DNA from: Nonomuraea sp. NBC_00507
GTDB taxonomy: Bacteria; Actinomycetota; Actinomycetes; Streptosporangiales; Streptosporangiaceae
Reading direction: 5' to 3'
Length of the DNA: 64,000 bases
NCBI RefSeq assembly: GCF_036013525.1
Contig: NZ_CP107853.1
Span: 2,170,001-2,234,000, forward strand
The notes below the pieces were generated by a model. The model saw only the letters and a program-made list of their open reading frames with translations. It was not told the DNA's origin and did not search any database. Each line of letters starts with the position of its first letter. Positions within the stretch are counted from its first letter, which is position 1. Positions 1-64,000 of the stretch are shown piece by piece. The position numbers were made by a program, and so were the translations under genes.

Positions 1-204
1 GGCTCGCTGACCTTCACCGTGGGCGAGGAAACCCGGGACCTGGGCCCCGGCGGCATGTGGCGGATCCTCTCCAACGTGCCGCACGTGGTCAAGGCCGGGC
101 CGCGGGGCGCGGTCGTCGTCGAGGTCTTCTCCCCGGTCCGCAGCGACTGGGCCGACCTGGAGGAGGCCCCGGACGCCCCTTTGAGCTGGCCGGCCACCAC
201 ATGA
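1..204 (+). CDS. Cupin-domain protein, C-terminal part
   Basis: The frame is open from the first base of the window and stops at 202-204, so only the last 67 residues are present. The segment reads like the second half of a small cupin: a beta-rich stretch, then GGMWRILSNVPHVVKAGPRG, where NVPH is the usual cupin-2 'P-H' strand, then VVVEVFSPVRSDW. Such proteins are small beta-barrel binding proteins or sensors. The substrate cannot be told from the tail. The next gene runs the other way, so this is the end of a rightward unit. Confidence 0.75.
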   Translation, partial: GSLTFTVGEETRDLGPGGMWRILSNVPHVVKAGPRGAVVVEVFSPVRSDWADLEEAPDAPLSWPATT

Positions 205-252
205 CGGCGCCGAACGCGCCCGTGCGCCGGCCGGCCACGACTTGAGGACTGC

Positions 253-1215
253 TCAGTCGTCGAGGCGGGCGATGACCCCTGTCCTCACCAGCCAGTCGAC
301 GGCCTCGGCGATGGCCTCGAGCGGGGTGTACCGCGGCCGGTGCCCGAGCAGCCGCTCGGCCTTCTCCATGCTGCAGTGCGGGCTGTAGGAGATGTGGTCG
401 AGCGTGACCTGCGCGTCGAACTCGGACACCGTGTCCCGCCACTGCTCCCACGGCAGGTAGGCCAGCCGCGCCTCCCGACCGAACCACCCGGCCACCGCCT
501 CGGCGTACCCGCGCAGCGTCAGCGCGCTCGTGGCGACCGAGTGGAAGCTCTCGCCCACGGCCACGGACGGACTGGCGATCGCGTCCATGAAGATGCGCGC
601 CACGTCATCGGCGTGCACGTGCTGCACAGTCTCCAGGCCGAAGTTCGGCAGCGCCAGCGCTTCCCCGTCCGCCAGCGTCTGGAAGACGGCGGGATTGACG
701 TTCCCGGCAGGATTGACCGGCACCCACCCAGGGCCGGTGATGTGCCCGGGATGAATGATCGTCACGGGGAAGCCATCCCGATGGGCCCGCTCGAGCAGAT
801 ATGCCTCGATGGCGGCCTTCTTCCGGCCATAGTCCCCGAGCGGCGCCTTCGGCCGGTCCTCGGTCGTCGGCACCTGCGCGCTCGGCCCGTGCGTCCAGAT
901 CGTCCCGCAATGCAGGAACTGCCGCACCCGCCCGTGGAGCGCCTCGGCGAGGTGCCGCGCGCTGTCCTCCTCGAAGCAGATGAGGTCGATGACGACGTCG
1001 CCCTCCAACTCGACGATCCGCCGCCCGAACGTCCCGTCGGCATCCTCCGCGTCCCGGTCGGCCGTGACGGTGGTGACCCGCTGCCACGCCCCGTGCGGGC
1101 TGTAGGGGTCCCGCTTGCCCCTGCTCACCGCGACCACGTCATGACCTGCTTCGACGAGCTTTGGGACCAGATAAGTGCCGATATGACCGCTGGCGCCGAT
1201 GACCACTACACGCAT
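253..1215 (-). CDS. NAD(P)-dependent epimerase/dehydratase (extended SDR)
   Basis: The 320-aa protein begins MRVVVIGASGHIGTYLVPKL, with the Rossmann motif GASGHIG, the SDR variant of GxxGxxG, at residues 7-13. A downstream YGRKKAAIE matches the catalytic YxxxK. The length fits extended SDRs that act on nucleotide sugars or other cyclic substrates. The substrate is not determined. No clear Shine-Dalgarno precedes the ATG, so the mRNA may be leaderless. It is divergent from the AEC carrier across about 73 bp, which must hold both promoters. Confidence 0.85.
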   Translation of the reverse strand: MRVVVIGASGHIGTYLVPKLVEAGHDVVAVSRGKRDPYSPHGAWQRVTTVTADRDAEDADGTFGRRIVELEGDVVIDLICFEEDSARHLAEALHGRVRQFLHCGTIWTHGPSAQVPTTEDRPKAPLGDYGRKKAAIEAYLLERAHRDGFPVTIIHPGHITGPGWVPVNPAGNVNPAVFQTLADGEALALPNFGLETVQHVHADDVARIFMDAIASPSVAVGESFHSVATSALTLRGYAEAVAGWFGREARLAYLPWEQWRDTVSEFDAQVTLDHISYSPHCSMEKAERLLGHRPRYTPLEAIAEAVDWLVRTGVIARLDD

Positions 1216-1288
1216 GGACGCAGCGTAACCCGCACCGGAGCAACCCGATACGCTCCTTAACGTCCGATTTTTCGGAGGTCAGTTCAGC

Positions 1289-2209
1289 GTGTCGGGGGTT
1301 GTCGCGGCGTTCGCCGCCCTGGTGTCCGTTGCCGTGCTCGGCTACCTCGTCGGCGCCGGCGGCTTATTGCGTGCCAGCGACGAGCTGGTCCTGTCCCGGT
1401 TGGCCTTCTTCGTCGCGACACCGGCACTGATGTTCGCCACGGTCTCCCGCGCCGACCTGGCCACGCTCCTCTCCCCGGTGTTGCTGACCGAGGTCGTGGC
1501 GGTGGCGTGCGTGCAGCTCGCGTACGTGCTGGTGGCAAAGCTGCTCTGGCGCAGGGACCGCCGCGAGACCACGATCGGCGCGCTGGCCTCGTCGTACGTC
1601 AACGCCGGCAACCTGGGCGTCCCCATCTCCATCTACGTGCTGGGCGACGGCGCCCTGGTCGCGCCCATCCTCCTCTTCCAGCTGATCGTCATCACCCCGA
1701 TCTCCTTTCTGATCCTCGACAAGGGTGCAAGGTCGATCCGCTCGGCCCTCCTGCTCCCGCTCCGCAACCCCCTCACGGTGGCCTCCCTCCTGGGCCTGGC
1801 CTGCGCCCTGACCGGCCTTTCCATCCCCGTCACGGTCATGCGCCCGATCGAGCTGCTCGGCGGCGCGGCTATCCCCGTCGCCCTGCTCGCCTACGGCCTC
1901 AGCCTGTACGGCTCCCAGCGCGCGCCCACGGAGAAGAGCGGCGGCCTCGGCTGGGACATCGGTCTCGTGGTCGCGCTGAAAGCGGTCGTCCAGCCCGCGA
2001 TCGCGTACCTGACCGCCCGCTTCGCCCTCGGCCTCGACGACAGCGCGTTGCTGGCCGCCACGTTGTTCGCCGCGCTGCCCACGGCGCAGAACATCTACGT
2101 GTACGCGGTGAACTACGACACGGGCCGGCGCCTGGCCCGCAGCGCCGTCCTCATCACCACAGTCCTGTCCATCCCCATCATGACGGCGATCGGCGCGGTC
2201 CTAGGCTGA
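1289..2209 (+). CDS. AEC-family permease (auxin efflux carrier-like)
   Basis: This 306-aa membrane protein has about ten hydrophobic segments arranged as two halves, as in AEC carriers. The SSYVNAGNLGVPISIYVLGD block in the first half is the conserved N-G-N-xG-xP signature of this family, and ALPTAQNIYVYAVNYD is its counterpart near the end. The GTG start at 1289 is supported by GGAGG at 1274-1278. The family exports small organic acids such as malate, but the substrate here is unknown. Confidence 0.85.
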   Translation: MSGVVAAFAALVSVAVLGYLVGAGGLLRASDELVLSRLAFFVATPALMFATVSRADLATLLSPVLLTEVVAVACVQLAYVLVAKLLWRRDRRETTIGALASSYVNAGNLGVPISIYVLGDGALVAPILLFQLIVITPISFLILDKGARSIRSALLLPLRNPLTVASLLGLACALTGLSIPVTVMRPIELLGGAAIPVALLAYGLSLYGSQRAPTEKSGGLGWDIGLVVALKAVVQPAIAYLTARFALGLDDSALLAATLFAALPTAQNIYVYAVNYDTGRRLARSAVLITTVLSIPIMTAIGAVLG

Positions 2210-2329
2210 GCCTTAGGGGCTGGAGTTCGTAGGAGTGGGGGCCACCGCGACGGTCCGGGGTACGTGTTGGACCCCGGGTTACGCTTGGCCGGGTCGCCGC
2301 CCGCGCGGCCCGACGGAGAGCTGGAGATC

Positions 2330-3049
2330 GTGAGCCGTTATTCACGTGTGGTGGTCAAGTTGAGCGGCGAGGCGCTGGCCGGGCCTTCGGGCTGGGGCGC
2401 GGACCCGGCGAGTCTCGCACAGCTGGCAGACGAGCTGCTGTCGGTCCACGCACTCGGAGTCGAGCTCGCCGTGGTGATCGGCGGCGGCAACTACTTCCGG
2501 GGCCGGATGGCCGAAGGATGGGGCATCGGACGAGCCGAGGCCGACAACATCGGCATGCTCGGCACGGTGATGAACGCGCTGATGTTGCGCGGTGTCCTGA
2601 CGGCACGCAGTGAGTCGGACGTGCGGGTGATGACGGCGGTGCCGATGCAGAGTGTCGCCGAGCCGTTCATCCGGCTACGCGGGGACCGGCACCTGCGGCG
2701 CGGACTGATCGTGCTGCTGGCAGGCGGCATCGGGCAGCCGTACGTCACCACCGACTACCCGGCGGTCCAGCGGGCGCTGGAGTTGGAAGCCGACGCGCTG
2801 CTGGTCGCCAAGCGCGGCGTGGACGGCGTCTACGACCGCGACCCGAACCGCGATCCCGACGCCAAACGCTTCACCACTCTCACCTATCGGGAGGCGCTGG
2901 ACGCAGGGGTCAGGGTCATGGATCAGAGCGCTTTCGTCCTAGCCAACGAGCAAGGGCTCCTCATGCACGTCTTCGACGTCGCCGAGGTGGGCGCGATGAG
3001 CGCGATCTGCCAAGGCGAGGACATCGGCACCCGCATCACCCGCGATTGA
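2330..3049 (+). CDS. pyrH: UMP kinase (PyrH-like), stand-alone copy
   Basis: I place the start at GTG 2330, because GGAG lies at 2323-2326 and the protein then begins SRYSRVVVKLSGEALAG, as PyrH proteins do. An upstream in-frame GTG at 2264 would add 22 low-complexity residues. The 239-aa product has the amino-acid-kinase fold signatures: VVKLSGEAL (phosphate loop), VVIGGGNYFRG, and KRGVDGVYDRDP, with TDYPAVQRALE matching the UMP/nucleotide region. It would make UDP from UMP and ATP. In most actinomycetes pyrH sits in the rpsB-tsf-pyrH-frr operon, and none of those neighbours is here, so this may be a second copy. Its stop overlaps the convergent methyltransferase by 14 nt. Confidence 0.8.
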   Translation: MSRYSRVVVKLSGEALAGPSGWGADPASLAQLADELLSVHALGVELAVVIGGGNYFRGRMAEGWGIGRAEADNIGMLGTVMNALMLRGVLTARSESDVRVMTAVPMQSVAEPFIRLRGDRHLRRGLIVLLAGGIGQPYVTTDYPAVQRALELEADALLVAKRGVDGVYDRDPNRDPDAKRFTTLTYREALDAGVRVMDQSAFVLANEQGLLMHVFDVAEVGAMSAICQGEDIGTRITRD

Positions 3050-4184
3050 GCACCTGATCGGGTGTGTCCAGCCAAACGCACTGCCCTTCCGGGGTCACCG
3101 TCATCCCGAACCGGTCACGTCCGGGCTCGCCCCAGCCGACCCATCGGAAGTAGGCGTCGGTCACCTCCTCCCACAAGGCACGGTGGCCCATCTGGTAGAC
3201 GGTGTGGTCGGGGTAGCCGCGTTGGTGGACGGCCACTGCCCACTGGCCGGGGTCGGCCGGGTCCATCACGTATGTCAGAAATCGAGCCTCTTCGCGGATG
3301 ATGTGCGCGTACAGGCCGGTGATGGCCGCCATCGCCAGGTCGGCGCCGGGCGGTGCGAGCCCGATGGTGCGGGGGTGCACCTGAGTCGGGTGGCGTCGAC
3401 CGCTGCCGTCATCGGTGGCATAGGGGAGGGGCCGCTGGGAGCGCATCATCATGTATGAGGCGTAGCCAGGAAAGCGGCCGATCGCGGTCCCGTCCCGCAA
3501 AGTCACGAGCCGCAACACATGATCGTCGCCGAAGCCAGGGCAATATGGGGCGACGATGACCCCTCCCGGCCGACACTGCTCGATCCACGCGTACGGGACT
3601 GTTCGGACACCGCAGGTGACGTGCACGCGATCGTACGGCGCTCGCTCGGGACAACCCTCCGCGCCATCGCCGACAATCAGATGTGGCTGCACGTCCACTG
3701 CGGCGAGATTCTTGGCAGCCTGCTCGGCTACGGCCTTATCGATCTCCATCGACATCACACTTCCGTGCGGACCGACCAGGTGAGCGAGCAATGCGGCCGT
3801 CCACCCCGTGCCGGTGCCCACCTCCAGCACCCGGTCGTCAGGCTCGGGGTCGAGGAGTTGCAGTAGATGCGCGACCGTGCTGGGCGCGGAGGAGGAGGAC
3901 GTGTAGTCCCCTGTGCGGGCCCTGATGTCGGTGGCGCCATCGTCGAGCTGGATCACGATGGGAGCCCGGGAGTAAACCGTGTCCCACCAGGTCTCGGGAT
4001 CGCTGCCCCGATCGATGACAAACGCCTCATCAGGACTGCCGGGCGTGGCCAGCGCCACATCGGGGATGAACGGGTGGCGCGGCACCGCGCGGAAGGCTTC
4101 AACGACGAAGCCCTGGATATCCTCCAACCTGCTGATGTACTCGGCCAGTCGCTCAATGCGCTGGGCGGTGGCAGCCTCATCCAC
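3036..4184 (-). CDS. PIMT-like O-methyltransferase of a probable imiditide RiPP locus
   Basis: The 382-aa protein has the protein-L-isoaspartyl methyltransferase fold: SSSSAPSTVAHLL, then the SAM loop RVLEVGTGTGWTAALLAHLV at about residues 145-164, then VGDGAEGCPERAPYDRVHVT. Unlike housekeeping PIMT (about 220 aa) it has a long C-terminal extension. That extension ends with an aromatic LWEEVTDAYFRWVGWGEPGR and RFGMTVTPEGQCVWLDTPD, the tail type seen in RiPP-associated PIMT homologues. Its GTG start uses the last base of the preceding peptide gene's TAG stop (TAGTG), so the two are translationally coupled. The inferred role is methylation of an Asp side chain in that peptide, leading to aspartimide. 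Family assignment is firm, the RiPP role is inference. Confidence 0.85.
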   Translation of the reverse strand: MDEAATAQRIERLAEYISRLEDIQGFVVEAFRAVPRHPFIPDVALATPGSPDEAFVIDRGSDPETWWDTVYSRAPIVIQLDDGATDIRARTGDYTSSSSAPSTVAHLLQLLDPEPDDRVLEVGTGTGWTAALLAHLVGPHGSVMSMEIDKAVAEQAAKNLAAVDVQPHLIVGDGAEGCPERAPYDRVHVTCGVRTVPYAWIEQCRPGGVIVAPYCPGFGDDHVLRLVTLRDGTAIGRFPGYASYMMMRSQRPLPYATDDGSGRRHPTQVHPRTIGLAPPGADLAMAAITGLYAHIIREEARFLTYVMDPADPGQWAVAVHQRGYPDHTVYQMGHRALWEEVTDAYFRWVGWGEPGRDRFGMTVTPEGQCVWLDTPDQVLNRG

Positions 4185-4318
4185 TACTTCTTGCCGCCCT
4201 TGCCCTTGCCGTCCGTGTGCTTACCGCCCGACTCCTGGTGGCGGTCAGGCGTGACCTTCCTGGGGTCGGCCTGGAACGGCCGGTCCTGGGGGCTCTTGGG
4301 GTCCTCATGCTTGCCCAT
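4184..4318 (-). CDS. Small charged peptide, candidate imiditide precursor
   Basis: ATG 4318 to TAG 4184 encodes 44 residues. It begins MGKHEDPKSPQDRPFQADPR and ends with a basic Gly/Lys tail (residues 37-44). It has no Cys, few hydrophobic residues, six Asp, eight Lys and four Arg. A purine-rich AAAGAGAGAG about 7 nt upstream can serve as ribosome-binding site. The stop overlaps the start of the PIMT-like methyltransferase. Known imiditide precursors are short, linear and highly charged, and are encoded next to the methyltransferase. Asp36-Gly37 (in KHTDGKGK) is the chemically most likely aspartimide site, since Asp-Gly cyclises most readily. Asp6, 12, 18 and 25 are alternatives; all but Asp12 sit in D-P or D-R contexts that disfavour cyclisation. 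Confidence 0.75.
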   Translation of the reverse strand: MGKHEDPKSPQDRPFQADPRKVTPDRHQESGGKHTDGKGKGGKK

Positions 4319-4368
4319 GCAAAGGCTCTCTCTTTCGGCTCGTGCCAAAGCTCATCGTGAGCGTACGG

Positions 4369-4605
4369 CTACGCTATGGATTGGGAAAGGTAGAACTGGC
4401 TTCCCGGGAGCTGACGTCTGGGGGGCGGCCGCTCCTGGCGGCGCATCTCCTGCGCCAGGTGCTGGAACAGCTCGGACAGTGTGGCACCGCAGCGTACGTT
4501 GGAGAGCCCGCTGTCGCCGGGCACCAAGATGGCGCGAAAGGCGATGTAGCCGCCGCCGGCACCTTCCATGATCTCCCAGCCGGGGAACCTCTTGGTCGTT
4601 GTCAC
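4369..4605 (-). CDS. 78-aa conserved-looking small protein upstream of the RiPP-like peptide
   Basis: From GTG 4605 the protein reads VTTTKRFPGWEIMEGAGGGY, followed by FRAILVPGDSGLSNVRCGAT and LSELFQHLAQEMRRQER. This compact alpha/beta pattern with an amphipathic helix has no family I can name. It has no signal peptide or membrane segment. It sits 50 nt upstream of the 44-aa peptide gene on the same strand, so the three genes probably form one operon. A longer version starting at 4740 is possible but adds Arg/Ser-rich residues without a ribosome-binding site. Possible roles are a peptide-binding accessory protein or a partner of the divergent XRE regulator. Confidence 0.6.
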   Translation of the reverse strand: MTTTKRFPGWEIMEGAGGGYIAFRAILVPGDSGLSNVRCGATLSELFQHLAQEMRRQERPPPRRQLPGSQFYLSQSIA

Positions 4606-4876
4606 AGCGCCCACCAACAGGGTCCGCGATTTTCGTGGATCATGAGTCTTCTCCTCAGGTCTTTGGCTGGCGGAATGGCTCCGCACGAAGCAGAGCAGTG
4701 CAGCGGATTCGAAGCTGAGTCGAGTCGCGTTCACCGGCACGGCGGTGTCGACAGGGGCGGGTGAGGTGTCACGAGGTCGTTCCCCTACTGGCTAAGAAGC
4801 TGTGCGCGGCGTCGTTGCCGCTCATTCAGCTGCGGTTATACGTGTGCAGCATGCGCCCGTTCAGGGCACGATGGAG

Positions 4877-4895
4877 GGGCACACTATGCGTGCCC
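4877..4895. promoter_or_regulatory. Inverted repeat upstream of the XRE regulator
   Basis: GGGCAC and GTGCCC are separated by 7 nt, 50 bp before the XRE start and inside the 340-bp divergent region between the RiPP-like operon and the regulator. It is a plausible operator for that regulator, but the arms are only 6 bp and chance is possible. The rest of 4606-4944 shows no further gene. Confidence 0.3.
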
Positions 4896-4944
4896 ACGTG
4901 TGTGCTCACAGCATGCCCACGCGCCGACCGAAAGGGATCATCAG

Positions 4945-6288
4945 GTGGAAACACCGGATCTCCCGCTTCCGGACCTGCTGAAACACTTGCGGGATACGGC
5001 TGGAATGACTCAGCAGCGGTTGGCGGACGAACTGTGCGCCATCACCGGCACGTTCACGCTCACCCGGCACGAGATCGGCCGGTGGGAGCAGGGCCGAGTG
5101 CGGCCGCGTGCCTGGCTCCCCGCTCTGGCAGACCTTTTCAAGGTCGATCTGGAAATCCTTCGAAGAGCGCCGAATAGGAAGGCTTCGGTCGCTCCATACA
5201 CTGATCCCACTGACGATGTGGAGCGGGTGAGCGAGGTGCTACGCCGGACGTTCCTGAGGCAGGGGATCGCGGCCGCCACCATGCCCGCCATGTGCCTGCA
5301 CCGGGAACATCGCATCATCCAGGCCCTCGATGCGATTGCCGAGGAACCACTCGGCGGCGTTGTGGATGGCATCGGCGAACTCATCGACCACTACGCAGTG
5401 ACGATCTGCACTCTTCCCCCGGCGGACGTGTACGACGAACTCCTCACCGTCAGGACATATGCGAGCCGCATGCTCCAGCGCCTGGGAACAGTTTCGTCGC
5501 ATACCGACCTCGCCGTCGCCGTCGGCTGGCTGTCTCACCTGCTTGCCGTGGCCGCCTGCGACATGGGCCAGCACGCGTCAGCCCGGGTGTGGTGTTCTGA
5601 TGCCGAGCGCCGTAGCCGGGACGCACGACATCCTGAGCTGGCGGCATGGGCCCTTCTGACCCGAGCGATGATCGCGTGGTATCAAGGGCAACCGCGCCAG
5701 TCGGCGATCCTCTCCGCCAAGGGCCAGAAGAACGCCCCTGAGGGCACGGTGGTCCACGCCAAGCTGGCCTCGCAGGAGATGCGCGCGGCCGCGATGGCCG
5801 GTGATGCCGACCGCATGACACGCGCTCGGCGTCGAGCGAGCGAAGCGATCGCGGTGCTTCCCGCCAATACCCCTGTGACAGGTGCCTTCTCCATCAATCT
5901 GGCGGAAGACCCGCCGTACACCGCAACGTCTCTGCTGTTCGTAGGCCGCAATGAAGAGTCTGTGGCCGCCACCAACCGCGTGATCCAGACTGTCTACCAG
6001 CCGGAGGCGCGCCAACGTGGCGAGCACCCATCCGGCTATGCGCGCTCGCTGCTCATCCTGGGACTGGCCCAGGCCGGTCTGGGCCGCTTGGATGAGTCCG
6101 TAGCCGCAGGCCAAGCCGCGCTCGCAGGCAGCCGCCCAGTCTGGCCGACCATGGTGCTCGCGGGCAAACTCGACAAGGTTCTGACACAGCAATTCCCCCA
6201 TGCTCGCCAATCCGCGGAATACCACGCCCGCTATCTGGAGGCGATCCGCATTCCGGCAGGACGTCGACCTTGTGAGGATCGCGAATGA
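4945..6288 (+). CDS. XRE-family HTH regulator with a TPR-like C-terminal domain
   Basis: I start at GTG 4945, which follows AAAGGGA at 4931-4937. The 447-aa protein begins METPDLPLPDLLKHLRDTAG. The helix-turn-helix covers about residues 11-68 and includes MTQQRLADELCAITG and EIGRWEQGR. The remaining 350 residues are Ala/Arg-rich helices of the kind found in TPR-type regulators (for example ARVWCSDAERRSRDARHPEL). Such proteins sense a small ligand or a peptide. The gene is divergent from the peptide/methyltransferase operon and overlaps the downstream DUF218 gene by ATGA, which suggests it controls this locus. Confidence 0.85.
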   Translation: METPDLPLPDLLKHLRDTAGMTQQRLADELCAITGTFTLTRHEIGRWEQGRVRPRAWLPALADLFKVDLEILRRAPNRKASVAPYTDPTDDVERVSEVLRRTFLRQGIAAATMPAMCLHREHRIIQALDAIAEEPLGGVVDGIGELIDHYAVTICTLPPADVYDELLTVRTYASRMLQRLGTVSSHTDLAVAVGWLSHLLAVAACDMGQHASARVWCSDAERRSRDARHPELAAWALLTRAMIAWYQGQPRQSAILSAKGQKNAPEGTVVHAKLASQEMRAAAMAGDADRMTRARRRASEAIAVLPANTPVTGAFSINLAEDPPYTATSLLFVGRNEESVAATNRVIQTVYQPEARQRGEHPSGYARSLLILGLAQAGLGRLDESVAAGQAALAGSRPVWPTMVLAGKLDKVLTQQFPHARQSAEYHARYLEAIRIPAGRRPCEDRE

Positions 6289-6890
6289 CCGACGACGCCA
6301 TCACTCGGGAGCAGATCGCAGTCATTACTGCGTTCGTCGACATCGAAGCCCCACCTCCTGAGGGGCAGCCCACCGCGCATATTCTCTTTGGCACCAACCA
6401 AGTCCAGCCCGTCAACATCGCGGCCGAGCGATACCACCGAGGGCTTGCACCGCTCATCATCGGTACGGGCGGGGTCAATCGCCACAACGGCATTGTCGAG
6501 GGACGTACCTTCCATCGCCTGTTGCTCGATCGCGGTGTGCCCGACGACGTCATCCGTTACGAGGATCGATCCATCAATACCTGGCAGAACGTCGAGCTGG
6601 CGCTGCCGTTCCTGCGCGAAGCGCTGACGGCGGGACTTGCCATCACGGCCGTCTGCAAGTGGTATCACCGCCGTGCGATTCATGCGCTGACAACTCTGGT
6701 GCCTGACATAGGCGGCTTCTACGCCATCACGTGGGAGCCTCTCTACGCGGGGAAACCAGTCACTCGACGAGACTGGCCCGGCATTCCTGACGGCAGGCGG
6801 CGGGTGCTTCGTGAATGGGAAGAGGTGCCGCGGCGCGTCGCCGAGGGCAGCTTCAAGGACGCGAATCTCGCTGATGGGGCGTGGCACTGA
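6285..6890 (+). CDS. YdcF/DUF218-family protein
   Basis: The 201-aa product has the DUF218 pattern: a beta strand AHILFGTNQVQPVNIAAERY, then LAPLIIGTGGVNRHNG, then GVPDDVIRYEDRSINTWQNV, the 'E-x-x-S-x-x-T-x-x-N' block typical of YdcF. The family is a Rossmann-like fold with no settled activity; E. coli YdcF has been reported to bind SAM. The ATG overlaps the XRE stop (ATGA), so the two are translationally coupled. No signal peptide or membrane anchor is present, unlike SanA-type members. It may be an accessory of the RiPP-like locus. Confidence 0.8.
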   Translation: MTDDAITREQIAVITAFVDIEAPPPEGQPTAHILFGTNQVQPVNIAAERYHRGLAPLIIGTGGVNRHNGIVEGRTFHRLLLDRGVPDDVIRYEDRSINTWQNVELALPFLREALTAGLAITAVCKWYHRRAIHALTTLVPDIGGFYAITWEPLYAGKPVTRRDWPGIPDGRRRVLREWEEVPRRVAEGSFKDANLADGAWH

Positions 6891-6994
6891 CTGCTGAGAG
6901 ACGCTAGATGATCTCTTCGGGCTGGGCGGATCCCCGGACACGACCGCCCGGATCAGGTTGTTCACCGGCATTAAGCACATTCGAGACCATTGCC

Positions 6995-7011
6995 ATGGAA
7001 TGATGTTCCAT
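6995..7011. promoter_or_regulatory. Short inverted repeat abutting a start codon
   Basis: ATGGAA and TTCCAT are separated by TGATG and end 1 nt before the GTG start of the DUF574 methyltransferase. No strong Shine-Dalgarno is seen. The site could be an operator at the transcription start of a leaderless message. It is weak evidence on its own. Confidence 0.25.
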
Positions 7012-7012
7012 T

Positions 7013-7825
7013 GTGAGTGATAGCAACGCCGCCGCGTCGGCTTGGGCCCGCGTCGACACCACCGTCCCACACTCGGCGAGGGTGTGGGACTTCCTGCTGG
7101 GCGGCAAAGATCACTTCCAGGTGGACCGCGAGGCGGGCCAGACCCTGCTGCGGTTGTTTCCCGACTTCGCGATGGTCGCCCGGCTGCAGCGCGAATTCCT
7201 CATCCGTGCCGTGCGCTACCTGGTGAAGGAGGCCGGGATCCGGCAGTTCCTGGATATCGGCACCGGGCTGCCCACGGCGAACAACACACACGAGGTCGCA
7301 CAGGGCCTCGCGCCAGAATCGCGCGTGGTTTACGTGGACAACGATCCGATCGTGCTGGCGCACGCCCGGGCCCTGCTCACCAGCACGTCAGAAGGCGCCA
7401 CGGACTACATCGACGCCGATGTCCGCCGTCCCGACCTCATTCTGGGGGAGGCGGCCAGGACGCTGGACTTCTCCCGGCCGATCGCGGTCATGATGCTGAG
7501 CATCGCAGGGCAGCTGACTGACGATGACGATCCGCAGGGCATCGTCGACCGGCTGTTGGAGCCCCTCGCCGCCGGAAGCTATCTGGTGCTGAGCGACGGC
7601 ACGAACACCAACCCGGCCCTGCTTGAGGCGGTCTCCGCGTACAACAAGAGCGCCGCCAACACCTACCAACTTCGCAGTCCGGAGCGGATTGCCGGCTTTT
7701 TCACCGGCCTGGAGCCGGTGGAGCCTGGCGTGGTGCCCACGCCGGAGTGGCGGCCTGAGCCGGACCGCTGGGACGATCCGGCCACCGTGGTGAGCGCCGT
7801 GTGCGGAGTGGCCCGCAAACCATGA
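7013..7825 (+). CDS. SAM-dependent methyltransferase, DUF574 (Methyltransf_19) family
   Basis: This 270-aa protein belongs to a family abundant in actinomycetes. Diagnostic blocks are ARVWDFLLGGKDHFQVDREA, the loop FLDIGTGLPTANNTHEVAQ, VVYVDNDPIVLAHARALL and ADVRRPDLIL, ending with TPEWRPEPDRWD. The GGK-x-x-(F/N) signature and the D-I-G-(T/S)-G-L-P loop define it. Substrates are largely unknown. A second paralogue lies at 43983-44819. The gene stands alone between the XRE/DUF218 pair and a convergent large regulator. Confidence 0.9.
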   Translation: MSDSNAAASAWARVDTTVPHSARVWDFLLGGKDHFQVDREAGQTLLRLFPDFAMVARLQREFLIRAVRYLVKEAGIRQFLDIGTGLPTANNTHEVAQGLAPESRVVYVDNDPIVLAHARALLTSTSEGATDYIDADVRRPDLILGEAARTLDFSRPIAVMMLSIAGQLTDDDDPQGIVDRLLEPLAAGSYLVLSDGTNTNPALLEAVSAYNKSAANTYQLRSPERIAGFFTGLEPVEPGVVPTPEWRPEPDRWDDPATVVSAVCGVARKP

Positions 7826-7892
7826 GCCCGCGGCGGTCGATGGATGTTCCGTCTTCGAGACATCCCGTGCCACGACACGTGGCGCTGAGCGC

Positions 7893-10800
7893 TCAGAGGC
7901 GCCAGGCGGTCTCGTCCTCCGGCTGGTAGCGGCACGTCGACCCGGTGGAGATGGAGGCGCGCAGGTGGGCGGCCAGCTCGGGGTGGGTGTGATCGAGTTT
8001 GCGGAGCACGTCGCGGATCCTGGCCGTGACCGTCTTGCGGGCCCGCTCGGCCTCATCTCCCAGACGGCGGGTACGGCCGCCGAGGCCCGCCGCCGCCCGC
8101 AGCTCCTCCAGCAGCGCCGCCCGCTCCCGGTCGAACTCGGCCGCCCGCCCGTCGTCGCCCCTCTCTACGGCCCGGTCGATCTCCTCGTCCAGCTGGGTCA
8201 GGCGACGCCGGTAGCGGGTCTTGGCCTCCTCGTCGAGGACGTCGTCGCCGCCCATCCGGCGGGCGGCCACGACGAGCTCGCCGCCTTCCGGGTCCAGCAG
8301 GCGTACGGCGGGCACGTCCTCGCGCGGGCGGCTGAGGAGGGTGTGCAGGTCGCGTAGGCCTTTCGCGTCCGGCATGTGTGCGGCTCGGCCGGCGAAGACC
8401 AGCGACCAGACTGCCCCATCCCGCCGGAATTCTGCGCTCGGCGCGTGCTGGGCCGGGTTTCTCGGCTGGGTCGGCCGCGGCGGGCGTATGGACTCCGGCA
8501 CGTGTGGCATGCCCAGCTCGGCCGCGTCCCGGCGGACGCTGTCCAGGAGGGGTTTCGCCGCTTCCACGTCGCCGGGCGACGCGCGGGTGAGCAGCGTCTC
8601 GGCCAGGTGCGCCCGGGCCAGGACCGACCACGGCCGGGCCTGCATGCGGTCGGCGGAGCGGTAAGCGGCGGTGAGATTGTCGACGGCCGCGTCCCAGCGG
8701 CCCTCCGCCGCGTCCACCATGCCGAGCCACAGGTCGTAAGGCCCGCTGATGTCCCAGCCCAGCAGCGCCACCGCCCATTGTCCGCGGTGCGGGGACAGCG
8801 CGGCTCGGGCCGCGGCGCACAGCTCCGGGTCCTGGGTGGCCGCCGCCAGCTCGGCCTGCAGGCGCAGCCAGAGCGGCTGGGACATGCGGTCGCGGGGCTC
8901 GCCGTCGGCCAGGTGGTGCAGGGCGAGGTCGACGTCGCCGCTCTGCAGCGCCGTCAGCGCCTCCAGCAACCCTGGGCACGGGTGGCTGCTGCCTCTGAGC
9001 TCGTTGAGCATCTCCTCCTGCTCCTCGAGCCGGCCTTGTAGCCACGACATCGCCCAGCGGTGGTGCCGCAGCATGAAGACCATGTGGCCGTGGTGAGTGT
9101 CCAGGCGGACGTCCGACAGCAGTGTCTCGGCTTCGGCGAAGCGACCGGCGAGGGCCGCGATGATGCTTTCGTCGATCGCCGCGGTCATGACGAAGTGCGG
9201 TTGCTCGGTGCGGCGGCCCTTGGCGGCGTAGTCGTGGAAGTGGTCGAGGTAGCGGGGGTCGCCCTGCTCGATCATGGCCACCCAGCGCAGCGCCCTGGCG
9301 AAGTGCTCCAGCTCGGGGTCCGAGGTGCGGCGGGCGAGGGTGACCAGCTCGCCGGTCAGCGCCACGCGTTCGGCGGCGGTGCCCGGGCCCCAGATGATGT
9401 CGTGGTGCGCCCACAGGCTGAACGCCAGCGCGTCGTCGTCGCCTCCCTGCCTGGCCAGCTGGGCGAGGCGGACGACCAGGTCGAGCGCGAGCCGGTCGTC
9501 CGGCGCCGGGCCGCCGACCAGTCTGGCGTGGGCCTGTCTCAGCCGGTCGAGGGCCTTGTCGCGGCCGTAGTGGGAGCGGAGGGTCAGGGCGACGCGGGCG
9601 GGCAGCTCGGCGTCGTCGAGGTCGTCGGCGATGGCGGCGGCCTGCTCGAAGAGGCGCTGTGCCTCGTCGCCTGCGCCCGTGTGGTGCAGCTCCTTGCCGA
9701 GCTCGAGTGCGACGATCGCGTGGGTGCGGGGATCGGCGGCGGCGCTCACCTCGTATGCCCGCCGCAGGTGGCCCAGCTGCTCCTCGCCCGCCATCCGGCC
9801 CCGCGCGTCCCGGGCCGCGGCGAGCAGCAGGCCCGTCGCCCGGCCGGGGTCGATGTGGTCGCCCGCCAGGTAAGCGTGCCTGGCCAGGTCGCTCGGCAGG
9901 ATCCTGCCCACCAGGCCGGAGGAGTCCGCGAGGCCGGGTGCGCGATCGAGGGCGGTGACCACTGCGGCGTGCAGGTCGCGTGGGTCGGCCAAAGAGTCGT
10001 AGAGGGTCTCGCGGACCAGGTCGTGGGCGAAGGCGAACGCGCCGCCGCCCTTGGTCACCACGAGCCTCGCCACCACGGCCAGCTCCAGCAACCGGTCCAC
10101 ATGCGCGACCGGCGCCGCCACAGTCGCGGCCAGCACCTGCCGGTGGAACTCGCGCCCCAGCACGGCCGCCGCCGGCAGCAACTCGGCGACCGGCCGCGGC
10201 AACAGGGAGAGGCGGCGCAGTAGCGCGTCGCGGATGCCGGGCGCGACGGCGGTGGCCGAGCCGCCGCTGCGCCACAACCGGGCGGTCTGCTCGACGAAGA
10301 ACGGATTGCCGCCCGTGCGCAGATGGACCTCGGCGACCAGGTCGGGCGGTGGCTCCTGGCCGGCGGTGCGGGCCATGAGCGCCGCGACCCCCGCCTCGTC
10401 GAGGCCGGTGAGCGTGATGGTGGTGGCCTTGGCGACGAGCGGTGACAGCAGGTCGCGCAGCGGGTGGTCGACCGGCTCCACCTCGGCGTCGCGGTAGGTG
10501 CCGATCAGCAGCAGCCGCTCGAACCAGGTCTGCTGGGCCGCGAACTCCAGCAGCCGCAGCGAGGCGGGGTCGGCCACGTGCAGGTCGTCGATGACGATGA
10601 CGACCGGGCGGCGCTGCGCGAGCGCGACCAGGGCGGAGGTGACGGCGTCGTAGAGCCTGAAGGTGTCGGGGACCTCGTCCCCGCCCGGGGTGACCGTGAG
10701 GAAGGGGGACTGCCCCTGCCGAGCCTGGTCACCGTCCGGCATCGGGGCCTCGCCGAGGAGAGCGGCCAGGCTGGCGCCCGCGGCCGCCTGCGCCGCGGCC

Positions 10801-11087
10801 CACTCCTCCGGCTCGGCCCCGCGGCGCAGGGCCCGGATGACCTGGGTCCACGGCCAGTAGCCCGGCGCGCTGCCGGAGTCCCAGCACGCGCCGCCCACCA
10901 CCAGCGCGCCCTGCCGCCTGGCCTCGCGCGCCGCGCTCGTGACGAGCGTGGTCTTGCCGATGCCCGCCTCGCCGGTGACCAGCACCAGGCCGCCGTGGCT
11001 ACCGATCAGCCGGGTGATCTCGGCACGCAGCAACGCGGCAGGGTGGTCCCTGCCGATGAGCTCGTGTGTGGCGGCGTCGATAGGCAT
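7893..11087 (-). CDS. Large AAA-type ATPase, LAL-like regulator
   Basis: This 1064-aa protein starts with IGRDHPAALLRAEI and a Walker A motif GEAGIGKTT at residues 39-47. Walker B VVIVIDDLHVAD follows. About 600 residues of helical TPR-like repeats come next, and the C-terminal part is charged and helical, with RRRLTQLDEEIDRAVERGDD. The N-terminal architecture matches MalT/LAL-type signal-transduction ATPases (STAND class). I do not see the usual C-terminal LuxR helix-turn-helix, so it may regulate through another DNA-binding element or a partner. It lies upstream, on the same strand, of nothing closer than the P450 (63 nt gap), and may control the P450/methyltransferase/exporter group. Confidence 0.85.
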   Translation of the reverse strand: MPIDAATHELIGRDHPAALLRAEITRLIGSHGGLVLVTGEAGIGKTTLVTSAAREARRQGALVVGGACWDSGSAPGYWPWTQVIRALRRGAEPEEWAAAQAAAGASLAALLGEAPMPDGDQARQGQSPFLTVTPGGDEVPDTFRLYDAVTSALVALAQRRPVVIVIDDLHVADPASLRLLEFAAQQTWFERLLLIGTYRDAEVEPVDHPLRDLLSPLVAKATTITLTGLDEAGVAALMARTAGQEPPPDLVAEVHLRTGGNPFFVEQTARLWRSGGSATAVAPGIRDALLRRLSLLPRPVAELLPAAAVLGREFHRQVLAATVAAPVAHVDRLLELAVVARLVVTKGGGAFAFAHDLVRETLYDSLADPRDLHAAVVTALDRAPGLADSSGLVGRILPSDLARHAYLAGDHIDPGRATGLLLAAARDARGRMAGEEQLGHLRRAYEVSAAADPRTHAIVALELGKELHHTGAGDEAQRLFEQAAAIADDLDDAELPARVALTLRSHYGRDKALDRLRQAHARLVGGPAPDDRLALDLVVRLAQLARQGGDDDALAFSLWAHHDIIWGPGTAAERVALTGELVTLARRTSDPELEHFARALRWVAMIEQGDPRYLDHFHDYAAKGRRTEQPHFVMTAAIDESIIAALAGRFAEAETLLSDVRLDTHHGHMVFMLRHHRWAMSWLQGRLEEQEEMLNELRGSSHPCPGLLEALTALQSGDVDLALHHLADGEPRDRMSQPLWLRLQAELAAATQDPELCAAARAALSPHRGQWAVALLGWDISGPYDLWLGMVDAAEGRWDAAVDNLTAAYRSADRMQARPWSVLARAHLAETLLTRASPGDVEAAKPLLDSVRRDAAELGMPHVPESIRPPRPTQPRNPAQHAPSAEFRRDGAVWSLVFAGRAAHMPDAKGLRDLHTLLSRPREDVPAVRLLDPEGGELVVAARRMGGDDVLDEEAKTRYRRRLTQLDEEIDRAVERGDDGRAAEFDRERAALLEELRAAAGLGGRTRRLGDEAERARKTVTARIRDVLRKLDHTHPELAAHLRASISTGSTCRYQPEDETAWRL

Positions 11088-11150
11088 GACGGTTCCTCAC
11101 GCTACCCGCCGCCACTGACAAAGCCGCCGACAAAGCCACCGGCACCTCCG

Positions 11151-12353
11151 CTACCAGGCGACCTCCAGGGAGGACAGGCCGTAGACAATGCTGGACGAGC
11201 GGAACTGCGGTGTGTTCTCTGTGGGGCGCAACCCGGGGAAACGCCGGAACAGCGCGGGGAAGGCGATCTTCAGCTCCATGCGGGCGAGCGGGGCACCCAA
11301 GCAGTGGTGGACGCCGTGACCGAAGGCCACGTGGCCGGGCAGGCCGCGTACGAGGTCGAACGTGTCCGCGTCCGCCATGAGCCCAGGGTCGCGGTTGGCG
11401 GCGGACAGCGCGCAGATCACCAGGTCGCCGGCCGCGATCTTCTTCCCGCCGAGTTCGACATCGGTCGTGGCGACCTTGGTGGTGCCCGAGTTCACGATGC
11501 TGAGCCAGCGCAGCAGCTCCTCCACCGCGCCGTCGATCCGCTCGGGCTCCTTCTTCAGCAGCTCCAGCTGCTCGGGGTGGCGCAGCAGCGCCAGCGTGCC
11601 CAGGGAGAGCATGTTGGAGGTGGTCTCGTGCCCGGCGAACAGCAGCAGGCTCCCGATGCCGATGAGCTCGTCGGTCGTCAGGTCGTCGCCGTGCTCGCGG
11701 ACCAGCATGCCGAGCAGGTCCTCACCCGGGTCCGCCTGGATGCGCCGGACCAGGTCCTCCATGTAAGCGCGCGCCTGGAACTGCAGCCCCACCCGCTCCT
11801 CGGCGGGCACGGTCATGTCGAGCATCCTGCTGGAGCGGTACTGAAAGCCCTCGCGCTCCTCGTACGGGACGCCGAGCAGCTCGCAGATCACCAGCGACGG
11901 GATCGGCAGCGCGAACGACGACACCAGGTCGGCCGGGGACCCGGCGGCCTCCATCGCGTCCAGGTGGTCGTCGATGATGCGCTTGATCCGCGGCTCCAGA
12001 CGGCGCATGCGCCGGATCGTGAACTCGGGGGTCAGCATGCGCCGCAGCCGCGTGTGCTCGGGCGGGTCCACGCCGATCAGGTTCCCTGAGTTGATCTTGG
12101 CGAGCTGCTCCTTGGTCAGCTCCGGCGCTCCGGGGAGCCGGGCGATGGTCTGTGGTGCGATCTTGAACCGCTCGGCGTCGCCGAGCACCTCGCGTACGTC
12201 CGCGTACCGGGTCACGAGCCAGGCCTCCGCCCCGCCGCCGTACACGCTGGGGACCCGCTTGACCCCCTCCTCGTCACGTGCCGCCGCCAGCTCCGGAGCC
12301 GGGTCGAACTCCACCCGCCGCATGTGCAGCGGCATCGCCGAGGACTCGGTCAT
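11151..12353 (-). CDS. Cytochrome P450
   Basis: I start at ATG 12353 (MTESSAMPLHMRRVEFDPAP), preceded by AAGGGG 7 nt away, rather than at an upstream in-frame start. The 400-aa soluble protein carries the I-helix LLLFAGHETTSNML, the K-helix ExxR in EELLRW, and the haem loop FGHGVHHCLGAPLAR with the axial Cys. This is a class I bacterial P450 needing ferredoxin and reductase partners, neither of which is nearby. It resembles CYP105/107-type tailoring enzymes of secondary metabolism. The neighbours (methyltransferase, drug-exporter pair, FMN reductase) fit that, but the substrate is unknown. Confidence 0.95.
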   Translation of the reverse strand: MTESSAMPLHMRRVEFDPAPELAAARDEEGVKRVPSVYGGGAEAWLVTRYADVREVLGDAERFKIAPQTIARLPGAPELTKEQLAKINSGNLIGVDPPEHTRLRRMLTPEFTIRRMRRLEPRIKRIIDDHLDAMEAAGSPADLVSSFALPIPSLVICELLGVPYEEREGFQYRSSRMLDMTVPAEERVGLQFQARAYMEDLVRRIQADPGEDLLGMLVREHGDDLTTDELIGIGSLLLFAGHETTSNMLSLGTLALLRHPEQLELLKKEPERIDGAVEELLRWLSIVNSGTTKVATTDVELGGKKIAAGDLVICALSAANRDPGLMADADTFDLVRGLPGHVAFGHGVHHCLGAPLARMELKIAFPALFRRFPGLRPTENTPQFRSSSIVYGLSSLEVAW

Positions 12354-12447
12354 GGGGAACCCCTTGATGATCGTCGTTGGTCGCGTAAACCGTAACAACC
12401 CTGGAGGGCCCGTTCCAGTGTGATCGCCGATCAGATATGAGACCGAA

Positions 12448-13176
12448 TCACGTCTTCCGCCACACTGATACGTGGCTGCGGCTCTCGCCGGTGAAGGGCT
12501 CGCGTTTCCAGCCGGCCCAGCGCTCGTGCAACGTCATCCCGGCCAGCCGCGCCATCAGATCCAGCTCCGCCGGCCACACGTAGCGGTGCGGCGTCGAGCG
12601 GGTCTCGAGCTGACCGTCCACCACCCAGTAGTGATGGGAGTACGCGATCTGGGTCGCGACGTCGTACTCCTCGAAACCCAGGTGCTCGGGCGTCACGGTG
12701 AACGGGTGGACGGTCTGGCCGGGCGGGAGCCGGCGCAGCTCGGGGACGTACACCTCGATGACGAAGCAGCCGCCGGGCTCCAGTTGCGCCGCCACCGAGC
12801 GGAAGCACTCGACCTGCTCGTCCTGCGTCGTCAGGTTGGTGATCGTGTTGCGCACCAGGTACGCCACCTTGAAGGGCCCGCTCACCCTGGTGGTCGCGAA
12901 GTCGCCGATCGTCACGCCGACGCTCTCGGAGCCGGGGGCGACCCGCAGCCGCGCCGCCATGGCCGGGGACAGCTCGATCCCGTGCACGGGGACACCGCGC
13001 CGGCTGAGCGGCAGGGCGATGCGGCCGGTGCCGACGCCCAGTTCGAGAGCGGCGCCGGATCCGGCCAGCTCGGCGAGGAAGTCCACCACCGGATCGACCA
13101 CCGCCGGGTCGAACAGTTCAGGCCACTTGGCTTCGTACGTCTCCGCGGTCCGTTCGTCGAAGCTGTTCTCTGGCAT
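12448..13176 (-). CDS. Class I SAM-dependent methyltransferase
   Basis: From ATG 13176 the 242-aa protein starts MPENSFDERTAETYEAKWPE. Motif I is ALELGVGTGRIALPLSRRG, followed by VHGIELSPAMAARL (acidic ribose-binding Glu) and the FKVAYLVRNTITNL block. Small-molecule methyltransferases of this size often decorate natural products. It lies 94 nt upstream of the P450 start on the same strand and 38 nt after the exporter permease stop, so the group 15602 to 11151 could be one transcript. The substrate is not identifiable. Confidence 0.9.
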   Translation of the reverse strand: MPENSFDERTAETYEAKWPELFDPAVVDPVVDFLAELAGSGAALELGVGTGRIALPLSRRGVPVHGIELSPAMAARLRVAPGSESVGVTIGDFATTRVSGPFKVAYLVRNTITNLTTQDEQVECFRSVAAQLEPGGCFVIEVYVPELRRLPPGQTVHPFTVTPEHLGFEEYDVATQIAYSHHYWVVDGQLETRSTPHRYVWPAELDLMARLAGMTLHERWAGWKREPFTGESRSHVSVWRKT

Positions 13177-13214
13177 AACCCATCTGTGCCCGGGGGACCG
13201 GGCACAGACGCGGC

Positions 13215-14057
13215 CTACTTGCGGTTGTACAGCCGCATGGTCAGCGTGCCGAAGACCGCGATCAGTACCCCCGAGGACACCAGGACCCATGTGATCTCCC
13301 CGGCGTCCGGCGTGCCGCCCATCAGGGACCGTACGGCGCTCACCAGGTGGGTGATCGGGCTGGCGTTCACGAACACCTGCAGCCAGCCCGGCATGGTGGA
13401 CGGATCGACATAGACGTTGCTCAGGAAGGTCAGCGGCATCAGCACCAGCATGCTGACCCCCATCACCGACTTCTCGCTGCGCATCAGCAGCCCGAACATG
13501 GTCCACAACCAGGAGAACGCGAACGAGAAGGCGAGCAGGAGCAGGATCCCGCCCACCGCGCCGGTGACCCCGCCCTGCGGGCGGAAGCCCAGCACCAGCC
13601 CGATCGCCAGGATGACGACCGAGGCGATCGTGTAGCGCAGCAGGTCGCCCAGCAGGTAACCGACCATGGTGGACGGCCGCCAGATCGGCAGGGTCCGGAA
13701 GCGGTCGAAGACCCCCTTCTCGATGTCCTTGTTGACCTCCACACCGGTGTACATAGTGATCATCACGACGCTCGTCACCATGATGCCCGGCAGCAGGAAC
13801 TGCAGGTATTCGGTCGGCGACCCGGCCAGCGCGCCGCCGAACAGGTACGTGAACATCAGCGTCATCATCAGGGGGAACGCCGTCACGTCGAAGAGCTGCT
13901 CGGGCACGTGCTTGATCTTCAACATCGCCCGCCAGCCGAACGTGACCGACGCCGACCAGGCGCTCGGCCGCGGCGGTCTCGCCCCCGGCGCCAGGACCGT
14001 GCCCAGGGCGTCCGCCGCGGGCGCATACGTGGTGCCGCTCTCGGTTGTGGTGCTCAT
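13215..14057 (-). CDS. ABC-2 type transporter permease (DrrB-like)
   Basis: The 280-aa protein has a cytosolic N-terminal tail and about six hydrophobic helices, including [36 protein letters not shown] and [19 protein letters not shown]. The block [20 protein letters not shown] (with [11 protein letters not shown]) is the conserved cytosolic motif of DrrB-type daunorubicin-exporter permeases. The start overlaps the ATPase stop (ATGA), so the pair is translationally coupled. It probably exports a hydrophobic product or confers self-resistance. Confidence 0.9.
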
Positions 14058-15016
14058 GCTGCCGCCTCCTCGGTGGCGCGGTGGTCGGTGAGTGCCAGGA
14101 AGACCTCGTCCAGGCTGGGCTGGCCGAGGGAGAAGTCGTCGACGACGATGCCGGCCTCGGCCAGCCGGTGGAGGGCACGCGAGGCCTGCTCCGCCTCGTT
14201 GCCGCTGCCCGTGACGCGTGCGGTCAGGGCGACCGGGTCGGACTCCAGGTAGACGGGCGCGTCCAGGGTTTCGGCCAGCACCCGCTCGGCGTCGGGGCGG
14301 GTGGCCGGGTCACGCAGCCGTACGTGGACCGAGCCCGCGCCGACGGACGACTTGAGCTCGCCCGGAGTGCCCTCGGCGATGACCCTGCCGTGGTCGATGA
14401 CCGCGATGCGGCTCGCGAGCCGGTCGGCCTCCTCCAGGTATTGCGTGGTCAGCAGCACCGTGGTGCCGTGGGCCACGACGATGCGGACGATGTCCCAGAC
14501 GTTGTTGCGGCTGCGCGGGTCCAGCCCCGTGGTCGGCTCGTCGAGAAAGAGCAGGTCGGGCGTGTTGAGGATGCTGGCCGCGATGTCGATGCGCCGCCGC
14601 ATGCCGCCCGAGTACGTCTTGACCTGCCGCTCCCCGGCCTCCGACAGCCCGAACGCCTCCAGCAGTTGCGCCGCCCGCTCCTTGGCGGCGGGCTTGCGGT
14701 GGCCGAGCAGGCGGGCGAGCAGGATCAGGTTCTCCTCGCCGGTCATCTCCTCGTCCACGGAGGCGTACTGGCCGGTCAGGCTCACCCGGCTCCGTACGGC
14801 GTCCGCCTCGTGCACCACGTCGTGCCCGAACACGCTCGCCTGACCGCCGTCCGGTTTCAGCAGCGTGGCCAGCATGCGCACCGCGGTCGTCTTGCCCGCG
14901 CCGTTGGGGCCGAGCACGCCGTACACGGCGCCGGCCGGCACCTTGAGGTCGAGCCCGTCGACGGCCCGTGTGTCGCCGAAGGTCTTGACCAGTCCTGAGG
15001 TCTCTATCGCCAGCAT
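14054..15016 (-). CDS. ABC transporter ATP-binding protein (DrrA-like)
   Basis: The start is ATG 15016 ([20 protein letters not shown]), supported by AAAGGA about 7 nt upstream. The 320-aa protein has Walker [11 protein letters not shown]-loop [20 protein letters not shown], signature [12 protein letters not shown], Walker [17 protein letters not shown] and H-loop [13 protein letters not shown]-terminal extension of about 90 residues is typical of DrrA-type exporter ATPases. It forms the energising subunit with the overlapping permease. Together with the P450 and methyltransferase it suggests export of a modified small molecule. Confidence 0.93.
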
Positions 15017-15035
15017 GATCGTCCTTTCCTTGAAG

Positions 15036-15602
15036 TCACGAGACGTACGGCTGGGCGCGGCGGGCGTCCCGCAGGGCGCGGCCCCACCACGTGAGCTGGT
15101 CGAGCATGGCCGCGATCGCACGCAGCCGGTCGTCGGTGTCGCGGGGCCGCCCGCATCCCTCGAAGCCCTCCCCGAGCAGGTCCAGCCCTACCCAGTCGCG
15201 CATGGTGACGGCGTGCAGGGCGCAGAAGACCGTACGGAGCTGCTCGACCGCGTAGAGTCCGGCCGAGCCTGAGCCGTAGGCCACGAATCCGACCGGCTTG
15301 GCCTGCCACTCGTCGTAGGCGAAGTCGATCGCCTGCTTGAGCGAGGCGGGGAAGCTGCGGTTGTACTCGGGCGTCACCACCACGAACGCCTCCGCGCCGC
15401 CGACCGCCGCAGTGAAGCCGCGCATGGCGGGGGTGGCGGCGGCCGGATAGCAGCCAGGAAAGGCGTACCCGGCCAGGTCGAGCACGTCGACCGCGAGGTC
15501 CTCACGGCAGCGGGCGCGCTCGGCGAACCAGTGCCCGACCGCGTCGCCGACGCGTCCGACCCGGGTGCTGCCGATGATCACCGCTACCCGCAACGGGCTC
15601 AT
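15036..15602 (-). CDS. NADPH-dependent FMN reductase
   Basis: This 188-aa protein is flavodoxin-like. It begins [20 protein letters not shown], with the phosphate-binding GSTRxGR loop at residues 11-17, and contains [20 protein letters not shown], the conserved P-E-Y-N-x-S-x-P-x-x-L-K-x-A-x-D segment of the family. It reduces FMN or quinone-like compounds with NADPH and could supply reduced flavin to a monooxygenase. It ends 20 nt before the exporter ATPase start on the same strand, so the two are probably cotranscribed. Confidence 0.92.
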
Positions 15603-15649
15603 GGTCCGCCCCTCCTCCCTTCTGCGCCGTCACTCTCCAGACGCGAGAA

Positions 15650-15676
15650 AGGCCGCTAGATCAGATCTAGCGGCCT
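15650..15676. promoter_or_regulatory. Perfect 13-bp palindrome upstream of the FMN reductase
   Basis: AGGCCGCTAGATC is followed by one A and then its exact reverse complement. It lies 48 bp upstream of the FMN reductase ATG and downstream of the terminator of the secreted-protein gene, where a promoter should be. A dimeric repressor (TetR or MarR type) is the natural reader; a transcript hairpin is the alternative. Confidence 0.5.
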
Positions 15677-15682
15677 GGAGGC

Positions 15683-15747
15683 ACACAAAAATGACCCCGC
15701 CGAGACCAGCAGGGGAGAGGGATCCAATGCGCTGGTCTCGGCGGGGT
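15683..15747 (-). terminator. Intrinsic terminator of the secreted-protein gene
   Basis: Two perfectly complementary 17-nt arms (15694-15710 and 15731-15747, ACCCCGCCGAGACCAGC and its complement) enclose a 20-nt loop. On the minus strand the stem is followed by CATTTTTGTG, a short U-tract. It starts 20 nt after the stop of the gene at 15767-16243. Confidence 0.75.
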
Positions 15748-15766
15748 GGCTCGGGAAGGGGTACGG

Positions 15767-16243
15767 TCACCGCCCGTCGTGGTGGCGGTCGTCACGCGGC
15801 TTCTTGGCGTCGACCACGGTGAACGAGGCGGTGGCGACCTTGTTGCCGACCTTGACGGTCACGGTCTTCTTGCCCGGCTTGGACTTGGCCGGCGCGGTCA
15901 GCGTGAGAGTGGCGCGGCCGCCGGACAGCGCCACCCGGTACGTCTTGCCCTCAGGGCTCGTCACCGTGGCCCTGCCCGAGGAAACGCCCTTGGCCACGAT
16001 CGTCACCTCGTAGGTGCCGCCGGCCCGCACGCGGCCGGGCTCCACGGAGACCTTGACCGCGACCCGGCGCTTGGCGTCCTGGTCCCATGCCGGGTACACA
16101 TTCACGGTCTGCGCCGGATCCAGCGTCGTGATCGTCACTGTGGGCTGGGGCTTGGGCGTGTCCGCGAGGGCGGCGCCCGAGAACGGCAGGGTGAGCAGGG
16201 CCGCGCTGACGAGGGTCACGGTGAGGGGCTTGGCGAAGCGCAC
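15767..16243 (-). CDS. Secreted protein with an Ig-like/beta-sandwich body
   Basis: This 158-aa protein starts at GTG 16243. A signal peptide is clear: basic MRFAKPL, hydrophobic TVTLVSAALLTLPFSGAAL, and a probable cleavage after ALA-D near residue 27. The mature part is Lys/Thr/Val-rich (VSVEPGRVRAGGTYEVTIVA and AKSKPGKKTVTVKVGNKVAT) with alternating beta strands like a bacterial Ig-like domain. It ends in a His/Asp/Arg tail (RDDRHHDGR). It is probably extracellular. No catalytic motif is seen, and it is transcribed alone. Confidence 0.75.
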   Translation of the reverse strand: MRFAKPLTVTLVSAALLTLPFSGAALADTPKPQPTVTITTLDPAQTVNVYPAWDQDAKRRVAVKVSVEPGRVRAGGTYEVTIVAKGVSSGRATVTSPEGKTYRVALSGGRATLTLTAPAKSKPGKKTVTVKVGNKVATASFTVVDAKKPRDDRHHDGR

Positions 16244-16441
16244 GAGTCAACAATCCAATCCGGGACGGACCTGGCCGAACATCTGTATTCGGCTCCCGAA
16301 GGCCGTCCTCATGCCGAACACTCTGCAAGCCGAATCTAAGAGCGATCTGTCACGACCATGTGAATCGCATGAGCGCAGCTCATGGCCCTGGCCTGTATTC
16401 CGTGATCTCCACCACACGACTCAAACCCTCATCCACGGCAG

Positions 16442-16546
16442 AAGCTGCGCCGCAAGATCGACGCCGAGTATGGGCCGATGATCCATACGGTGCGTGGCGC
16501 GGGCTACATGCTCAGACCCGCGGGGACCCACCCGTGCTCGATCTGA
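16442..16546 (+). pseudogene. Remnant of an OmpR-type response regulator (DNA-binding wing only)
   Basis: The reading frame encodes KLRRKIDAEYGPMIHTVRGA followed by GYMLRP and a TGA at 16544-16546. This is the recognition-helix end and wing of an OmpR/PhoB winged helix, where the family consensus is LRRKID...IxTVRGxGYxL. No receiver domain or earlier part of the winged helix is present. The frame is closed by a TGA at 16403-16405, and the upstream sequence does not continue the family. Its 3' end overlaps the 3' end of the convergent LacI gene by 35 nt. I read it as a 5'-truncated relic. Confidence 0.7.
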
Positions 16547-17534
16547 TGACGAGGGCCGTGGGCAACTCCGTGCGGGTCGCGGGCGCGCCGGACAGCAGCG
16601 CGGTCAGGGCGGCGGAGCCCAGCTCGGGCCACGGCTGGCGGACGGTCGTCAGCGCCGGTGAGACATGCTCGGCCGCCCACGAGTCGTCGTAGCCGACCAC
16701 GCTCACGTCGTCGGGCACATGGAGCCCATGCTCGCCGAGGGCCTGGTAGACCCCGACGGCCATCGAGTCGGAGCAGGCGAAGACGGCGGTCGGCGGCTCG
16801 GGGAGCGTGGCGAGCAGTTCCTTGGTGGCCCGCGAGGCACTCTCGGTCTGGAAATATCCGCACACCTCCCACCGCGGGTCCACCCGTAGCCCGGCCGCGG
16901 CCATGGCCTCGCGGTAGCCGGCCAGCCGCTCGGCCGCGCATGGCACCCCCGGGCGGCCGGTGACGATGGCGATGCGCTCGTGTCCGAGGTTGATCAGGTG
17001 CTCGGTGGCGGTCCTGGCGCCGGCCCGGTTGGCCGAGACGACGACCGGCACCCCGGGCGAGGGCTTGCGCCGGGGGTCCACGATCACCGCCGGGATTCCG
17101 CGGTCGGCGAGCCACGTCCGCTGCGTGGCGGTCGGCGACGTGCGCACCAGCAGCACGCCCGCGCTGTCGCGGGCACTGATCCGGTCCAGCCAGGCAGGCG
17201 GCGGCTGGCCGTTCTTGGTGCGGTCGACCACCGCGGAGACCACCAGGTCCACGCCCAGCCGCCAGGCCGCGTCCTCGACGCCGCCGAGGATCGCCAGCGC
17301 GTACACCGAGTCCAGGCCCTGCAGCATGACGTCGACCAGGCTGCCGCGCGCCGGCTTGACGCGCTGTCTGGGGTAGCCGCGCCGCTCCAGCACCTCGGCG
17401 ATCAGGCGGCGGGTGTGGGGGGAGACGTCGGATCTGCCGTTGAGCGCTTTGGAAACGGTTGCGACGGACACGCCGGCCTCACGGGCGATCACCGCTAGCT
17501 TGGGAAGCGGCTGGGGCTGGTCGTCGGCGGTCAT
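16512..17534 (-). CDS. LacI-family transcriptional regulator of the sugar operon
   Basis: I start at ATG 17534 (MTADDQPQPLPKLAVIAREA), where GGAGG lies about 11 nt upstream. The 340-aa protein has the LacI helix-turn-helix AREAGVSVATVSKALNGRSD with the VATVSKAL hinge-side motif. A periplasmic-binding-like sensor domain follows (DSVYALAILGGVEDAAWRLG; TEHLINLGHERIAIVTGRPG; VVGYDDSWAAEHVSPALTTV). It is divergent from a sugar ABC/GH43 operon, with a LacI-type operator in between. It probably represses that operon until an arabino- or xylo-oligosaccharide binds. Confidence 0.93.
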   Translation of the reverse strand: MTADDQPQPLPKLAVIAREAGVSVATVSKALNGRSDVSPHTRRLIAEVLERRGYPRQRVKPARGSLVDVMLQGLDSVYALAILGGVEDAAWRLGVDLVVSAVVDRTKNGQPPPAWLDRISARDSAGVLLVRTSPTATQRTWLADRGIPAVIVDPRRKPSPGVPVVVSANRAGARTATEHLINLGHERIAIVTGRPGVPCAAERLAGYREAMAAAGLRVDPRWEVCGYFQTESASRATKELLATLPEPPTAVFACSDSMAVGVYQALGEHGLHVPDDVSVVGYDDSWAAEHVSPALTTVRQPWPELGSAALTALLSGAPATRTELPTALVIRSSTGGSPRV

Positions 17535-17673
17535 GTCCCCACTTTCCTCCGCGTGCCGGGTAAAAGGCCAGGCCATGAGACCGAAAATTTCGAGATTTCG
17601 GCATTTGCCCTGATGGTGGCGCCGGCGCGCTCCCGCGCCATTGACGTTGCCGTCGTGCTACCGCAACGTTTCC

Positions 17674-17687
17674 TGCAACCGATTGCA
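17674..17687. promoter_or_regulatory. LacI-type operator before the sugar-uptake operon
   Basis: TGCAACCGATTGCA is a CG-centred 14-mer with matching TGCAA/TTGCA arms, the form typical of LacI-family operators. It lies 27-40 bp before the first permease start and 140 bp from the LacI start, so the adjacent LacI protein is the natural reader. AACGTT at 17665-17670 is a possible second half-site. Confidence 0.65.
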
Positions 17688-17713
17688 CCCCTGCCCCGAA
17701 GGAGTCGTGCACG

Positions 17714-18601
17714 TTGGCGCCACCACGCCGAGCGGGACCTTGGACACCATATGTGCTGATCGCGCCGTCGTTGATCGCGATGCTCGGGTTCCTCGTCTAC
17801 CCGATGGGCAGCGTGCTGTACTACAGCCTCCAGCACTACAACGTGACCAAACCCTGGGACAACGGCTTCGCCGGGCTGGAGAACTTCCGCACGCTGCTGT
17901 TCGAGGACCCGATCTTCTGGCAGAGCCTCGGCTTCAGCGTCAAGTGGGTGGTCGTCGAGGTCGTGCTGCAGTTGCTGCTCGGGCTCGCGCTCGCACTGAT
18001 CGTCAACGAGAGCTTCGTCGGCCGGGCGTTGTCACGGGCGCTGGTCTTCTCCCCGTGGGCGGTCTCCGGGGTGCTGACCACCGCGATCTGGGTGCTGCTG
18101 TACAACCCGTTCACCGGGATGTCGCGCTATCTGGCGGACATGGGGTTGATGGAGTATGGAGCGGCCCCGCTGGCGAACCCGGACACCGTGTTCTGGGCGG
18201 CCGTGCTGGCCGAGCTGTGGCGCGGGGTGCCGTTCTTCGCCATCCTGCTCCTGGCCGACCTGCAGTCGGTGTCGAAGGACCTGTACGAGGCCGCCGCCGT
18301 GGACGGCGCGAGCCGCATGCGCCGATTCCTGCACATCACGCTGCCGCATCTGCGGGACGCGATCATCCTGTCCACGCTGCTGCGCTCGGTGTGGGAGTTC
18401 AACAACGTCGACCTGCTCTACACGCTGACCGGCGGCGGTCCCGCGCACCAGACCACCACACTGCCGCTGTACGTCGCCCAGCAGGCCGCCCAGTCGCACA
18501 ACTTCGGTTACGCGACCGCGTTGACCACGGTGGCGTTCCTGATCCTGACCTTCTTCTCCATCGCCTACCTGCGGCTGAGCAAGTTCGGAGCCAAGTCATG
18601 A
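17714..18601 (+). CDS. Sugar ABC transporter permease (MalF/UgpA-like)
   Basis: A TTG start at 17714 is supported by AAGGAG ending at 17704. The 295-aa protein has six hydrophobic segments, starting VLIAPSLIAMLGFLVYP. It has the permease EAA loop DLYEAAAVDGASRMRRFLHI, with EAAAVDG-x(9)-I-x-LP. Such permeases import oligosaccharides with a lipoprotein receptor and, in actinomycetes, a shared MsiK-type ATPase. No ATPase gene is present here, which fits that shared-ATPase arrangement. It overlaps the next permease by ATGA. Confidence 0.93.
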   Translation: MAPPRRAGPWTPYVLIAPSLIAMLGFLVYPMGSVLYYSLQHYNVTKPWDNGFAGLENFRTLLFEDPIFWQSLGFSVKWVVVEVVLQLLLGLALALIVNESFVGRALSRALVFSPWAVSGVLTTAIWVLLYNPFTGMSRYLADMGLMEYGAAPLANPDTVFWAAVLAELWRGVPFFAILLLADLQSVSKDLYEAAAVDGASRMRRFLHITLPHLRDAIILSTLLRSVWEFNNVDLLYTLTGGGPAHQTTTLPLYVAQQAAQSHNFGYATALTTVAFLILTFFSIAYLRLSKFGAKS

Positions 18602-19407
18602 GGGGGGCGCGCCGCTGGCAGATCTACGTCCCGCTGGGCCTGTACCTGCTGTTCACGCTGGTGCCCTTCTACTGGATGCTGGTCTTCGCGTTCCGGCCGA
18701 GGGGATCCACGTCGATCCTCCCGTGGCCGATCACGTTCGAGCACTTCGACACGGTCTGGAATGGGATGGGGTTCGCCGTCTTCTTCCAGAACAGCCTGCT
18801 CGTCGGCCTCGCCTCGCTGGTCGCCACCACGGTCGTCGCCCTGGCCGGCGGGTACGCCCTGGCCCGTTACAACTTCCGCGGCAAGGCCGCGTTCATGGTG
18901 GGGATGCTCTGCACGCAGTTCATCCCGGGCGCCCTGATGATCATCCCGCTGTTCGAGATCTTCCGCACGCTGTCGCTGACCAACTCGCTGTGGAGTCTGG
19001 TCATCGCGGAGACGGTCTTCCAGCTGCCGCTCTCGCTGATCCTCATCAGCGGCTTCATCAGGAACATCCCGTACGAGCTCGAGCAGGCGGCCTGGGTGGA
19101 CGGCTGCTCGCGGCTGCGGGGTTTCCTCGCCGTCGTGCTGCCGCTGCTGCGCCCGGCGCTGGTGGCGGTGGGTTCGTTCGCCTTCATCCACAGCTGGAAC
19201 AACTTCCTTTTCGCCCTCATGTTCATCAACGACCAGGAGAAATTCACCGTGCCCGTGGGCTTGGCCTACAACCTCGGCGAGAACAGCGTCGACTTCGGCG
19301 CTCTGGCGGCCGGCGGCGTCGTCGCCGCGTTGCCCGTCGTGATCGTCTTCGCCTTCATCCAGCGTTACCTCGTCCAGGGAATGTCGGCCGGGGCGGTGAA
19401 GGGATGA
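18598..19407 (+). CDS. Sugar ABC transporter permease (MalG/UgpE-like)
   Basis: ATG 18598 overlaps the previous stop. The 269-aa protein has six hydrophobic segments from YVPLGLYLLFTLVPFYWMLV onward. The EAA loop is PYELEQAAWVDGCSRLRGFL, with EQAAWVDG and then VVLPLLRPAL. It pairs with the upstream permease to form the channel. The frame stays open upstream of this ATG, but the overlapping start and typical MalG N-terminus place the true beginning here. Confidence 0.93.
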   Translation: MRGARRWQIYVPLGLYLLFTLVPFYWMLVFAFRPRGSTSILPWPITFEHFDTVWNGMGFAVFFQNSLLVGLASLVATTVVALAGGYALARYNFRGKAAFMVGMLCTQFIPGALMIIPLFEIFRTLSLTNSLWSLVIAETVFQLPLSLILISGFIRNIPYELEQAAWVDGCSRLRGFLAVVLPLLRPALVAVGSFAFIHSWNNFLFALMFINDQEKFTVPVGLAYNLGENSVDFGALAAGGVVAALPVVIVFAFIQRYLVQGMSAGAVKG

Positions 19408-20840
19408 CCGGTGACGAGATGACGGGGACCTACCGCAACCCGGTGCTGAACGCCGACTGGTCCGACCCGGACGTGATCCGGGTGGGGGAGGACTTCTACC
19501 TGACGGTCTCGACCTTCACCAAGGTGCCGGGGCTGCCGATCCTGCACTCGCGTGACCTGGTCAACTGGACGATCATCGGGCACGCGGTGACCAGCGGCTA
19601 CGACGACGTGCGGCCCGGCTGCGGGGTGTGGGCGCCGTCGCTGCGGCACCACGACGGCCGGTTCTGGATCTTCTACGGCGACCCGGACGTGGGCATCTGC
19701 CAGGTCAGCGCCGAGGACCCGCGCGGCCCGTGGAACGAGCCGCACGTCGTCAAGCCCGGGCTCGGGCTGATCGACCCGTGCCCGTTGTGGGACGACGACG
19801 GGCAGGCGTACGTGGTGCACGGCTGGGCCAGGAGCCGCGCCGGGATCAACAACCGGCTCACCCTGCACCGCATGTCGCCCGACGCCCGCACCGTGCTGGA
19901 CGACGGCACGCTGATCATCGACGCCGACCTGCTGCCGGGCTACCGCACGCTGGAGGGCCCCAAGCTGTACAAACGTGACGGCGTCTACTGGATCTTCGCG
20001 CCGGCGGGCGGCGTGGAGAACGGCTGGCAGTCGGTGTTCCGCGCCGAGTCGATCTTCGGCCCGTACGAGGACCGCATCGTGCTGCGGCAGGGCGGCACCG
20101 ACATCAACGGCCCGCACCAGGGTGGCTGGGTGGACACCCCGACCGGCGAGCACTGGTTCATGCACTTCCAGGACCGCGGCCCCTACGGCCGGGTCGTCCA
20201 CCTGCAGCCCATGGCGTGGAACGACGGCTGGCCGGTCATGGGCGCCGACGGCGAGCCGGTGCCGGGCGCGCCCATGCCGGTCCCCGGCGGCACCCCCAGC
20301 AGGCCCGCCACCTCCGACGACTTCTCCGGACCCGAGCTGGGGCTGCAGTGGAGCTGGCAGGCCAACCCCGATCCGTCCTGGTGGGAGCTGCGCGACGGCA
20401 CGCTGCGCCTGACCTGCGTGCCCGGACCGGACGACCTCAGGCAGCGCCCGTCGGTGCTCGGGCAGCGGCTGCCCGGCGACCCCTGCACGGTCACCACCAC
20501 CGTGACTCTCGAAGGCGAGGGCCGTGCGGGCCTGGCCGTGGTCGGCGACACCTATGCCTGCGTCGCGCTGGAGAGCACCCCGGACGGCGCCCGTCTGGTC
20601 TGCGGGGATGCCGAGCCCGTGCCCGTCGAGGCGGGCGCGCCCATCACCATCGGCGCGCGGATCGGGGAAGGCGCCCTCGTCACGTTCCTGGCCGACACCG
20701 GGGACGGCCCGCGCAAGGTCGGCGAGCCCTTCCAGGCCACGCAGGGCCGGTGGGTCGGCGCCGTCATCGGACTGTTCGCCGCGGGCAGCGGGACCGGCCA
20801 GGCGATCTTCGACGCGTTCACCGTGGACATCGAAAGGTAG
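19404..20840 (+). CDS. Glycoside hydrolase family 43 (beta-xylosidase/arabinofuranosidase type)
   Basis: The 478-aa enzyme begins right after the permease (ATGA overlap). The three GH43 acids are visible: Asp21 in NADWSDPDVIRVG (general base), Asp124 in LIDPCPLWDDDGQAY (pKa modulator) and Glu184 in TLEGPKLYKRDG (general acid). The five-bladed propeller covers about residues 10-300, and a C-terminal beta-sandwich from about 310 matches the XynB-like two-domain members. There is no signal peptide, so it acts in the cytosol on oligosaccharides brought in by the ABC transporter. Likely products are xylose or arabinose. Confidence 0.92.
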   Translation: MTGDEMTGTYRNPVLNADWSDPDVIRVGEDFYLTVSTFTKVPGLPILHSRDLVNWTIIGHAVTSGYDDVRPGCGVWAPSLRHHDGRFWIFYGDPDVGICQVSAEDPRGPWNEPHVVKPGLGLIDPCPLWDDDGQAYVVHGWARSRAGINNRLTLHRMSPDARTVLDDGTLIIDADLLPGYRTLEGPKLYKRDGVYWIFAPAGGVENGWQSVFRAESIFGPYEDRIVLRQGGTDINGPHQGGWVDTPTGEHWFMHFQDRGPYGRVVHLQPMAWNDGWPVMGADGEPVPGAPMPVPGGTPSRPATSDDFSGPELGLQWSWQANPDPSWWELRDGTLRLTCVPGPDDLRQRPSVLGQRLPGDPCTVTTTVTLEGEGRAGLAVVGDTYACVALESTPDGARLVCGDAEPVPVEAGAPITIGARIGEGALVTFLADTGDGPRKVGEPFQATQGRWVGAVIGLFAAGSGTGQAIFDAFTVDIER

Positions 20841-20846
20841 GAGCCA

Positions 20847-22142
20847 ATGAGACGACGTGTGGTGCCGGGCGCGTTCCTGGCCGTAGCCGTGCTGGCCGCG
20901 CTGGCCGGATGCGGCTCGGACGCGGGCTCAGGCGGCAAGACCGAGATCACCTTCTGGGACACCAACGCCGGGCCGTCCCGTACGCCGATCTGGCAGCACG
21001 CGATCGCCGAGTTCGAGAAGGCCAACCCGACCATCAAGGTCAAATACGTGGGCGTCCCCATCGCCCAGGCGCCGCAGAAGCTCGACACGGCCATCGCCGG
21101 CGGCGGCGTGCCGGACGTGGCCGACATCTCCACCTCAGGGCTGGGCAACCTCGTCGCGCAGAAGGCGCTCGAACCGGTGGACCAGCGCATCGCCGCGAAT
21201 CCCGCCTTGAACGGCAAGTTCAACGAGGCGCTGCTGACCACCGTCAAGAACGTGGTGCCGGACGGGAAGACCTACATCTACCCGCTGTCCACGAACGCGG
21301 GCGCGTTCTGGTACCGCAAGGACTGGTTCAAGGAAGCCGGGCTGGAGCCGCCGAAGACGTGGAGCGAGTTCTTCACGGCGGTGGACAAGCTGACCAACGC
21401 GAAGGAGAACCGGTTCGGCTTCACCATCCGCGGCGGCGCCGGCTCGATCGCCCAGATGCTGGAGGTCGTCTACGGTCAGTCCGGCGTCACGGAGTTCTTC
21501 GACGCCGCGGGCAAGTCCACGATCAACGACCCGCGCAATGTGACGGCGCTGGAGAGGTACGCCGGTCTCTACAAGAAGAACACGCCCGAGGGCGACCTGC
21601 AGAACGACTACGTCAAGATGGTCGCCCAGTTCGACACGGCGGGCAGCATCGCCGTCATGCAGCACAACCTGGGCTCCTATCAGGACCACATGAAGGCCCT
21701 GGGAGCCGAGAAGGTGGCCTCGTTCTCGGTGCCGAAGTCCGACTCCGGCACCCAGGCCGTGCTGTCCAACCCCGTCGGCGGCGTCGGCGTCTTCGCGGCG
21801 GGCGAGAACAAGGACGCGGCGTTCAAGCTCGCCGAGTTCCTCACTTCGAAGGACATGGGCGGCTACATCGCGGAGAAGACCGGTGTCATCCCGGCCAACA
21901 CCGAGGCGCAGAGCAACCAGGCCCCGCACATCGTCGAGGCACAGCGGGTGATGAACGACCCGGCCACCAAGGTCGTGCAGATGCCCTACCACCTGCCGGA
22001 GTTCAACGAGATCACCAAGACCTGGGCGGAGCCGCTGTTCCAGAAGGTGCTGCTCGGCGAGCTGAGCGCCAAGGACTTCCTGGACCAGTTCGCGGCGAAG
22101 CTGACCGAGGCACAGGCCGGATACAAGGAGCGGCACGGCTGA
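20847..22142 (+). CDS. Sugar ABC transporter substrate-binding lipoprotein
   Basis: The 431-aa protein has a lipoprotein signal (MRRRVVPGAFLAVAVLAALA, then GCG) with the lipobox Cys at residue 22. The mature part is a family-1 solute-binding protein: EITFWDTNAGPSRTPIWQHA, PDVADISTSGLGNLVAQKAL, YPLSTNAGAFWYRKDWFKEA and LSNPVGGVGVFAAGENKDAA. It lies 6 nt after the GH43 stop. The receptor gene is last in this operon, while many actinomycete sugar operons place it first. Confidence 0.93.
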   Translation: MRRRVVPGAFLAVAVLAALAGCGSDAGSGGKTEITFWDTNAGPSRTPIWQHAIAEFEKANPTIKVKYVGVPIAQAPQKLDTAIAGGGVPDVADISTSGLGNLVAQKALEPVDQRIAANPALNGKFNEALLTTVKNVVPDGKTYIYPLSTNAGAFWYRKDWFKEAGLEPPKTWSEFFTAVDKLTNAKENRFGFTIRGGAGSIAQMLEVVYGQSGVTEFFDAAGKSTINDPRNVTALERYAGLYKKNTPEGDLQNDYVKMVAQFDTAGSIAVMQHNLGSYQDHMKALGAEKVASFSVPKSDSGTQAVLSNPVGGVGVFAAGENKDAAFKLAEFLTSKDMGGYIAEKTGVIPANTEAQSNQAPHIVEAQRVMNDPATKVVQMPYHLPEFNEITKTWAEPLFQKVLLGELSAKDFLDQFAAKLTEAQAGYKERHG

Positions 22143-22160
22143 CGTAGAAGGACAACCGGT

Positions 22161-22191
22161 GTGGGCCGGATAGGACCTTTACCTGGCCCAC
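22161..22191 (+). terminator. Hairpin after the sugar operon
   Basis: GTGGGCC (22161-22167) and GGCCCAC (22185-22191) flank a 17-nt loop, 18 nt after the receptor stop. There is no U-tract, so it may be a weak or factor-aided terminator. The rest of 22192-22306 must hold the promoter of the next gene, but I see no clear boxes. Confidence 0.4.
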
Positions 22192-22306
22192 CGTCCAACC
22201 CCAGCGTATTCATGCCGACACGCACAGTTACTATGTGTCACGTTCGTGCATGTACGCATCGTGCGGGCGCGTCCCAAAAGGAGCGGCCCGTACCCGGGGG
22301 GATGAA

Positions 22307-23722
22307 ATGAACGACGACGACACTACGGCTGACAGGGCAGACATCGCAGAGGAAATCGGCATCGAGGCCGAGGAGCCGCTGCTGCACGCGCAGGACGACC
22401 CGGTGGCCGCTGCGGCGGTCGACTTGGCCGTGGAGATCGAGCTGTTGGAGAAGGACGACCTCGCGGACCGTGCGGCCGCCGAGGCCGAATGGCTGGCGGC
22501 CAAGGGGGAGAGCGAACGCCAGATCGCCGAGCTGGATCTCAAGGACCAGGACCGCATCCGCCGGGTGCAGAGCGAGCTGCGTGCCCTCGGCGCCGACGTC
22601 TGGCCGGTCGCCAGATGGTGGGGCTTCGAGATCAGCCTCAACGAGAACGGCGGGGTGCGCGCCGCCGAGATCTCGAAGGCGATCGGTGAGCTCGCGGGCA
22701 TCGTGCTCGGCGGCTGGCTCGCGCCGATCGTCGAGCGGTCGGTCAAGGGCAAGGCCGACTGGATCACCTCGATTGCCCGGCCGTACGGCGTCAAGCTGGT
22801 CTCGTCCTGGACCACGCCCGCCGCGCTCATCCCGGTCCGCGTGGGTGGCGCGCCCGACGGCGACGCCCGGCTGTGGTGGGCGGTCTATGAGCCCGGCGAG
22901 GGGTGGAGCGACGACCAGCGGTTCGTCGATCATTTCACGGCCTCGGGACCGGCCGTCGCCGAGTTCAAGGACCGGCTGTACGTCGCCCACCGCGGCAACG
23001 ACGGCGACTCCGCCCTGTGGTGGACGGCCTATGACGCGGAGCAGGGGTGGAGTGAGGACCAGCGCTTCCCCAAGCACTTCAGCGCGAGTGCGCCGGCGTT
23101 GGCGGCGTACGACGGGCAGCTTTACTGTGTGCACCGGGGCGGCGGCGACGACAATCTTTGGTGGACACGGTGGGACGGCTCCAAGTGGAGCCAGGACGTC
23201 AAGCTGCCCAAGCACTTCAGCGCGAGCGCGCCGGCGTTGGCGGCGTACGACGGGCAGCTCTACTGCGTGCACCGGGGCGGCGACGACGACAACCTTTGGT
23301 GGACCGTCTGGGACGGCGCCAAGTGGAGCGCCGACCAGCGTTTGTCCGGCCACGCCAGCCGGTCCAACCCGGCGCTGGCGGCGTACAGGGGCCACCTCTA
23401 CTGTGTGCACCGCGGCGCGGGCGAGGACACGTCTCTGTGGTGGACCCGCTGGGACGGCTCGAGCTGGAGCGCCGACCAGCGGCTGCCCGGCCATTTCGCC
23501 GCCGAGGGCCCGGCTTTGACCGTCTACAAGGACCGGCTCTACGTCGTGCACCGCGGCGCGTCGGACCAGAGCCTGTGGTGGGCCTCCTTCGACGGCTCCA
23601 GCTGGAGCCCCGATGAGCGGCTGTCCGCGCACCACAGCGCCGAGGCGCCGGCCGCCATCGCCTTCCGCGACAAGAACGCCACCCGCGACCAGCTCCTGGT
23701 CGTGCACCGAGGCAACCGCTGA
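22307..23722 (+). CDS. Six-repeat WDG propeller-like protein with a charged helical N-terminus
   Basis: ATG 22307 follows a GGGGGG run. The 471-aa protein has a charged N-terminal helix region (residues 1-110, rich in Glu/Asp/Ala, e.g. EIELLEKDDLADRAAAEAEW) and a short possibly amphipathic segment around ELAGIVLGGWLAPIVE. From about residue 185, six repeats of about 46 residues follow. Each has LWWTRWDGSKWSxDxRL, then an H-F-S-A-x-x-P-A-L-A-A-Y-x-x-x-L-Y segment, and ends in VHRG. Repeats 2 and 3 are nearly identical in DNA as well (offset 138 nt). The pattern resembles lectin-type beta-propellers. No signal peptide is seen. The function is unknown; carbohydrate binding is an inference. Confidence 0.8.
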   Translation: MNDDDTTADRADIAEEIGIEAEEPLLHAQDDPVAAAAVDLAVEIELLEKDDLADRAAAEAEWLAAKGESERQIAELDLKDQDRIRRVQSELRALGADVWPVARWWGFEISLNENGGVRAAEISKAIGELAGIVLGGWLAPIVERSVKGKADWITSIARPYGVKLVSSWTTPAALIPVRVGGAPDGDARLWWAVYEPGEGWSDDQRFVDHFTASGPAVAEFKDRLYVAHRGNDGDSALWWTAYDAEQGWSEDQRFPKHFSASAPALAAYDGQLYCVHRGGGDDNLWWTRWDGSKWSQDVKLPKHFSASAPALAAYDGQLYCVHRGGDDDNLWWTVWDGAKWSADQRLSGHASRSNPALAAYRGHLYCVHRGAGEDTSLWWTRWDGSSWSADQRLPGHFAAEGPALTVYKDRLYVVHRGASDQSLWWASFDGSSWSPDERLSAHHSAEAPAAIAFRDKNATRDQLLVVHRGNR

Positions 23723-23728
23723 GGCGCC

Positions 23729-23756
23729 GGGTGCCGGCTCCGCCGAGCCGGCACCC
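23729..23756. terminator. Bidirectional hairpin between convergent genes
   Basis: GGGTGCCGGCTC, a CGCC loop and GAGCCGGCACCC form a perfect 12-bp stem between the propeller gene stop (23722) and the hydrolase stop (23770, minus strand). No long U-tract is present on either side. Confidence 0.6.
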
Positions 23757-23769
23757 CCTCAGGGGTCGC

Positions 23770-25110
23770 TCACCAGCCGGCCAGCTGCGCCACGAACCAC
23801 TCGACCAGCGCCTTGGAGACCGCGCCGTGGGGGTGGTTGCCGGTGTCGCAGCAGAACGTGTCGAGGAACGTGTCGTCCTTGGACAGCTCCCGCAGGTCGG
23901 TGTAGAGGTCGGCCTGCCAGTGGCGCGGATCCCTGGCCAGCGCGACCGCGCTGACCGACGGGACGAAACAGGTGCCGCGGAAGCGGTCCTGGACGGGCAG
24001 CCCCATCGCGTCGGCGACCCGCCCGAACGCGTCCAGAGTCCCGCCGGGCGCCCCGTCGAACGCGGCCACGTGCGAGGTCGCGCTCGTCCACACCGGCTCG
24101 CCGAAGCCGATCGCGCCGACGTTCCGCAGCTCGCCCATGTCGGGTTGGATCCTGGCGACCATTCGCAGCGGCCCTTCGCCCAGGTCGAGAACGGGCGTGC
24201 CGGGCTTCAGATGCGGTCCGCTGCCGTCGCCGGTCCCGTTGGCCAGGCCCAGCTTGTACGGCCGCATCGGGAACCACCCGATTCTGCGGAGATCGTCCAG
24301 GAACTCCTTCCGTAGCGGACTGGCGGTCACCTGGCCCGAGTAGCTCGCGCTCTCGGCCCAGGCCCACAGCAGCTGCTGCGCCGCCGGGCTGCGGATCAGC
24401 TCGGCCTGCCCGGCCCCGTCGTGCCGCGGCTGCAGCGACTCGTGCAGGTAGGCCAGTTGCTGGAGCACCAGCGGGATCCAGGCGCCGAGGTGCGGGGTGT
24501 CGTAGGAGAAGTACTTGTCGGTCTGGTGGTCGATCCGCTCGCTCTCCATGCGGGCCAGCGCGTAGCGGGTGACCAGGCCGCCCATGCTGGCCCCGCCGAC
24601 CACGAGCGGGGTGTCGCCCTGCCGCTCGGCCAGTGCCCGCAGAACGCAGGCGACCGCCACGCCCGCGTTGGCCTGCATGTAGGTCTGCCGCTGGTCGAAG
24701 CCCAGCAACACGACGTCGATGCCCAGCGTCCGCAGCTGGTCGAGGAGGCCGGGGACACCCTTCTCGTACGGGGCGTTGAAGTGCCGCCACATCGCGTTCA
24801 AGTCGCTGGGCCCGTAGTTGAAGCCGTCGGCGAAGATCAGCGGCCGGGCCAGCGCGGAGTGCGCCTCTGCCAGGTAGACGTGGGCCCGGCCGGTCGCGAT
24901 GTGCCCCCGATGCGGCTTGTCGCCCACGAGCTCCCACACGAAGTCGGGCCTGGCCGCCTCGCCCGCGCCGGAGCTCGGCGCCGGCGGGGTGGCGAACCAC
25001 ACCCCCGGGTCGCCGAGCGCGCTCGCCACCCGCTGGACCTGCTCCGGGGTCAGGCTGCCCTCGATGGTCCTGGCGTTGATCTCGACGTCGATCCTGGGTT
25101 CCTCTGCCAT
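23770..25110 (-). CDS. Lipase-like alpha/beta hydrolase
   Basis: The 446-aa protein begins MAEEPRIDVEINARTIEGSL. The hydrolase fold is supported by ARPLIFADGFNYGPSDLNAM (strand and oxyanion region), the nucleophile elbow GGASMGGLVTRYALARME (GxSxG, with TPLVVGGASMGG), and PHLGAWIPLVLQQLAYLHES. A catalytic His may lie in GNHPHGAVSKALVEWF near the C-terminus. There is no signal peptide, so it is cytosolic or exported without one. The substrate is unknown. Its Shine-Dalgarno GGGAGGGG lies inside one arm of a 16-bp inverted repeat. Confidence 0.75.
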   Translation of the reverse strand: MAEEPRIDVEINARTIEGSLTPEQVQRVASALGDPGVWFATPPAPSSGAGEAARPDFVWELVGDKPHRGHIATGRAHVYLAEAHSALARPLIFADGFNYGPSDLNAMWRHFNAPYEKGVPGLLDQLRTLGIDVVLLGFDQRQTYMQANAGVAVACVLRALAERQGDTPLVVGGASMGGLVTRYALARMESERIDHQTDKYFSYDTPHLGAWIPLVLQQLAYLHESLQPRHDGAGQAELIRSPAAQQLLWAWAESASYSGQVTASPLRKEFLDDLRRIGWFPMRPYKLGLANGTGDGSGPHLKPGTPVLDLGEGPLRMVARIQPDMGELRNVGAIGFGEPVWTSATSHVAAFDGAPGGTLDAFGRVADAMGLPVQDRFRGTCFVPSVSAVALARDPRHWQADLYTDLRELSKDDTFLDTFCCDTGNHPHGAVSKALVEWFVAQLAGW

Positions 25111-25117
25111 GGTGGAT

Positions 25118-25176
25118 CCCCTCCCACCTGCTCAATGACGTGTGATCACTCACAGTAATCGAGCAGGTGGGAGGGG
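25118..25176 (-). promoter_or_regulatory. 5'-UTR stem-loop that includes the hydrolase Shine-Dalgarno
   Basis: CCCCTCCCACCTGCTC (25118-25133) and its exact complement GAGCAGGTGGGAGGGG (25161-25176) form a 16-bp stem with a 27-nt loop. On the minus strand, the 3' arm GAGCAGGTGGGAGGGG ends 7 nt before the hydrolase ATG and contains its ribosome-binding site. If transcription starts upstream of 25176, this helix would hide the Shine-Dalgarno. The loop contains GTGATCAC, a small palindrome. A protein operator at the DNA level is the alternative. Confidence 0.55.
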
Positions 25177-25300
25177 TGGCGGCGGCCGGGGCCCCGGCGC
25201 GTCACGCAGCTCACCGCGTTCCACGGATCGAGGTGGCAGAGATCCCTTCGGGCGTGCTCGCATGGATGTGAATCAGTGGGTGCTCTCCGCCGTCGGGTAA

Positions 25301-25437
25301 CGACCCAGCATCGACCCGACCGCATACGTCGCCCCGATGGCAGTCATCTGCGGAGATGTGACGATCGGCCCGCGAACGCACGTCTCATACGGCGCGGTGA
25401 TCGAGTCGCATGGCGCGCCAGTGCGCATCGGCGCGCA
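25301..25437 (+). pseudogene. Fragment of a left-handed beta-helix (hexapeptide) protein
   Basis: After a stop at 25298-25300 the frame reads IDPTAYVAPMAVICGDVTIG, then PRTHVSYGAVIESHGAPVRI and GA. These are three to four coils of the hexapeptide-repeat fold, as at the start of gamma-carbonic-anhydrase-like or acetyltransferase proteins. After IGAQC the match stops abruptly and Arg/Ser-rich sequence follows. No ribosome-binding site or proper end is seen. The segment from about 25177 to 25300 shows no gene. The base composition of 25250-25660 looks less GC-rich than the flanks. Confidence 0.6.
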
Positions 25438-25460
25438 GTGCGCGCACACCGCAGGCCTCG

Positions 25461-25544
25461 ATGCAAGCGATCGCCGATCAGGTTCCGGACGCAACGTTCG
25501 AGGTGATTTCGAGCGCAGGTCACGACGCGCGCATCGAGTCCTGA
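25461..25544 (+). pseudogene. Possible alpha/beta-hydrolase C-terminal fragment
   Basis: In a second frame, directly after the hexapeptide fragment, the sequence reads MQAIADQVPDATFEVISSAG then HDARIES and a TGA. The pattern IADxVPxAxFxVIxxAGHxxxxE is the usual ending of alpha/beta hydrolases around the catalytic His. No nucleophile elbow or other part of the enzyme is nearby, so it is a relic at best. The identification rests on one short motif. Confidence 0.35.
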
Positions 25545-25712
25545 CATTGGTCGTAAGGAGGTCGCCGCCGGGTATGTCAGCGTTGGGGCGTCGTTCGCCA
25601 GTCCGTCATGCAATCGCAGCGTCACGTCGTTTGCGGGCAGTCGCGGGGGTAGAGGCGCAATGAATGAAGCAAGCAGGGACGATCAGTTCCTGGGTTCACG
25701 GAGGTGAGAGTG

Positions 25713-26177
25713 ATGGGTCTGCCCATGAGGCGAAATCGGGCACCCGTTCCGTGGGGCGGTGCCTGGCCGGCCCGGACGTGGGATCCGTTCACGGAGTTCC
25801 AGCAGTTGTGGGATCAGATGGGGCGGCTGTTCGAGCAGAGCGCCGAGACCGACATCGCCGGCTGGCGGCCGCTCGCCGAGACCGAGGAGACGCCGGAGGC
25901 GTACGTCGTGCGCACCGAGCTGCCCGGGCTTAGACGGGAGGACGTCAACGTCGAGGTCAACGGCAACGAGCTGTGCATCTCGGGGGAGATCAAGGAGGAG
26001 GAGAAGGACAAGGGGAACATGCTCCGGCGGCGTACCGGGAAGTTCGTCTACCGCACGATCCTGCCGACCGACGCCGACCCGGAGAAGATCGACGGTGAGC
26101 TGCACGACGGCGTGCTGACGCTGCGGGTGCCCAAGACCGAGCGGGGCCGCTCCCGTCGCATCCAGATCAAGGGCTGA
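25713..26177 (+). CDS. Hsp20/alpha-crystallin small heat-shock protein
   Basis: ATG 25713 lies 8 nt after GGAGG (25700-25704). The 154-aa protein has a short N-terminal arm (WDPFTEFQQLWDQMGRLFEQ), an alpha-crystallin domain of about 90 residues (AYVVRTELPGLRREDVNVEV; NELCISGEIKEEEKDKGNML; ELHDGVLTLRVPKTE) and a short tail. The GVLTLRVPK motif matches the family's 'A-x-x-x-n-G-v-L' end. It is a cytosolic ATP-independent chaperone. The GTG codons at 25704 and 25710 are less well placed. No HAIR or HrcA-type element is obvious upstream. Confidence 0.95.
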   Translation: MGLPMRRNRAPVPWGGAWPARTWDPFTEFQQLWDQMGRLFEQSAETDIAGWRPLAETEETPEAYVVRTELPGLRREDVNVEVNGNELCISGEIKEEEKDKGNMLRRRTGKFVYRTILPTDADPEKIDGELHDGVLTLRVPKTERGRSRRIQIKG

Positions 26178-26200
26178 CCGAGCGAGCACGGGGGAGGCGC

Positions 26201-26755
26201 ATGGCCGGGACCCAGGCGTTCTGGATCGATGCCGCGCACGAGGGCACCCAGGAGCGCTACGGGGAGCAGCTGCGCAAGTGGCGGCACGTCTTCGCGGCCG
26301 CGGAAGGCGAGCCGGGGTCGGGCGGGATCACGCTGGACCCGCTGCACTTCGCGCTGGGCGCGTGGGAGGTCGCCACCCGCCCGATGGCCGAATCGGCCTA
26401 CGTGCGCTGTCACCCCCGCGTGCTCGACGCGACCTGCCACCGTGCGGAGGAGACGCGCGGCCCGCTGGCCGTGGTCGAGCTCGCGGTCCCGGCCCCGTTT
26501 CCGCTGCCCGACGGCTGGTCCACCTGGCACCGGCAGAACGGGGACGACCCGGCGTACGTGGCGCCGCCGTACGAGCGGCCGACCGCGCTGACCACGCTGG
26601 AGCTGCGGGTGCCGCTGGCGGCCGACCGGCTGCCGACGCCCACCCGGGCGCGGGCCGACGGGCTGCCGAACCTGGACGACGCCCAGGCCTCGCTGGAAGC
26701 GCTCGTGGCGGAGCTGAACGCCGTCGTCACGCCGTTCCTGCGCGAACTGGACTGA
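26201..26755 (+). CDS. Hypothetical protein downstream of Hsp20
   Basis: This 184-aa protein begins MAGTQAFWIDAAHEGTQERY, 23 nt after Hsp20, with GGGGGAGG just upstream. It is Pro/Arg/Leu-rich, has no signal peptide or membrane segment, and contains AAHEGTQERYGEQLRKWRHV and a Leu-rich C-terminal helix (LVAELNAVVTPFLRELD). I recognise no family. Its position suggests cotranscription with hsp20. Confidence 0.6.
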   Translation: MAGTQAFWIDAAHEGTQERYGEQLRKWRHVFAAAEGEPGSGGITLDPLHFALGAWEVATRPMAESAYVRCHPRVLDATCHRAEETRGPLAVVELAVPAPFPLPDGWSTWHRQNGDDPAYVAPPYERPTALTTLELRVPLAADRLPTPTRARADGLPNLDDAQASLEALVAELNAVVTPFLRELD

Positions 26756-26760
26756 TCCCG

Positions 26761-27111
26761 ATGAAGAAATCACACGACGACCCGGACGACGAGTTCTTCG
26801 CTCCGGTGCTGCGTGAGCCGCCGCCCCGTGGCCCGGGGAAGGTGAGCGACACCGGCGTGCCGGGTGTGGCCGGCGCCGGCCGGGCCCGTTGGGCGAAGTC
26901 GCCGCCGCCCTCGAACGTCCTCGGCCTGCGCCTGCTGGCGGCCGCGCTCGCCCTGCTCGCCGGGGTGGTGGTGGCCCTGTGGGCACTGCTGGCCGGGCAG
27001 GCGGCGCTGGCGATCCCGCCGGCCGTCGTGGCGCTGGGTGCGGCCGCGTACCTGGTGGTGTTCGGCGTGCGGCGGGCCCGCGACGACGGCGGGCCCCCGA
27101 CGTTCGGATGA
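26761..27111 (+). CDS. Small membrane protein with two TM segments
   Basis: The 116-aa protein has an acidic, Pro-rich cytosolic start (MKKSHDDPDDEFFAPVLREP), then two hydrophobic helices, LRLLAAALALLAGVVVALWA and ALAIPPAVVALGAAAYLVVF, and a short basic-then-acidic tail. It starts 5 nt after the previous stop. It has no known domain and is an inner-membrane protein of unknown role. Confidence 0.65.
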   Translation: MKKSHDDPDDEFFAPVLREPPPRGPGKVSDTGVPGVAGAGRARWAKSPPPSNVLGLRLLAAALALLAGVVVALWALLAGQAALAIPPAVVALGAAAYLVVFGVRRARDDGGPPTFG

Positions 27112-27150
27112 GCCGGGTTTCAGGCCTGTCGCCTGGGTGAGGAGAACGGC

Positions 27151-27420
27151 ATGAAGCACCATCCTGAACTGACGCGGCTCATCGACCGTGAGTGCGTCCG
27201 GCGGCTGCTGGAGTCGGGGGACACCGACGCCACGCTGGTCTACGTGCGCGGGGACTGCCTGGTCATGCCGGCCGCCGAGGTGGACGACGCGCACAAGGGG
27301 CTGGTCATCGCCCGCCGTGACGAGGTCCTGGCCCACCTCCCGGACAGTGGCCTGACCGACCGGGTCCTCGAGGACCTGGCAGACCGGCTGGACAACGTGG
27401 TCCGGGATCTGGGCGCCTGA
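27151..27420 (+). CDS. Small hypothetical cytosolic protein
   Basis: The 89-aa protein starts MKHHPELTRLIDRECVRRLL, with GAGGAG 7 nt upstream (27138-27143). It contains DTDATLVYVRGDCLVMPAAE and a Leu/Asp-rich C-terminal helix (TDRVLEDLADRLDNVVRDLG). It has two Cys residues. No family is recognised. It lies 39 nt after the membrane-protein gene and is likely in the same unit. Confidence 0.6.
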   Translation: MKHHPELTRLIDRECVRRLLESGDTDATLVYVRGDCLVMPAAEVDDAHKGLVIARRDEVLAHLPDSGLTDRVLEDLADRLDNVVRDLGA

Positions 27421-27545
27421 CACGGGCAGGCCCTACCCCCGGCGTGGCTCCTCCTTGCGGTGGATGTGGCCTGGGGTCCTGGTCCCAGACGGGGTTCGCT
27501 CGCCGGGACGAGGAAACGCGGCGATCGCGCTCCTAGATTCATGGT

Positions 27546-28478
27546 GTGAGAGCACGGTGGTTGCGCAGGGTCGTCCTGTGGTTCGCGGCGTTGGTCGCGC
27601 TGGCGGGGGTTACGGGGTTCGGCTACGAGAGCCTCGCCCGGCAGGGGGACGGCACCCGGCATCCCGCGCCGGGCAGGCTCGTCCGCGTGGGGGAGCACCG
27701 TCTGCACATCACCTGCACGGGAGCCGGCACGCCCACGATCGTGCTGGAAGCCGGGCTCGCCGAGTCGAGCGCGAGCTGGGACGACATCCAGCGCCGGCTC
27801 TCCGGCGGCTCTCGCGTGTGCTCTTACGACCGGGCCGGCTATGCCTGGAGCGAGGACGGCCCGGGGCCGCGTACGGCCTCGCAGGCCGCAGGGGAGCTCC
27901 ACGCCCTGCTCGCCGCGGCCGGGGAACGCGGCCCGTACGTGCTGGCCGCCCACTCCTACGGCGGCACCATCGTGCGGATCTTCGCCGGCCGCTGGCCGGA
28001 CCTGACCGCCGGCCTGGTGTTGATCGACGTCACCGACGAGACTGCCGACGACGCGCTGGCGGTGTCCCGTCCGCTGATCGCGACCCAGTTCACCGGCTTC
28101 GGCCTGCTGGCGCGCGCCGGCCTGCTGCGGCTGGCCGGCGACGCCCTGGTGCCGGCCGAGGCCACCGCCGTGGCGCGGGCCCATGCTCCCGTGGTCTATG
28201 GGGGCAGGAGCATGGATGCCGCGCGGGCCGAGGCCTGGTCCAGCCTGGAAAGCGCCGCGCAGGTCAGCGCGACGGTACGGCCGGGGGCATGGGGGGATCG
28301 ACCGGTCGTGGTCATCATCCCCGCGGGGCAGCCTGCCACCGCGGTCGACCGGGCCCGCCGCCTGGCCACGCTGTCCGGCCGCGGCCGCCTGGTGGTCGCC
28401 ACCACCGCCGAGCACTACGTGCAGGCCTTCCAGCCTGAGCTGGTCATCGCCGCGATCCGCGACGTCGCCGGCGGTTAG
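27546..28478 (+). CDS. Membrane-anchored or secreted alpha/beta hydrolase
   Basis: From GTG 27546 the 310-aa protein has an N-terminal hydrophobic segment (RRVVLWFAALVALAGVTGFG) that is a signal anchor or signal peptide, then an alpha/beta-hydrolase domain: TPTIVLEAGLAESSASWDDI, SRVCSYDRAGYAWSEDGPGP (the SYDRAGxGxS block), the nucleophile YVLAAHSYGGTIVRIFAGRW with Ser in HSYGG, and acid in LVLIDVTDE. The catalytic His is in TAEHYVQAFQPE. It is probably an exported esterase/lipase. No Shine-Dalgarno is visible before the GTG, so the mRNA may be leaderless. Confidence 0.85.
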   Translation: MRARWLRRVVLWFAALVALAGVTGFGYESLARQGDGTRHPAPGRLVRVGEHRLHITCTGAGTPTIVLEAGLAESSASWDDIQRRLSGGSRVCSYDRAGYAWSEDGPGPRTASQAAGELHALLAAAGERGPYVLAAHSYGGTIVRIFAGRWPDLTAGLVLIDVTDETADDALAVSRPLIATQFTGFGLLARAGLLRLAGDALVPAEATAVARAHAPVVYGGRSMDAARAEAWSSLESAAQVSATVRPGAWGDRPVVVIIPAGQPATAVDRARRLATLSGRGRLVVATTAEHYVQAFQPELVIAAIRDVAGG

Positions 28479-28579
28479 ACCGCCGTAAGCATTCCCTCGC
28501 CATCAGGTAACTCTACGGATCGTACTGGCATGAATACGTTCGGTAGTGAGAGAGGCTCAAGTGGCGATTGCGAGGGAAC

Positions 28580-29968
28580 ATGCCTTCCACGGATGGGCGG
28601 TCGAGCCTGGACGTCCGGGCCGCACGCAACCTGGCCACCACCACCAAGACCCGTCCCCAGATGCAGGCCATCACCTCTCGGTGGCTGCTGCGCATGTTGC
28701 CCTGGGTGGACGTACGCGGCGGCACCTATCGGGTCAACCGCAGGCTGACGCACCGGGTCGGGCGGGGCCGGGTGAGTGTGGCGCAGCACGGGGCGGACGA
28801 CGTGCGCATCATCCCGGAGACGCTGGCGGAGCTGCCCCTGCTGCGCGGCTTCGCGGACGCGGACGTGCTGTCGGCCATCGCCGCGACGTTCACGCCACGG
28901 GAGGTCCAGGCCGGCGAGGTCGTCGTCGAGGCCGGCGCCCCCATCACCGACATCTACGTGATCGCCCACGCTCGCCTCGAGCGGCTCGCCACCGGCCCGT
29001 ACGGTGCCCCGCAGGCCCTCGGCGTCATCGCTGACGGCGAGCAGTTCGGTGACGAGGCCGTCGGCAAGGAGGACCCGCGCTGGGCGTATACGGTCAGGGC
29101 GGCCACCGCGGGGACGATCCTGGTGTCGCCGCTGGCGGAGCTCCAGCGGATCGCCGGCAGCTCGCCCGCCCTGCGTGCGCAGGCCGAGCGTTATCAGGCG
29201 GTCCTGCGCAAGCCGGTCAACCGCCGCGGCGAGGCGGCGGTCGACATCGCCGCCGGTCACGTGGGCGAGCTGGTCATCAACGGCACGTTCGTCGACTACG
29301 ACCTCCATCCCCGCGAATACCCCCTCAGCGTCGCCCAGACGATCCTGCGCGTCCACACCCGCGTGGCCGACCTCTACAACGAGCCGATGAACCAGCTGGA
29401 GGAGCAGCTGCGCCTGACCATCCACGAGATCCGCGAGCGCGAGGAGTGGGAGCTGCTCAACAACCGCGAGTTCGGGCTGCTCCACAACGCCGACTACGGC
29501 CAGCGCATCTCCACCTGGTCGGGGCCGCCGACGCCCGACGACCTGGACGACCTGATCAGCATGCGCCGCAAGACCCGCCTGCTGCTCGCCCACCCCAAGG
29601 CGATCGCCGCGTTCTTCCGCGAGTGCAACAGACGCGGCCTGGTCCCCGGCAGCACCGAGGTCAACGGCCACGAGATGCCCGCGTGGCGAGGCATCCCGAT
29701 CTTCCCCTGCGGCAAGATCCCGATCAGCGCCCGGCACACCACCTCGATCGTGGCCATGCGGACGGGCGAGGACGATCAGGGCGTCGTCGGCCTTTACCAG
29801 ACCGGCATCCCCGAGGAGTACGAACCCGGGCTCAACGTGCGCTTCATGGGCATCGACCCGCAGGCCGTGATGTCGTACCTGGTCAGCGCCTACTACTCGG
29901 CGGCCATCCTGGTCCCTGACGCGATCGGAATCCTCGAGAACGTCGACATCGCCGCCCCGCGCTCCTGA
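28580..29968 (+). CDS. Family 2B encapsulin shell protein with cyclic-nucleotide-binding domain
   Basis: From ATG 28580 the 462-aa protein begins [20 protein letters not shown] and has [20 protein letters not shown], the N-terminal arm of family 2 encapsulins. A cNMP-binding (CAP-type) domain is inserted at about residues 85-210 ([50 protein letters not shown]). The HK97-like shell domain follows ([60 protein letters not shown]). The next two genes make 2-methylisoborneol, the known cargo context. The shell should assemble in the cytosol around the terpene cyclase. Whether the domain binds cAMP is not shown. Confidence 0.95.
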
Positions 29969-29997
29969 TCCCATCGACCCCCCGGAGGAGATGTGTC

Positions 29998-31152
29998 ATG
30001 TCCGCGAACGAGACGACCCCGGCGTTGCGGCTCCCGGCTCTGCCCACGGGCCTGGGAACGTCCGCGCTCAGCCTTCGGGCCGCGGATCCGGGGCCTGCCT
30101 TCGAGGAAGGGGACGGGCACGAACCCGGCCTGCCGGGAGGCGGGCACCGCTACGACCTCGCCCCCCTGGCCTATCGGGAGCGGCAATGGGGCGACGGGAC
30201 GTACCCGCCGCTCTACTGCCCCGAGACCGTCCGCGTCGACGACGACCTCGGCGTGGAGGTCGACCGGCGGCTGGTGGCGTGGGCGGAGCGGATCGGCCTG
30301 CACGAGGGGCGGATGGAGGAGTTCCGCGACACCGGGTTCGGACGGCTGGCCATGCTCGCCCACGCCGACAGCGACGACCCCGACGAGCTGCTGGTCGCCG
30401 CGCAGATGAACGCCGCCTGGTGGGCGGCAGACGACTACTACGCCGACGAGAGCGACCTCGGCGCCACGCCCACGGAGTTGCCGCCGCGGCTGGCGCTGGT
30501 GATGTCGGCCATGGACCCGCCGCCGCCCGCAGGCGACTACACCCGCCGGCTGGAGGAGGCGATCAAGGCCGACCCCGTCCTGGTCGCGCTGCGCTCGGCC
30601 ATCAGCCACGTCTCCCGCCACGCCACCCCTTCGCAGGTCATGCGGGTGTGCGGCATCACGTCCCAGATGTACGTGAGCTGGTGCGCGTACGCCGCCTGGC
30701 GCTACCTGAAGACGCCACCGCCGGTCTGGCGCTACCTCGCGGCTCGCCAGCACGACAGCTTCTACACCTCGATGACGCTCATCGACATCGTCGGCGGCTA
30801 CGTGCTGCCCGCCGACCTGTTCTCCGACCGGCGCTTCCACACCGCGCTCATGCAGGCGGGCACCGCCAGCGTGATCGTCAACGACCTGCACTCGGTCGCC
30901 AGGGAGGCGGCCGACGAGCTCCCCGACTCCAACGTGATCCTGCTCATCGCCGCCGAGGACGAATGCTCCATCCGCGAGGCGACCGAACGCGCCGTCTCGC
31001 TCCACAACGACTTCGTCAGGGACTTCGAGGCCGGCCAGCGCAGGCTGGCGGCCGTGCCGTGCCCCGAGCTGAAGCGTTTCCTGCGCGGCGCGCAGGCGTG
31101 GATGGCCGGATGCCTCGAATGGCACGGCAGCACCAGCCGCTACCAGTCATGA
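29998..31152 (+). CDS. 2-methylisoborneol synthase (encapsulin cargo terpene cyclase)
   Basis: GGAGGAG at 29984-29990 supports ATG 29998. The 384-aa enzyme has the acidic metal motif DDYYAD at residues 145-150 (WWAADDYYADESDLG) and the NSE/DTE motif NDLHSVARE at 295-303, both standard for type I terpene cyclases of the MIB branch. The disordered N-terminus carries LPALPTGLGTSALSLR (residues 12-27), which resembles the GPTGLGTS-type cargo-loading segment of family 2 encapsulins. It cyclises 2-methyl-GPP to 2-methylisoborneol, an earthy odorant. Its N-terminal region is shorter than in many Streptomyces homologues. It lies 29 nt downstream of the shell gene. Confidence 0.95.
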   Translation: MSANETTPALRLPALPTGLGTSALSLRAADPGPAFEEGDGHEPGLPGGGHRYDLAPLAYRERQWGDGTYPPLYCPETVRVDDDLGVEVDRRLVAWAERIGLHEGRMEEFRDTGFGRLAMLAHADSDDPDELLVAAQMNAAWWAADDYYADESDLGATPTELPPRLALVMSAMDPPPPAGDYTRRLEEAIKADPVLVALRSAISHVSRHATPSQVMRVCGITSQMYVSWCAYAAWRYLKTPPPVWRYLAARQHDSFYTSMTLIDIVGGYVLPADLFSDRRFHTALMQAGTASVIVNDLHSVAREAADELPDSNVILLIAAEDECSIREATERAVSLHNDFVRDFEAGQRRLAAVPCPELKRFLRGAQAWMAGCLEWHGSTSRYQS

Positions 31153-31174
31153 CACCGCTCGAAAGGAGCTCCCG

Positions 31175-32020
31175 GTGACCGCCAACCCCGTACTCGACAG
31201 CCTCTATCAGCATGCCGTCGCGGACTATTGGAACGAGGAAAGGAACCCGGTCAATTTGCGGCTGGGTGAGGTGGACGGCCTCTATCACCACCATTACGGC
31301 ATCGGCGACGTGGACTGGTCGGTCCTGGAAGGCCCCGCGGGGACCAGGGAGAAACGCGTCGTCGCCGAATTGCACCGGCTCGAGACGGTGCAGGCCGAGA
31401 CCCTGATCGCCCGGCTCGGCCCGCTGCGTTCCGAGGACCGGGTCATGGACGCCGGCTCCGGCCGCGGCGGCTCCAGCCTCCTCGCCAACCTGCGCTACGG
31501 CTGTCACGTGGAGGGCGTCTCCATCTCCGAGTCGCAGGTGGCCTTCGCCAACGAGCAGGCCAGGCGGCGCGGCGTGGGGGACAAGGTCCGCTTCCACTTC
31601 CGCAACATGCTCGACACCCGCTTCGAGACCGGCTCCTTCCAGGCGATCTGGAACAACGAGAGCACGATGTACGTCGAGCTCGCCCTGCTGTTCGCCGAGC
31701 ACGCCCGGCTCCTGCGCCGCGGCGGCCGCTACGTCTGCATCACCGGGTGCTACAACGACGCCTATGGCCTGCCGTCCCGGGCCATCAGCCAGATCAACGC
31801 CCATTACATCTGCGACATCCACTCCCGCAGCACCTATTTCCGGGAGATGGTGGCCAACCGCCTCATTCCCATCAGCGTCCTGGATCTGACCGCCGCCACC
31901 ATTCCCTATTGGGAGCTGCGTGCGAAAACCCATCTGGCGACCGGTATCGAGCAGTCCTTCCTCGACGCGTACAAGAACGGGAGTTTCCAATATCTGCTCA
32001 TCGCCGCCGACCGCGTCTGA
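31175..32020 (+). CDS. Geranyl diphosphate 2-C-methyltransferase
   Basis: From GTG 31175 (with AAAGGAG about 7 nt upstream) the 281-aa protein reads MTANPVLDSLYQHAVADYWN. It has the SAM loop RVMDAGSGRGGSSLLANLRY and VEGVSISESQVAFANEQARR, the metal/substrate block NNESTMYVELALLFAEHARL, and the GPPMT-specific SLYQHAVADYWNEERNPVNL/GLYHHHYGIGDVDW pattern. It methylates C2 of geranyl diphosphate with SAM and hands 2-methyl-GPP to the cyclase upstream. The three genes form one operon. Confidence 0.95.
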   Translation: MTANPVLDSLYQHAVADYWNEERNPVNLRLGEVDGLYHHHYGIGDVDWSVLEGPAGTREKRVVAELHRLETVQAETLIARLGPLRSEDRVMDAGSGRGGSSLLANLRYGCHVEGVSISESQVAFANEQARRRGVGDKVRFHFRNMLDTRFETGSFQAIWNNESTMYVELALLFAEHARLLRRGGRYVCITGCYNDAYGLPSRAISQINAHYICDIHSRSTYFREMVANRLIPISVLDLTAATIPYWELRAKTHLATGIEQSFLDAYKNGSFQYLLIAADRV

Positions 32021-32023
32021 CGG

Positions 32024-32509
32024 TCACTTCTGCTCTTCCATGGTGACGGTCACGGTCCGCGTCGCGCCGTTGCGCACATAGGTGACGGCCACCTGCTGGC
32101 CCACCGTGAACCCGCGGACCTGGCCGACGACCGTGTCGCCGCCCTCAACCTTGGTTTCGCCGATCTTGGTGATGAGGTCGCCCTGCTTCAGACCCGCCGT
32201 GTCGGCCGGGCTACCCGCGGTCGGCGCCGCCGGAATTGCCGGCGTTGATGGCCGCGTCGGTCTGGATCATCCGCGCCGAGCGCGCCCTCGGCGCGGATGA
32301 CGGCGAAGTCGGTCGCCGGGTCGGCGTCCACCACGCTCGCCTTGGCCGTGTGCCGTCGTTGAACTTCACGGTCAGGGTGTTCCGGCCGGACACGACGTGG
32401 TTGTCGGTGAGGATCAGGCGCCACCGTGAGCTGGTCGGCGACCGTACAGAACACCGGGGTCGCCGTGGTCGTGCCGGCGGTCGGGGCCAGGCGTTCGTGT
32501 CCATGTCAT
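32024..32509 (-). pseudogene. Broken HtrA/DegP-type serine protease with PDZ end
   Basis: Read leftwards in shifting frames, this stretch gives ILTDNHVVSGRNTLTVKFND (His region of trypsin-like HtrA), KASVVDADPATDFAVIRAEG (Asp region), QTDAAINAGNSGG (the Ser of GNSGG), and then PADTAGLKQGDLITKIGETK with a PDZ end (TVTVTMEEQK) up to a TGA at 32026. The His-, Asp- and Ser-blocks lie in different frames, and about 60-80 residues between GNSGG and the PDZ start are missing. The usual N-terminal membrane segment is absent. A start-like ATG with AAGGAG is at about 32509. The gene cannot make a protease. Confidence 0.75.
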
Positions 32510-32556
32510 CTCCTTGGGTCCCGACGCCACGGCCGGAAATCCGAGGAAATCCGTAG

Positions 32557-33216
32557 TCAGGAGGCGGCGCGGGACTCGCCCGGCGCCCGGTAGAGGGACA
32601 CCGAGAAGGGGCGATGGACGTCGCGCTCGACACGTTCGGCGATCTTGGAGAGGCCAGGGGCGGCGTCGGCGAACCGGTGCAGCCGCGTGGCCTCCGGCCA
32701 CGGGTGCACGAGGACGAGGAGCCCACCGGCCGCCAGCAACGACGTCAGGCGGTGCGAGGCGTGCCGTAACCGGTCGCCGCCGCCGACGTAATAGAGGGTC
32801 TCCGCGCAGATCACCAGGTCGAAGCCGGGTCGCAGGTCATGCTCGAGGATGTCGGCGTGCAGGAAACGTACGCGGCCGGCGAACTTCTCGTTACGCAGGC
32901 GCGCGCGTTCGAGTGCCTTCTCCGAGATGTCGACCCCGGTGATCTCCGCATCCGGGTACGTGGCCGCGAGGAGCTCGGTAAAGACGCCCTCGCTGCAGCC
33001 GGCCTCCAGGACCCGACGGTAGGCGGGGTCGGGCAGCTGCCCGAGCGTGGTCTGGTATTTGTGCTGTTCGTACGCGTCCGTGGCCAGGCGCCACGGGTCG
33101 GGCCGGCGGTGCCACCAGTCGAAGTATCGACGGAGGACGGCTCCCTGGGATCGGCGGCCGAGCAGGGAGAAGGATCTGAAGAGAGCGCGATGCAAGATAT
33201 CGGGAAACCTGGTCAC
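32557..33216 (-). CDS. NodS-like class I SAM-dependent methyltransferase
   Basis: I choose GTG 33216, since AAGGAG lies 5 nt upstream. The 219-aa protein starts MTRFPDILHRALFRSFSLLG. The SAM loop is RVLEAGCSEGVFTELLAATY, followed by ITGVDISEKALERARLRNEK, ADILEHDLRPGFDLVICAET and LLAAGGLLVLVHP. The EAGCSEGxFT pattern is the NodS-type methyltransferase signature. Substrate unknown. An in-frame GTG at 33240 would add eight residues. Confidence 0.9.
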   Translation of the reverse strand: MTRFPDILHRALFRSFSLLGRRSQGAVLRRYFDWWHRRPDPWRLATDAYEQHKYQTTLGQLPDPAYRRVLEAGCSEGVFTELLAATYPDAEITGVDISEKALERARLRNEKFAGRVRFLHADILEHDLRPGFDLVICAETLYYVGGGDRLRHASHRLTSLLAAGGLLVLVHPWPEATRLHRFADAAPGLSKIAERVERDVHRPFSVSLYRAPGESRAAS

Positions 33217-33321
33217 AGGGCTCCTTCGGAGGACGGTCACCGATCTTGAACCTATGCGCCGGATCGCGGACGCGTCATCGTCCTATGGAAGGATTATCCC
33301 GTAATCTCTGGCACTCCACTT

Positions 33322-33705
33322 TTACGCTTGCGTGAGCGTTTCCTCCGTTGCGCGGGATCGCTGGAGTGCGGCGATCACGGCCGCCTCGACGGTGGCGTGC
33401 ACGTGCAGAACAGTATTCGCCTGAGTGACGTCCATGAAACGCGCCACTTTGGGGTGGGGCGCGGCCACATGCAGGGTGCCGCCGTGCTGGCGGGCGAAGG
33501 CGTGGGTGTTGAGCAGGACGCGCATGCCCGCGCTGCCCACGAACCTGGCTTCGCTGAGATCGATCACCATGTGCTCGCCGGGCATTCGCCGGCTCTGCTG
33601 GATGTGGCGGTCGAGCCGACCGGCGTTGGCGGTGTCGATCTCCCCTGCCACGGAGATCACACTCACACCGGGGAGCCACTGGGTGGCGAACGTCAAATCC
33701 AGCAT
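33322..33705 (-). CDS. STAS-domain anti-sigma factor antagonist
   Basis: ATG 33705, preceded by GGTGGG, gives a 127-aa protein: MLDLTFATQWLPGVSVISVA, GEIDTANAGRLDRHI, then VIDLSEARFVGSAGMRVLLN. The conserved phosphorylatable Ser is Ser58 in FVGSAG, though the family more often has D-S before the G. The STAS fold binds an anti-sigma kinase and releases a stress sigma factor. An upstream ATG at 33774 lacks a ribosome-binding site. HATPase partners are encoded elsewhere in the window (39377-40117 and 43446-43862). Confidence 0.85.
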   Translation of the reverse strand: MLDLTFATQWLPGVSVISVAGEIDTANAGRLDRHIQQSRRMPGEHMVIDLSEARFVGSAGMRVLLNTHAFARQHGGTLHVAAPHPKVARFMDVTQANTVLHVHATVEAAVIAALQRSRATEETLTQA

Positions 33706-33847
33706 GCGAGGCCCACCGATCGGAATTCGGAGACGAATTTCGGAGATATGGACGCAGGCGATGGCTTGCCTCATCGCACAATAACCGGCGGCTCCCCGTC
33801 GTAGAAGATGCCTCGCGTCTCTTTTTCACTCGAGGTCCAGTAATTTG

Positions 33848-34417
33848 TCAACGCCGGGCCCTTCGGGGGCGCATGATGAGCGCGGCGACGTAGTACGTGC
33901 ACGGGACCGTGTCCGGATTGGCGTAGGCGTGCTCGACATCAGCCGCGAAATAGGCCGAATCGCCCGCGGTGAGATCGAGATCTCTGTCGCCGAGGGTCAG
34001 TCGGAGGGTGCCGGACTCGACGGCCACGTACTCATGGGAGCCGGCCGCGTACGCGGGGAAGCGCCCCGCGTCGCACCCGGGTGGCAGGGTGGTGCGGATC
34101 CACTCGAAATTCACCCCGGGCACCACCGGCGTGAGGATGGTCCGGTGCCACCCGCCCGGTTCGTCGATGTGCTCCTGGTCGGCGGCGCGGCGCACGACGA
34201 CGCGGTGGTCGTCGGGCGGCGCGACCAGCTCGGCGAGGGGCACGCCGAGTCCGTCGGCGATGCGGGCCAGCACGACGATGGTGGGCGCCTTATGGCCGCG
34301 CTCGACGGAGGACAGCATGCTGACGCTCACGTCGGCCGCGTCGGCCAACTGCTGGAGCGTCATGGAGCGGTCGCGGCGCAGCTCCTGAATGTGCCTGCCC
34401 AAGGCTTCGAGGTTCAC
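33848..34417 (-). CDS. XRE-cupin transcriptional regulator
   Basis: GTG 34417 follows GAGGAG with 5-nt spacing. The 189-aa protein has an XRE helix-turn-helix at residues 5-60 (MTLQQLADAADVSVSMLSSV and ERGHKAPTIVVLARIADGLG) and a C-terminal cupin (GCDAGRFPAYAAGSHEYVAV; LRLTLGDRDLDLTAGDSAYF; VEHAYANPD). HTH-cupin regulators usually control a neighbouring metabolic or transport gene and sense a small ligand in the barrel. It is divergent from the CGNR gene across 72 bp that contain a dyad. Confidence 0.9.
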   Translation of the reverse strand: MNLEALGRHIQELRRDRSMTLQQLADAADVSVSMLSSVERGHKAPTIVVLARIADGLGVPLAELVAPPDDHRVVVRRAADQEHIDEPGGWHRTILTPVVPGVNFEWIRTTLPPGCDAGRFPAYAAGSHEYVAVESGTLRLTLGDRDLDLTAGDSAYFAADVEHAYANPDTVPCTYYVAALIMRPRRARR

Positions 34418-34445
34418 TGGCTCCTCATCGTAGCCAAGGACCGCT

Positions 34446-34476
34446 GTAAGGGTTATAGTTCGATTATAAGTCTTAC
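34446..34476. promoter_or_regulatory. AT-rich dyad between divergent regulator genes
   Basis: Outer arms GTAAG/CTTAC and inner arms TTATA/TATAA surround GTTCGAT in the 72-bp gap between the XRE-cupin gene and the CGNR gene. It is an unusually AT-rich island in this GC-rich region and probably holds both promoters and the operator of the HTH-cupin protein. Confidence 0.5.
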
Positions 34477-34489
34477 GGAAGGCTGGGGC

Positions 34490-35287
34490 GTGGACATCTC
34501 GATCAACGACTACGCAGTGGGCGCGACCGTGGCGACCGGCCTGGTCAACACCTCGCCTGACGTGCGGGGGGAGGCGCTCCCGGACGTGGACGCGCTGACG
34601 GCCTTCTTGGGCGAGCATGGCGTCCGAGCCGACGCCCTGGCGAGCGGTCGGCTGCCGGATGGCGACGACCTGCGCCAGGTGCACCTGCTGCGCCGGGAGG
34701 TCCGCCCCGTCCTGGAGGCCGAGACGGAGGAGCGGATCGTCGCGGGCGCGATGGTGCTTGCCGGCTGGGCGGGCCGGGCGCCGGAGCTGCGCCGCGAGGG
34801 CGACGGCGGCTGGCAGTGGTACGTCCCGACCGTCGCGGGCGCGTCGCTCGCCGCCGAACTGGCCGCCCTCATCGGCATCGGCGTGCTTGGCACCATCCGT
34901 GCCCTCGGCCCTGGGCGCTTCCGCCGGTGCGCGGCGCCCGGCTGCCGCGGCGTGTTCGTCGACACCAGCCGCGGGGGCCGCCGCGCCTACTGCACGCCGG
35001 ACCTGTGCGGCAACCGCGTCAACGTGGCCGGCCACCGTGCCCGCCGCCGGACACCGAGCGAAGGAGCTCGTGACGAGAGAGCGAGGAACGAGCCAACGAG
35101 GAGCGAAGCGGTCGCGACCATGAACACGAGCGAAGGAGCTCGTGACGAGAGAGCGAGGAACGAGCCAACGAGGAGCGAAGCGGTCGCGACCATGAACACG
35201 AGCGAAGGGGCTCGTGACGAGAGAGCGAGGAACGAGCCAACGAGGAGCGAAGCGGTCGCGACCATGAACACGAGCGTGGCGCGATGA
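34490..35287 (+). CDS. CGNR zinc-finger protein with a repetitive C-terminal tail
   Basis: GTG 34490 follows GGAAGG (34477-34482). The 265-aa protein has an N-terminal ABATE-type region (VATGLVNTSPDVRGEALPDV; RQVHLLRREVRPVLEAETEE) and a CGNR zinc finger with CAAPGC, then YCTPDLCGNRVNVAGHRAR (four Cys). This domain pair is typical of actinobacterial CGNR proteins, probable transcriptional regulators. After the finger the tail is three copies of a 24-residue unit (SEGARDERARNEPTRSEAVA plus TMNT) encoded by the 72-bp tandem repeat. The stop overlaps the next start (ATGA). Confidence 0.85.
   Translation: MDISINDYAVGATVATGLVNTSPDVRGEALPDVDALTAFLGEHGVRADALASGRLPDGDDLRQVHLLRREVRPVLEAETEERIVAGAMVLAGWAGRAPELRREGDGGWQWYVPTVAGASLAAELAALIGIGVLGTIRALGPGRFRRCAAPGCRGVFVDTSRGGRRAYCTPDLCGNRVNVAGHRARRRTPSEGARDERARNEPTRSEAVATMNTSEGARDERARNEPTRSEAVATMNTSEGARDERARNEPTRSEAVATMNTSVAR
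35055..35276 (+). repeat. 72-bp tandem repeat (three copies plus 6 nt) inside the CGNR gene
   Basis: Copies begin at 35055, 35127 and 35199 with CGAGCGAAGGAGCTCG (copy 3 has GGGG instead of GGAG), and a partial fourth CGAGCG starts at 35271. The copies are otherwise identical. The period is a multiple of three, so the frame is kept. Each unit contains small palindromes such as CTCGTGACGAG and GGTCGCGACC. It looks like a minisatellite or a dispersed element amplified in place. Confidence 0.9.
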
Positions 35288-35787
35288 GCGGCCGGTCACC
35301 GGCGGAGGGTGAGGGCATGGACCCCCGGCCGTCGGCCGGGGCCGCGGGCGCTCCGCCGCTGGTGGGGGCGTTCCGGCTGCCGGACGGCTCCTGGGTGCGC
35401 GGGCGGGGCTTGCGCCGCCCGCTCCCGGCGGGGCCGGTGCCCGGCTTCGGCCTCTACTTGGGCTCCGGACGGCTGCGCCGCCGCCACGACGGCGCATTGC
35501 CGTGGCGGCACGCCTGGGTGGAGTGGCCCGACTTCCTGCTCCCGCGCGACCGCGACGAGGCCGTCCGGCACATTCGGGCGCTGCATGAGCAGGCGCGGGC
35601 GGGGGAGGCGGTCGAGGTCGCCTGCGGCGGCGGCATCGGCCGCACCGGGACGGTCATCGCCTGCCTCGCCGTGCTGGCCGGGCTGGACCCCGCCGCCGCC
35701 GTGGCCTGGACCAGGGAGCACCACCACCCCCGGGCCGTCGAGACCCCGTGGCAGCGCCGGTGGATCGCCCGTTTCCCTGCTCTATAA
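35284..35787 (+). CDS. Protein-tyrosine-phosphatase-like protein
   Basis: The 167-aa protein overlaps the CGNR gene by ATGA. The signature VACGGGIGRTGTVIACLAVL contains Cys114-(x)5-Arg120, the C-x5-R phosphate loop of tyrosine/dual-specificity phosphatases. The general-acid loop may be WVEWPDFLLPRDRDEA (Asp83). PTPs of this compact kind are found in actinomycetes as stand-alone proteins. It has no signal peptide. Coupling to the CGNR gene suggests a shared process. Confidence 0.8.
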   Translation: MSGRSPAEGEGMDPRPSAGAAGAPPLVGAFRLPDGSWVRGRGLRRPLPAGPVPGFGLYLGSGRLRRRHDGALPWRHAWVEWPDFLLPRDRDEAVRHIRALHEQARAGEAVEVACGGGIGRTGTVIACLAVLAGLDPAAAVAWTREHHHPRAVETPWQRRWIARFPAL

Positions 35788-35810
35788 TGTGATCTGGTTT
35801 CGCTATAGAG
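35780..35810. promoter_or_regulatory. Inverted repeat before the GNAT gene
   Basis: CTCTATA and TATAGAG are separated by 17 nt, starting inside the end of the phosphatase gene. TATAAT at 35784-35789 is a perfect -10-like hexamer and lies 35-40 bp before the GNAT start. It may be a promoter with an overlapping operator. Confidence 0.35.
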
Positions 35811-35823
35811 AAAGACGATCATC

Positions 35824-36339
35824 GTGGTGTCTCCCCAAGCCGTCATCCGCCCGGCGGTTCCCCCGGACCTGAAGGCCGTGGCCGAGATCAACGCCCACTA
35901 CGTCACCAACACCGTGATCACCTTTGAGGAGACGCCGCCGGCCGTCGACGACTGGCACCGCAGGCTGGCCGACCTGACCGATCGCGGCCTGCCGTTCCTC
36001 GTCGCCGACGTGTCCGGCGAGGTGGCGGGATACGCCTACGCCGGCCCCTGGCGTCCCAAACCCGCCTACCGCAACACCGTGGAGGACACGATCTACCTGT
36101 CCCCCCAGCACACCGGCCGGGGGCTGGGCGGAGCGCTGCTGGGCGAGCTGGTGACCCGGTCGATCGCGGCCGGGATGCGCCGCATGATCGCGGTGATCGC
36201 CGACGCCGGCGACGACCGCTCAATCGAGCTGCACCGCCGCTTCGGCTTCACCGAGGCGGGCCGGCTGACGGAGGTCGGCTACAAGCACGGCCGCTGGATC
36301 GACACCACGCTCATGCAACGCGCCCTGGCCGTCGCCTGA
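35824..36339 (+). CDS. GNAT-family N-acetyltransferase (PAT/bar-like)
   Basis: This 171-aa protein starts at GTG 35824 (MVSPQAVIRPAVPPDLKAVA). It has the PAT-type opening IRPAVPPDLKAVAEINAHYV, NTVITFEETPPAVDDW, the acetyl-CoA loop LSPQHTGRGLGGALLGELVT (Q/R-x-x-G-x-G/A) and RRFGFTEAGRLTEVGYKHGR, all as in phosphinothricin-acetyltransferase-like enzymes. Such proteins acetylate amino-acid analogues such as phosphinothricin or methionine sulfoximine. The substrate here is inferred only by similarity. Confidence 0.9.
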   Translation: MVSPQAVIRPAVPPDLKAVAEINAHYVTNTVITFEETPPAVDDWHRRLADLTDRGLPFLVADVSGEVAGYAYAGPWRPKPAYRNTVEDTIYLSPQHTGRGLGGALLGELVTRSIAAGMRRMIAVIADAGDDRSIELHRRFGFTEAGRLTEVGYKHGRWIDTTLMQRALAVA

Positions 36340-36357
36340 GCTCACAATTTTCCAGGA

Positions 36358-37795
36358 TCAGCGCCAGGAGAGCAGGTAGTCCGTGCCTGCCTGGGCCAAG
36401 AAGTCGTCGATGGCGTCGGGAGTGAGCGGCGGCGGCATCGGGTGGCGGCCGGGAAGCGCGCGGTAGGCGGGCTGGTAGCGCAGCGAGCTGCCGGCATCGG
36501 CAGGGTAGGCCCGCGTGTCGACGCCGATGATCTCGGCCTTGTCGGTGGCGTACCGGCTGATCAGCTCCTCCCACTTCGAGATCGGCACGACCCCGGGTGA
36601 CCAGAGGGCCCTGGGAGAAGACGTTGAGGTAAATCGACCGGTACGGCGGAGCGGTCCGGAGGTAGCGCTCCAGCTCCTCGTAATCGTTGTCCGAGTTGAA
36701 CCGCATCCAGAACGGCACCGAAGCCGTGCGCAGCATCCAGTACGGGTCCGCCTGCACGTACGACTCGGCGACCAGCCGATCGGCGGGCAGGCCCCGGCGA
36801 CGATGCCACCAGCGGTAGAAGTCGGCGACGAAGGGGCTGAGATCCTCGGGCTCGGCCACCGCCAGCCTGCGCAACCGGAAGCCGCGCCGTTCCGCCAGCT
36901 TCTCCAGGTCGGGGACGATGGCGGGATCCAGGCCCCACTCGGCCTCGGGCCGCTTGTCGTCGGGCTCCGGCGGGTCCCAGCGGCGCCGGGGGGAGCCCTC
37001 CCGCTCCAGGTAGCGCGCGACGCGATCATCGCTGGTGAAGTACTCCTCCTCCGCCAGCCCGCCCAGGCACCCGAACTGGAAGCAGGTCCGTTCCCCGGTC
37101 CCCGTGGAGCGCCAGTTCCTGGTGCAGTCGAGCAGGATGATGCTCCCGCCGTCGGCCAGCCGCTCCTCCAGGAACCGCTCGTAGGCGGGGCCGAGGCGCA
37201 GCCGCTTGAGCCGCATGTACGCCATCGCCTCGAGCATCGGCCGGTCCTGCACCGGGTCGTGCATGTGGTAGACGGACAGGTCGGCGTTGTTCTGGGCGAT
37301 CAGCTGGGCCGTCGGGGCGAGCGCGCGCATGGCCGAGACCGGGTCGTCCGGATCGGTGTCCCGGTCCCTGACCGCGACCAGCGTGGTCTGCGGCAGGAAG
37401 GGCGCGCCCAGCGCGGCGGCCAGATGCAGGGCCGCGCCGCTCGCCGCGCCCACCACCACGGCGGGGTAAGGGCCGGGACCGTACTGCCGGACCACCCAGT
37501 AGTCGAGGTCCTCGCGGCGGACCCGCGGCACCCGGTGCGGTGGCAGGCCCTGGACCAGGCCCATGGCCCGGTACATCAGCCGCCGCACCCGCGCGGGCGG
37601 CGCCGAGGCGAGAGCCGCCAGCACGCGGGAGCCCGGTCCCACCGACATGCCCCGGTGGTCCTTGCCCCGCAGGAACCGGCCGGTCGCGCGCACCATGTTG
37701 ACGGAGGAGTCGAAGTCGACCTGGGCCCGGGCGGCACGCAGGCGGCGCATGACCCCCTCCACGAGCACGACCTTGTCCTTGACCCTCATGAGCAT
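36358..37795 (-). CDS. Unknown ~478-aa protein, single-base frameshift near its 3' end
   Basis: Reading left from ATG 37795, the protein begins MLMRVKDKVVLVEGVMRRLR. It contains PAVVVGAASGAALHLAAALG and IILLDCTRNWRSTGTGERTC. The frame runs to about 36610 (YRSIYLNVFSQG) and then degenerates. In the next frame, ALWSPGVVPISKWEELISRY continues naturally to a stop at 36358, ending DFLAQAGTDYLLSWR. Dropping one G from the run at about 36609-36611 restores one protein. I recognise no family. It has no signal peptide. It may be a true frameshift or a sequencing error in a G-run. Confidence 0.7.
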
Positions 37796-37897
37796 CACGC
37801 CTTACCCGAGCCGCCCTTCGCGAAACGGGCGGCAGGTTTCTTGAGCACCACCCGGGTAGCCGGATCTGGTCGGCTCGTTGGCTAAGGAAGTGGGCAG

Positions 37898-39076
37898 ATG
37901 CGATCGTCGTTCCGTCTGGGCCGCGTCGGCGGGGTCGTCGTCGGGCTCAACGTCAGCGTGCTGTTCATCGTCGTGATCCTGGTCGTGGGGCTGGCCTTCG
38001 GGCGCTTCCCGATCGCCTTCCCCGGTCACTCCACGGCCGTCTACCTGCTGGCCGGCCTGGGCGCGGCCGTGTTGTTCATGGCATCCCTGCTCGCGCACGA
38101 GTTGGCGCACGCCCTGGTGGCCAAGCGCCACGGCATCGAGGTGCCGCAGATTACGCTCTGGCTGCTCGGCGGGGTGGCCGAGCTGCGCAGCGAGCCCCGG
38201 ACGCCCGCCGCGGACCTGAAGATTGCCGTCGTGGGTCCCGTGGCCAGCCTGGCCTGCGCGGTGGTCTTCGGCGCCCTGGCGCTGCTGACGTCCGGCGCGC
38301 CGCTGGTGGCCGGGATGTTCGCGTATCTGGGCGCAGTCAACGTGCTGCTCGCGGTGTTCAACCTGATCCCGGCCGCGCCGCTGGACGGCGGCCGCGTGCT
38401 GCGTGCCGCGCTCTGGGCGCGGTGGCGGGACCGGGTGCGGGCCGCCGTCGCCGCCGCCCGCGCCGGGCGGGCGTTCGGGTTCGCGCTCATCGCATTCGGG
38501 TTTGTGCTGATCGTCACCGGGCTCAGTCTCGACGGGCTCTGGCTCGCGCTGATCGGCCTGTTCGTCGTCAACGCCGCCACCGCCGAGGAGCAGCAGGCAC
38601 AACTCGGCGCCGTCCTGCACGGGGTACGGGTCGGGGATGTGATGTCCGCCCCGCCCGTCGCCGCCCACCCCGACGAGACCGTGTCCGGGCTGATCGAGCG
38701 GCTGGTGATGAGCCGGCGCCTGTCCACGTATCCGCTCGTGGACGAGAACGGCGGATTCCTCGGCCTGGTGACGCTCAACCGCATCCGGCAGGTGGCCCCC
38801 CAAGCGCGGGAAACGACCCGGCTACGCGAGATCGCCTGCCCGCCCGAGGAGGTGCCGCGGTCCACCACGGAGGAGCCGCTGACCGGCCTGCTGGGGCGCA
38901 TGACCGGCTGCGCGGACGGCCGCGCCGTGGTGCTCGACCCCTCCGGCCGCCTCATCGGGCTCCTCACACCGACCGACATCAGCCGCGTGATCCAGACCGC
39001 CGGCCTGCGCGGGAACGATCCCTATCCGCACCCGCGCGGCGCCGACATAGCCGTGCCACACCGCGACGGCTTCTGA
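37898..39076 (+). CDS. Site-2 protease (M50B) with CBS-domain pair
   Basis: The 392-aa membrane protein has the zinc motif HELAH at residues 67-71 (LLAHELAHALVAKRHGIEVP), and NLIPAAPLDGGRVLRAAL supplies the third ligand Asp in LDGGR. Several transmembrane helices precede two CBS domains (VGDVMSAPPVAAHPDETVSG onward, and a second near VLDPSGRLIGLLTPTDISRV). M50B proteases cut membrane-bound regulators inside the bilayer; the CBS pair may sense nucleotides. It is divergent from the frameshifted unknown gene. Confidence 0.93.
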   Translation: MRSSFRLGRVGGVVVGLNVSVLFIVVILVVGLAFGRFPIAFPGHSTAVYLLAGLGAAVLFMASLLAHELAHALVAKRHGIEVPQITLWLLGGVAELRSEPRTPAADLKIAVVGPVASLACAVVFGALALLTSGAPLVAGMFAYLGAVNVLLAVFNLIPAAPLDGGRVLRAALWARWRDRVRAAVAAARAGRAFGFALIAFGFVLIVTGLSLDGLWLALIGLFVVNAATAEEQQAQLGAVLHGVRVGDVMSAPPVAAHPDETVSGLIERLVMSRRLSTYPLVDENGGFLGLVTLNRIRQVAPQARETTRLREIACPPEEVPRSTTEEPLTGLLGRMTGCADGRAVVLDPSGRLIGLLTPTDISRVIQTAGLRGNDPYPHPRGADIAVPHRDGF

Positions 39077-39080
39077 GACG

Positions 39081-39290
39081 TCACTCGAAGTCGTCAGGGT
39101 TCAGCTCTTTGCTCCTGATGAAGGCCGCGTCGAATTCGTCCAGGATCTCACCGGGCTCCTCGTCCGCAGCGAGGGGCTCCTCGTCCGCAGCGAGCACGGG
39201 CGACTCCTTCTTGGCCGTGGCCAGCAAAGTCCGGATGGTCTCTTCGTTGTCTTCCCGCTCCGCAGGCGCCTGATCCTTTGGATTGCTCAT
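39081..39290 (-). CDS. Small acidic protein
   Basis: The 69-aa protein begins MSNPKDQAPAEREDNEETIR and contains a 7-residue direct repeat LAADEEP-LAADEEP (a 21-bp duplication), ending IRSKELNPDDFE. It is very acidic and probably disordered. ATG 39290 is preceded by GGGGGAG. It is convergent with the M50 protease gene and divergent from the HATPase-STAS gene. It may be a regulatory or anti-sigma-type small protein; I cannot assign a family. Confidence 0.55.
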   Translation of the reverse strand: MSNPKDQAPAEREDNEETIRTLLATAKKESPVLAADEEPLAADEEPGEILDEFDAAFIRSKELNPDDFE

Positions 39291-39376
39291 CTCGACTCCC
39301 CCTTCTTCGCTCCCCTGCCCAGCAGGATCCCTCTCATCCGCGTCAAGTCCAGGTGTCGTCCGCCGCTCGCGGGGTA

Positions 39377-40117
39377 GTGGGCGACCACTCGGGCGCCCGG
39401 GAGGTGGCGGCCATCGGCAAGGTGGTGTGGGAGCAGTCGTTCGACCGCGACTCGCTGTACGTCCTGCGGGCGACGGTGGAATCACACGCGATCGAGGCGG
39501 GCCTGCCGGAGGGCCGCACCGCCGACCTGGTGCTCGCCGTGCACGAGCTGGCCACCAACGTCATCCTGCACGGCTCGGGCGCGGGACGGGTGCGCCTGCG
39601 GGCCGCGGACGGCATGGTGCACTGCCAGGTCATCGACCCCGGCTGTGCTGCGGTGCCAGGAGCCCCCGCGTGGCCGTACGAGTTCGGTCACGGGTTGTGG
39701 ATCGTCCGCTCCCTGGGCGACCGCCATTTCGTGATCAGGGGCCCGGACGGCACCGTCGCCGGCGTCGGCTTCGCCCTTCCCCACCCCCGACGCCCCTCGT
39801 TCCGGCTCTTCCGGCACGACGAGGACGGCCACACCACGCTGCGCCTGATCGGCGACCTCGACCAGGGAACGGCCCCCGACCTCACGGCCGCCGTCGAGTC
39901 CCTGATCGAGGCGGCCCGGCCGCGCCGCCTCGTTCTGGACTTAAGCAGCATGAGCTTCTGGGACTCCATCGGCATCTCCGCCCTCCTCACGGCGCACGAA
40001 CAGGTCAAGGCGGCCCCGGGCGTCTCGATGACCGTGAAGGGGATCTCCGACGACTTCCGCCACCGCCTCGACTCCCTCACGTTCGTACCGCTCGACTACG
40101 AGAGCCCGGGGGACTAG
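39377..40117 (+). CDS. HATPase-STAS fusion protein (RsbW-like kinase plus antagonist domain)
   Basis: I place the start near GTG 39377, though GTG 39404 is also possible. From there the protein is 246 aa. The first half is a GHKL ATPase: TADLVLAVHELATNVILHGS (N-box, E-x-x-x-N), HCQVIDPG (G1) and FGHGLWIVRSLG (G2). The second half is a STAS domain: TTLRLIGDLDQGTAPDLTAA and LVLDLSSMSFWDSIGISALL, with the phospho-Ser position in WDSIGI. Anti-sigma kinase and antagonist are normally separate proteins. The fusion could switch itself by phosphorylating its own STAS domain. Confidence 0.8.
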   Translation: MGDHSGAREVAAIGKVVWEQSFDRDSLYVLRATVESHAIEAGLPEGRTADLVLAVHELATNVILHGSGAGRVRLRAADGMVHCQVIDPGCAAVPGAPAWPYEFGHGLWIVRSLGDRHFVIRGPDGTVAGVGFALPHPRRPSFRLFRHDEDGHTTLRLIGDLDQGTAPDLTAAVESLIEAARPRRLVLDLSSMSFWDSIGISALLTAHEQVKAAPGVSMTVKGISDDFRHRLDSLTFVPLDYESPGD

Positions 40118-40185
40118 CGCCTGCGTCCGACCGGGCGGCCTCGTCAGCGAGGTCGGCTCAAGAGAGCAGGCCTACCTGGGCGGAT

Positions 40186-40216
40186 GTGCCCCAGCAGCGG
40201 GGCCCATGCGGGGCAC
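40186..40216. terminator. Inverted repeat between the HATPase-STAS gene and the next promoter
   Basis: GTGCCCC and GGGGCAC flank 17 nt, 69 nt after the upstream stop. No U-tract follows. It could end the upstream transcript or act as an operator for the sugar-dehydrogenase gene. The remaining 40118-40344 shows no other feature. Confidence 0.3.
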
Positions 40217-40344
40217 TTAGTCCGATCGGACGCGAAAGGTGTCTCGGTTTCCGGTAATTAGGCCCTCGTCGATCGGCGGAACTCGGGTTACATTCACGTT
40301 ACTTTGCCCTCTCTTATCCCCCCGAGTAGACCGAAGGGAGAGGC

Positions 40345-42450
40345 ATGGGAGCGCGAACCATGATCGCGGCCATGACGGCCGCGGCGATCCTCATGCCGGC
40401 CGCCGCCGCGAACGCTACGGGAACCGCCGGAGCTGCGGCCCCGCCGCCAGACGCCCAATTCCAGAAGGTGACACTCAACGACAATCCGGGCGAGCCGATG
40501 GACCTGGCGGTGTTACCGGATTCGAGGGTTCTCCACACCACCCGCCCCGGCGAGGTCTGGCTACACGACCCCAAGACCGGACTCAACACGCTGGCCGCCC
40601 GGCTCGACGTCTACCAGCACGACGAGGAGGGACTGCAGAGCATCGCCCTCAGCCCCGGCTTCGGCACGGGCTCGAAGCAGGACGACTGGGTCTATCTCTA
40701 CTACTCCCCGCCGCTCAACACCCCGATCGACGACCCCGCCACGCCCGACGTCAACGAAGGCGACGCGCCGTTCACCGGTACGCCGCAGGACTTCGCGCCC
40801 TTCAAGGGGCTGATCCGGCTGTCCAGGTTCCGCTTCACCGGCGCCACCATCGACCTGCGCAGCGAGCAGCGCGTCCTCGACGTGCCGGTGGACCGCGGCA
40901 TCTGCTGCCACGTCGGCGGGGACATCGTCTTCGACGCCGACGGCAATCTCTACCTGTCCACCGGTGACGACACCAACCCGTTCTTCTCCGACGGCTACAC
41001 CCCGATCGACGAGCGGGCCGACCGCAACCCGGCGTTCGACGCCCAGCGCAGCTCCGGCAACACCAACGACCTGCGCGGAAAGATCCTGCGCATCAAGGTA
41101 CGCGACGACGGGTCCTACACGATCCCGCGCGGCAACCTGTTCAGGCCCGGTACGGCGGGCACCCGGCCGGAGATCTACGCGATGGGGCTGCGTAACCCGT
41201 TCCGCATCGAGCTCAACCGGCGCACCGGGGATCTGTACGTGGCCGACTACTCGCCCGACGCGGACGAAGCCGATCCCCAGCGTGGCCCGGCGGGGCACGG
41301 CAAATGGGCGGTCGTCCGCAAGGCCGGCAACTATGGCTGGCCCTACTGCGCGACCGCGCGGCTCCCGTACGTCGACTACGACTTCGCCACCGGCGCGTCG
41401 CGCGCGCCGTTCAGCTGCGCCGCGCCCGTCAACGAGTCGCCGCGGAACACCGGCCTGCGTGCGTTGCCGCCGGTGGTTCAGCCGGAGGTTTGGTACTCGT
41501 ACGGGCCGTCGCAGGAGTTCCCGCAGCTGGGCACCGGCGGCATCGGCCCGATGGCCGGGCCCGCGTACGTCTTCGACCCACGCAAGGCGAGCGGACGCGC
41601 GCCCATCGCCTGGCCGAAGTACTACGACGGCGTCCCGCTCTTCTACGAGTGGACCCGTGACTACGTCAAGGCCTTCCACGACAACGGGCGGCGGATCGAG
41701 AACGTGTTGCCCTCGCTCGTCTTCGACAACCCGATGGACATGGAGTTCGGTCCCGACGGGGCGCTGTACGTGCTGGAGTATGGCGACGGCTTCTTCAGCG
41801 AGAACCCGGACGCCCAGCTCTCGCGCTTCGACTACATCGGCTACACCGGCAACCACACGCCCATTCCGGTGGCCGCGGCGTCGGCGACCACCGGCCATGC
41901 GCCGCTCACCGTCGCCTTCACCAGCGCGGGCACGTCCGACCCCGACGGCGACAGGCTCCGCTACGCGTGGGACTTCAACGCCGACGGCAGGGTCGACGCG
42001 CACAGCCCCGACGCCTCGTACACCTACCAGCAGAACGGCCTCTACCACGCCACCCTCCGGGTCACCGATCCCGCCGGGATGTCCGCGGCGACGTCGGTGC
42101 GGATCGTGGTCGGCAACGCCGCGCCGGTCGTGGAGCTGGTCCGGCCCGCCGACGGCGGGCAGTTCGCCTTCGGCGACGTGGTCGAGTTCGAGGTGCGTGT
42201 CACCGACGACCAGCCGGTGGACTGCGCGAACGTGACCGTGGACTACATCCTCGGCCACGACGACCACGGCCATCCGCAGACCACGGCCCGCGGCTGCACC
42301 GGCTCCATCCAGACCACCGAGCCGAGCGGCCACGACCCGGGGAGCGACGACCTCACCGGCGTCTTCGTCGCCACCTACACCGACCCCGGCGGCGACGGGC
42401 TGCCCTCGCTGACCGGTAGCGACCAGGCCGTACTCGAGCCCACCAGTTAG
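40345..42450 (+). CDS. Secreted PQQ-dependent-type sugar dehydrogenase with PKD domain
   Basis: This 701-aa protein has a signal peptide (MGARTMIAAMTAAAILMPAA, probable cleavage after ANA near residue 28). Residues about 45-500 form the glucose/sorbosone-dehydrogenase beta-propeller (LNDNPGEPMDLAVLPDSRVL; HDEEGLQSIALSPGF; GGDIVFDADGNLYLSTGDDT; AGNYGWPYCA). A PKD domain follows (ATTGHAPLTVAFTSAGTSDP; DGDRLRYAWDFNADG), then another beta-sandwich (NAAPVVELVRPADGGQFAFG). It is extracellular and probably oxidises or binds a polysaccharide or sugar. Whether PQQ is bound is not shown. Confidence 0.92.
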   Translation: MGARTMIAAMTAAAILMPAAAANATGTAGAAAPPPDAQFQKVTLNDNPGEPMDLAVLPDSRVLHTTRPGEVWLHDPKTGLNTLAARLDVYQHDEEGLQSIALSPGFGTGSKQDDWVYLYYSPPLNTPIDDPATPDVNEGDAPFTGTPQDFAPFKGLIRLSRFRFTGATIDLRSEQRVLDVPVDRGICCHVGGDIVFDADGNLYLSTGDDTNPFFSDGYTPIDERADRNPAFDAQRSSGNTNDLRGKILRIKVRDDGSYTIPRGNLFRPGTAGTRPEIYAMGLRNPFRIELNRRTGDLYVADYSPDADEADPQRGPAGHGKWAVVRKAGNYGWPYCATARLPYVDYDFATGASRAPFSCAAPVNESPRNTGLRALPPVVQPEVWYSYGPSQEFPQLGTGGIGPMAGPAYVFDPRKASGRAPIAWPKYYDGVPLFYEWTRDYVKAFHDNGRRIENVLPSLVFDNPMDMEFGPDGALYVLEYGDGFFSENPDAQLSRFDYIGYTGNHTPIPVAAASATTGHAPLTVAFTSAGTSDPDGDRLRYAWDFNADGRVDAHSPDASYTYQQNGLYHATLRVTDPAGMSAATSVRIVVGNAAPVVELVRPADGGQFAFGDVVEFEVRVTDDQPVDCANVTVDYILGHDDHGHPQTTARGCTGSIQTTEPSGHDPGSDDLTGVFVATYTDPGGDGLPSLTGSDQAVLEPTS

Positions 42451-42460
42451 GAGAACCCCC

Positions 42461-43357
42461 ATGTGTTACGGCTATGGCCCCAGCAGGCGCTCCCTGCTCG
42501 CCGCGGGCCTCGGACTCGGAGCGGCCGCCTTCGCCGCCGCATCCCCTGCCGCCGCGGCGACCTCGCCGCACCACCACGGCAGGGACCGCGTCCCGCCGGG
42601 CGAGATCAGCATCCAGCTCTGGACCGTACGCGACGACCTCGCCAAGAACTACGACGCGACCCTGGCCTACCTGGCCGAGATCGGCTACCCGAAGGTCGAG
42701 CTCGCGCTCGGCTACTTCGGCCGTACGGCGCAGCAGCTCCGCGCGTTCCTCGACGGGCTCGGCATCCGCGCCACCTCCAGCCACGACGGCATCAGCGCGG
42801 ACGACGCCGGCCTGGAGACGAAGATCTCCAACGCGCTGACCCTCGGCCAGTCCTTCATGGTGGTGCCCTATCTGAACTCCGACAGCGAGGACCAGTGGAA
42901 GGCCTGGGCCGAGCGCATGAACGTCGAGGCACTGGCGGCCCGCAAGGCCGGGCTGCGGTACGGCTACCACAACCACGCCCACGAGTTCACGATCGACCTC
43001 GGCGGCGGGAAGACGCCATGGGACGTGCTCACCGCCGAGCTTGATCCCCGGCTGGTCCACCTGGAGATCGACATCTACTGGGCGGTCACCGGCGGCGTCG
43101 GACGCGGCGCCGCCGACCCGGTGCGCTTCGCGCTCGACGTCATCCGGGAGGCGCCGCAGCGGGTGCTGCAGTTCCACGTCAAGGACCGGCATCTCGACGG
43201 TGACATGGCCGACCTGGGCACCGGGACGATCGACTTCCGGCGGATCTTCGACAGGCACCGTGTGCTGGAGTACATCGTGGAGAACGACACCCCCGACGTG
43301 ACTCCCCGGCAGACGGCGGAGGTCGGATACCGCTACCTGCGGAAGATCAGGTTCTGA
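42461..43357 (+). CDS. Tat-exported sugar phosphate isomerase/epimerase-like protein
   Basis: The 298-aa protein starts 10 nt after the dehydrogenase stop. It has a twin-arginine signal (SRRSLLAAGLGLGAAAFAAA with the R-R pair at residues 9-10). The mature part is an AP-endonuclease-2-type TIM barrel: EISIQLWTVRDDLAKNYDAT, GYPKVELALGYFG, GLRYGYHNHAHEFTIDLGGG (metal-binding His/Glu), HLEIDIYWAVTGG, FHVKDRHLDGD. The fold suits an exported ketose isomerase or sugar dehydratase. Its pairing with the secreted dehydrogenase suggests both act on an extracellular sugar. Confidence 0.9.
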   Translation: MCYGYGPSRRSLLAAGLGLGAAAFAAASPAAAATSPHHHGRDRVPPGEISIQLWTVRDDLAKNYDATLAYLAEIGYPKVELALGYFGRTAQQLRAFLDGLGIRATSSHDGISADDAGLETKISNALTLGQSFMVVPYLNSDSEDQWKAWAERMNVEALAARKAGLRYGYHNHAHEFTIDLGGGKTPWDVLTAELDPRLVHLEIDIYWAVTGGVGRGAADPVRFALDVIREAPQRVLQFHVKDRHLDGDMADLGTGTIDFRRIFDRHRVLEYIVENDTPDVTPRQTAEVGYRYLRKIRF

Positions 43358-43373
43358 GCACCCACGCTGCCGA

Positions 43374-43417
43374 GCCCGGCCCCCTTCGCCTGCCTGCCGC
43401 GGCGCCGGGGGCCGGGC
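43374..43417. terminator. Long hairpin between convergent genes
   Basis: GCCCGGCCCCC (43374-43384) and GGGGGCCGGGC (43407-43417) form an 11-bp stem with a 22-nt loop, 16 nt after the isomerase stop and 28 nt from the end of the convergent ATPase gene. No U-tract is seen. Confidence 0.5.
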
Positions 43418-43445
43418 CGGCGCTCGAGCAGAAGGCCGCACGCCG

Positions 43446-43862
43446 TCAGGCGGTGTGGCTGACGGAGAACCACACGATCTTGCCGCCGTTCGCGGCGGAC
43501 ACTCCCCAGTCGTCGGCGATCGCCGCGACGATCTGAAGCCCGCGGCCCGAGAGCGCGTCGACATCTACTGAGCACGGGTGGGGGTCACCGTCACCCGGGT
43601 CGAAAACCTCGCCGTACAGCCGGCCGTCACGTTGTTCCAAGCGCAGCGCATAGGCCGCTCCGCCGTACCGTACGGCGTTGGTCACCAGTTCGCTGACGAT
43701 GAGCAGGCAATCGTCGATGACCTCCTCGAGGCCCCAGACGGTCAATTTCGTGCGGACAAGGGAGCGCGCCTCGCCGACGCCGGAGGGCACTGACGGCAGC
43801 ACGTACTCCGCCGTGCGGATCGGTGCGGCCGACAAGGACCCGGGGTGGGGGGACATGTGCAT
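43446..43862 (-). CDS. Anti-sigma-type HATPase (RsbW/SpoIIAB-like)
   Basis: I start at ATG 43862 (MHMSPHPGSLSAAPIRTAEY), giving 138 aa; an upstream frame continues through the operator to 43916 but would place the operator inside the gene. GHKL motifs are DDCLLIVSELVTNAVRYGGA (N-box), YGEVFDPGDGD (G1) and SGRGLQIVAAIADDWGVS (G2). Such ATPases bind sigma factors or phosphorylate STAS partners. A perfect CebR/CelR-type operator lies 14-27 nt upstream, so transcription is probably controlled by a cello-oligosaccharide-sensing LacI protein. Confidence 0.85.
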   Translation of the reverse strand: MHMSPHPGSLSAAPIRTAEYVLPSVPSGVGEARSLVRTKLTVWGLEEVIDDCLLIVSELVTNAVRYGGAAYALRLEQRDGRLYGEVFDPGDGDPHPCSVDVDALSGRGLQIVAAIADDWGVSAANGGKIVWFSVSHTA

Positions 43863-43875
43863 CACATCTCTCGCT

Positions 43876-43889
43876 TGGGAGCGCTCCCA
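43876..43889. promoter_or_regulatory. CebR/CelR-type operator TGGGAGCGCTCCCA
   Basis: The 14-mer is a perfect match to the known operator of CebR (Streptomyces) and CelR (Thermobifida), the cello-oligosaccharide-responsive LacI repressors. Flanking bases extend the palindrome to 16 bp (TTGGGAGCGCTCCCAA). It sits 14 nt upstream of the anti-sigma-type ATPase ATG, right for repression. The only gene it can control directly is that ATPase; none of its immediate neighbours is a cellulase or cellobiose transporter. Confidence 0.85.
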
Positions 43890-43982
43890 ATCCCTACGGT
43901 AACCCGTCGTCTTCACTCTTGGAATCCGGGATAGACAGAATTGTTGCTATTTCGTGTCTCGGTGGTCGTGCGGTATCCCTGC

Positions 43983-44819
43983 TCAGGGGATGCGGGCCAC
44001 GGCGCCGTAGTTGCCCGATGAGCCTGGCTGGTCGCGGCAGGCGAGATCACGCTCGGCGGGACGCCACTGCGGGACCCACACCAGACCGGGCTCCACCAGG
44101 TCGAGACCGTCCAGCAAGGCCGCAACCTCGTCCCTGGAGCGGATCGTGAGACCCGGCAGCGTCATGGCGAGCAGATCGCGGATGGCGGGCAGCAGCTCCG
44201 GCGGGATGCTGTCGAACGTCGTGTGCAACAGGCCGAGGAAGCTTCCCATCGGCGCGATGTGCCGGAGCCGCTTGATGACGTAATGGGCGTATTCATCGTC
44301 ATCGAGGCTGTACGTCGACAGCAGCAACACGGCCAGGGGCCGGTCCCAGTCGAGGAACGTGTGGATCACCGGGTCCCCGAGCATCTCGTCGATCTCCCGC
44401 ACGTCACCCTCCACGACGCGGACCAGGTCGGTGAAGGGTTCGATGGTGGCTTGCGCCATGGTCACCACCATCGGGTCGTTCTCCACGTACACGACCCGCA
44501 GATCGGGGTTGGCCGAGGCGCGGCGCGCTATGTCGTGCAATCGGTGCCCGGCCGAGAGGCCGCTGGGGACTCCGCTCCCCACGATCATGAATTGGTCCAC
44601 GCCTTCGTCGGCGGCCAAGTGGCGTACCACTCGGGACAAAAACTGAAGCACGGCGCGGGCGGCGGTGGTGATCGCGGGGGTCACTTGATCGAAATGGCGC
44701 ACTGTGGCCTTGTCCAGCAGGAAGTTGTTCTTCCCGCCTGCTGCGGCGTCGAATATCCGGGTGATTCTGGCTTGCGTGGAATCGAGCTTGGCCAGGTTTC
44801 GGACAGCTCTTCGGTGCAT
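43983..44819 (-). CDS. SAM-dependent methyltransferase, DUF574 (Methyltransf_19) family
   Basis: ATG 44819 (MHRRAVRNLAKLDSTQARIT) is supported by AAAGGGG about 9 nt upstream. The 278-aa protein has the family features TRIFDAAAGGKNNFLLDKAT, the loop FMIVGSGVPSGLSAGHRLHD, VVYVENDPMVVTMAQATIEP and VWVPQWRPAERD. It is a paralogue of the enzyme at 7013-7825. The loop here reads I-V-G-S-G-V-P instead of D-I-G-T-G-L-P, so cofactor contacts may differ. Function unknown. Confidence 0.9.
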   Translation of the reverse strand: MHRRAVRNLAKLDSTQARITRIFDAAAGGKNNFLLDKATVRHFDQVTPAITTAARAVLQFLSRVVRHLAADEGVDQFMIVGSGVPSGLSAGHRLHDIARRASANPDLRVVYVENDPMVVTMAQATIEPFTDLVRVVEGDVREIDEMLGDPVIHTFLDWDRPLAVLLLSTYSLDDDEYAHYVIKRLRHIAPMGSFLGLLHTTFDSIPPELLPAIRDLLAMTLPGLTIRSRDEVAALLDGLDLVEPGLVWVPQWRPAERDLACRDQPGSSGNYGAVARIP

Positions 44820-44983
44820 GAGCGTTGCCCCTTTCCCCTCGCCGCCCACCTTCTCGCGGTAAGCGATCTATGGACCTCACTCGACGACTCAGACCATATG
44901 TTCCAACAATTCCAGTCAATGGCAATACGATAGACCGGTTATTTCGGGAAATGTTTGTTACCAGAATCTTCGCGAAATGATCT

Positions 44984-45002
44984 GTGGTCACCGCGTGACC
45001 AC
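44984..45002 (-). terminator. Hairpin after the pstS-like gene
   Basis: GTGGTCAC, CGC and GTGACCAC form an 8-bp stem with a 3-nt loop, starting 10 nt past the PstS stop on the minus strand and followed by AGATCATTTCGC. It is a plausible intrinsic terminator with a weak U-tract. The rest of 44820-44983 is AT-richer and should hold the DUF574 promoter. Confidence 0.5.
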
Positions 45003-45011
45003 GCGGCGGGC

Positions 45012-46085
45012 TCAGCCGGTCACGTCGAGCCGCTCACGCACCTTGACGAGGAGGTCCTGGGGGAGCGGGGCGTAGCCGTACAGGGAGAGGTAGGACTGGC
45101 CGGCGTCGCCGGTGGTGTAGCGCAGGAAGGTCTCCACCAGCGGGTCGGCGTTCTTCGAGCAGGTGATCTCGTACGTGACCAGGACGATGGGGTAGGCGCC
45201 CTTGACCTTGGTCAGATAGTCGAACTCCACCACCAGGTCATCATTCCGGCCGGCCGGCCGGGCGCCCTCCAGGGCCTTGGTGGCGCTCTGAGGCGACAGC
45301 TCCACGAACTGGCCGGAAGCATTGCGGACCTTCGCGGTGCTCAGGCGGGCGTTGCTGGCGAACCCGTACTCCACGTACCCGATGGAACCCTCGGTGTGCT
45401 GGACGGAGTCGGAGACTCCCGAGGAGCCCGAGACGCCGTGCCCCCGGCCGGGCCACTTCCTGGACGGTTGGTGCGGCCAGTGGCCCGCCGCCTTGAGATA
45501 GGTCGTGAAGTTGTGGGTCGTCCCCGAGTCGTCGGAGCGGTGGAAGACCCGGATGCCGGTGTGCGGCAGGCGCGTGCCGCGGTTGTCGGCGGCGATCTCC
45601 GGGGCGTCCCATCTGGTGATCCGTCCGCTGAAGATGCCGGTCAGGGTGGTGGGCGAAAGCTTCAGATCCGGTACGGACGGAAGGTTGTAGGCCAGCGCGA
45701 TGGGGCCGACCACCATCGGCAGGTGCACCGCGCGGCTGCCGCAGCGACGGTCGGCCTGCGCCTGTTCGGAGGGGTGCATCGCGACGTCGGAGCCGGCGAA
45801 CGCGGTGGTGCCCGCGATGAAGTCCCGGATGCCGTTCCCCGATCCGTTGGCCCGGTAGTCCACCCGCAGGTCGGGGTGGATGCGGTGGAACTCGGCACGC
45901 CAGGCGTCCATCGCGCCCTTCTGCGCGGTCGAGCCCGAGGCGGAGATCGACGCGCTGATCGGGAGACTCTGGGGTACGTCTTCGCGGGCGGCCAAGAGCG
46001 CCGCCCCGCTCACACCGGCGGCTGAGGCGGCCAGAGCTAGGACGATGAGGACCGCCGGCCCAGCGGTGCGTTTCAGCTTTGCCAT
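45012..46085 (-). CDS. pstS: Phosphate ABC transporter substrate-binding protein (PstS-like)
   Basis: This 357-aa protein has an N-terminal hydrophobic segment (AVLIVLALAASAAGVSGAAL) without a lipobox Cys, so it is a signal peptide or anchor. The body is PstS-like: ISASGSTAQKGAMDAWRAEF (phosphate loop), GTTAFAGSDVAMHPSEQ, SPTTLTGIFSGRITRWDAPE, RVFHRSDDSGTTHNFTTYLK and GSIGYVEYGFA. No pstCAB genes are next to it, so the transporter is encoded elsewhere or this is an orphan receptor. No clear PHO-box direct repeats are seen upstream. Confidence 0.85.
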   Translation of the reverse strand: MAKLKRTAGPAVLIVLALAASAAGVSGAALLAAREDVPQSLPISASISASGSTAQKGAMDAWRAEFHRIHPDLRVDYRANGSGNGIRDFIAGTTAFAGSDVAMHPSEQAQADRRCGSRAVHLPMVVGPIALAYNLPSVPDLKLSPTTLTGIFSGRITRWDAPEIAADNRGTRLPHTGIRVFHRSDDSGTTHNFTTYLKAAGHWPHQPSRKWPGRGHGVSGSSGVSDSVQHTEGSIGYVEYGFASNARLSTAKVRNASGQFVELSPQSATKALEGARPAGRNDDLVVEFDYLTKVKGAYPIVLVTYEITCSKNADPLVETFLRYTTGDAGQSYLSLYGYAPLPQDLLVKVRERLDVTG

Positions 46086-46219
46086 TTGATCGAGCGTATG
46101 AAATGCAGATGACTGAGGCGTTAATCACCCGTCAAGCTGCCGGACATATACCGTCATTTCCTCGTCAACTTGTCCACGCATCCGCAGAGCTGAGCGCCGA
46201 GCCGGCTTGTCCCCTGAAG

Positions 46220-49200
46220 TCAGGCGACGGTGATGTCCCAGGCGTCCTGGCGTACCTCCAGGTGCGGGGACTCGCGTAGGTCACGGAGGACCTCCCGCCA
46301 TGGGGCGGCCCAGTCGGTGCGCTCCCCGCCGACCCGGATGAGTTCGCAGGCGAACAGGGCCCCCGCCAGATCGCCGCGGTCCGTCAGGCGGCGGGCGGCG
46401 GGCAGCCCCGCGGCGGGCGGTATCGGCGGCCGCCTGCCGTAGTCCCCGAAAAGCTTCGAGGTCGCCTTGTCGGCCGTACGGGCCGCGAGGACCGGCCGGT
46501 CCCGGAGCAGGTCCGCCAGCGCGCACAGGGCATCGGCGAACCCCGCAGGCTCGCCGGCGCCGTCCGTCTCGTCCGTGGGGAGCAGGGCCACGGCGAGCCG
46601 GGCCGCTTGGGGGAGCAGGAGCGGTTGCGCGGCGAGCAGGTCCATCGCGTCACGGGCGAGTCGCCGTTGCCACGGCTCCGCCGTGTCCTGCATCGCGGCC
46701 AGGGCCGAGGCGATGGTGGCCACGCGCTCCCGCGCCGGCGTTTCCAGGCCGTCGCCGGGTACGGCGGCGGCCAGCCGGGTGAGGACGTCGAGCGTCTCGG
46801 ACCGGATCGTCCCGGTCCGCAGCAAGGCCAGGAACACCTTTATGACCTGCTCGTTCGCCCCTGGGTCTGCCGCCGCGTCGATGATCTCCCCGAGGTCGCC
46901 CCGGTACCAGGGCGCCCACACGCCGAACGCCTTCGACCCGCGGAAGCGTACGCCGGGGAGGTCGGCGGCCATGAGCAGCCGCCGTACGAGGTCCGCGTAG
47001 GCGGGGCGGACGTCAGGGGCGTACGCCATCGGGTGGGCCTGGAAGAGCGTGCGCAGCATCGGCTCGCCGGCGTGCCGGTCGGCGGCATCCGCGAGCGCGT
47101 CCAGGGTGCGCGGGTCCTCGGGCATCCCGAGCAGCACCGAGGCCACGGCGACGCGTACGTCCGGGTGCAGCCGGGAGTCCGCCCACGTCCGCAGCAGCAC
47201 GTCCACCGCGCCCGGCGGGCGGTTGCGGCCCAGCTGGCGGGCGGCCAGCTTGCGCAGCGTCACCTTGCTGCCGGGCGCGGTCAGCGCCTGCTCCAGGAGC
47301 GGGCCGAGCCGGGACGGGGCGATGGCCCGGCAACAGCGGGCCAGTGCGGCCACCGCGACGCGGGAGGCCTGGCCGCCGGCGTGGCGCAGAAGCACGGGCG
47401 CCGCCCGGTCCGGCTCGCCGGCGCTTGCCATGGCCGTGATGGCGGCTTCGGCCAGCACCGTCGCCTCCCGGTCCGCCCATGCGGCGAGCAGGGCGAGGCC
47501 TCCGCCGATCCGGCCGGTCGCCTGGATGGCGGCCACCCTGGCGGCGACGGGCAGCCGCTCGTCGTCCACGACGGCGGCGAGCCCGGTGCGGATTCGGTCG
47601 CGCTGCTCGGGTGTCCACCGGCCGGCGTCGCCGCCGCCGACCGCCGGCACCCACGTGGGGTCGGCGAACCGGCCGCGACCGGTCGGCGGCACCGACGAGG
47701 AGTCGGCGAACCGGCCGCCGTGGTTCCCGTTCAGCAGCGGGAGGAGGAGGTCGGTGCGGTGCCGGGCCACCGTGCGCCAGACGGCGGGTAGCGTCACGGC
47801 CGACGGGTCCTCGCGTACGAGTTCGACCGCCCGCTCCAGCCGCAGAGTCGCAGGGTTCGGCGGCGGCTGCGCGGCGGCCGTGTCGGCTCCCGCCGACCGA
47901 TACGCCCGGGCGGCGGGTCGCCGCCGGCGGCGGCCGTGCGGGCGGGTCAGCCACAGGTCGGCGGCCTCGCGGGCCAGCGGCTCCGGCGCCGTGCGGATGG
48001 CGGCGCGCAAGTCGTCCTGGAGCTCGGCAAGCGCCCATGAGCGGCGGCCGAGCGCGTGGGCGAGGGCCACGGCCAGCGTGAAGTCCTCCCGCTCGCGCGC
48101 GGCGCGCAGGTGCGGGCGCAGCACTGCCAGCAGGTCGTGCTCCTGGCCCGCACGCAACACGCGGTCCAGACCGTGTGGCTCCATGGGCGCGTCGGCGTAG
48201 TCGCGACGACGACGGCGGCGGACGGGGGAGGCCTGGAGCGCCTGTGCGGGCAGGCCGCCCGCGCCGTGGCGGGCCACCAGCTTTCCGTACGCGCCCAGCG
48301 CCCATGCGGTCAGTGCGGGTGCGGCGGCCGGGTCGTGGTGCCGCAGGATCCGACCGGCCAGGCTGCGAAGCGCTTCCTGAGTGGCGGGCGAGGAGTCCGG
48401 GGCCTCGACCGCGTCGGTGGCGATGCGTTCGAGCGTCTCCGCACACGAGTCGTCGAGCAGCCCCGGCGGTACGTCCGCCAGGGCAGTAAGCAGGTCCCGG
48501 CGGAGCGGATCCTGTTCGTTGACGGTACGCAGGGCCAGGTCGGCCAGGAGCGTGTGGAGCGCCGCCCGGTTCCGGGTCCGGGCCGTGCACTGCACCAGCA
48601 GAGTCCTGGCCAGCCCGCGCCGCCGCGGGTCCCCGCCCACGGCCGCCTCGCGCAGCGGGCCGACGGCCTCCTCGTACGGCAGGTAGGAGGTGAGCTTCAG
48701 CGGGATGTCCGGATCGTCCAGGCGGGAACGGGCCGAGTGCCACACCGAGTCGTGCCAGGCGAGCATGCGTCCGGCCGCGCCCGCCGCCGTCTCGGCAGGC
48801 AGCCACCTGAGCAGCCGCATCCCCCACAGCCCGGTCGAGCCACCTCTACGCTCGGCGGCCGCCTCGAAGATCGCGGTCCGCCGGGCGGGTGGCAGCGACC
48901 GCAACACCGGGCCGAGCCGGTGTTCGGCCGAGGCGAGGCGCAGGATCTCCGCTTCCGAACCCGACCGCAGGTGGCGGAGCAGTGCCTTGGGCGGCTCCGC
49001 CCAGCCGATCGATGAGCCGTCGACCAGCACTTTGATGGCACGTGCGGGGTCCGCCCTGAACAGTGCGTTCAGCACCGCACCCGGCAGCCGGAAGGCGAGG
49101 TGACGCAGGTCGTGTCGTTCCAGCAGGGCCAGCATGAGAGCCGGCTCGGCGAGCGCGGCGCGCGCCACACCCGCGCCGCGGCGACGCCACCAGGCCCACG

Positions 49201-49814
49201 CCGGAACTCCCGTGGACACATCCTGCTCGGCCACCGCCATGACCGCGCCCGCGTGCCGTTTGGCCAGCGCCGTCCAGGACGTCACCGCATGGGCGAGCCT
49301 GGGCAGCCATTGCGTGACGGTCCCGGTGCCGCAGGCAGGCAGCAGCGCGGCGGCCTCGCGGTCCCCCCCAGCGAGCCTGGACGTCCGGCAGCAGGGACTC
49401 GGCCAGTGCGGTCCTGCGGGCCTGCGCCAGCGTGCGGTACAACGCCAGCCGCAGCTCAGTGGGCGCGTCCTGAAGCACGGCGGCCACCGCGGGATCAGGC
49501 ACGGGGAGGGTGCGCACCGCGCGCAGGGCCGCGCGCCGCAGCCCCATGTCCGGCCCGGCGAGGATCTCCTGAATGAAACCGAGGTCACGGGCCGCCATGG
49601 CCACGTGCAGGGCCATGCGCCGCGCGTACTGATCCTGCGAGAGCAGCTCCCGCAGGAGAACGCGCAGGTGAGAGGTGCCGGCCAGGCGGCGGGCGTGAAG
49701 TGCCAGCGCGCGCATGCGGCGCGGGTGCGGCAGGGGTTCGAGACGCGCCAGCAACGTGGCGGCGGGGAGATTGATGTCGTGGGCCGGCTCCTCGGCCGGC
49801 TCCATCGGCCTCAA
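46220..49814 (-). CDS. Giant HEAT-repeat-like protein, single-base frameshift near its 5' end
   Basis: The N-terminus starts at ATG 49814 or 49805 (MEPAEEPAHDINLPAATLLA) and runs as LSQDQYARRMALHVAMAARD to ALAESLLPDVQARWGG. At a run of seven G (49363-49369 on the plus strand as C) the frame breaks; the next frame continues DREAAALLPACGTGTVTQWL to the stop at 46220. Removing one G gives a protein of about 1197 residues. It is Ala/Leu/Arg-rich with recurring 30-40-residue helical pairs (for example RIGGGLALLAAWADREATVL; GGQASRVAVAALARCCRAIA), as in HEAT/armadillo scaffolds. No catalytic domain is visible. Frameshift or sequencing error. Confidence 0.75.
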
Positions 49815-50079
49815 CGGCCTGGGCGGAGACCGCCCTTTCCACTAGTCATGCCGACGATGGTGGCCGATCACGCCCTCGCCGCGCAAGTACGCATGGGCTC
49901 CCGTCCACGTAGCGGTGCCGCGGCGGTTGCAGGCGGTGCGTGCCCACCTGCCGGATATGTTCAGCCGTGAGTAAATCGCGATTGCCGATAAATGCCCGCT
50001 GGACGGCTGGACGATGTGGTGGAATGCCTGTGCTAGACTACCTGTCGTTGCAGTTGTTGTACCCATAACATGCTTTGTG

Positions 50080-50113
50080 CGCGCCTGGCAGAGTGATTGC
50101 AAGGCGCGTTTTT
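50080..50113 (+). ncRNA. Terminator-like hairpin in the cold-shock leader
   Basis: CGCGCCT (50080-50086) and AGGCGCG (50102-50108) flank a 15-nt loop and are followed by TTTTTG TTT. It lies about 95 nt before the cold-shock ATG and after TAGACT (50034-50039), a possible -10 box. It could be an attenuator, a temperature-sensitive leader element, or the end of a short RNA. The remainder of 49815-50079 holds the HEAT-gene promoter but no gene I can see. Confidence 0.4.
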
Positions 50114-50206
50114 GTTTCCCGGTCATCTCCGGATGGGCTCATCGCGGCGACACGGCAATTCGCACGGTGCGAATTGCGTCCCTGCACACATCTCGAGGAG
50201 ATCGAC

Positions 50207-50413
50207 ATGGCTTCCGGAACCGTCAAGTGGTTCAACTCTGAAAAGGGCTTCGGCTTCATCGCGCAGGACGGCGGCGGCGCCGACGTCTTCGCCCACTACT
50301 CCAACATCGTCGCCAATGGCGGCTACCGTGAGCTGCACGAGGGTCAGAAGGTGTCTTTTGACATCGTCCAGGGCCAGAAGGGCCCGCAGGCGGAGAACAT
50401 CGTCCCCGCCTGA
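50207..50413 (+). CDS. Cold-shock protein (CspA family)
   Basis: ATG 50207 is preceded by GAGGAG (6-nt spacing). The 68-aa protein is a single cold-shock domain: [20 protein letters not shown] with RNP1 (KGFGFI), DVFAHYSNI with RNP2 (VFAHY), and [12 protein letters not shown]. It binds single-stranded nucleic acid and melts RNA structure. A 37-nt strong terminator follows. Confidence 0.97.
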
Positions 50414-50429
50414 CCTCGCACGTTCGTAA

Positions 50430-50466
50430 GTCTGGGCCCGCACCCACATTGGGTGCGGGCCCAGAC
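50430..50466 (+). terminator. Strong hairpin terminator after the cold-shock gene
   Basis: A perfect 17-bp stem (GTCTGGGCCCGCACCCA and its complement) with a CAT loop starts 17 nt after the stop. There is no U-tract, so it could also protect the 3' end from nucleases. Confidence 0.75.
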
Positions 50467-50625
50467 CGCGTTCACCCCCAAGATCCCGCATTCCCGTGTG
50501 TGGTTCAGGGAGCCGAGCCGGGGCGGCGTATGGTGGATTACCTGGGATATTCCGCATGTCGGCAGCCGCGTCGGCGTCTTCCCAGACCAGCCGGTCGATC
50601 GCGCCGGAGACAGGCGGCACATCAG

Positions 50626-51915
50626 ATGCCGAACCACCACGCACCCGTCATGCCCATCGCCCTCCAACCGGCCCGGGTGTTCCTCGAGCCCACGCTGACC
50701 AGGGACGGAACGCTCGACGGCGCCTGGTGGCCCCACTCCACCGATCTCCACCGCGAGCTGCCCGCCCTCGTTCGCATCCTGGAGGACCGGCTCGGTCCCA
50801 TCCTGCGGGTCAGGCTCGACACGGCGGCATGGGACGAGGTCCCCGCCCACCTGCTCATCGACGGTCATTTCCTGCGTGTCAGCGGCCTCTCGGCAACCTC
50901 CAACACGATCAGGGTGATCCGCGGCAGCCAGGATGGCTTCCTGCTCCTGGTGATCCCGCCGGACACCACGGGGCCCGTTGCGGCCGCCGCCATGAGAACC
51001 GCCGCACGCACCGGCAACACGATGTCCGCGACCGAGATCCTCACGTGCTGCCACTCGCGCGCCCCCGCATCCAGGCCGGGGACCAGGATTCGCCGCTACC
51101 GTGACGCGGACAGGGAGTCCGTGCTGGCGCTCATCGACGCCGACCGCCTGCCCGGACAGCCGCCGTGCACGCCGGACCTGCTGGATCAGGCCGTGGCCGG
51201 AACGTCCCGCCGCGATCCCGATCCCTGGGCCGACATCAGACACCCCAGCATCGACGTGCTGGTGGATCCGGACGGTCACCCTGCGGGCGTCGTGTCGTAC
51301 GCGGTACATCGGGATCGCAGCGCCGCCCAGATCCTGTGGTTGCACGGACGTGAGATCCTGGACGTCGTCGAAGCGCTCGTCTCCCACGCCCTTCGCGGAC
51401 TGGGCGGCGGCAAGCCTGTGCACGCCTTCACCGCCGCGCTGGGCCTTGGCCTGGCCGCCTTGCCGACGGGCCGCCGGCCCGTCACGCGTAAGGTGCTCGA
51501 ACACGCGGGGTTCGTCGCCCGGAACTCCTGGCGCTACCTGCGCCGCACGACACCTTGTGACCTTCCTGGCACGGCGTGCCCGTTGGTCGAGGTCGTCGCG
51601 AGCGCGGCCCCATCCGGCTGGTTGCTGAAGGCCCGAGACGACGATTCCTCCGCCGAACTCGTCGCGCAGGAGCCGATCGACGGCCTCGGTGTCCTGTGGT
51701 GGTTCAGCGCGGCCGATGACCACGGCGATCCGGCCCTCGAACGGGCGCTGCTGCTCCAGGCCGATGCCCTCCTGCGCGAACACGGAGCATCGGAGGCGAT
51801 CCTGTACGCCGCCGGCGACCCGGAATCGTCCGCGGCGTTGTTCGACGCCGCCGGCTTCGCCGAGATCGACCACCTGGTCTCCTTCACCCGGCCGAACAAC
51901 GCCTCAGCCGACTGA
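50626..51915 (+). CDS. DUF5994 and GNAT-like fusion protein
   Basis: I choose ATG 50626, though ATG 50650 is also possible; both are reached by frame extension and neither has a good ribosome-binding site. The 429-aa protein has an N-terminal DUF5994 block at about residues 10-140 (RDGTLDGAWWPHSTDLHREL; LLIDGHFLRVSGLSATSNTI; FLLLVIPPDT). A GNAT-type region follows (TRIRRYRDADRESVLALIDA; LVDPDGHPAGVVSYAVHRDR; SSAALFDAAGFAEIDHLVSF). DUF5994 is mostly a single-domain protein, so the fusion is unusual. Function unknown. Confidence 0.8.
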   Translation: MPNHHAPVMPIALQPARVFLEPTLTRDGTLDGAWWPHSTDLHRELPALVRILEDRLGPILRVRLDTAAWDEVPAHLLIDGHFLRVSGLSATSNTIRVIRGSQDGFLLLVIPPDTTGPVAAAAMRTAARTGNTMSATEILTCCHSRAPASRPGTRIRRYRDADRESVLALIDADRLPGQPPCTPDLLDQAVAGTSRRDPDPWADIRHPSIDVLVDPDGHPAGVVSYAVHRDRSAAQILWLHGREILDVVEALVSHALRGLGGGKPVHAFTAALGLGLAALPTGRRPVTRKVLEHAGFVARNSWRYLRRTTPCDLPGTACPLVEVVASAAPSGWLLKARDDDSSAELVAQEPIDGLGVLWWFSAADDHGDPALERALLLQADALLREHGASEAILYAAGDPESSAALFDAAGFAEIDHLVSFTRPNNASAD

Positions 51916-51930
51916 CCACCTCTGTACTCC

Positions 51931-52443
51931 GTGGGGCACCCGCCGCAGAGATCCGTCCCCACGGCAGCCGCGGCACGTACGCGAAAGGATTTGATCATCG
52001 TTTCCGATTCCTTTCCCCCGTCCGAACACTGGGCGCGACGCGTACGTCGCCGCGTGACGGAGACGGCGAAGCTGGGCGCCCGCGAGCAGTCCCACGCCGA
52101 CGTCGTCCGATGGACCTGCCCACACGGCCTGCACGCCGGCCAGGGTTGTGTCGCCTGCTACCGCGCCTCGACGGAGGCCGACCCGGCGTTGCCGCTGTGG
52201 GAGGTCGCGGTGTGGTTCACCTCGACGCGGCCGATGCCGATCAGGGCGCTGAAAGACGTGCGCCGCCACGGCTGTAGCTTCTCGCTCGACCAGCCGTCCA
52301 CTCCCCTGGTCTATCTCCTCAGCGGGCAGGCACGGGCCGCCACCGGGACGGAGGCGGTTGCTGGACTGGTCGGGTTCCTCATCGATAACCGGCACATCGC
52401 CAACACGTTCACGGTGACGGAGGTCCGCGCCGTCCACTCCTGA
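51931..52443 (+). CDS. Small protein with a Cys-rich segment, start uncertain
   Basis: The open frame from GTG 51931 gives 170 aa, but a start near TTG 51991 or slightly later (SDSFPPSEHWARRVRRRVTE) is likelier, as the upstream part is Pro/Arg-rich and lacks a ribosome-binding site. The middle has DVVRWTCPHGLHAGQGCVAC, with C-P-H-x-x-H-x-x-x-x-C-x-x-C, possibly a small zinc site. The C-terminus is VAGLVGFLIDNRHIANTFTV. No family is recognised. It is in the same direction as the DUF5994-GNAT gene, 15 nt downstream. Confidence 0.55.
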   Translation: MGHPPQRSVPTAAAARTRKDLIIVSDSFPPSEHWARRVRRRVTETAKLGAREQSHADVVRWTCPHGLHAGQGCVACYRASTEADPALPLWEVAVWFTSTRPMPIRALKDVRRHGCSFSLDQPSTPLVYLLSGQARAATGTEAVAGLVGFLIDNRHIANTFTVTEVRAVHS

Positions 52444-52618
52444 CGAGCGACCGCGCGTTGCGGGCTCATGGAGAGCGGAAGGTGGCAAATAGACGGAGAT
52501 ACCAGTTTTACTGTCTTTGTTACAGCTTGAGGACGGTTTTAGTTGAGCGCAGGCTGCAGGTGTGGCCGTTTATTCCGGCAAACATAAAATGATCGTAACC
52601 TCCGAAAGAAGGCCGCCA

Positions 52619-52822
52619 ATGAGTGTGACAGGGTTCCCGCTCACCTTGCGGGTCACCGTGAGTGGAGCGACTCCAGACGAGATCAGAGAGAACGCCCGGG
52701 CTGAGGCTCACGCTTTCTTCGGTCCTGACGCCGAACTGGACGTCATCAGTGCCGAGGCCGAAGCGGAGGGGGAGCGTCACGACCGCTACCGCGCGACCGT
52801 CGCCTTCCGCCGGGTCGGCTGA
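52619..52822 (+). CDS. 67-aa hypothetical protein
   Basis: ATG 52619 follows GAAAGAAGG with a good spacing. The protein reads MSVTGFPLTLRVTVSGATPD, then EIRENARAEAHAFFGPDAEL and EGERHDRYRATVAFRRVG. It has a beta-alpha-beta-beta arrangement of a small ferredoxin-like domain. No signal peptide. The function is unknown. The 175-bp region before it is AT-richer than average (52490-52600) and probably contains the promoter. Confidence 0.6.
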   Translation: MSVTGFPLTLRVTVSGATPDEIRENARAEAHAFFGPDAELDVISAEAEAEGERHDRYRATVAFRRVG

Positions 52823-53001
52823 TCCCTGGACCGTTCCCGCGTCTAACGCGTCTCGTGTGATGAATGTCCCCTTGGTGGGCGGATGTCTACGTTTGGGTGT
52901 CTAGGTGGCGAACACTGCGTGTCAGGCCTTTTGTCAGTCCGGTCGGCTGGTCCAAGATCGGCTGCGAGCGGCGACGAGCCGCTCGAGCCGGAAGGGAAAA
53001 G

Positions 53002-53376
53002 ATGAAGAAACTGATCCAGACGGCCGTTGTGGGCATCGGTGTGGCGGCGGCGAGCATGGTTCTCGCGCAGCCGGCCTCGGCGGCCTCGTTCTCGTGGAAC
53101 GTCGGCGACGGCATCGTCTCCTACGACGACGGTGCGGACAGGATCTGCGCCGACGCGTACACGGGCGAGGGCTCTCGCTGGGTGGAGGTTGTGCTGGTCC
53201 CGGTCAACGGGGGAGGCCCCTCCCACACCTGGAGGGACTACAGCACCTCCGGGGACCCCACGTGCCGGAGCCTGGCCACCGCGTACGAGGACACCTACTA
53301 CCGCGCCACGGTCAAGACCTACTGGGGCGAGCGGGGCACTACTGTGAACCGCGGCTCCAAGTACTTCTACAGCTGA
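53002..53376 (+). CDS. Small secreted protein
   Basis: ATG 53002 follows GGAAGGG (52991-52997). The 124-aa protein has a Sec signal peptide (MKKLIQTAVVGIGVAAASMV then LAQPASAA, cleavage near residue 28). The mature part is Tyr/Trp/Thr-rich (SFSWNVGDGIVSYDDGADRI; RWVEVVLVPVNGGGPSHTWR; YYRATVKTYWGERGTTVNRG) with two Cys, probably one disulfide, and looks all-beta. It is extracellular and of unknown function. Confidence 0.8.
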   Translation: MKKLIQTAVVGIGVAAASMVLAQPASAASFSWNVGDGIVSYDDGADRICADAYTGEGSRWVEVVLVPVNGGGPSHTWRDYSTSGDPTCRSLATAYEDTYYRATVKTYWGERGTTVNRGSKYFYS

Positions 53377-53384
53377 TCGAGCCA

Positions 53385-53412
53385 GGCGACGGCGCGGCAA
53401 CGCGCCGTCGCC
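53385..53412. terminator. Bidirectional terminator hairpin
   Basis: GGCGACGGCGCG, a GCAA tetraloop and CGCGCCGTCGCC give a perfect 12-bp stem between the secreted-protein stop (53376) and the convergent small-protein stop (53424). Confidence 0.7.
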
Positions 53413-53423
53413 CCCGGCTGCCT

Positions 53424-53720
53424 CTATCGCACGGGTACGGCGAGCTCACGGCCGCGGTAGAAGCCTTCTCGCTCCTCGACGACGTAAGGGGCCATGGCCT
53501 CGCGTCGGCGCGCCTCGCCCTCGGAGGTTCGCCAGGAGTCGCAGGCCTCCTTCGAGTCCCAGAACGACACCCCGGTGATCTCCTGCCCGTCCTCGGACCA
53601 GTACGCGTAGGCGTGGCGCAGGCCCTCCGGATAGGGCTCCGGGCGCCAGGCCCGTTCGAACTCCTCCAGCGCGTCCGGCCTGATGCGGCGTGTCGTCACC
53701 CAGACGTAGTGTTCCCTCAT
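53424..53720 (-). CDS. Small monooxygenase-like (ABM-type) protein
   Basis: ATG 53720 has GAGGAGG 5 nt upstream. The 98-aa protein reads MREHYVWVTTRRIRPDALEE, then FERAWRPEPYPEGLRHAYAY and ITGVSFWDSKEACDSWRTSE. The order strand, helix, strand, helix with a W-D-S-x-E-A block is typical of the dimeric alpha/beta-barrel (antibiotic biosynthesis monooxygenase) fold. Catalytic function cannot be claimed. Confidence 0.75.
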   Translation of the reverse strand: MREHYVWVTTRRIRPDALEEFERAWRPEPYPEGLRHAYAYWSEDGQEITGVSFWDSKEACDSWRTSEGEARRREAMAPYVVEEREGFYRGRELAVPVR

Positions 53721-53810
53721 CACAGCCTCCTCTGGAACACAGGTTCGGCTTGATGACCCTCCCTCACTTCCACCATAGACCGTGGACCAGGACCGCCTGC
53801 AGGGCGGCCA

Positions 53811-54505
53811 TCAGCCCCGGCCATCCGAGGTGACGGTCACCGGATCGCCGAGCCGGAGCCGTCCCGGGTTCCGTGGCACCAGGCGGATGCCGAACCAGGT
53901 CTTGCCGTCCCAGCGGCGGTGTTTCGCGAGGGTGCGGATCGGCTCCTTGCCCTTGACCAGCGTCACGGGGTCGATGGTGGTGACTGCGCAACGGTCGCAC
54001 AACTCCGAGACACGGAAGTCGACCTCGCCGATCCTGATGTCGGTCCAGGAGTCCTCGACGTACGGCTCGGCGCCGTCGATCACCGCATTGGGGCGGAAAC
54101 GCGCCATGTCGAGCGGGGTGTCCCCGCCGATCTGCGCATCCAGCACGCGTAGCGACGCGGCCGACGTCAGCAGCAGCGGCGCGTCCCAGGCGAAGCTGAC
54201 GACCTCGCCGGGCAGGCCGCCGTGGGCCGGGTCGATGGTACGGCGGCGCGGGTCGTCCAGCCAGACCAGCCGGGCGGTGCGGCCCAGGAGCCGGCTGAAC
54301 CACGCGTGGGCCTCGTCGTCAGCGGGGATCGCCTGATCCAGGCCGGTGAAGCCGACAGGCACCGGCTCCCCGGCGGCCGGGGGGACACGTCGACGACCGC
54401 CCACCGCCGATCTCCGGCCAGCCCCCATGGCTCCACGGTGGCTTCGGGCACGGGACACCCGGCACCGGATTTAACAGGATAAATCCGGATATCGACCACT
54501 CTCAT
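53811..54505 (-). pseudogene. Broken MOSC-domain protein (internal deletion and frameshift)
   Basis: From ATG 54505 the sequence reads MRVVDIRIYPVKSGAGCPVP, then EATVEPWGLAGDRRWAVVDV, the MOSC N-terminal beta-barrel. At about 54380 the frame changes. In the next frame EPVPVGFTGLDQAIPADDEA, AWFSRLLGRTARLVWLDD and SELCDRCAVTTIDPVTLVKG (the MOSC Cys region) continue to a stop at 53811. About 45 residues that normally lie between VVD and the second half are missing, so this is not just a single-base error. MOSC proteins carry sulfur from molybdenum-cofactor sulfurases. Confidence 0.75.
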
Positions 54506-54650
54506 GATCAGATCGTAGGGCGCGCCGGAACGCAGGCACAATGCCACGCGGAAGGAACCATGGCCAGGCCGCGCTGATCGGCGGCATTTCTCACCTGCGT
54601 TTCATGCTCGGCCAAGGGGGCTCCCATGCGGGCTCTCGATCATCGACGTC

Positions 54651-55109
54651 ATGAGCGTCCTGACCGTCACTCCCCACGCCCCGGCCGCGGCATCGGGCCC
54701 GGCCCCCGCCGCGCTCTCCCGCCGGCTGCCGTCCTATGCGGTTGTCGGGGCCTTGTGCACGGTGGCCTATCTGGTTCTGTTCTGGGCGCTCTCCGCGATC
54801 CTGCCGTCGATGGCCGCCAACACCCTCGCCATGCTCACCACGGCGATCGCCAACACCGCCGCCAACCGGAGGTTCACGTTCGGGGTGACCGGCAGGGCGG
54901 GAGCGGTGCGCGATCATCTGGGTGGGCTCATCGCCTTCCTCATCGGCTTGGCGATCTCCACGCTGGGCCTGGCCGTCCTGCCATCGGGCTCGTCGGCGAC
55001 GGCGGAGCTGATCGCGGTGATCCTGGCCAACGGGCTGGCGTCGGCGATCCGGTTCGCGCTGTTGCAGGGATGGGTGTTCAACCCGAGGCTGCGTTCAACG
55101 ACGCACTGA
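54651..55109 (+). CDS. GtrA-family membrane protein
   Basis: The 152-aa protein has four hydrophobic helices: PSYAVVGALCTVAYLVLFWA, SMAANTLAMLTTAIANTAAN (with the family NTxxNRRFTFG motif as NTAANRRFTFG), GLIAFLIGLAISTLGLAVLP and ELIAVILANGLASAIRFALL. GtrA proteins take part in flipping or modifying lipid-linked sugars. It ends with a classical intrinsic terminator. Confidence 0.9.
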   Translation: MSVLTVTPHAPAAASGPAPAALSRRLPSYAVVGALCTVAYLVLFWALSAILPSMAANTLAMLTTAIANTAANRRFTFGVTGRAGAVRDHLGGLIAFLIGLAISTLGLAVLPSGSSATAELIAVILANGLASAIRFALLQGWVFNPRLRSTTH

Positions 55110-55140
55110 CGAGGTCTCGTTCCCCTTCGGACCGCCGGCC

Positions 55141-55174
55141 GCGGGTGGCCCCTGACCAGGGGTCACCCGCTTTT
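55141..55174 (+). terminator. Intrinsic terminator after gtrA-like gene
   Basis: A 13-bp stem (GCGGGTGGCCCCT with AGGGGTCACCCGC, one G-U pair) closes on a GACC loop and is followed by TTTT. It starts 32 nt after the GtrA stop. Confidence 0.8.
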
Positions 55175-55266
55175 GCGTGCCCGGTCGACGCCTTTGTCAA
55201 ATGAGCAGTCCACCGGCGGGGCGACCGACGAATAGGAGGCGACAGTTCATCTCGGCAGGGGGCACG

Positions 55267-56301
55267 ATGTTGCAGAACGAGAGCACCACACGAGGACGAC
55301 GGGAGCGCCCGGTGCCGCCCGGTCCGCTCCAGGAATTCGCTCAGGGGCTACGCGACCTCCGGGCGGCGGCGGGCAATCCGAGTTATCGGGCGATGGAGCG
55401 CAAGGCCGGCTACTCGGCCTCGGCACTGTCCGCGGCGGCGGCGGGGGACAGGCTGCCGAGCCTGGCGGTCACGCAGGCGTACGTGGGCGCATGCGGCGGC
55501 GATCAGGACGAGTGGACCCGGATCTGGCACACGCTGAGAGGGGACCTGGACAGGCCCTCCGACGGCGGCGTCGGGCTGACGCGTGCCGCGAACGCTCACC
55601 ACCGGCGGGCGCGTCCAGGGGGCCGCGCGATCAGGCTGTCGGCGATCGTGGCCACGCTCGGGCTGATCGGGCTGGGCACGATTGGAGCGTTCCAAAAACC
55701 TCCATCAGCCCAGCGGAAACCGTCGCCGTCGCCGATGTCACAGAACAGAGCGGCAGAGCCTCCCGCGCCACCCGTCCAGCCGGACCAGCAGACCCGGCCG
55801 GCCTTCACAGCGGTCGCCGGGCCCGGCTGCCCGCGTGACACCAGCCGCAGTGTGCTCGTCAGCGGCGTGCCGGGCCGGGACGGCTGGAAGGACGCCAGCG
55901 TGCCAGGTTGGAGGGGCGCGGGTTGCGGGGACGGTTTCCTGTTCTCGGAGCTGCGGTACGACCCGCGGGCCGCCGCGCATCCGCAGAACAGTTTCCAGTG
56001 GAGGTTCACCACGGGGTTGCGCGGCCGGCAGCAGTGCTTCGTGGCGGTGTACGTCCCTAAGTCCTCCTTCGCCGACCAGGCGGTCCGCTACACCGTCAGC
56101 GACGACTTCGACAGGGACGCGCGGACGGTTGCGGAGTTCACTCTCGACCAGCGCATGCGGCAGGGCACGTGGGTGCCGGCGCCGGTCCCGGTGGTCGTCA
56201 CCACCGGTCTGGTCATGGTGAAGATCACCGACGACGGCAAGGGGAACACGACCGGCGACCAGTCGATGGTGGCCGGCCCCGTCCGGCTCGCCTGTCCGTA
56301 A
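55267..56301 (+). CDS. Membrane-anchored HTH protein with an extracytoplasmic domain, copy A
   Basis: ATG 55267 follows a G-rich stretch (CAGGGGG). The 344-aa protein has a cytosolic XRE-type helix-turn-helix at residues 20-90 (LQEFAQGLRDLRAAAGNPSY; MERKAGYSASALSAAAAGDR), one transmembrane helix at about 121-142 (AIRLSAIVATLGLIGLGTIG), a Pro-rich linker and an all-beta outer domain with four Cys (GPGCPRD, GAGCGD, QQCFV, RLACP). The layout suggests a transmembrane regulator reading an outside signal. Its paralogue lies directly downstream. Confidence 0.85.
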   Translation: MLQNESTTRGRRERPVPPGPLQEFAQGLRDLRAAAGNPSYRAMERKAGYSASALSAAAAGDRLPSLAVTQAYVGACGGDQDEWTRIWHTLRGDLDRPSDGGVGLTRAANAHHRRARPGGRAIRLSAIVATLGLIGLGTIGAFQKPPSAQRKPSPSPMSQNRAAEPPAPPVQPDQQTRPAFTAVAGPGCPRDTSRSVLVSGVPGRDGWKDASVPGWRGAGCGDGFLFSELRYDPRAAAHPQNSFQWRFTTGLRGRQQCFVAVYVPKSSFADQAVRYTVSDDFDRDARTVAEFTLDQRMRQGTWVPAPVPVVVTTGLVMVKITDDGKGNTTGDQSMVAGPVRLACP

Positions 56302-56436
56302 CGGCGCGGCCGGCTCCTGAGCGTGCCTGCCGCACGCATGGACGACGACACGACCCGGCGAAATCGCCGATTGGTGATCAGTCCGCAACCCGTATGGCCC
56401 CGAATCAGGGGCAACGCTCGATCGCTAGGGGACACG

Positions 56437-57585
56437 ATGACAAGCAAGAACACAACGGTCGACAAAAGCACGGCCGGCGGGCGGCACAAGCGACCGACGC
56501 CGCCCGATCCGCTCCAGGAATTCGCCCAGGAGTTGCGCGACCTCCGGGCGAGAGCGGGCAATCCGAGCTATCGCAGGATGAAGCGTAAGACGGGGTATTC
56601 GGCCTCGGAACTCTCCGAGGTGGCCGCGGGTGAGAAGCTGCCGAGCCTGGCGCTCACGCAGGCGTACGTGGCCGCGTGCGGTGGCGATCAGGCCGAATGG
56701 ACCAAGATCTGGCACACCCTCAGAGGAGAGCTGGACAAGTCCCACGACACCGTGGTGTACCCCCGTGTCTCGCCCGCTTATCCACCGCAGCAGGCCCGTC
56801 CGCGGCGCAGCTCCGTCAAGACCTGGGTGATCGTCGGGGTGCTGGGGCAGGTGGCGGTGGTCTCGGCGTTCGCGGTCATCCATTTCCGCCAGGGCCAGGT
56901 GCCCGCATCCGTGCCCGCCGTACAGACCCAGGGCCCCACGCCCAGGGCCGACGGGGCACTCCCGGCACGACCTCAAGCGGAGCCGACCACGTCCCGAGCC
57001 GGGCAGCCGCGTCCCCAGCGCACCCGGCTCGGTCCGGAGCCGCAACCGCAGCGCACCCAGGGTGGCTCGACCCAGGTCCGACCGGCCTTCTCGGCGGTTG
57101 CGGGGCCGGGCTGCCCGCGTGACACCAGCCGGAGCGTCCGGATCAATGGGGTGCCGGGCCGGGACGGCTGGAAGGACGCCAGCGCACCTGGCTGGACGGG
57201 CGCGGGTTGCGGGGACAGTTTCCTGTTCTCGGAGCTGACGTACGACCCGCTGGCCGCCACGCATCCGCAGAACAGTTTCCAGTGGAGGTTCACCACGGGG
57301 TTGCGCGGTCAGCGCCAATGTTTGGTGGGGGTGTACGTCCCTAAGTCCGGGTTCGCCGGGCAGCGGGTCTGGTACACCGTCAGCGACGGCTTCGACGAGG
57401 ACGCGCGGACGGTTGCGGAGTTCACCCTCGACCAGCGCATGCGGCAGGGCACGTGGGTGCCGGCGCCGGTCCCGGTGGTCGTCACCACCGGTCTGGTCAT
57501 GGTGAAGATCACCGACAACGGCAAGGGGAACACGACCGGCGACCAGTCGATGGTGGCCGGCCCGGTGCGGCTCGCCTGCTTGTGA
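56437..57585 (+). CDS. Membrane-anchored HTH protein with an extracytoplasmic domain, copy B
   Basis: ATG 56437 follows AGGGGA. The 382-aa protein repeats copy A: helix-turn-helix at residues 25-100 (LQEFAQELRDLRARAGNPSY; MKRKTGYSASELSEVAAGEK), TM helix at 129-148 (TWVIVGVLGQVAVVSAFAVI), a longer Pro/Gln/Arg-rich linker (about 155-220), and the same outer domain. The DNA encoding the last 50 residues is almost identical to copy A (56121-56277 against 57405-57561, two differences), while the N-termini differ much more. Confidence 0.85.
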   Translation: MTSKNTTVDKSTAGGRHKRPTPPDPLQEFAQELRDLRARAGNPSYRRMKRKTGYSASELSEVAAGEKLPSLALTQAYVAACGGDQAEWTKIWHTLRGELDKSHDTVVYPRVSPAYPPQQARPRRSSVKTWVIVGVLGQVAVVSAFAVIHFRQGQVPASVPAVQTQGPTPRADGALPARPQAEPTTSRAGQPRPQRTRLGPEPQPQRTQGGSTQVRPAFSAVAGPGCPRDTSRSVRINGVPGRDGWKDASAPGWTGAGCGDSFLFSELTYDPLAATHPQNSFQWRFTTGLRGQRQCLVGVYVPKSGFAGQRVWYTVSDGFDEDARTVAEFTLDQRMRQGTWVPAPVPVVVTTGLVMVKITDNGKGNTTGDQSMVAGPVRLACL

Positions 57586-57687
57586 CGGCGTGGCCGAGCG
57601 CGCGTGGGAAAGGATCAGTACCGCGCGTGACGTGACGGGGCCGCCGGGCGGCGACCACCGTTCTCGGCTGAACAAGGAGGACGCGGC

Positions 57688-58551
57688 ATGTCACCCAAGG
57701 AGATCAGGCCGCCCGGTGACGCGTTGAGCGGGACGGGTCCAGTGGTGTCCGAGCGGGTGGCGGTGCGCCTTCTCGTGGTTCTCGCCGCGGCGGCGGGTTG
57801 CCTGGACGCGGTGTGCGTGATGCGGCTCGGAGGCCCGTTCGCCAGCGTCATCACCGGCAATCTCGTGCAACTCGGGCGTGGCGTCGCGACGCTGGACGGT
57901 GCGCTGGCGGCGGGCGCCGCCACAGCCGTCGCCGCTTACGCTCTCGGCGTCGCGGCCGCCAGCACCGGGCTCGGCCGCGGCAGGCTCGGCCGCGGTGGGG
58001 CCGGTCGCGGTGGAGCGGGTCGCGGTGGAGCGGGTCGCGGTGGAGCGGGTCGCGGTGGGGCCGGTTGGCGCCGGCGGGCCTGTTTGATCGCCGCGGCCGA
58101 GCTGGCGCTGCTGGTCTGCGTGTGCGCTGGCTGGCTGGCCACCGGCGGGCAGCCGAGTGCGACCGTCGCCGTGCTGCTGCTGGCGCCGGCATCCGCGGCG
58201 ATGGGTGTGCAGAGCGCGCTGACGATCGGCTCCGGCGTGCCCGGAGCATCGACCACCTACCTGACCGGCACTCTGACCAGCCTCGTGCACGCCGGGGCTG
58301 GGACGCCGCACGGGCGTGCCGACGGCGAGGCTGGGACGCCGCACGGGCGTGCCGCCGCCGGGGCCGGGACGCCGCTCCGGCGTGCCGCCGGCGGCGTGGG
58401 CAGGCTGGCGGCGCTGCTCTGCGGCGCCACCGTCGGCGCGCTGCTGCTGCTCGTGGCGCCGTTGTGGGCGCCGGCCCTGTCGGCGGTCCTGGTCGCCGTC
58501 GTCGTTGCGATCATCGCGATCTCCACCCGTGGGCGGACGGAAGGTTCGTGA
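57688..58551 (+). CDS. YoaK/DUF1275-type membrane protein with two tandem-repeat insertions
   Basis: The 287-aa protein starts at ATG 57688 after AAGGAGG. It has about six hydrophobic segments: LVVLAAAAGCLDAVCVMRLG, GGPFASVITGNLVQLGRGVA (the F-x-S-x-x-T-G-N-x-V DUF1275 motif), CLIAAAELALLVCVCAGW, and QSALTIGSGVPGASTTYLTG. Two low-complexity loops interrupt the family pattern: five GRGGA units after the third helix and three 11-residue GxAGTPHGRA units before the fifth. The DUF1275 family may be transporters; the loops are encoded by minisatellites. Confidence 0.85.
   Translation: MSPKEIRPPGDALSGTGPVVSERVAVRLLVVLAAAAGCLDAVCVMRLGGPFASVITGNLVQLGRGVATLDGALAAGAATAVAAYALGVAAASTGLGRGRLGRGGAGRGGAGRGGAGRGGAGRGGAGWRRRACLIAAAELALLVCVCAGWLATGGQPSATVAVLLLAPASAAMGVQSALTIGSGVPGASTTYLTGTLTSLVHAGAGTPHGRADGEAGTPHGRAAAGAGTPLRRAAGGVGRLAALLCGATVGALLLLVAPLWAPALSAVLVAVVVAIIAISTRGRTEGS
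57988..58062 (+). repeat. 15-bp minisatellite, five copies
   Basis: Five tandem copies of GGTCGCGGTGGAGCG-like units encode GRGGA five times in the YoaK-type protein. Copies 2-4 are identical; copies 1 and 5 have GGGGCC at their 3' end. Confidence 0.85.
58294..58392 (+). repeat. 33-bp minisatellite, three copies
   Basis: Three 33-bp units starting at 58294, 58327 and 58360 encode GAGTPHGRADG, EAGTPHGRAAA and GAGTPLRRAAG in the YoaK-type protein. The third copy is the most diverged. Confidence 0.75.
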
Positions 58552-58609
58552 AACCGCCCGCCCGGCGTGGAGCGCGGTCAACCTCGCGGAAAGCGCAGGA
58601 CCGGCCGGG

Positions 58610-59263
58610 TCAGTCACGCGGGATGACCAGGGCGGGCCGGAGGGCGAGGAGCACACCCAGCGTGGCATAGCCGAGGAGCAGGTGTCCGCCGCCCACCCAG
58701 CGCGCGCTGTCCTCGCCGACCAGGATGAACAGCGGGACCGTCACCACGCCCCAGCTCTCCGCGATCAGCGGCCACCACCGCAGCGGTCCCCTCCACCGTC
58801 CGGCCACCGCCAGCTTCACGCCGATGATCATCATGCCCAGCATCGACAGCGGCCAGAACGCGTCGAGGATGGCCAGCGCCACATGGTCCTGGGCGGGGTC
58901 CGGGAGAACGCCGTGCAGCAGCGACCACAGGCTGGCCAGCCCGAGCAGGACGAGCTCGACCTTGAGCATGATCCTGGAGACCCGCGACACGCCCGTCGCC
59001 AGGGTGCGGATCTGCACGGTGAGCAGGGCGAACACGCCGAGCTGGAAGGCCAGCCCGGTCAGGTCGCCGACGCGCTCTTCGAACCCGTCGTTGACGGTTC
59101 CGAAGAGGAAGACGCTGGTGGCCCAGGCCACGGTGCCCGCGGTGAGCGTGAGCCCGAGCCGGCGCACGGCCTCGGGAGTGATGCGGCGGGGGGCGGGTGG
59201 CAGACCGTGGGTGGGGACATCGGTCCTGGCCCTGGCCGGGGTGGTGCTGATGTGGGCGTCCAT
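58610..59263 (-). CDS. Integral membrane protein of unknown function
   Basis: ATG 59263 follows AAAGGA. The 217-aa protein has six hydrophobic segments, e.g. LGLTLTAGTVAWATSVFLFG, LTGLAFQLGVFALLTVQIRT, MLKVELVLLGLASLWSLLHG, WPLSMLGMMIIGVKLAVAGR and WPLIAESWGVVTVPLFILVG. No family signature is clear. It is divergent from a two-component system, whose regulator is a good candidate for controlling it. Confidence 0.75.
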   Translation of the reverse strand: MDAHISTTPARARTDVPTHGLPPAPRRITPEAVRRLGLTLTAGTVAWATSVFLFGTVNDGFEERVGDLTGLAFQLGVFALLTVQIRTLATGVSRVSRIMLKVELVLLGLASLWSLLHGVLPDPAQDHVALAILDAFWPLSMLGMMIIGVKLAVAGRWRGPLRWWPLIAESWGVVTVPLFILVGEDSARWVGGGHLLLGYATLGVLLALRPALVIPRD

Positions 59264-59335
59264 GACGATTCCTTTCTTGTCGTGGCACCCAGAGTCCGCG
59301 CCGGGAGACCCGGGCAGGCAGAGCCCGGCGTCCCT

Positions 59336-59362
59336 TCCCGATCGGGACCCCTGTCCCGGGAC
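59336..59362. promoter_or_regulatory. Pair of palindromes in the divergent promoter
   Basis: TCCCGATCGGGA (59336-59347) and GTCCCGGGAC (59353-59362) share TCCCG/CGGGA half-sites and lie in the 131-bp gap between the membrane-protein gene and the histidine kinase. They may be binding sites for the response regulator encoded next. Confidence 0.4.
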
Positions 59363-59394
59363 AAAAGGACTGAAGTCAGGATGTAATTCGTGGC

Positions 59395-61431
59395 ATGACA
59401 GGTAAGGGGCGAGGCATGCTGCCGGTCGTGCTGGCCGCCGCCGGGCTGGCCATCGCGGTGGCGACGGTGGTGCTGGACATCCAGGCGCGCGGCGTGCCGA
59501 TCCCGGAGGCGGCGGAGCTTGACCTCGGGTGGCCGTCGGCGCTGTGGGGGCTGGCGATGCTGCTGCCCGGCGTGCTGTTGCTGCGTCTGCTGCCGCGCCA
59601 CGCCGTTGCCTGGGTGCTGACCGGATTCGGGCTGCTGTGGATGGTGGACTCCCTGGCCTCGAGCTGGGCTGCCTACGCCATCTACGTGGCGCCGGGTACG
59701 CCGGGCGCGTCGGCGGCGTACTGGTTCTATGCAAGTTTCGGCTCGACGTTGCTGCTCGGGCTGCCGGTGCTGATCTTGCTGTTCCCGGACGGGCGGCTGC
59801 CGGAGGGCCGGGTCTGGCGCGCGCTGTCGGTGACGAGCCTGGCGTTGACCGGGCTGCTGCCTGTCCTGCTGATCACCGTGCCGTTCACGGTGATCGCGCG
59901 ATATCACGGCACGCAGCTGCCGCCGGAGATCGCCCGGCTGGGTCTCGATCCGCTGGCGGTCCCGCTGCCGTACGCGTTCTGGGAGCCCGCGCTCAGCGTG
60001 GCGTACGTGTCGATCCTGGTGAGCCTGGTGGTGCCGTTCGCGGCGACGGTGCGCCGCTACCGGGTGGCCGATCCAGAGCGGCGGGCCCAGATCCGGTGGC
60101 TCATGTGGGCGGCCCTGATGGACATGGTCGTCCTGCTGACGCCGCTCACGGTGCCGCCGCAGCTGCCCGCGGTGCTGCTGGGCCTGGCCATCGCGCTGAC
60201 CTCGGCGGCGGTCGTCGTGGCGGTCACCAAATACCGGCTCTACGACGTCGACAGGCTGATCTCGGCCACCGTGGCCTACGGCGTGCTGGCGGCGCTGGTG
60301 GTGCTGGTGGACGTGGCGGTGTTCACAGCGGCGGGCAGCGTGCTCGGCGAACGCGACTCCGCCCTGGCCGCGATCGCGATCGTGGCCGTGCTCTACGCGC
60401 CGCTCCGCGGCTGGTTGTGGCGCGGGGCGCGGCGGCTGACCCGCGGTCCCCGGCACGATCCCTACGCCGCGGTCTCGACGCTGGCCGAGCGGCTGGAGCT
60501 GGCGACCGACCCGGATGAGCAGTTGCTCGCGGTCGCGACCACGCTGGCCGGGGCGTTCCGGCTGGCGTACGTGCGGGTGGAGATCGAACGTCCGAACGGG
60601 GACCGTTCCGTCGTGGAACGCGGGACGCCCCGCGGGCCGTCGGTGTCGCTGCCGGTGGCCTACCGGGGCGAGGTCGTGGGGCGGCTGGTGCTGTGCCGTG
60701 CCGGCGAGCTGAGCGAGCGGGACCAGCGGCTGCTGGGCGACCTCGTACGGCAGGCCGCCGCGGCGGCGCGGGCCACCGAGCTCAGCGCCGACCTGCAGCG
60801 CATCCGCGCCCACCTGGTCCTGACCCGTGAGGAGGAACGCCGCAGGCTCCGCCGTGACCTGCACGACGGGCTCGGCCCCAGCCTGGGCGCGATGGCACTG
60901 CGGATCGAGGCGGCCAGGAACCTGGCCGCCACCGCGCCCGCCCAGGCCGACCGCTTGCTGGAGCAGACGGCGGCCGACGTCGGCGGCGTGCTGGCCGACA
61001 TGCGCCGGCTGGTGCACGACCTGCGCCCGCCGGCGCTCGACGAGCTCGGCGTCCTGCGCGCGATCGAGCAGCAGGCCGACCGGGTCCGCTCGGCCGCGCT
61101 GGACGTCCGTGTCACCGGCGACGGCGCGCTGGACGCGCTGCCCGCGGCGGTGGAGGTGGCGGCCTACCGTATCGTGTCCGAGGCATTGGCCAACGTGGTC
61201 AAGCACGCGGGTGCGGCACGCTGCGACATCAGCCTGCGCGTGGGCGAGTGCGGGCTGGAGGTGACGGTGCGGGACGACGGCCGCGGCATCGGGCCCGACG
61301 TGGCCGCCGGCGTCGGCATGTTGTCGCTTCGCGAGCGTGCGGCCGAGCTGGGCGGGCACTGCGAAGTGAGCTGCCCGCCCGGCGGGGGGACGCTGGTCGG
61401 CGCCCGGCTGCCGATGGATTGTCTGGCTTGA
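59395..61431 (+). CDS. NarL-type sensor histidine kinase
   Basis: The 678-aa protein starts at ATG 59395 (an ATG at 59416 is also possible). The N-terminal half has about eight to ten membrane helices (LPVVLAAAGLAIAVATVVLD; LLLGLPVLILLFPDGRLPEG, with the LLFPDGRLP motif common in these actinomycete kinases), then a GAF-like segment (about 375-460). The HisKA_3 box is EEERRRLRRDLHDGLGPSLG with the phospho-His in DLHDG. The ATPase has ALANVVKHAG (N-box), VRDDGRGIG and GVGMLSLRERAAELGG. It overlaps no gene; the response regulator starts 12 nt downstream. Confidence 0.95.
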   Translation: MTGKGRGMLPVVLAAAGLAIAVATVVLDIQARGVPIPEAAELDLGWPSALWGLAMLLPGVLLLRLLPRHAVAWVLTGFGLLWMVDSLASSWAAYAIYVAPGTPGASAAYWFYASFGSTLLLGLPVLILLFPDGRLPEGRVWRALSVTSLALTGLLPVLLITVPFTVIARYHGTQLPPEIARLGLDPLAVPLPYAFWEPALSVAYVSILVSLVVPFAATVRRYRVADPERRAQIRWLMWAALMDMVVLLTPLTVPPQLPAVLLGLAIALTSAAVVVAVTKYRLYDVDRLISATVAYGVLAALVVLVDVAVFTAAGSVLGERDSALAAIAIVAVLYAPLRGWLWRGARRLTRGPRHDPYAAVSTLAERLELATDPDEQLLAVATTLAGAFRLAYVRVEIERPNGDRSVVERGTPRGPSVSLPVAYRGEVVGRLVLCRAGELSERDQRLLGDLVRQAAAAARATELSADLQRIRAHLVLTREEERRRLRRDLHDGLGPSLGAMALRIEAARNLAATAPAQADRLLEQTAADVGGVLADMRRLVHDLRPPALDELGVLRAIEQQADRVRSAALDVRVTGDGALDALPAAVEVAAYRIVSEALANVVKHAGAARCDISLRVGECGLEVTVRDDGRGIGPDVAAGVGMLSLRERAAELGGHCEVSCPPGGGTLVGARLPMDCLA

Positions 61432-61443
61432 TGGAGGTGGCGA

Positions 61444-62097
61444 GTGTCTGACGAGACCATCCGCGTGGTGCTGGCCGACGACCACCCGGTCTACCGGGAC
61501 GGGCTCGCGGTGTTGCTCGGCTCGATACCGGGCATCGAGGTGGCGGGCACGGCCGCGGACGGCGCGGAGGCGGTCGAGCGCGCCGCCGATCTGCAGCCCG
61601 ACGTGGTGGTGATGGACGTGCGCATGCCCGGGCTCGACGGCATCGAGGCGACCAGGCGGATCGCCGCCGACAGCCCGCACATCGGCGTCGTGGTGCTGAC
61701 CATGTCGGAGGAGGACGCCACGCTGTTCGCCGCCATGCGCGCCGGCGCCCGTGGCTACCTGCTCAAGGGCGCCGGCCAGGCGGAGATCGTCCGCGCCATC
61801 ACGGCGGTCGCGCACGGTGAGGCGATCTTCGGGCCGGCCGTCGCGCTGCGGGTGGCCGAATTCTTCCAAGGGGCCGCGGTCACCGACGATCCGGTGTTCC
61901 CGCAGCTCACGCCGCGCGAGCGGGAGATACTCGCGCTGGTGGCGGCCGGCCGGTCCAACACGCAGATCGCCTCGGCGTTGTTCCTGTCGCAGAAGACCGT
62001 ACGCAACAACGTCTCCAACATCTTCGCCAAGCTGCACGTCGCCGACCGCGCCGAGGCCATCGTCCGAGCCCGCGACGCAGGCCTCGGCCGCCGCTAG
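61444..62097 (+). CDS. NarL/LuxR-type response regulator
   Basis: From GTG 61444 (with GGAGG upstream) the 217-aa protein has a receiver domain (IRVVLADDHPVYRDGLAVLL; VVVMDVRMPGLDG with the phospho-Asp) and a LuxR helix-turn-helix (LTPREREILALVAAGRSNTQ and IASALFLSQKTVRNNVSNIF). It pairs with the kinase upstream. The targets probably include the divergent membrane-protein gene. Confidence 0.96.
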   Translation: MSDETIRVVLADDHPVYRDGLAVLLGSIPGIEVAGTAADGAEAVERAADLQPDVVVMDVRMPGLDGIEATRRIAADSPHIGVVVLTMSEEDATLFAAMRAGARGYLLKGAGQAEIVRAITAVAHGEAIFGPAVALRVAEFFQGAAVTDDPVFPQLTPREREILALVAAGRSNTQIASALFLSQKTVRNNVSNIFAKLHVADRAEAIVRARDAGLGRR

Positions 62098-62122
62098 GCG
62101 GGTGAGCCTTCATCCAGGGGTG

Positions 62123-63016
62123 TCACCGGCCGACCCGGTCCAGCCGGGCGAACTGCTCGTCGGTCAGGCTGAGATCCAGCGCGGCGAGGTTCTCCTCCAG
62201 ATGCGACTGAGAGGTCGTTCCTGGAATGGGGACGATGGTCGGCGAGCGGTGCAGCAGCCAGGCCAGCGCCACCTGCGCCGACGTCGCGCCGATCTCCCGC
62301 GCCACCGCCGCGACCGGCCCGTCCGGACCCGCGTGCGCGCCCATCGCCACGGGGAAGAACGGAATGAACGCGATGCCGCCGGCCGCGGCGTGGTCGACGA
62401 CCGGCTCGTGCTGCCGGGTGGCCAGGTTGTACATGTTCTGCACGCTGACGATCGGGACGATCTCGGCCGCCTCGCGGAGCTGCTCCACCGACACCTCCGA
62501 CAGGCCGAGATGCCGCACCTTGCCCTCGTCCCGCAGCTGCTTGAGCGCCCCGATCTGGTCGGCGAGCGGGACGTTCGGATCGATGCGGTGCAACTGAAGC
62601 AGGTCGATGCGCTCGACGCGAAGGCGGCGCAGGCTCAGCTCGGCCTGTTGCCGCAGGTAGGCGGGGTGGCCGAGCGGCACCCACTCGGTAGGGGACGGCC
62701 GCAGCACGCCGATCTTGGTCGCCACCGCCACGCCGTCGCCGTACGGGTACAGCGCCTCCGCGACCAGCTCCTCACCGCCGCCGAGCGCGTACGCGTCGGC
62801 GGTGTCGATGAGGGTGACGCCCAGCTCCACCGCGCGGCGCAGCACCGCGATCGCGGCCGCCCGGTCGGCCGGGGGGCGCCAGATGTGCGCCTCGGCCCCG
62901 CGCGGGGAGTCCGGACCGTCCGCGAGCCGCATGGTTCCGTAGCCGATCCTGCGCACCGGAAGATCCCCGCCCAGCAGGATGTTGTCGTGATTGGTGTCGA
63001 TCAGTTTCTCGCTCAT
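62123..63016 (-). CDS. Aldo/keto reductase
   Basis: I choose ATG 63016 (MSEKLIDTNHDNILLGGDLP) over an upstream in-frame start. The 297-aa protein is a TIM-barrel NADPH oxidoreductase: VRRIGYGTMRLADG, GVTLIDTADAYALGGGEELV (catalytic Asp and Tyr), VAVATKIG (Lys), and IDLLQLHRIDPNVPLADQIG (His). NADPH-binding features are IPGTTSQSHLEENLAALDLS. It is divergent from a MerR regulator that likely senses its substrate. Confidence 0.95.
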   Translation of the reverse strand: MSEKLIDTNHDNILLGGDLPVRRIGYGTMRLADGPDSPRGAEAHIWRPPADRAAAIAVLRRAVELGVTLIDTADAYALGGGEELVAEALYPYGDGVAVATKIGVLRPSPTEWVPLGHPAYLRQQAELSLRRLRVERIDLLQLHRIDPNVPLADQIGALKQLRDEGKVRHLGLSEVSVEQLREAAEIVPIVSVQNMYNLATRQHEPVVDHAAAGGIAFIPFFPVAMGAHAGPDGPVAAVAREIGATSAQVALAWLLHRSPTIVPIPGTTSQSHLEENLAALDLSLTDEQFARLDRVGR

Positions 63017-63023
63017 GGCCAAG

Positions 63024-63055
63024 ACCGTAGGATTTGCCGCCGGTGTGAGATTCAA
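63024..63055 (-). promoter_or_regulatory. Candidate MerR-type promoter of the aldo/keto reductase
   Basis: On the minus strand TTGAAT (63050-63055) and TACGGT (63024-63029) are 20 nt apart, the over-long spacing used by MerR-activated promoters. A start 7 nt past the -10 would fall at the ATG, so the mRNA would be leaderless. The call is by spacing and context only. Confidence 0.4.
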
Positions 63056-63075
63056 GGGTTTGTGAGGGACGTCAC

Positions 63076-63423
63076 ATGAAGATCGGTGATCTGGCGCGGG
63101 AGACCGGGGCCAGCACCCGCATGCTGCGTTACTACGAGGAGCAGGGCCTGCTGCGCTCGGAGCGCAGCGGCGGAGGTCACCGCCGCTACGCCGAGGACAC
63201 GCCCGCCGCCGTCCGCAACATCCGGGGACTGCTGGCGGCGGGGCTGCCCACGCACCTGATCCGTGAGATCCTTCCCTGCGTCGAGGGGCCGAGCCTGGCC
63301 GACTTGCACCCGTGCGTCCGCCGCTACCTGGACGAGCAGCTCAGCGAGATGGACGCCCGGATCTCCACGCTCCAGCAGAGCCGCTCCGCGCTCGCTTCCC
63401 TGATCCAGACGACCGCCGCCTGA
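63076..63423 (+). CDS. MerR-family transcriptional regulator
   Basis: The 115-aa protein begins MKIGDLARETGASTRMLRYY and continues EEQGLLRSERSGGGHRRYAE, the MerR winged helix (residues 1-70). A short dimerisation coiled coil follows (LDEQLSEMDARISTLQQSRS). Two Cys (C86 in ILPCVEG and C98 in LHPCVRR by position) are not the metal-site pattern, so the sensed signal is unknown. It is divergent from the aldo/keto reductase across 59 bp, the usual regulator-target arrangement. Confidence 0.93.
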   Translation: MKIGDLARETGASTRMLRYYEEQGLLRSERSGGGHRRYAEDTPAAVRNIRGLLAAGLPTHLIREILPCVEGPSLADLHPCVRRYLDEQLSEMDARISTLQQSRSALASLIQTTAA

Positions 63424-63601
63424 CGACCGCCGTACCCCGACCCCGCCCGGACCGCGCCACCCGCCACATCCCCTTGAGGTCGGTCCGCGCCGCCGTGCCG
63501 ATGGCCAGGTCGCTGTGCCCCGAAGGCAGCGGCGCCACCAGCGTCCCGCGTGCGGCCGTGTTGCTCCTGCTGTTCAACCCATGAAGGCACAGAGCGCCAA
63601 A

Positions 63602-63631
63602 CCGCCCGGCGGGCCGCAGCGCGCCGGGCGG
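63602..63631. terminator. Hairpin between convergent genes
   Basis: CCGCCCGGCG and CGCCGGGCGG form a 10-bp stem with a 10-nt loop, 12 nt before the MFS stop on the minus strand. No gene is seen in 63424-63642. Confidence 0.5.
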
Positions 63632-63642
63632 GGAGGCCCGTC

Positions 63643-64000
63643 TCAGGAGGTCGCAGCCACCTCCTGCTGAGCGGGTTCGCCGGCGGCGGCCGGGGCGCGC
63701 AGGACGGCGAGCGCCACGGCGAACGCCGCGAGCAACAGCCCGGCGGAGATGCCGAACGCCAGCCGGTATCCTCCGGTCAGCGCGGCGGCCTGGCCGGCTC
63801 CGGAGGCCAGCAGCTCACCCGTGCGCGAGGCGGCCATCGTGGAGAGCACCGCCACGCCGATGGCCATGCCGACCTGCTGGGTGGTGTTGAACAAACCGGA
63901 CGCCAGACCCGCGTCGCTCTCCCGCGCGCCGGACATGCCCAGCGTGGCCAGCGCCGGGAGCACGAGCCCGCCGCCGGAGATCAGCAGCATCGCAGGGAGC
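63643..64000 (-). CDS. MFS transporter, C-terminal part (runs off the window)
   Basis: The frame is open to the window edge. The visible 118 residues include LISGGGLVLPALATLGMSGA, READAGLASG-like loop (RESDAGLASGLFNTTQQVGM) and a final hydrophobic helix (AFGISAGLLLAAFAVALAVL). The A-G-L-A-S-G-L-x-N-T-x-Q-Q-x-G block is typical of DHA2-type drug exporters (14-TM). The start lies to the right of the window. Confidence 0.85.
   Translation of the reverse strand, partial: LPAMLLISGGGLVLPALATLGMSGARESDAGLASGLFNTTQQVGMAIGVAVLSTMAASRTGELLASGAGQAAALTGGYRLAFGISAGLLLAAFAVALAVLRAPAAAGEPAQQEVAATS

Follow-up and report, generated by a model that had tools for sequence, protein, structure and literature searches.

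The window analyzed here, a 64,000-nucleotide stretch of the 12.9-Mb genome of Nonomuraea sp. NBC_00507, contains two overlapping genes on the minus strand. The upstream gene (4184-4318) starts with ATG, ends with a TAG stop at 4186-4184 and encodes a basic, Cys-free peptide of 44 amino acids (MGKHEDPKSPQDRPFQADPRKVTPDRHQESGGKHTDGKGKGGKK), for which homologs lie upstream of related enzymes; the downstream gene (3036-4184) starts with GTG at 4184-4182 and encodes a 382-aa PIMT-like peptide aspartyl methyltransferase (PAMT), identified by its reading frame and family matches. Stop and start codons share one nucleotide within TAGTG, and the pairing and junction described in a first-pass annotation of this DNA were confirmed from the sequence and its open reading frames. 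Upstream of the peptide gene (4319-4350, minus strand), a purine-rich stretch (aaagagagag), some 7 nt ahead of the start codon, is likely its ribosome-binding site, as judged from the letters. The peptide is rich in Gly (7 of 44), Pro (5), Asp (5) and Lys (8), and like type I pamtides it lacks the CxxCxGxG zinc motif of type II.

Beside the cassette lies P0003 (4372-4605, minus strand), a small 78-aa protein of no known family that is loosely associated with it. The longer open reading frame at this place had no match at E ≤1 in NCBIfam or Pfam, and P0003 itself had none in PHROGs; the protein, which has the pattern TTTKRFPGWEI.EGAGGGYIAFR, was found at 46 places in 26 of 54 genomes of the genus. 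P0003 adjoins the cassette in a same-species relative, in N. basaltis (L152) and in genome G044 (L151), and six distinct loci have it near the enzyme, namely those of the window, Nonomuraea sp. G32, L152, L151 and L041 and a second NBC_00507 locus, where 3.5 kb separate it from the enzyme. In L147 a less related enzyme lies 3.4 kb away from it, and the stretches taken from L146, L148 and L149 contain P0003 but no enzyme. The surroundings of the cassette in G044 also include epimerase, membrane-transport and P450 genes homologous to those of the window; N. basaltis has the trio of P0003, precursor and enzyme without these neighbors. On the other strand, a HTH/TPR regulator of the NsdA family (4900-6288, plus strand; assigned by family matches) was considered as a part of the cassette and rejected, since close homologs next to the cassette are confined to the same species; a 28%-identical one is found near the L104 enzyme. 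The regulator therefore probably stands outside the cassette, judging by these neighborhoods.

The Pfam PCMT domain covers residues 94-214 of the methyltransferase, whereas the match to TIGR04188 (ATP-grasp-associated methyltransferase) runs from residue 27 to 368, against positions 16-361 of 363, with an E value of 3.5e-82 and 276.7 bits, below the 380-bit cutoff of that family. Because the TIGR04188 match reaches residue 368 while PCMT ends at 214, the long C-terminal extension claimed in the first-pass annotation is real. The enzyme has the SAM motif GTGTG and, as in PAMTs, combines a C-terminal domain of more than 100 aa beyond PCMT with a WXXXGXP motif, here WVGWGEP, in which W348, G352 and P354 do not vary across an alignment of 14 relatives. 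A search of solved structures matched the catalytic part of the enzyme only (best 1dl5). A plasmid search gave 84 records, 66 of them from Streptomyces; in the 20 records listed, PAMT-like enzymes occurred at 36-40% identity.

Homologs of the 44-aa peptide lie directly upstream of many orthologous enzymes in the genus, making it more than a chance reading frame. A 22-row peptide profile run against 54 same-genus genomes matched 37 places in 26 genomes, 20 of which (the window peptide and 19 others) were rows of the profile and hence matched by construction; by hand count, the remaining 17 comprise eight peptides directly beside a PIMT-like enzyme and nine solo peptides. Nei-Gojobori omega was below 1 in nine of ten pairs of five close precursor orthologs (0.18-0.71), and the tenth pair, at 1.75, has just two synonymous changes. 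All eleven tested window genes are present in Nonomuraea sp. G32 (G098, L039), a strain of the same species whose enzyme is 97% identical to that of the window; its precursor differs at seven of 44 positions and its enzyme by about 3%, which argues that the peptide evolves faster than the enzyme. With upstream homologs, profile matches, conserved residues and omega in hand, we ruled out a chance open reading frame, and the peptide does have homologs beside PIMT-like genes, the lack of which would have told against the first-pass reading. It is likewise scarcely credible that the pair consists of a housekeeping repair PIMT and a chance upstream reading frame: though the PCMT domain is common to housekeeping PIMTs and the window enzyme, the long C-terminal domain of the latter aligns with the RiPP-associated family, and conservation of the peptide in sequence and position across loci is a strong point against such an origin.

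To survey the flanks, 31 open reading frames of at least 90 aa, chosen by codon composition between about -11 kb and +24 kb, were scanned with Pfam, together with the precursor. No ATP-grasp, LanB/LanC or asparagine-synthase-type cyclase was found among them, and eight of 26 flank reading frames scanned at E 1e-5 had no Pfam match. A TIGR04187 search of the genome returned a sole SAV_5884-type ATP-grasp match, which is partial and 10 Mb away, though some match to the SAV_5884 family occurs in 42 of the 54 genus genomes. The cassette thus lacks the adjacent ATP-grasp ligase of group 13 graspetides, we rejected a graspetide or lanthipeptide context, and the earlier statement that no ATP-grasp ligase, lanthipeptide synthetase or lasso cyclase lies nearby held up in the flank scans and the TIGR04187 search.

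Imiditides, or type I pamtides, are characterized in the literature as two-gene loci in which a precursor of roughly 45 aa, rich in Gly, Pro, Asp and Lys, is paired with a PIMT homolog that has a C-terminal domain (PMC13001092, PMC10787088, PMC11048544), with 1,414 loci reported (PMC13001092, PMC10787088). According to the same two sources, the pairs NmaA/NmaM from N. maritima and SpaA/SpaM from S. sparsogenes were expressed in E. coli. We retained 79 loci from 187 relatives and added three from NBC_00507; a heuristic picked a candidate short precursor upstream of the enzyme in 69 of these 82 loci, four of the picks being judged wrong or doubtful, and found none in 13. A tree of 91 proteins, which left out enzymes of fewer than 300 residues (L079, L092, L093) and a graspetide locus without an enzyme in its flank (L154), placed the window enzyme and that of L072, from N. 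maritima CGMCC 4.5681, in a 54-row clade (SH-aLRT 99) free of graspetide-linked enzymes. We infer that L072 is the NmaA/NmaM locus from its species, two-gene layout, DEDGD loop and the Asp-His in its precursor, and reading the clade as a grouping with NmaM depends on this identification. Nine of 11 graspetide-linked enzymes formed a separate clade (support 100), and the other two were placed elsewhere.

The two stragglers, together with the fact that, of the named families, the ATP-grasp-associated TIGR04188 matches best, are what might be said for the enzyme being a secondary modifier of a graspetide or lanthipeptide encoded elsewhere in the genome, with the 44-aa peptide incidental. We consider this very unlikely, because the peptide and the enzyme have been kept together across loci, the enzyme groups with that of N. 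maritima, and the one ATP-grasp match is distant and partial; the search for lanthipeptide and lasso enzymes covered the flanks. Instead, a short precursor directly adjoins a PIMT-like enzyme and the pair recurs in relatives, so that assignment of the locus as a two-gene imiditide (type I pamtide) cassette is well supported. The imiditide assignment of the first-pass annotation is therefore sustained by the extension, the WXXXGXP motif, the clade with the N. maritima enzyme, the conserved pair and the flanks, in which no other RiPP enzyme was found; so is its proposal of a new family member, the locus being a new representative of a class for which some 1,400 loci have been predicted.

The residue that would be modified is most likely a different one from that first proposed. 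The earlier prediction was Asp36-Gly37 (Asp36 codon at 4211-4213, minus strand), to be checked by its conservation in homologous loci. We aligned with MAFFT 23 precursors of the same architecture, chosen by eye from 70 candidates (the 69 heuristic picks and L151), after giving the L072 precursor its full-length start, which the heuristic had shortened. Asp25, Gly32, His34, Gly2 and His4 are invariant in all 23, whereas the Asp36 column is Asp in just eight and the neighboring column in 12. An alignment-free count gave the same picture, with Asp exactly seven residues before G-x-H in 23 of 23. We therefore predict Asp25-Arg26 (Asp25 codon at 4244-4246, minus strand), seven residues before the invariant Gly32-x-His34, as the most likely site on the strength of the invariant column and fixed spacing, and the alignment led us to reject Asp36-Gly37. 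The residue following Asp25 varies, being His in five precursors, Glu in five, Gly in four, Gln in four, Arg in two and Tyr, Thr and Lys in one each. In a wider set of 65 candidates, left after four of the 69 heuristic picks (L003, L069, L084, L099) had been set aside as wrong or doubtful, an Asp lies 4-11 residues before G-x-[HR] in 59 and is absent in six.

Asp-Gly is the classic, chemically easy aspartimide sequence. This, with the Asp-Gly at Asp36 shared by the near relatives L042 and L151 and the second Asp-His of the N. maritima peptide at the corresponding place, is the case for modification at Asp36-Gly37 within the same class. We regard that site as improbable: other residues stand at Asp36 in, for example, L041, L043, L048 and L086, and the same-species relative has ADDK in place of the window's TDGK, with Asp for Gly37, while its Asp25 is followed by His. 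In NmaA, according to PMC13001092, His follows the modified Asp. The N. maritima peptide of L072 has Asp-His at both places, corresponding to Asp25 and Asp36, so the published statement that His follows the modified Asp is not decisive by itself. A simple rule for Nonomuraea-type precursors would instead be that the modified Asp is predicted seven residues before G-x-H.

One feature of the N. maritima enzyme does not recur in the window. Replacing the DEDGD loop of NmaM strongly lowers modification, as reported in PMC13001092; at this stretch the window enzyme has REEA and a four-column gap, and REE plus one residue followed by the same gap is also found in its six nearest relatives (L039, L042, L151, L040, L041, L043). 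The length of the loop varies widely across 83 aligned enzymes, for which reason we rejected DEDGD as a class marker. The window enzyme is thus part of a subclade that lacks this acidic loop, a proposed guide to substrate recognition, and recognition may differ accordingly: either another surface serves it, or a shorter acidic stretch is enough.

Taken together, we propose that the cassette is very probably an imiditide locus in which the PAMT would turn one Asp, most likely Asp25, into an aspartimide. The gene for the 44-aa basic peptide precedes the methyltransferase gene, which it overlaps at TAGTG; with SAM as methyl donor, the enzyme would methylate a single Asp side chain in an otherwise unmodified linear peptide; the methyl ester would cyclize onto the following backbone amide, yielding the aspartimide, which could later open, mostly to isoaspartate. 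That the enzyme alone acts, together with the chemistry, the recognition of a linear substrate and the order of steps, is inferred by analogy with NmaA/NmaM and SpaA/SpaM. Our reading is weakened by the missing DEDGD loop, the TIGR04188 score below cutoff and the rarity of Arg after the Asp (2 of 23), as well as by the 13 of 82 loci without a precursor, the six of 65 candidates without a spaced Asp and the chemical ease of Asp36-Gly37.

Further loci of this type were seen in the same genome and genus. NBC_00507 has a second imiditide-type cassette (L001, L143) about 50 kb away, with its enzyme at C1:2122745-2123899 and the peptide MGKHKDPSSPKEGPLDPKRGGGQGGSNNDENKTGSGQHSGGKGKGK; in the tree N. 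maritima L072 groups more closely with this cassette than with that of the window. A third long PIMT-like enzyme of this genome (C1:8678282-8679385; L003, L144) is 45% identical to the window enzyme, and the reading frame picked upstream of it by the heuristic is Cys/Pro-rich and doubtful as a precursor. L071 (N. longispora) and L069 (N. rhizosphaerae) have sister full-length enzymes with upstream candidate peptides devoid of the Asp motif, possibly because the core was lost or the true precursor was missed. Two precursor-like peptides per locus occur in L068 (9731-9943) and L041 (5322-5942 and 7732-7983), the latter with two enzyme-peptide pairs in tandem.

The nine peptides that the 22-row imiditide profile matched with no PIMT nearby, among the 54 genus genomes, belong to a larger family. 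A profile of these solo peptides (A4) matched 31 places in 28 of the 54 genomes, five of them enzyme-linked precursors and 26 solo peptides, one in each of 26 genomes including N. maritima (G035) and NBC_00507 itself (C1:5485855-5485977, minus strand; L166/L133). They share the pattern VGRH[AE]KP...S[RK]G[KR]H (L166/L133, L165, L167-L169, L172-L191, L195). In a draw of 200 genomes of the family, A4 gave seven matches, of which five were solo peptides in the genus and two were enzyme-linked peptides in another genus. All 26 solo peptides have a GTG start, most with an AAGGAG-like ribosome-binding site, and omega ranged from 0.10 to 0.57 in 15 pairs of six of them. No methyltransferase match at E ≤1e-3 was found in the 10-18 kb around each of the 26; the L140 region holds a 15-bit methyltransferase match (E 0.0033). 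All share one chromosomal neighborhood, with one flanking gene present in 26 of 26 and another in 24 of 26, both misses being regions that end at contig ends; from reading their sequences by eye, we take the neighbors to be FAD oxidase, CFA synthase, AMP-binding, GMC, P450, APH, HAD and ADH genes. Homology of the solo peptides to imiditide precursors is supported by comparing the two profiles with each other (96.5%, E 9.5e-10) and by the five of 26 members tried, which scored 18.5-35.6 bits when no decoy, out of some 69,000 that were reversed or shuffled, scored above 11.9 bits, though recovery of just nine of the 26 by the imiditide profile alone at E 1e-3 counts against it.

All 26 solo peptides retain both G-x-H motifs. 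Seven residues ahead of G-[KR]-H, 15 of them have Asp, three each have Asn, Ser and Glu, and one each has Ala and Leu. Asp at this place in 23 of 23 enzyme-linked precursors versus 15 of 26 solo peptides (Fisher p 3e-4, relatedness ignored) favors Asp25 as the position important to the methyltransferase, and suggests that the rest of the scaffold may have a role apart from the aspartimide. Modification in trans by an imiditide-type enzyme is unlikely in five solo-bearing genomes (G050, G007, G017, G024, G002), as these contain no close full-length enzyme of this type (best E 8e-24 to 5e-27), other PIMT-like enzymes being possible. In the open-access library searched, we found no report of such a methyltransferase-free peptide family. 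We tentatively raise the possibility, somewhat short of an even chance in our view, that the imiditide scaffold predates aspartimide chemistry or is independent of it, with the solo paralog (G-R-H-[AE]-K-P ... S-[RK]-G-[KR]-H) inherited vertically, the peptide itself having a cellular job and the cassettes being derivatives. If so, the methyltransferase in imiditide cassettes would switch or tune the peptide's own job, and the solo peptide would be a natural control, target or partner for finding the biological role of imiditides; a methyltransferase-free homolog within the cassette-bearing NBC_00507 genome offers a genetic handle on that role.

Compared to known systems, the window cassette is most like NmaA/NmaM (taken as L072), with which it shares the two-gene layout, the precursor scaffold G-[KR]-H...D-x6-G-K-H...KK, the PAMT C-terminal domain, WXXXGXP and the 54-row clade, at 57% identity between the enzymes. 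It differs in that NmaM has the DEDGD acidic loop and the window enzyme does not, in that Arg follows the predicted modified Asp in the window peptide and His in NmaA, and in that the N. maritima enzyme is nearer to the second NBC_00507 locus (L001) than to the window enzyme. With SpaA/SpaM of Streptomyces sparsogenes it has in common a roughly 45-aa Gly/Pro/Asp-rich precursor, the PAMT alone acting on a linear peptide in that system (PMC10787088). The graspimiditides (fuscimiditide and amycolimiditide, of group 13 graspetides) have a homologous PIMT-like enzyme (TIGR04188) but, according to PMC13001092, depend on an ATP-grasp ligase and on a substrate that is cross-linked, whereas no such ligase was found near the window cassette, whose precursor would be modified as a linear peptide.
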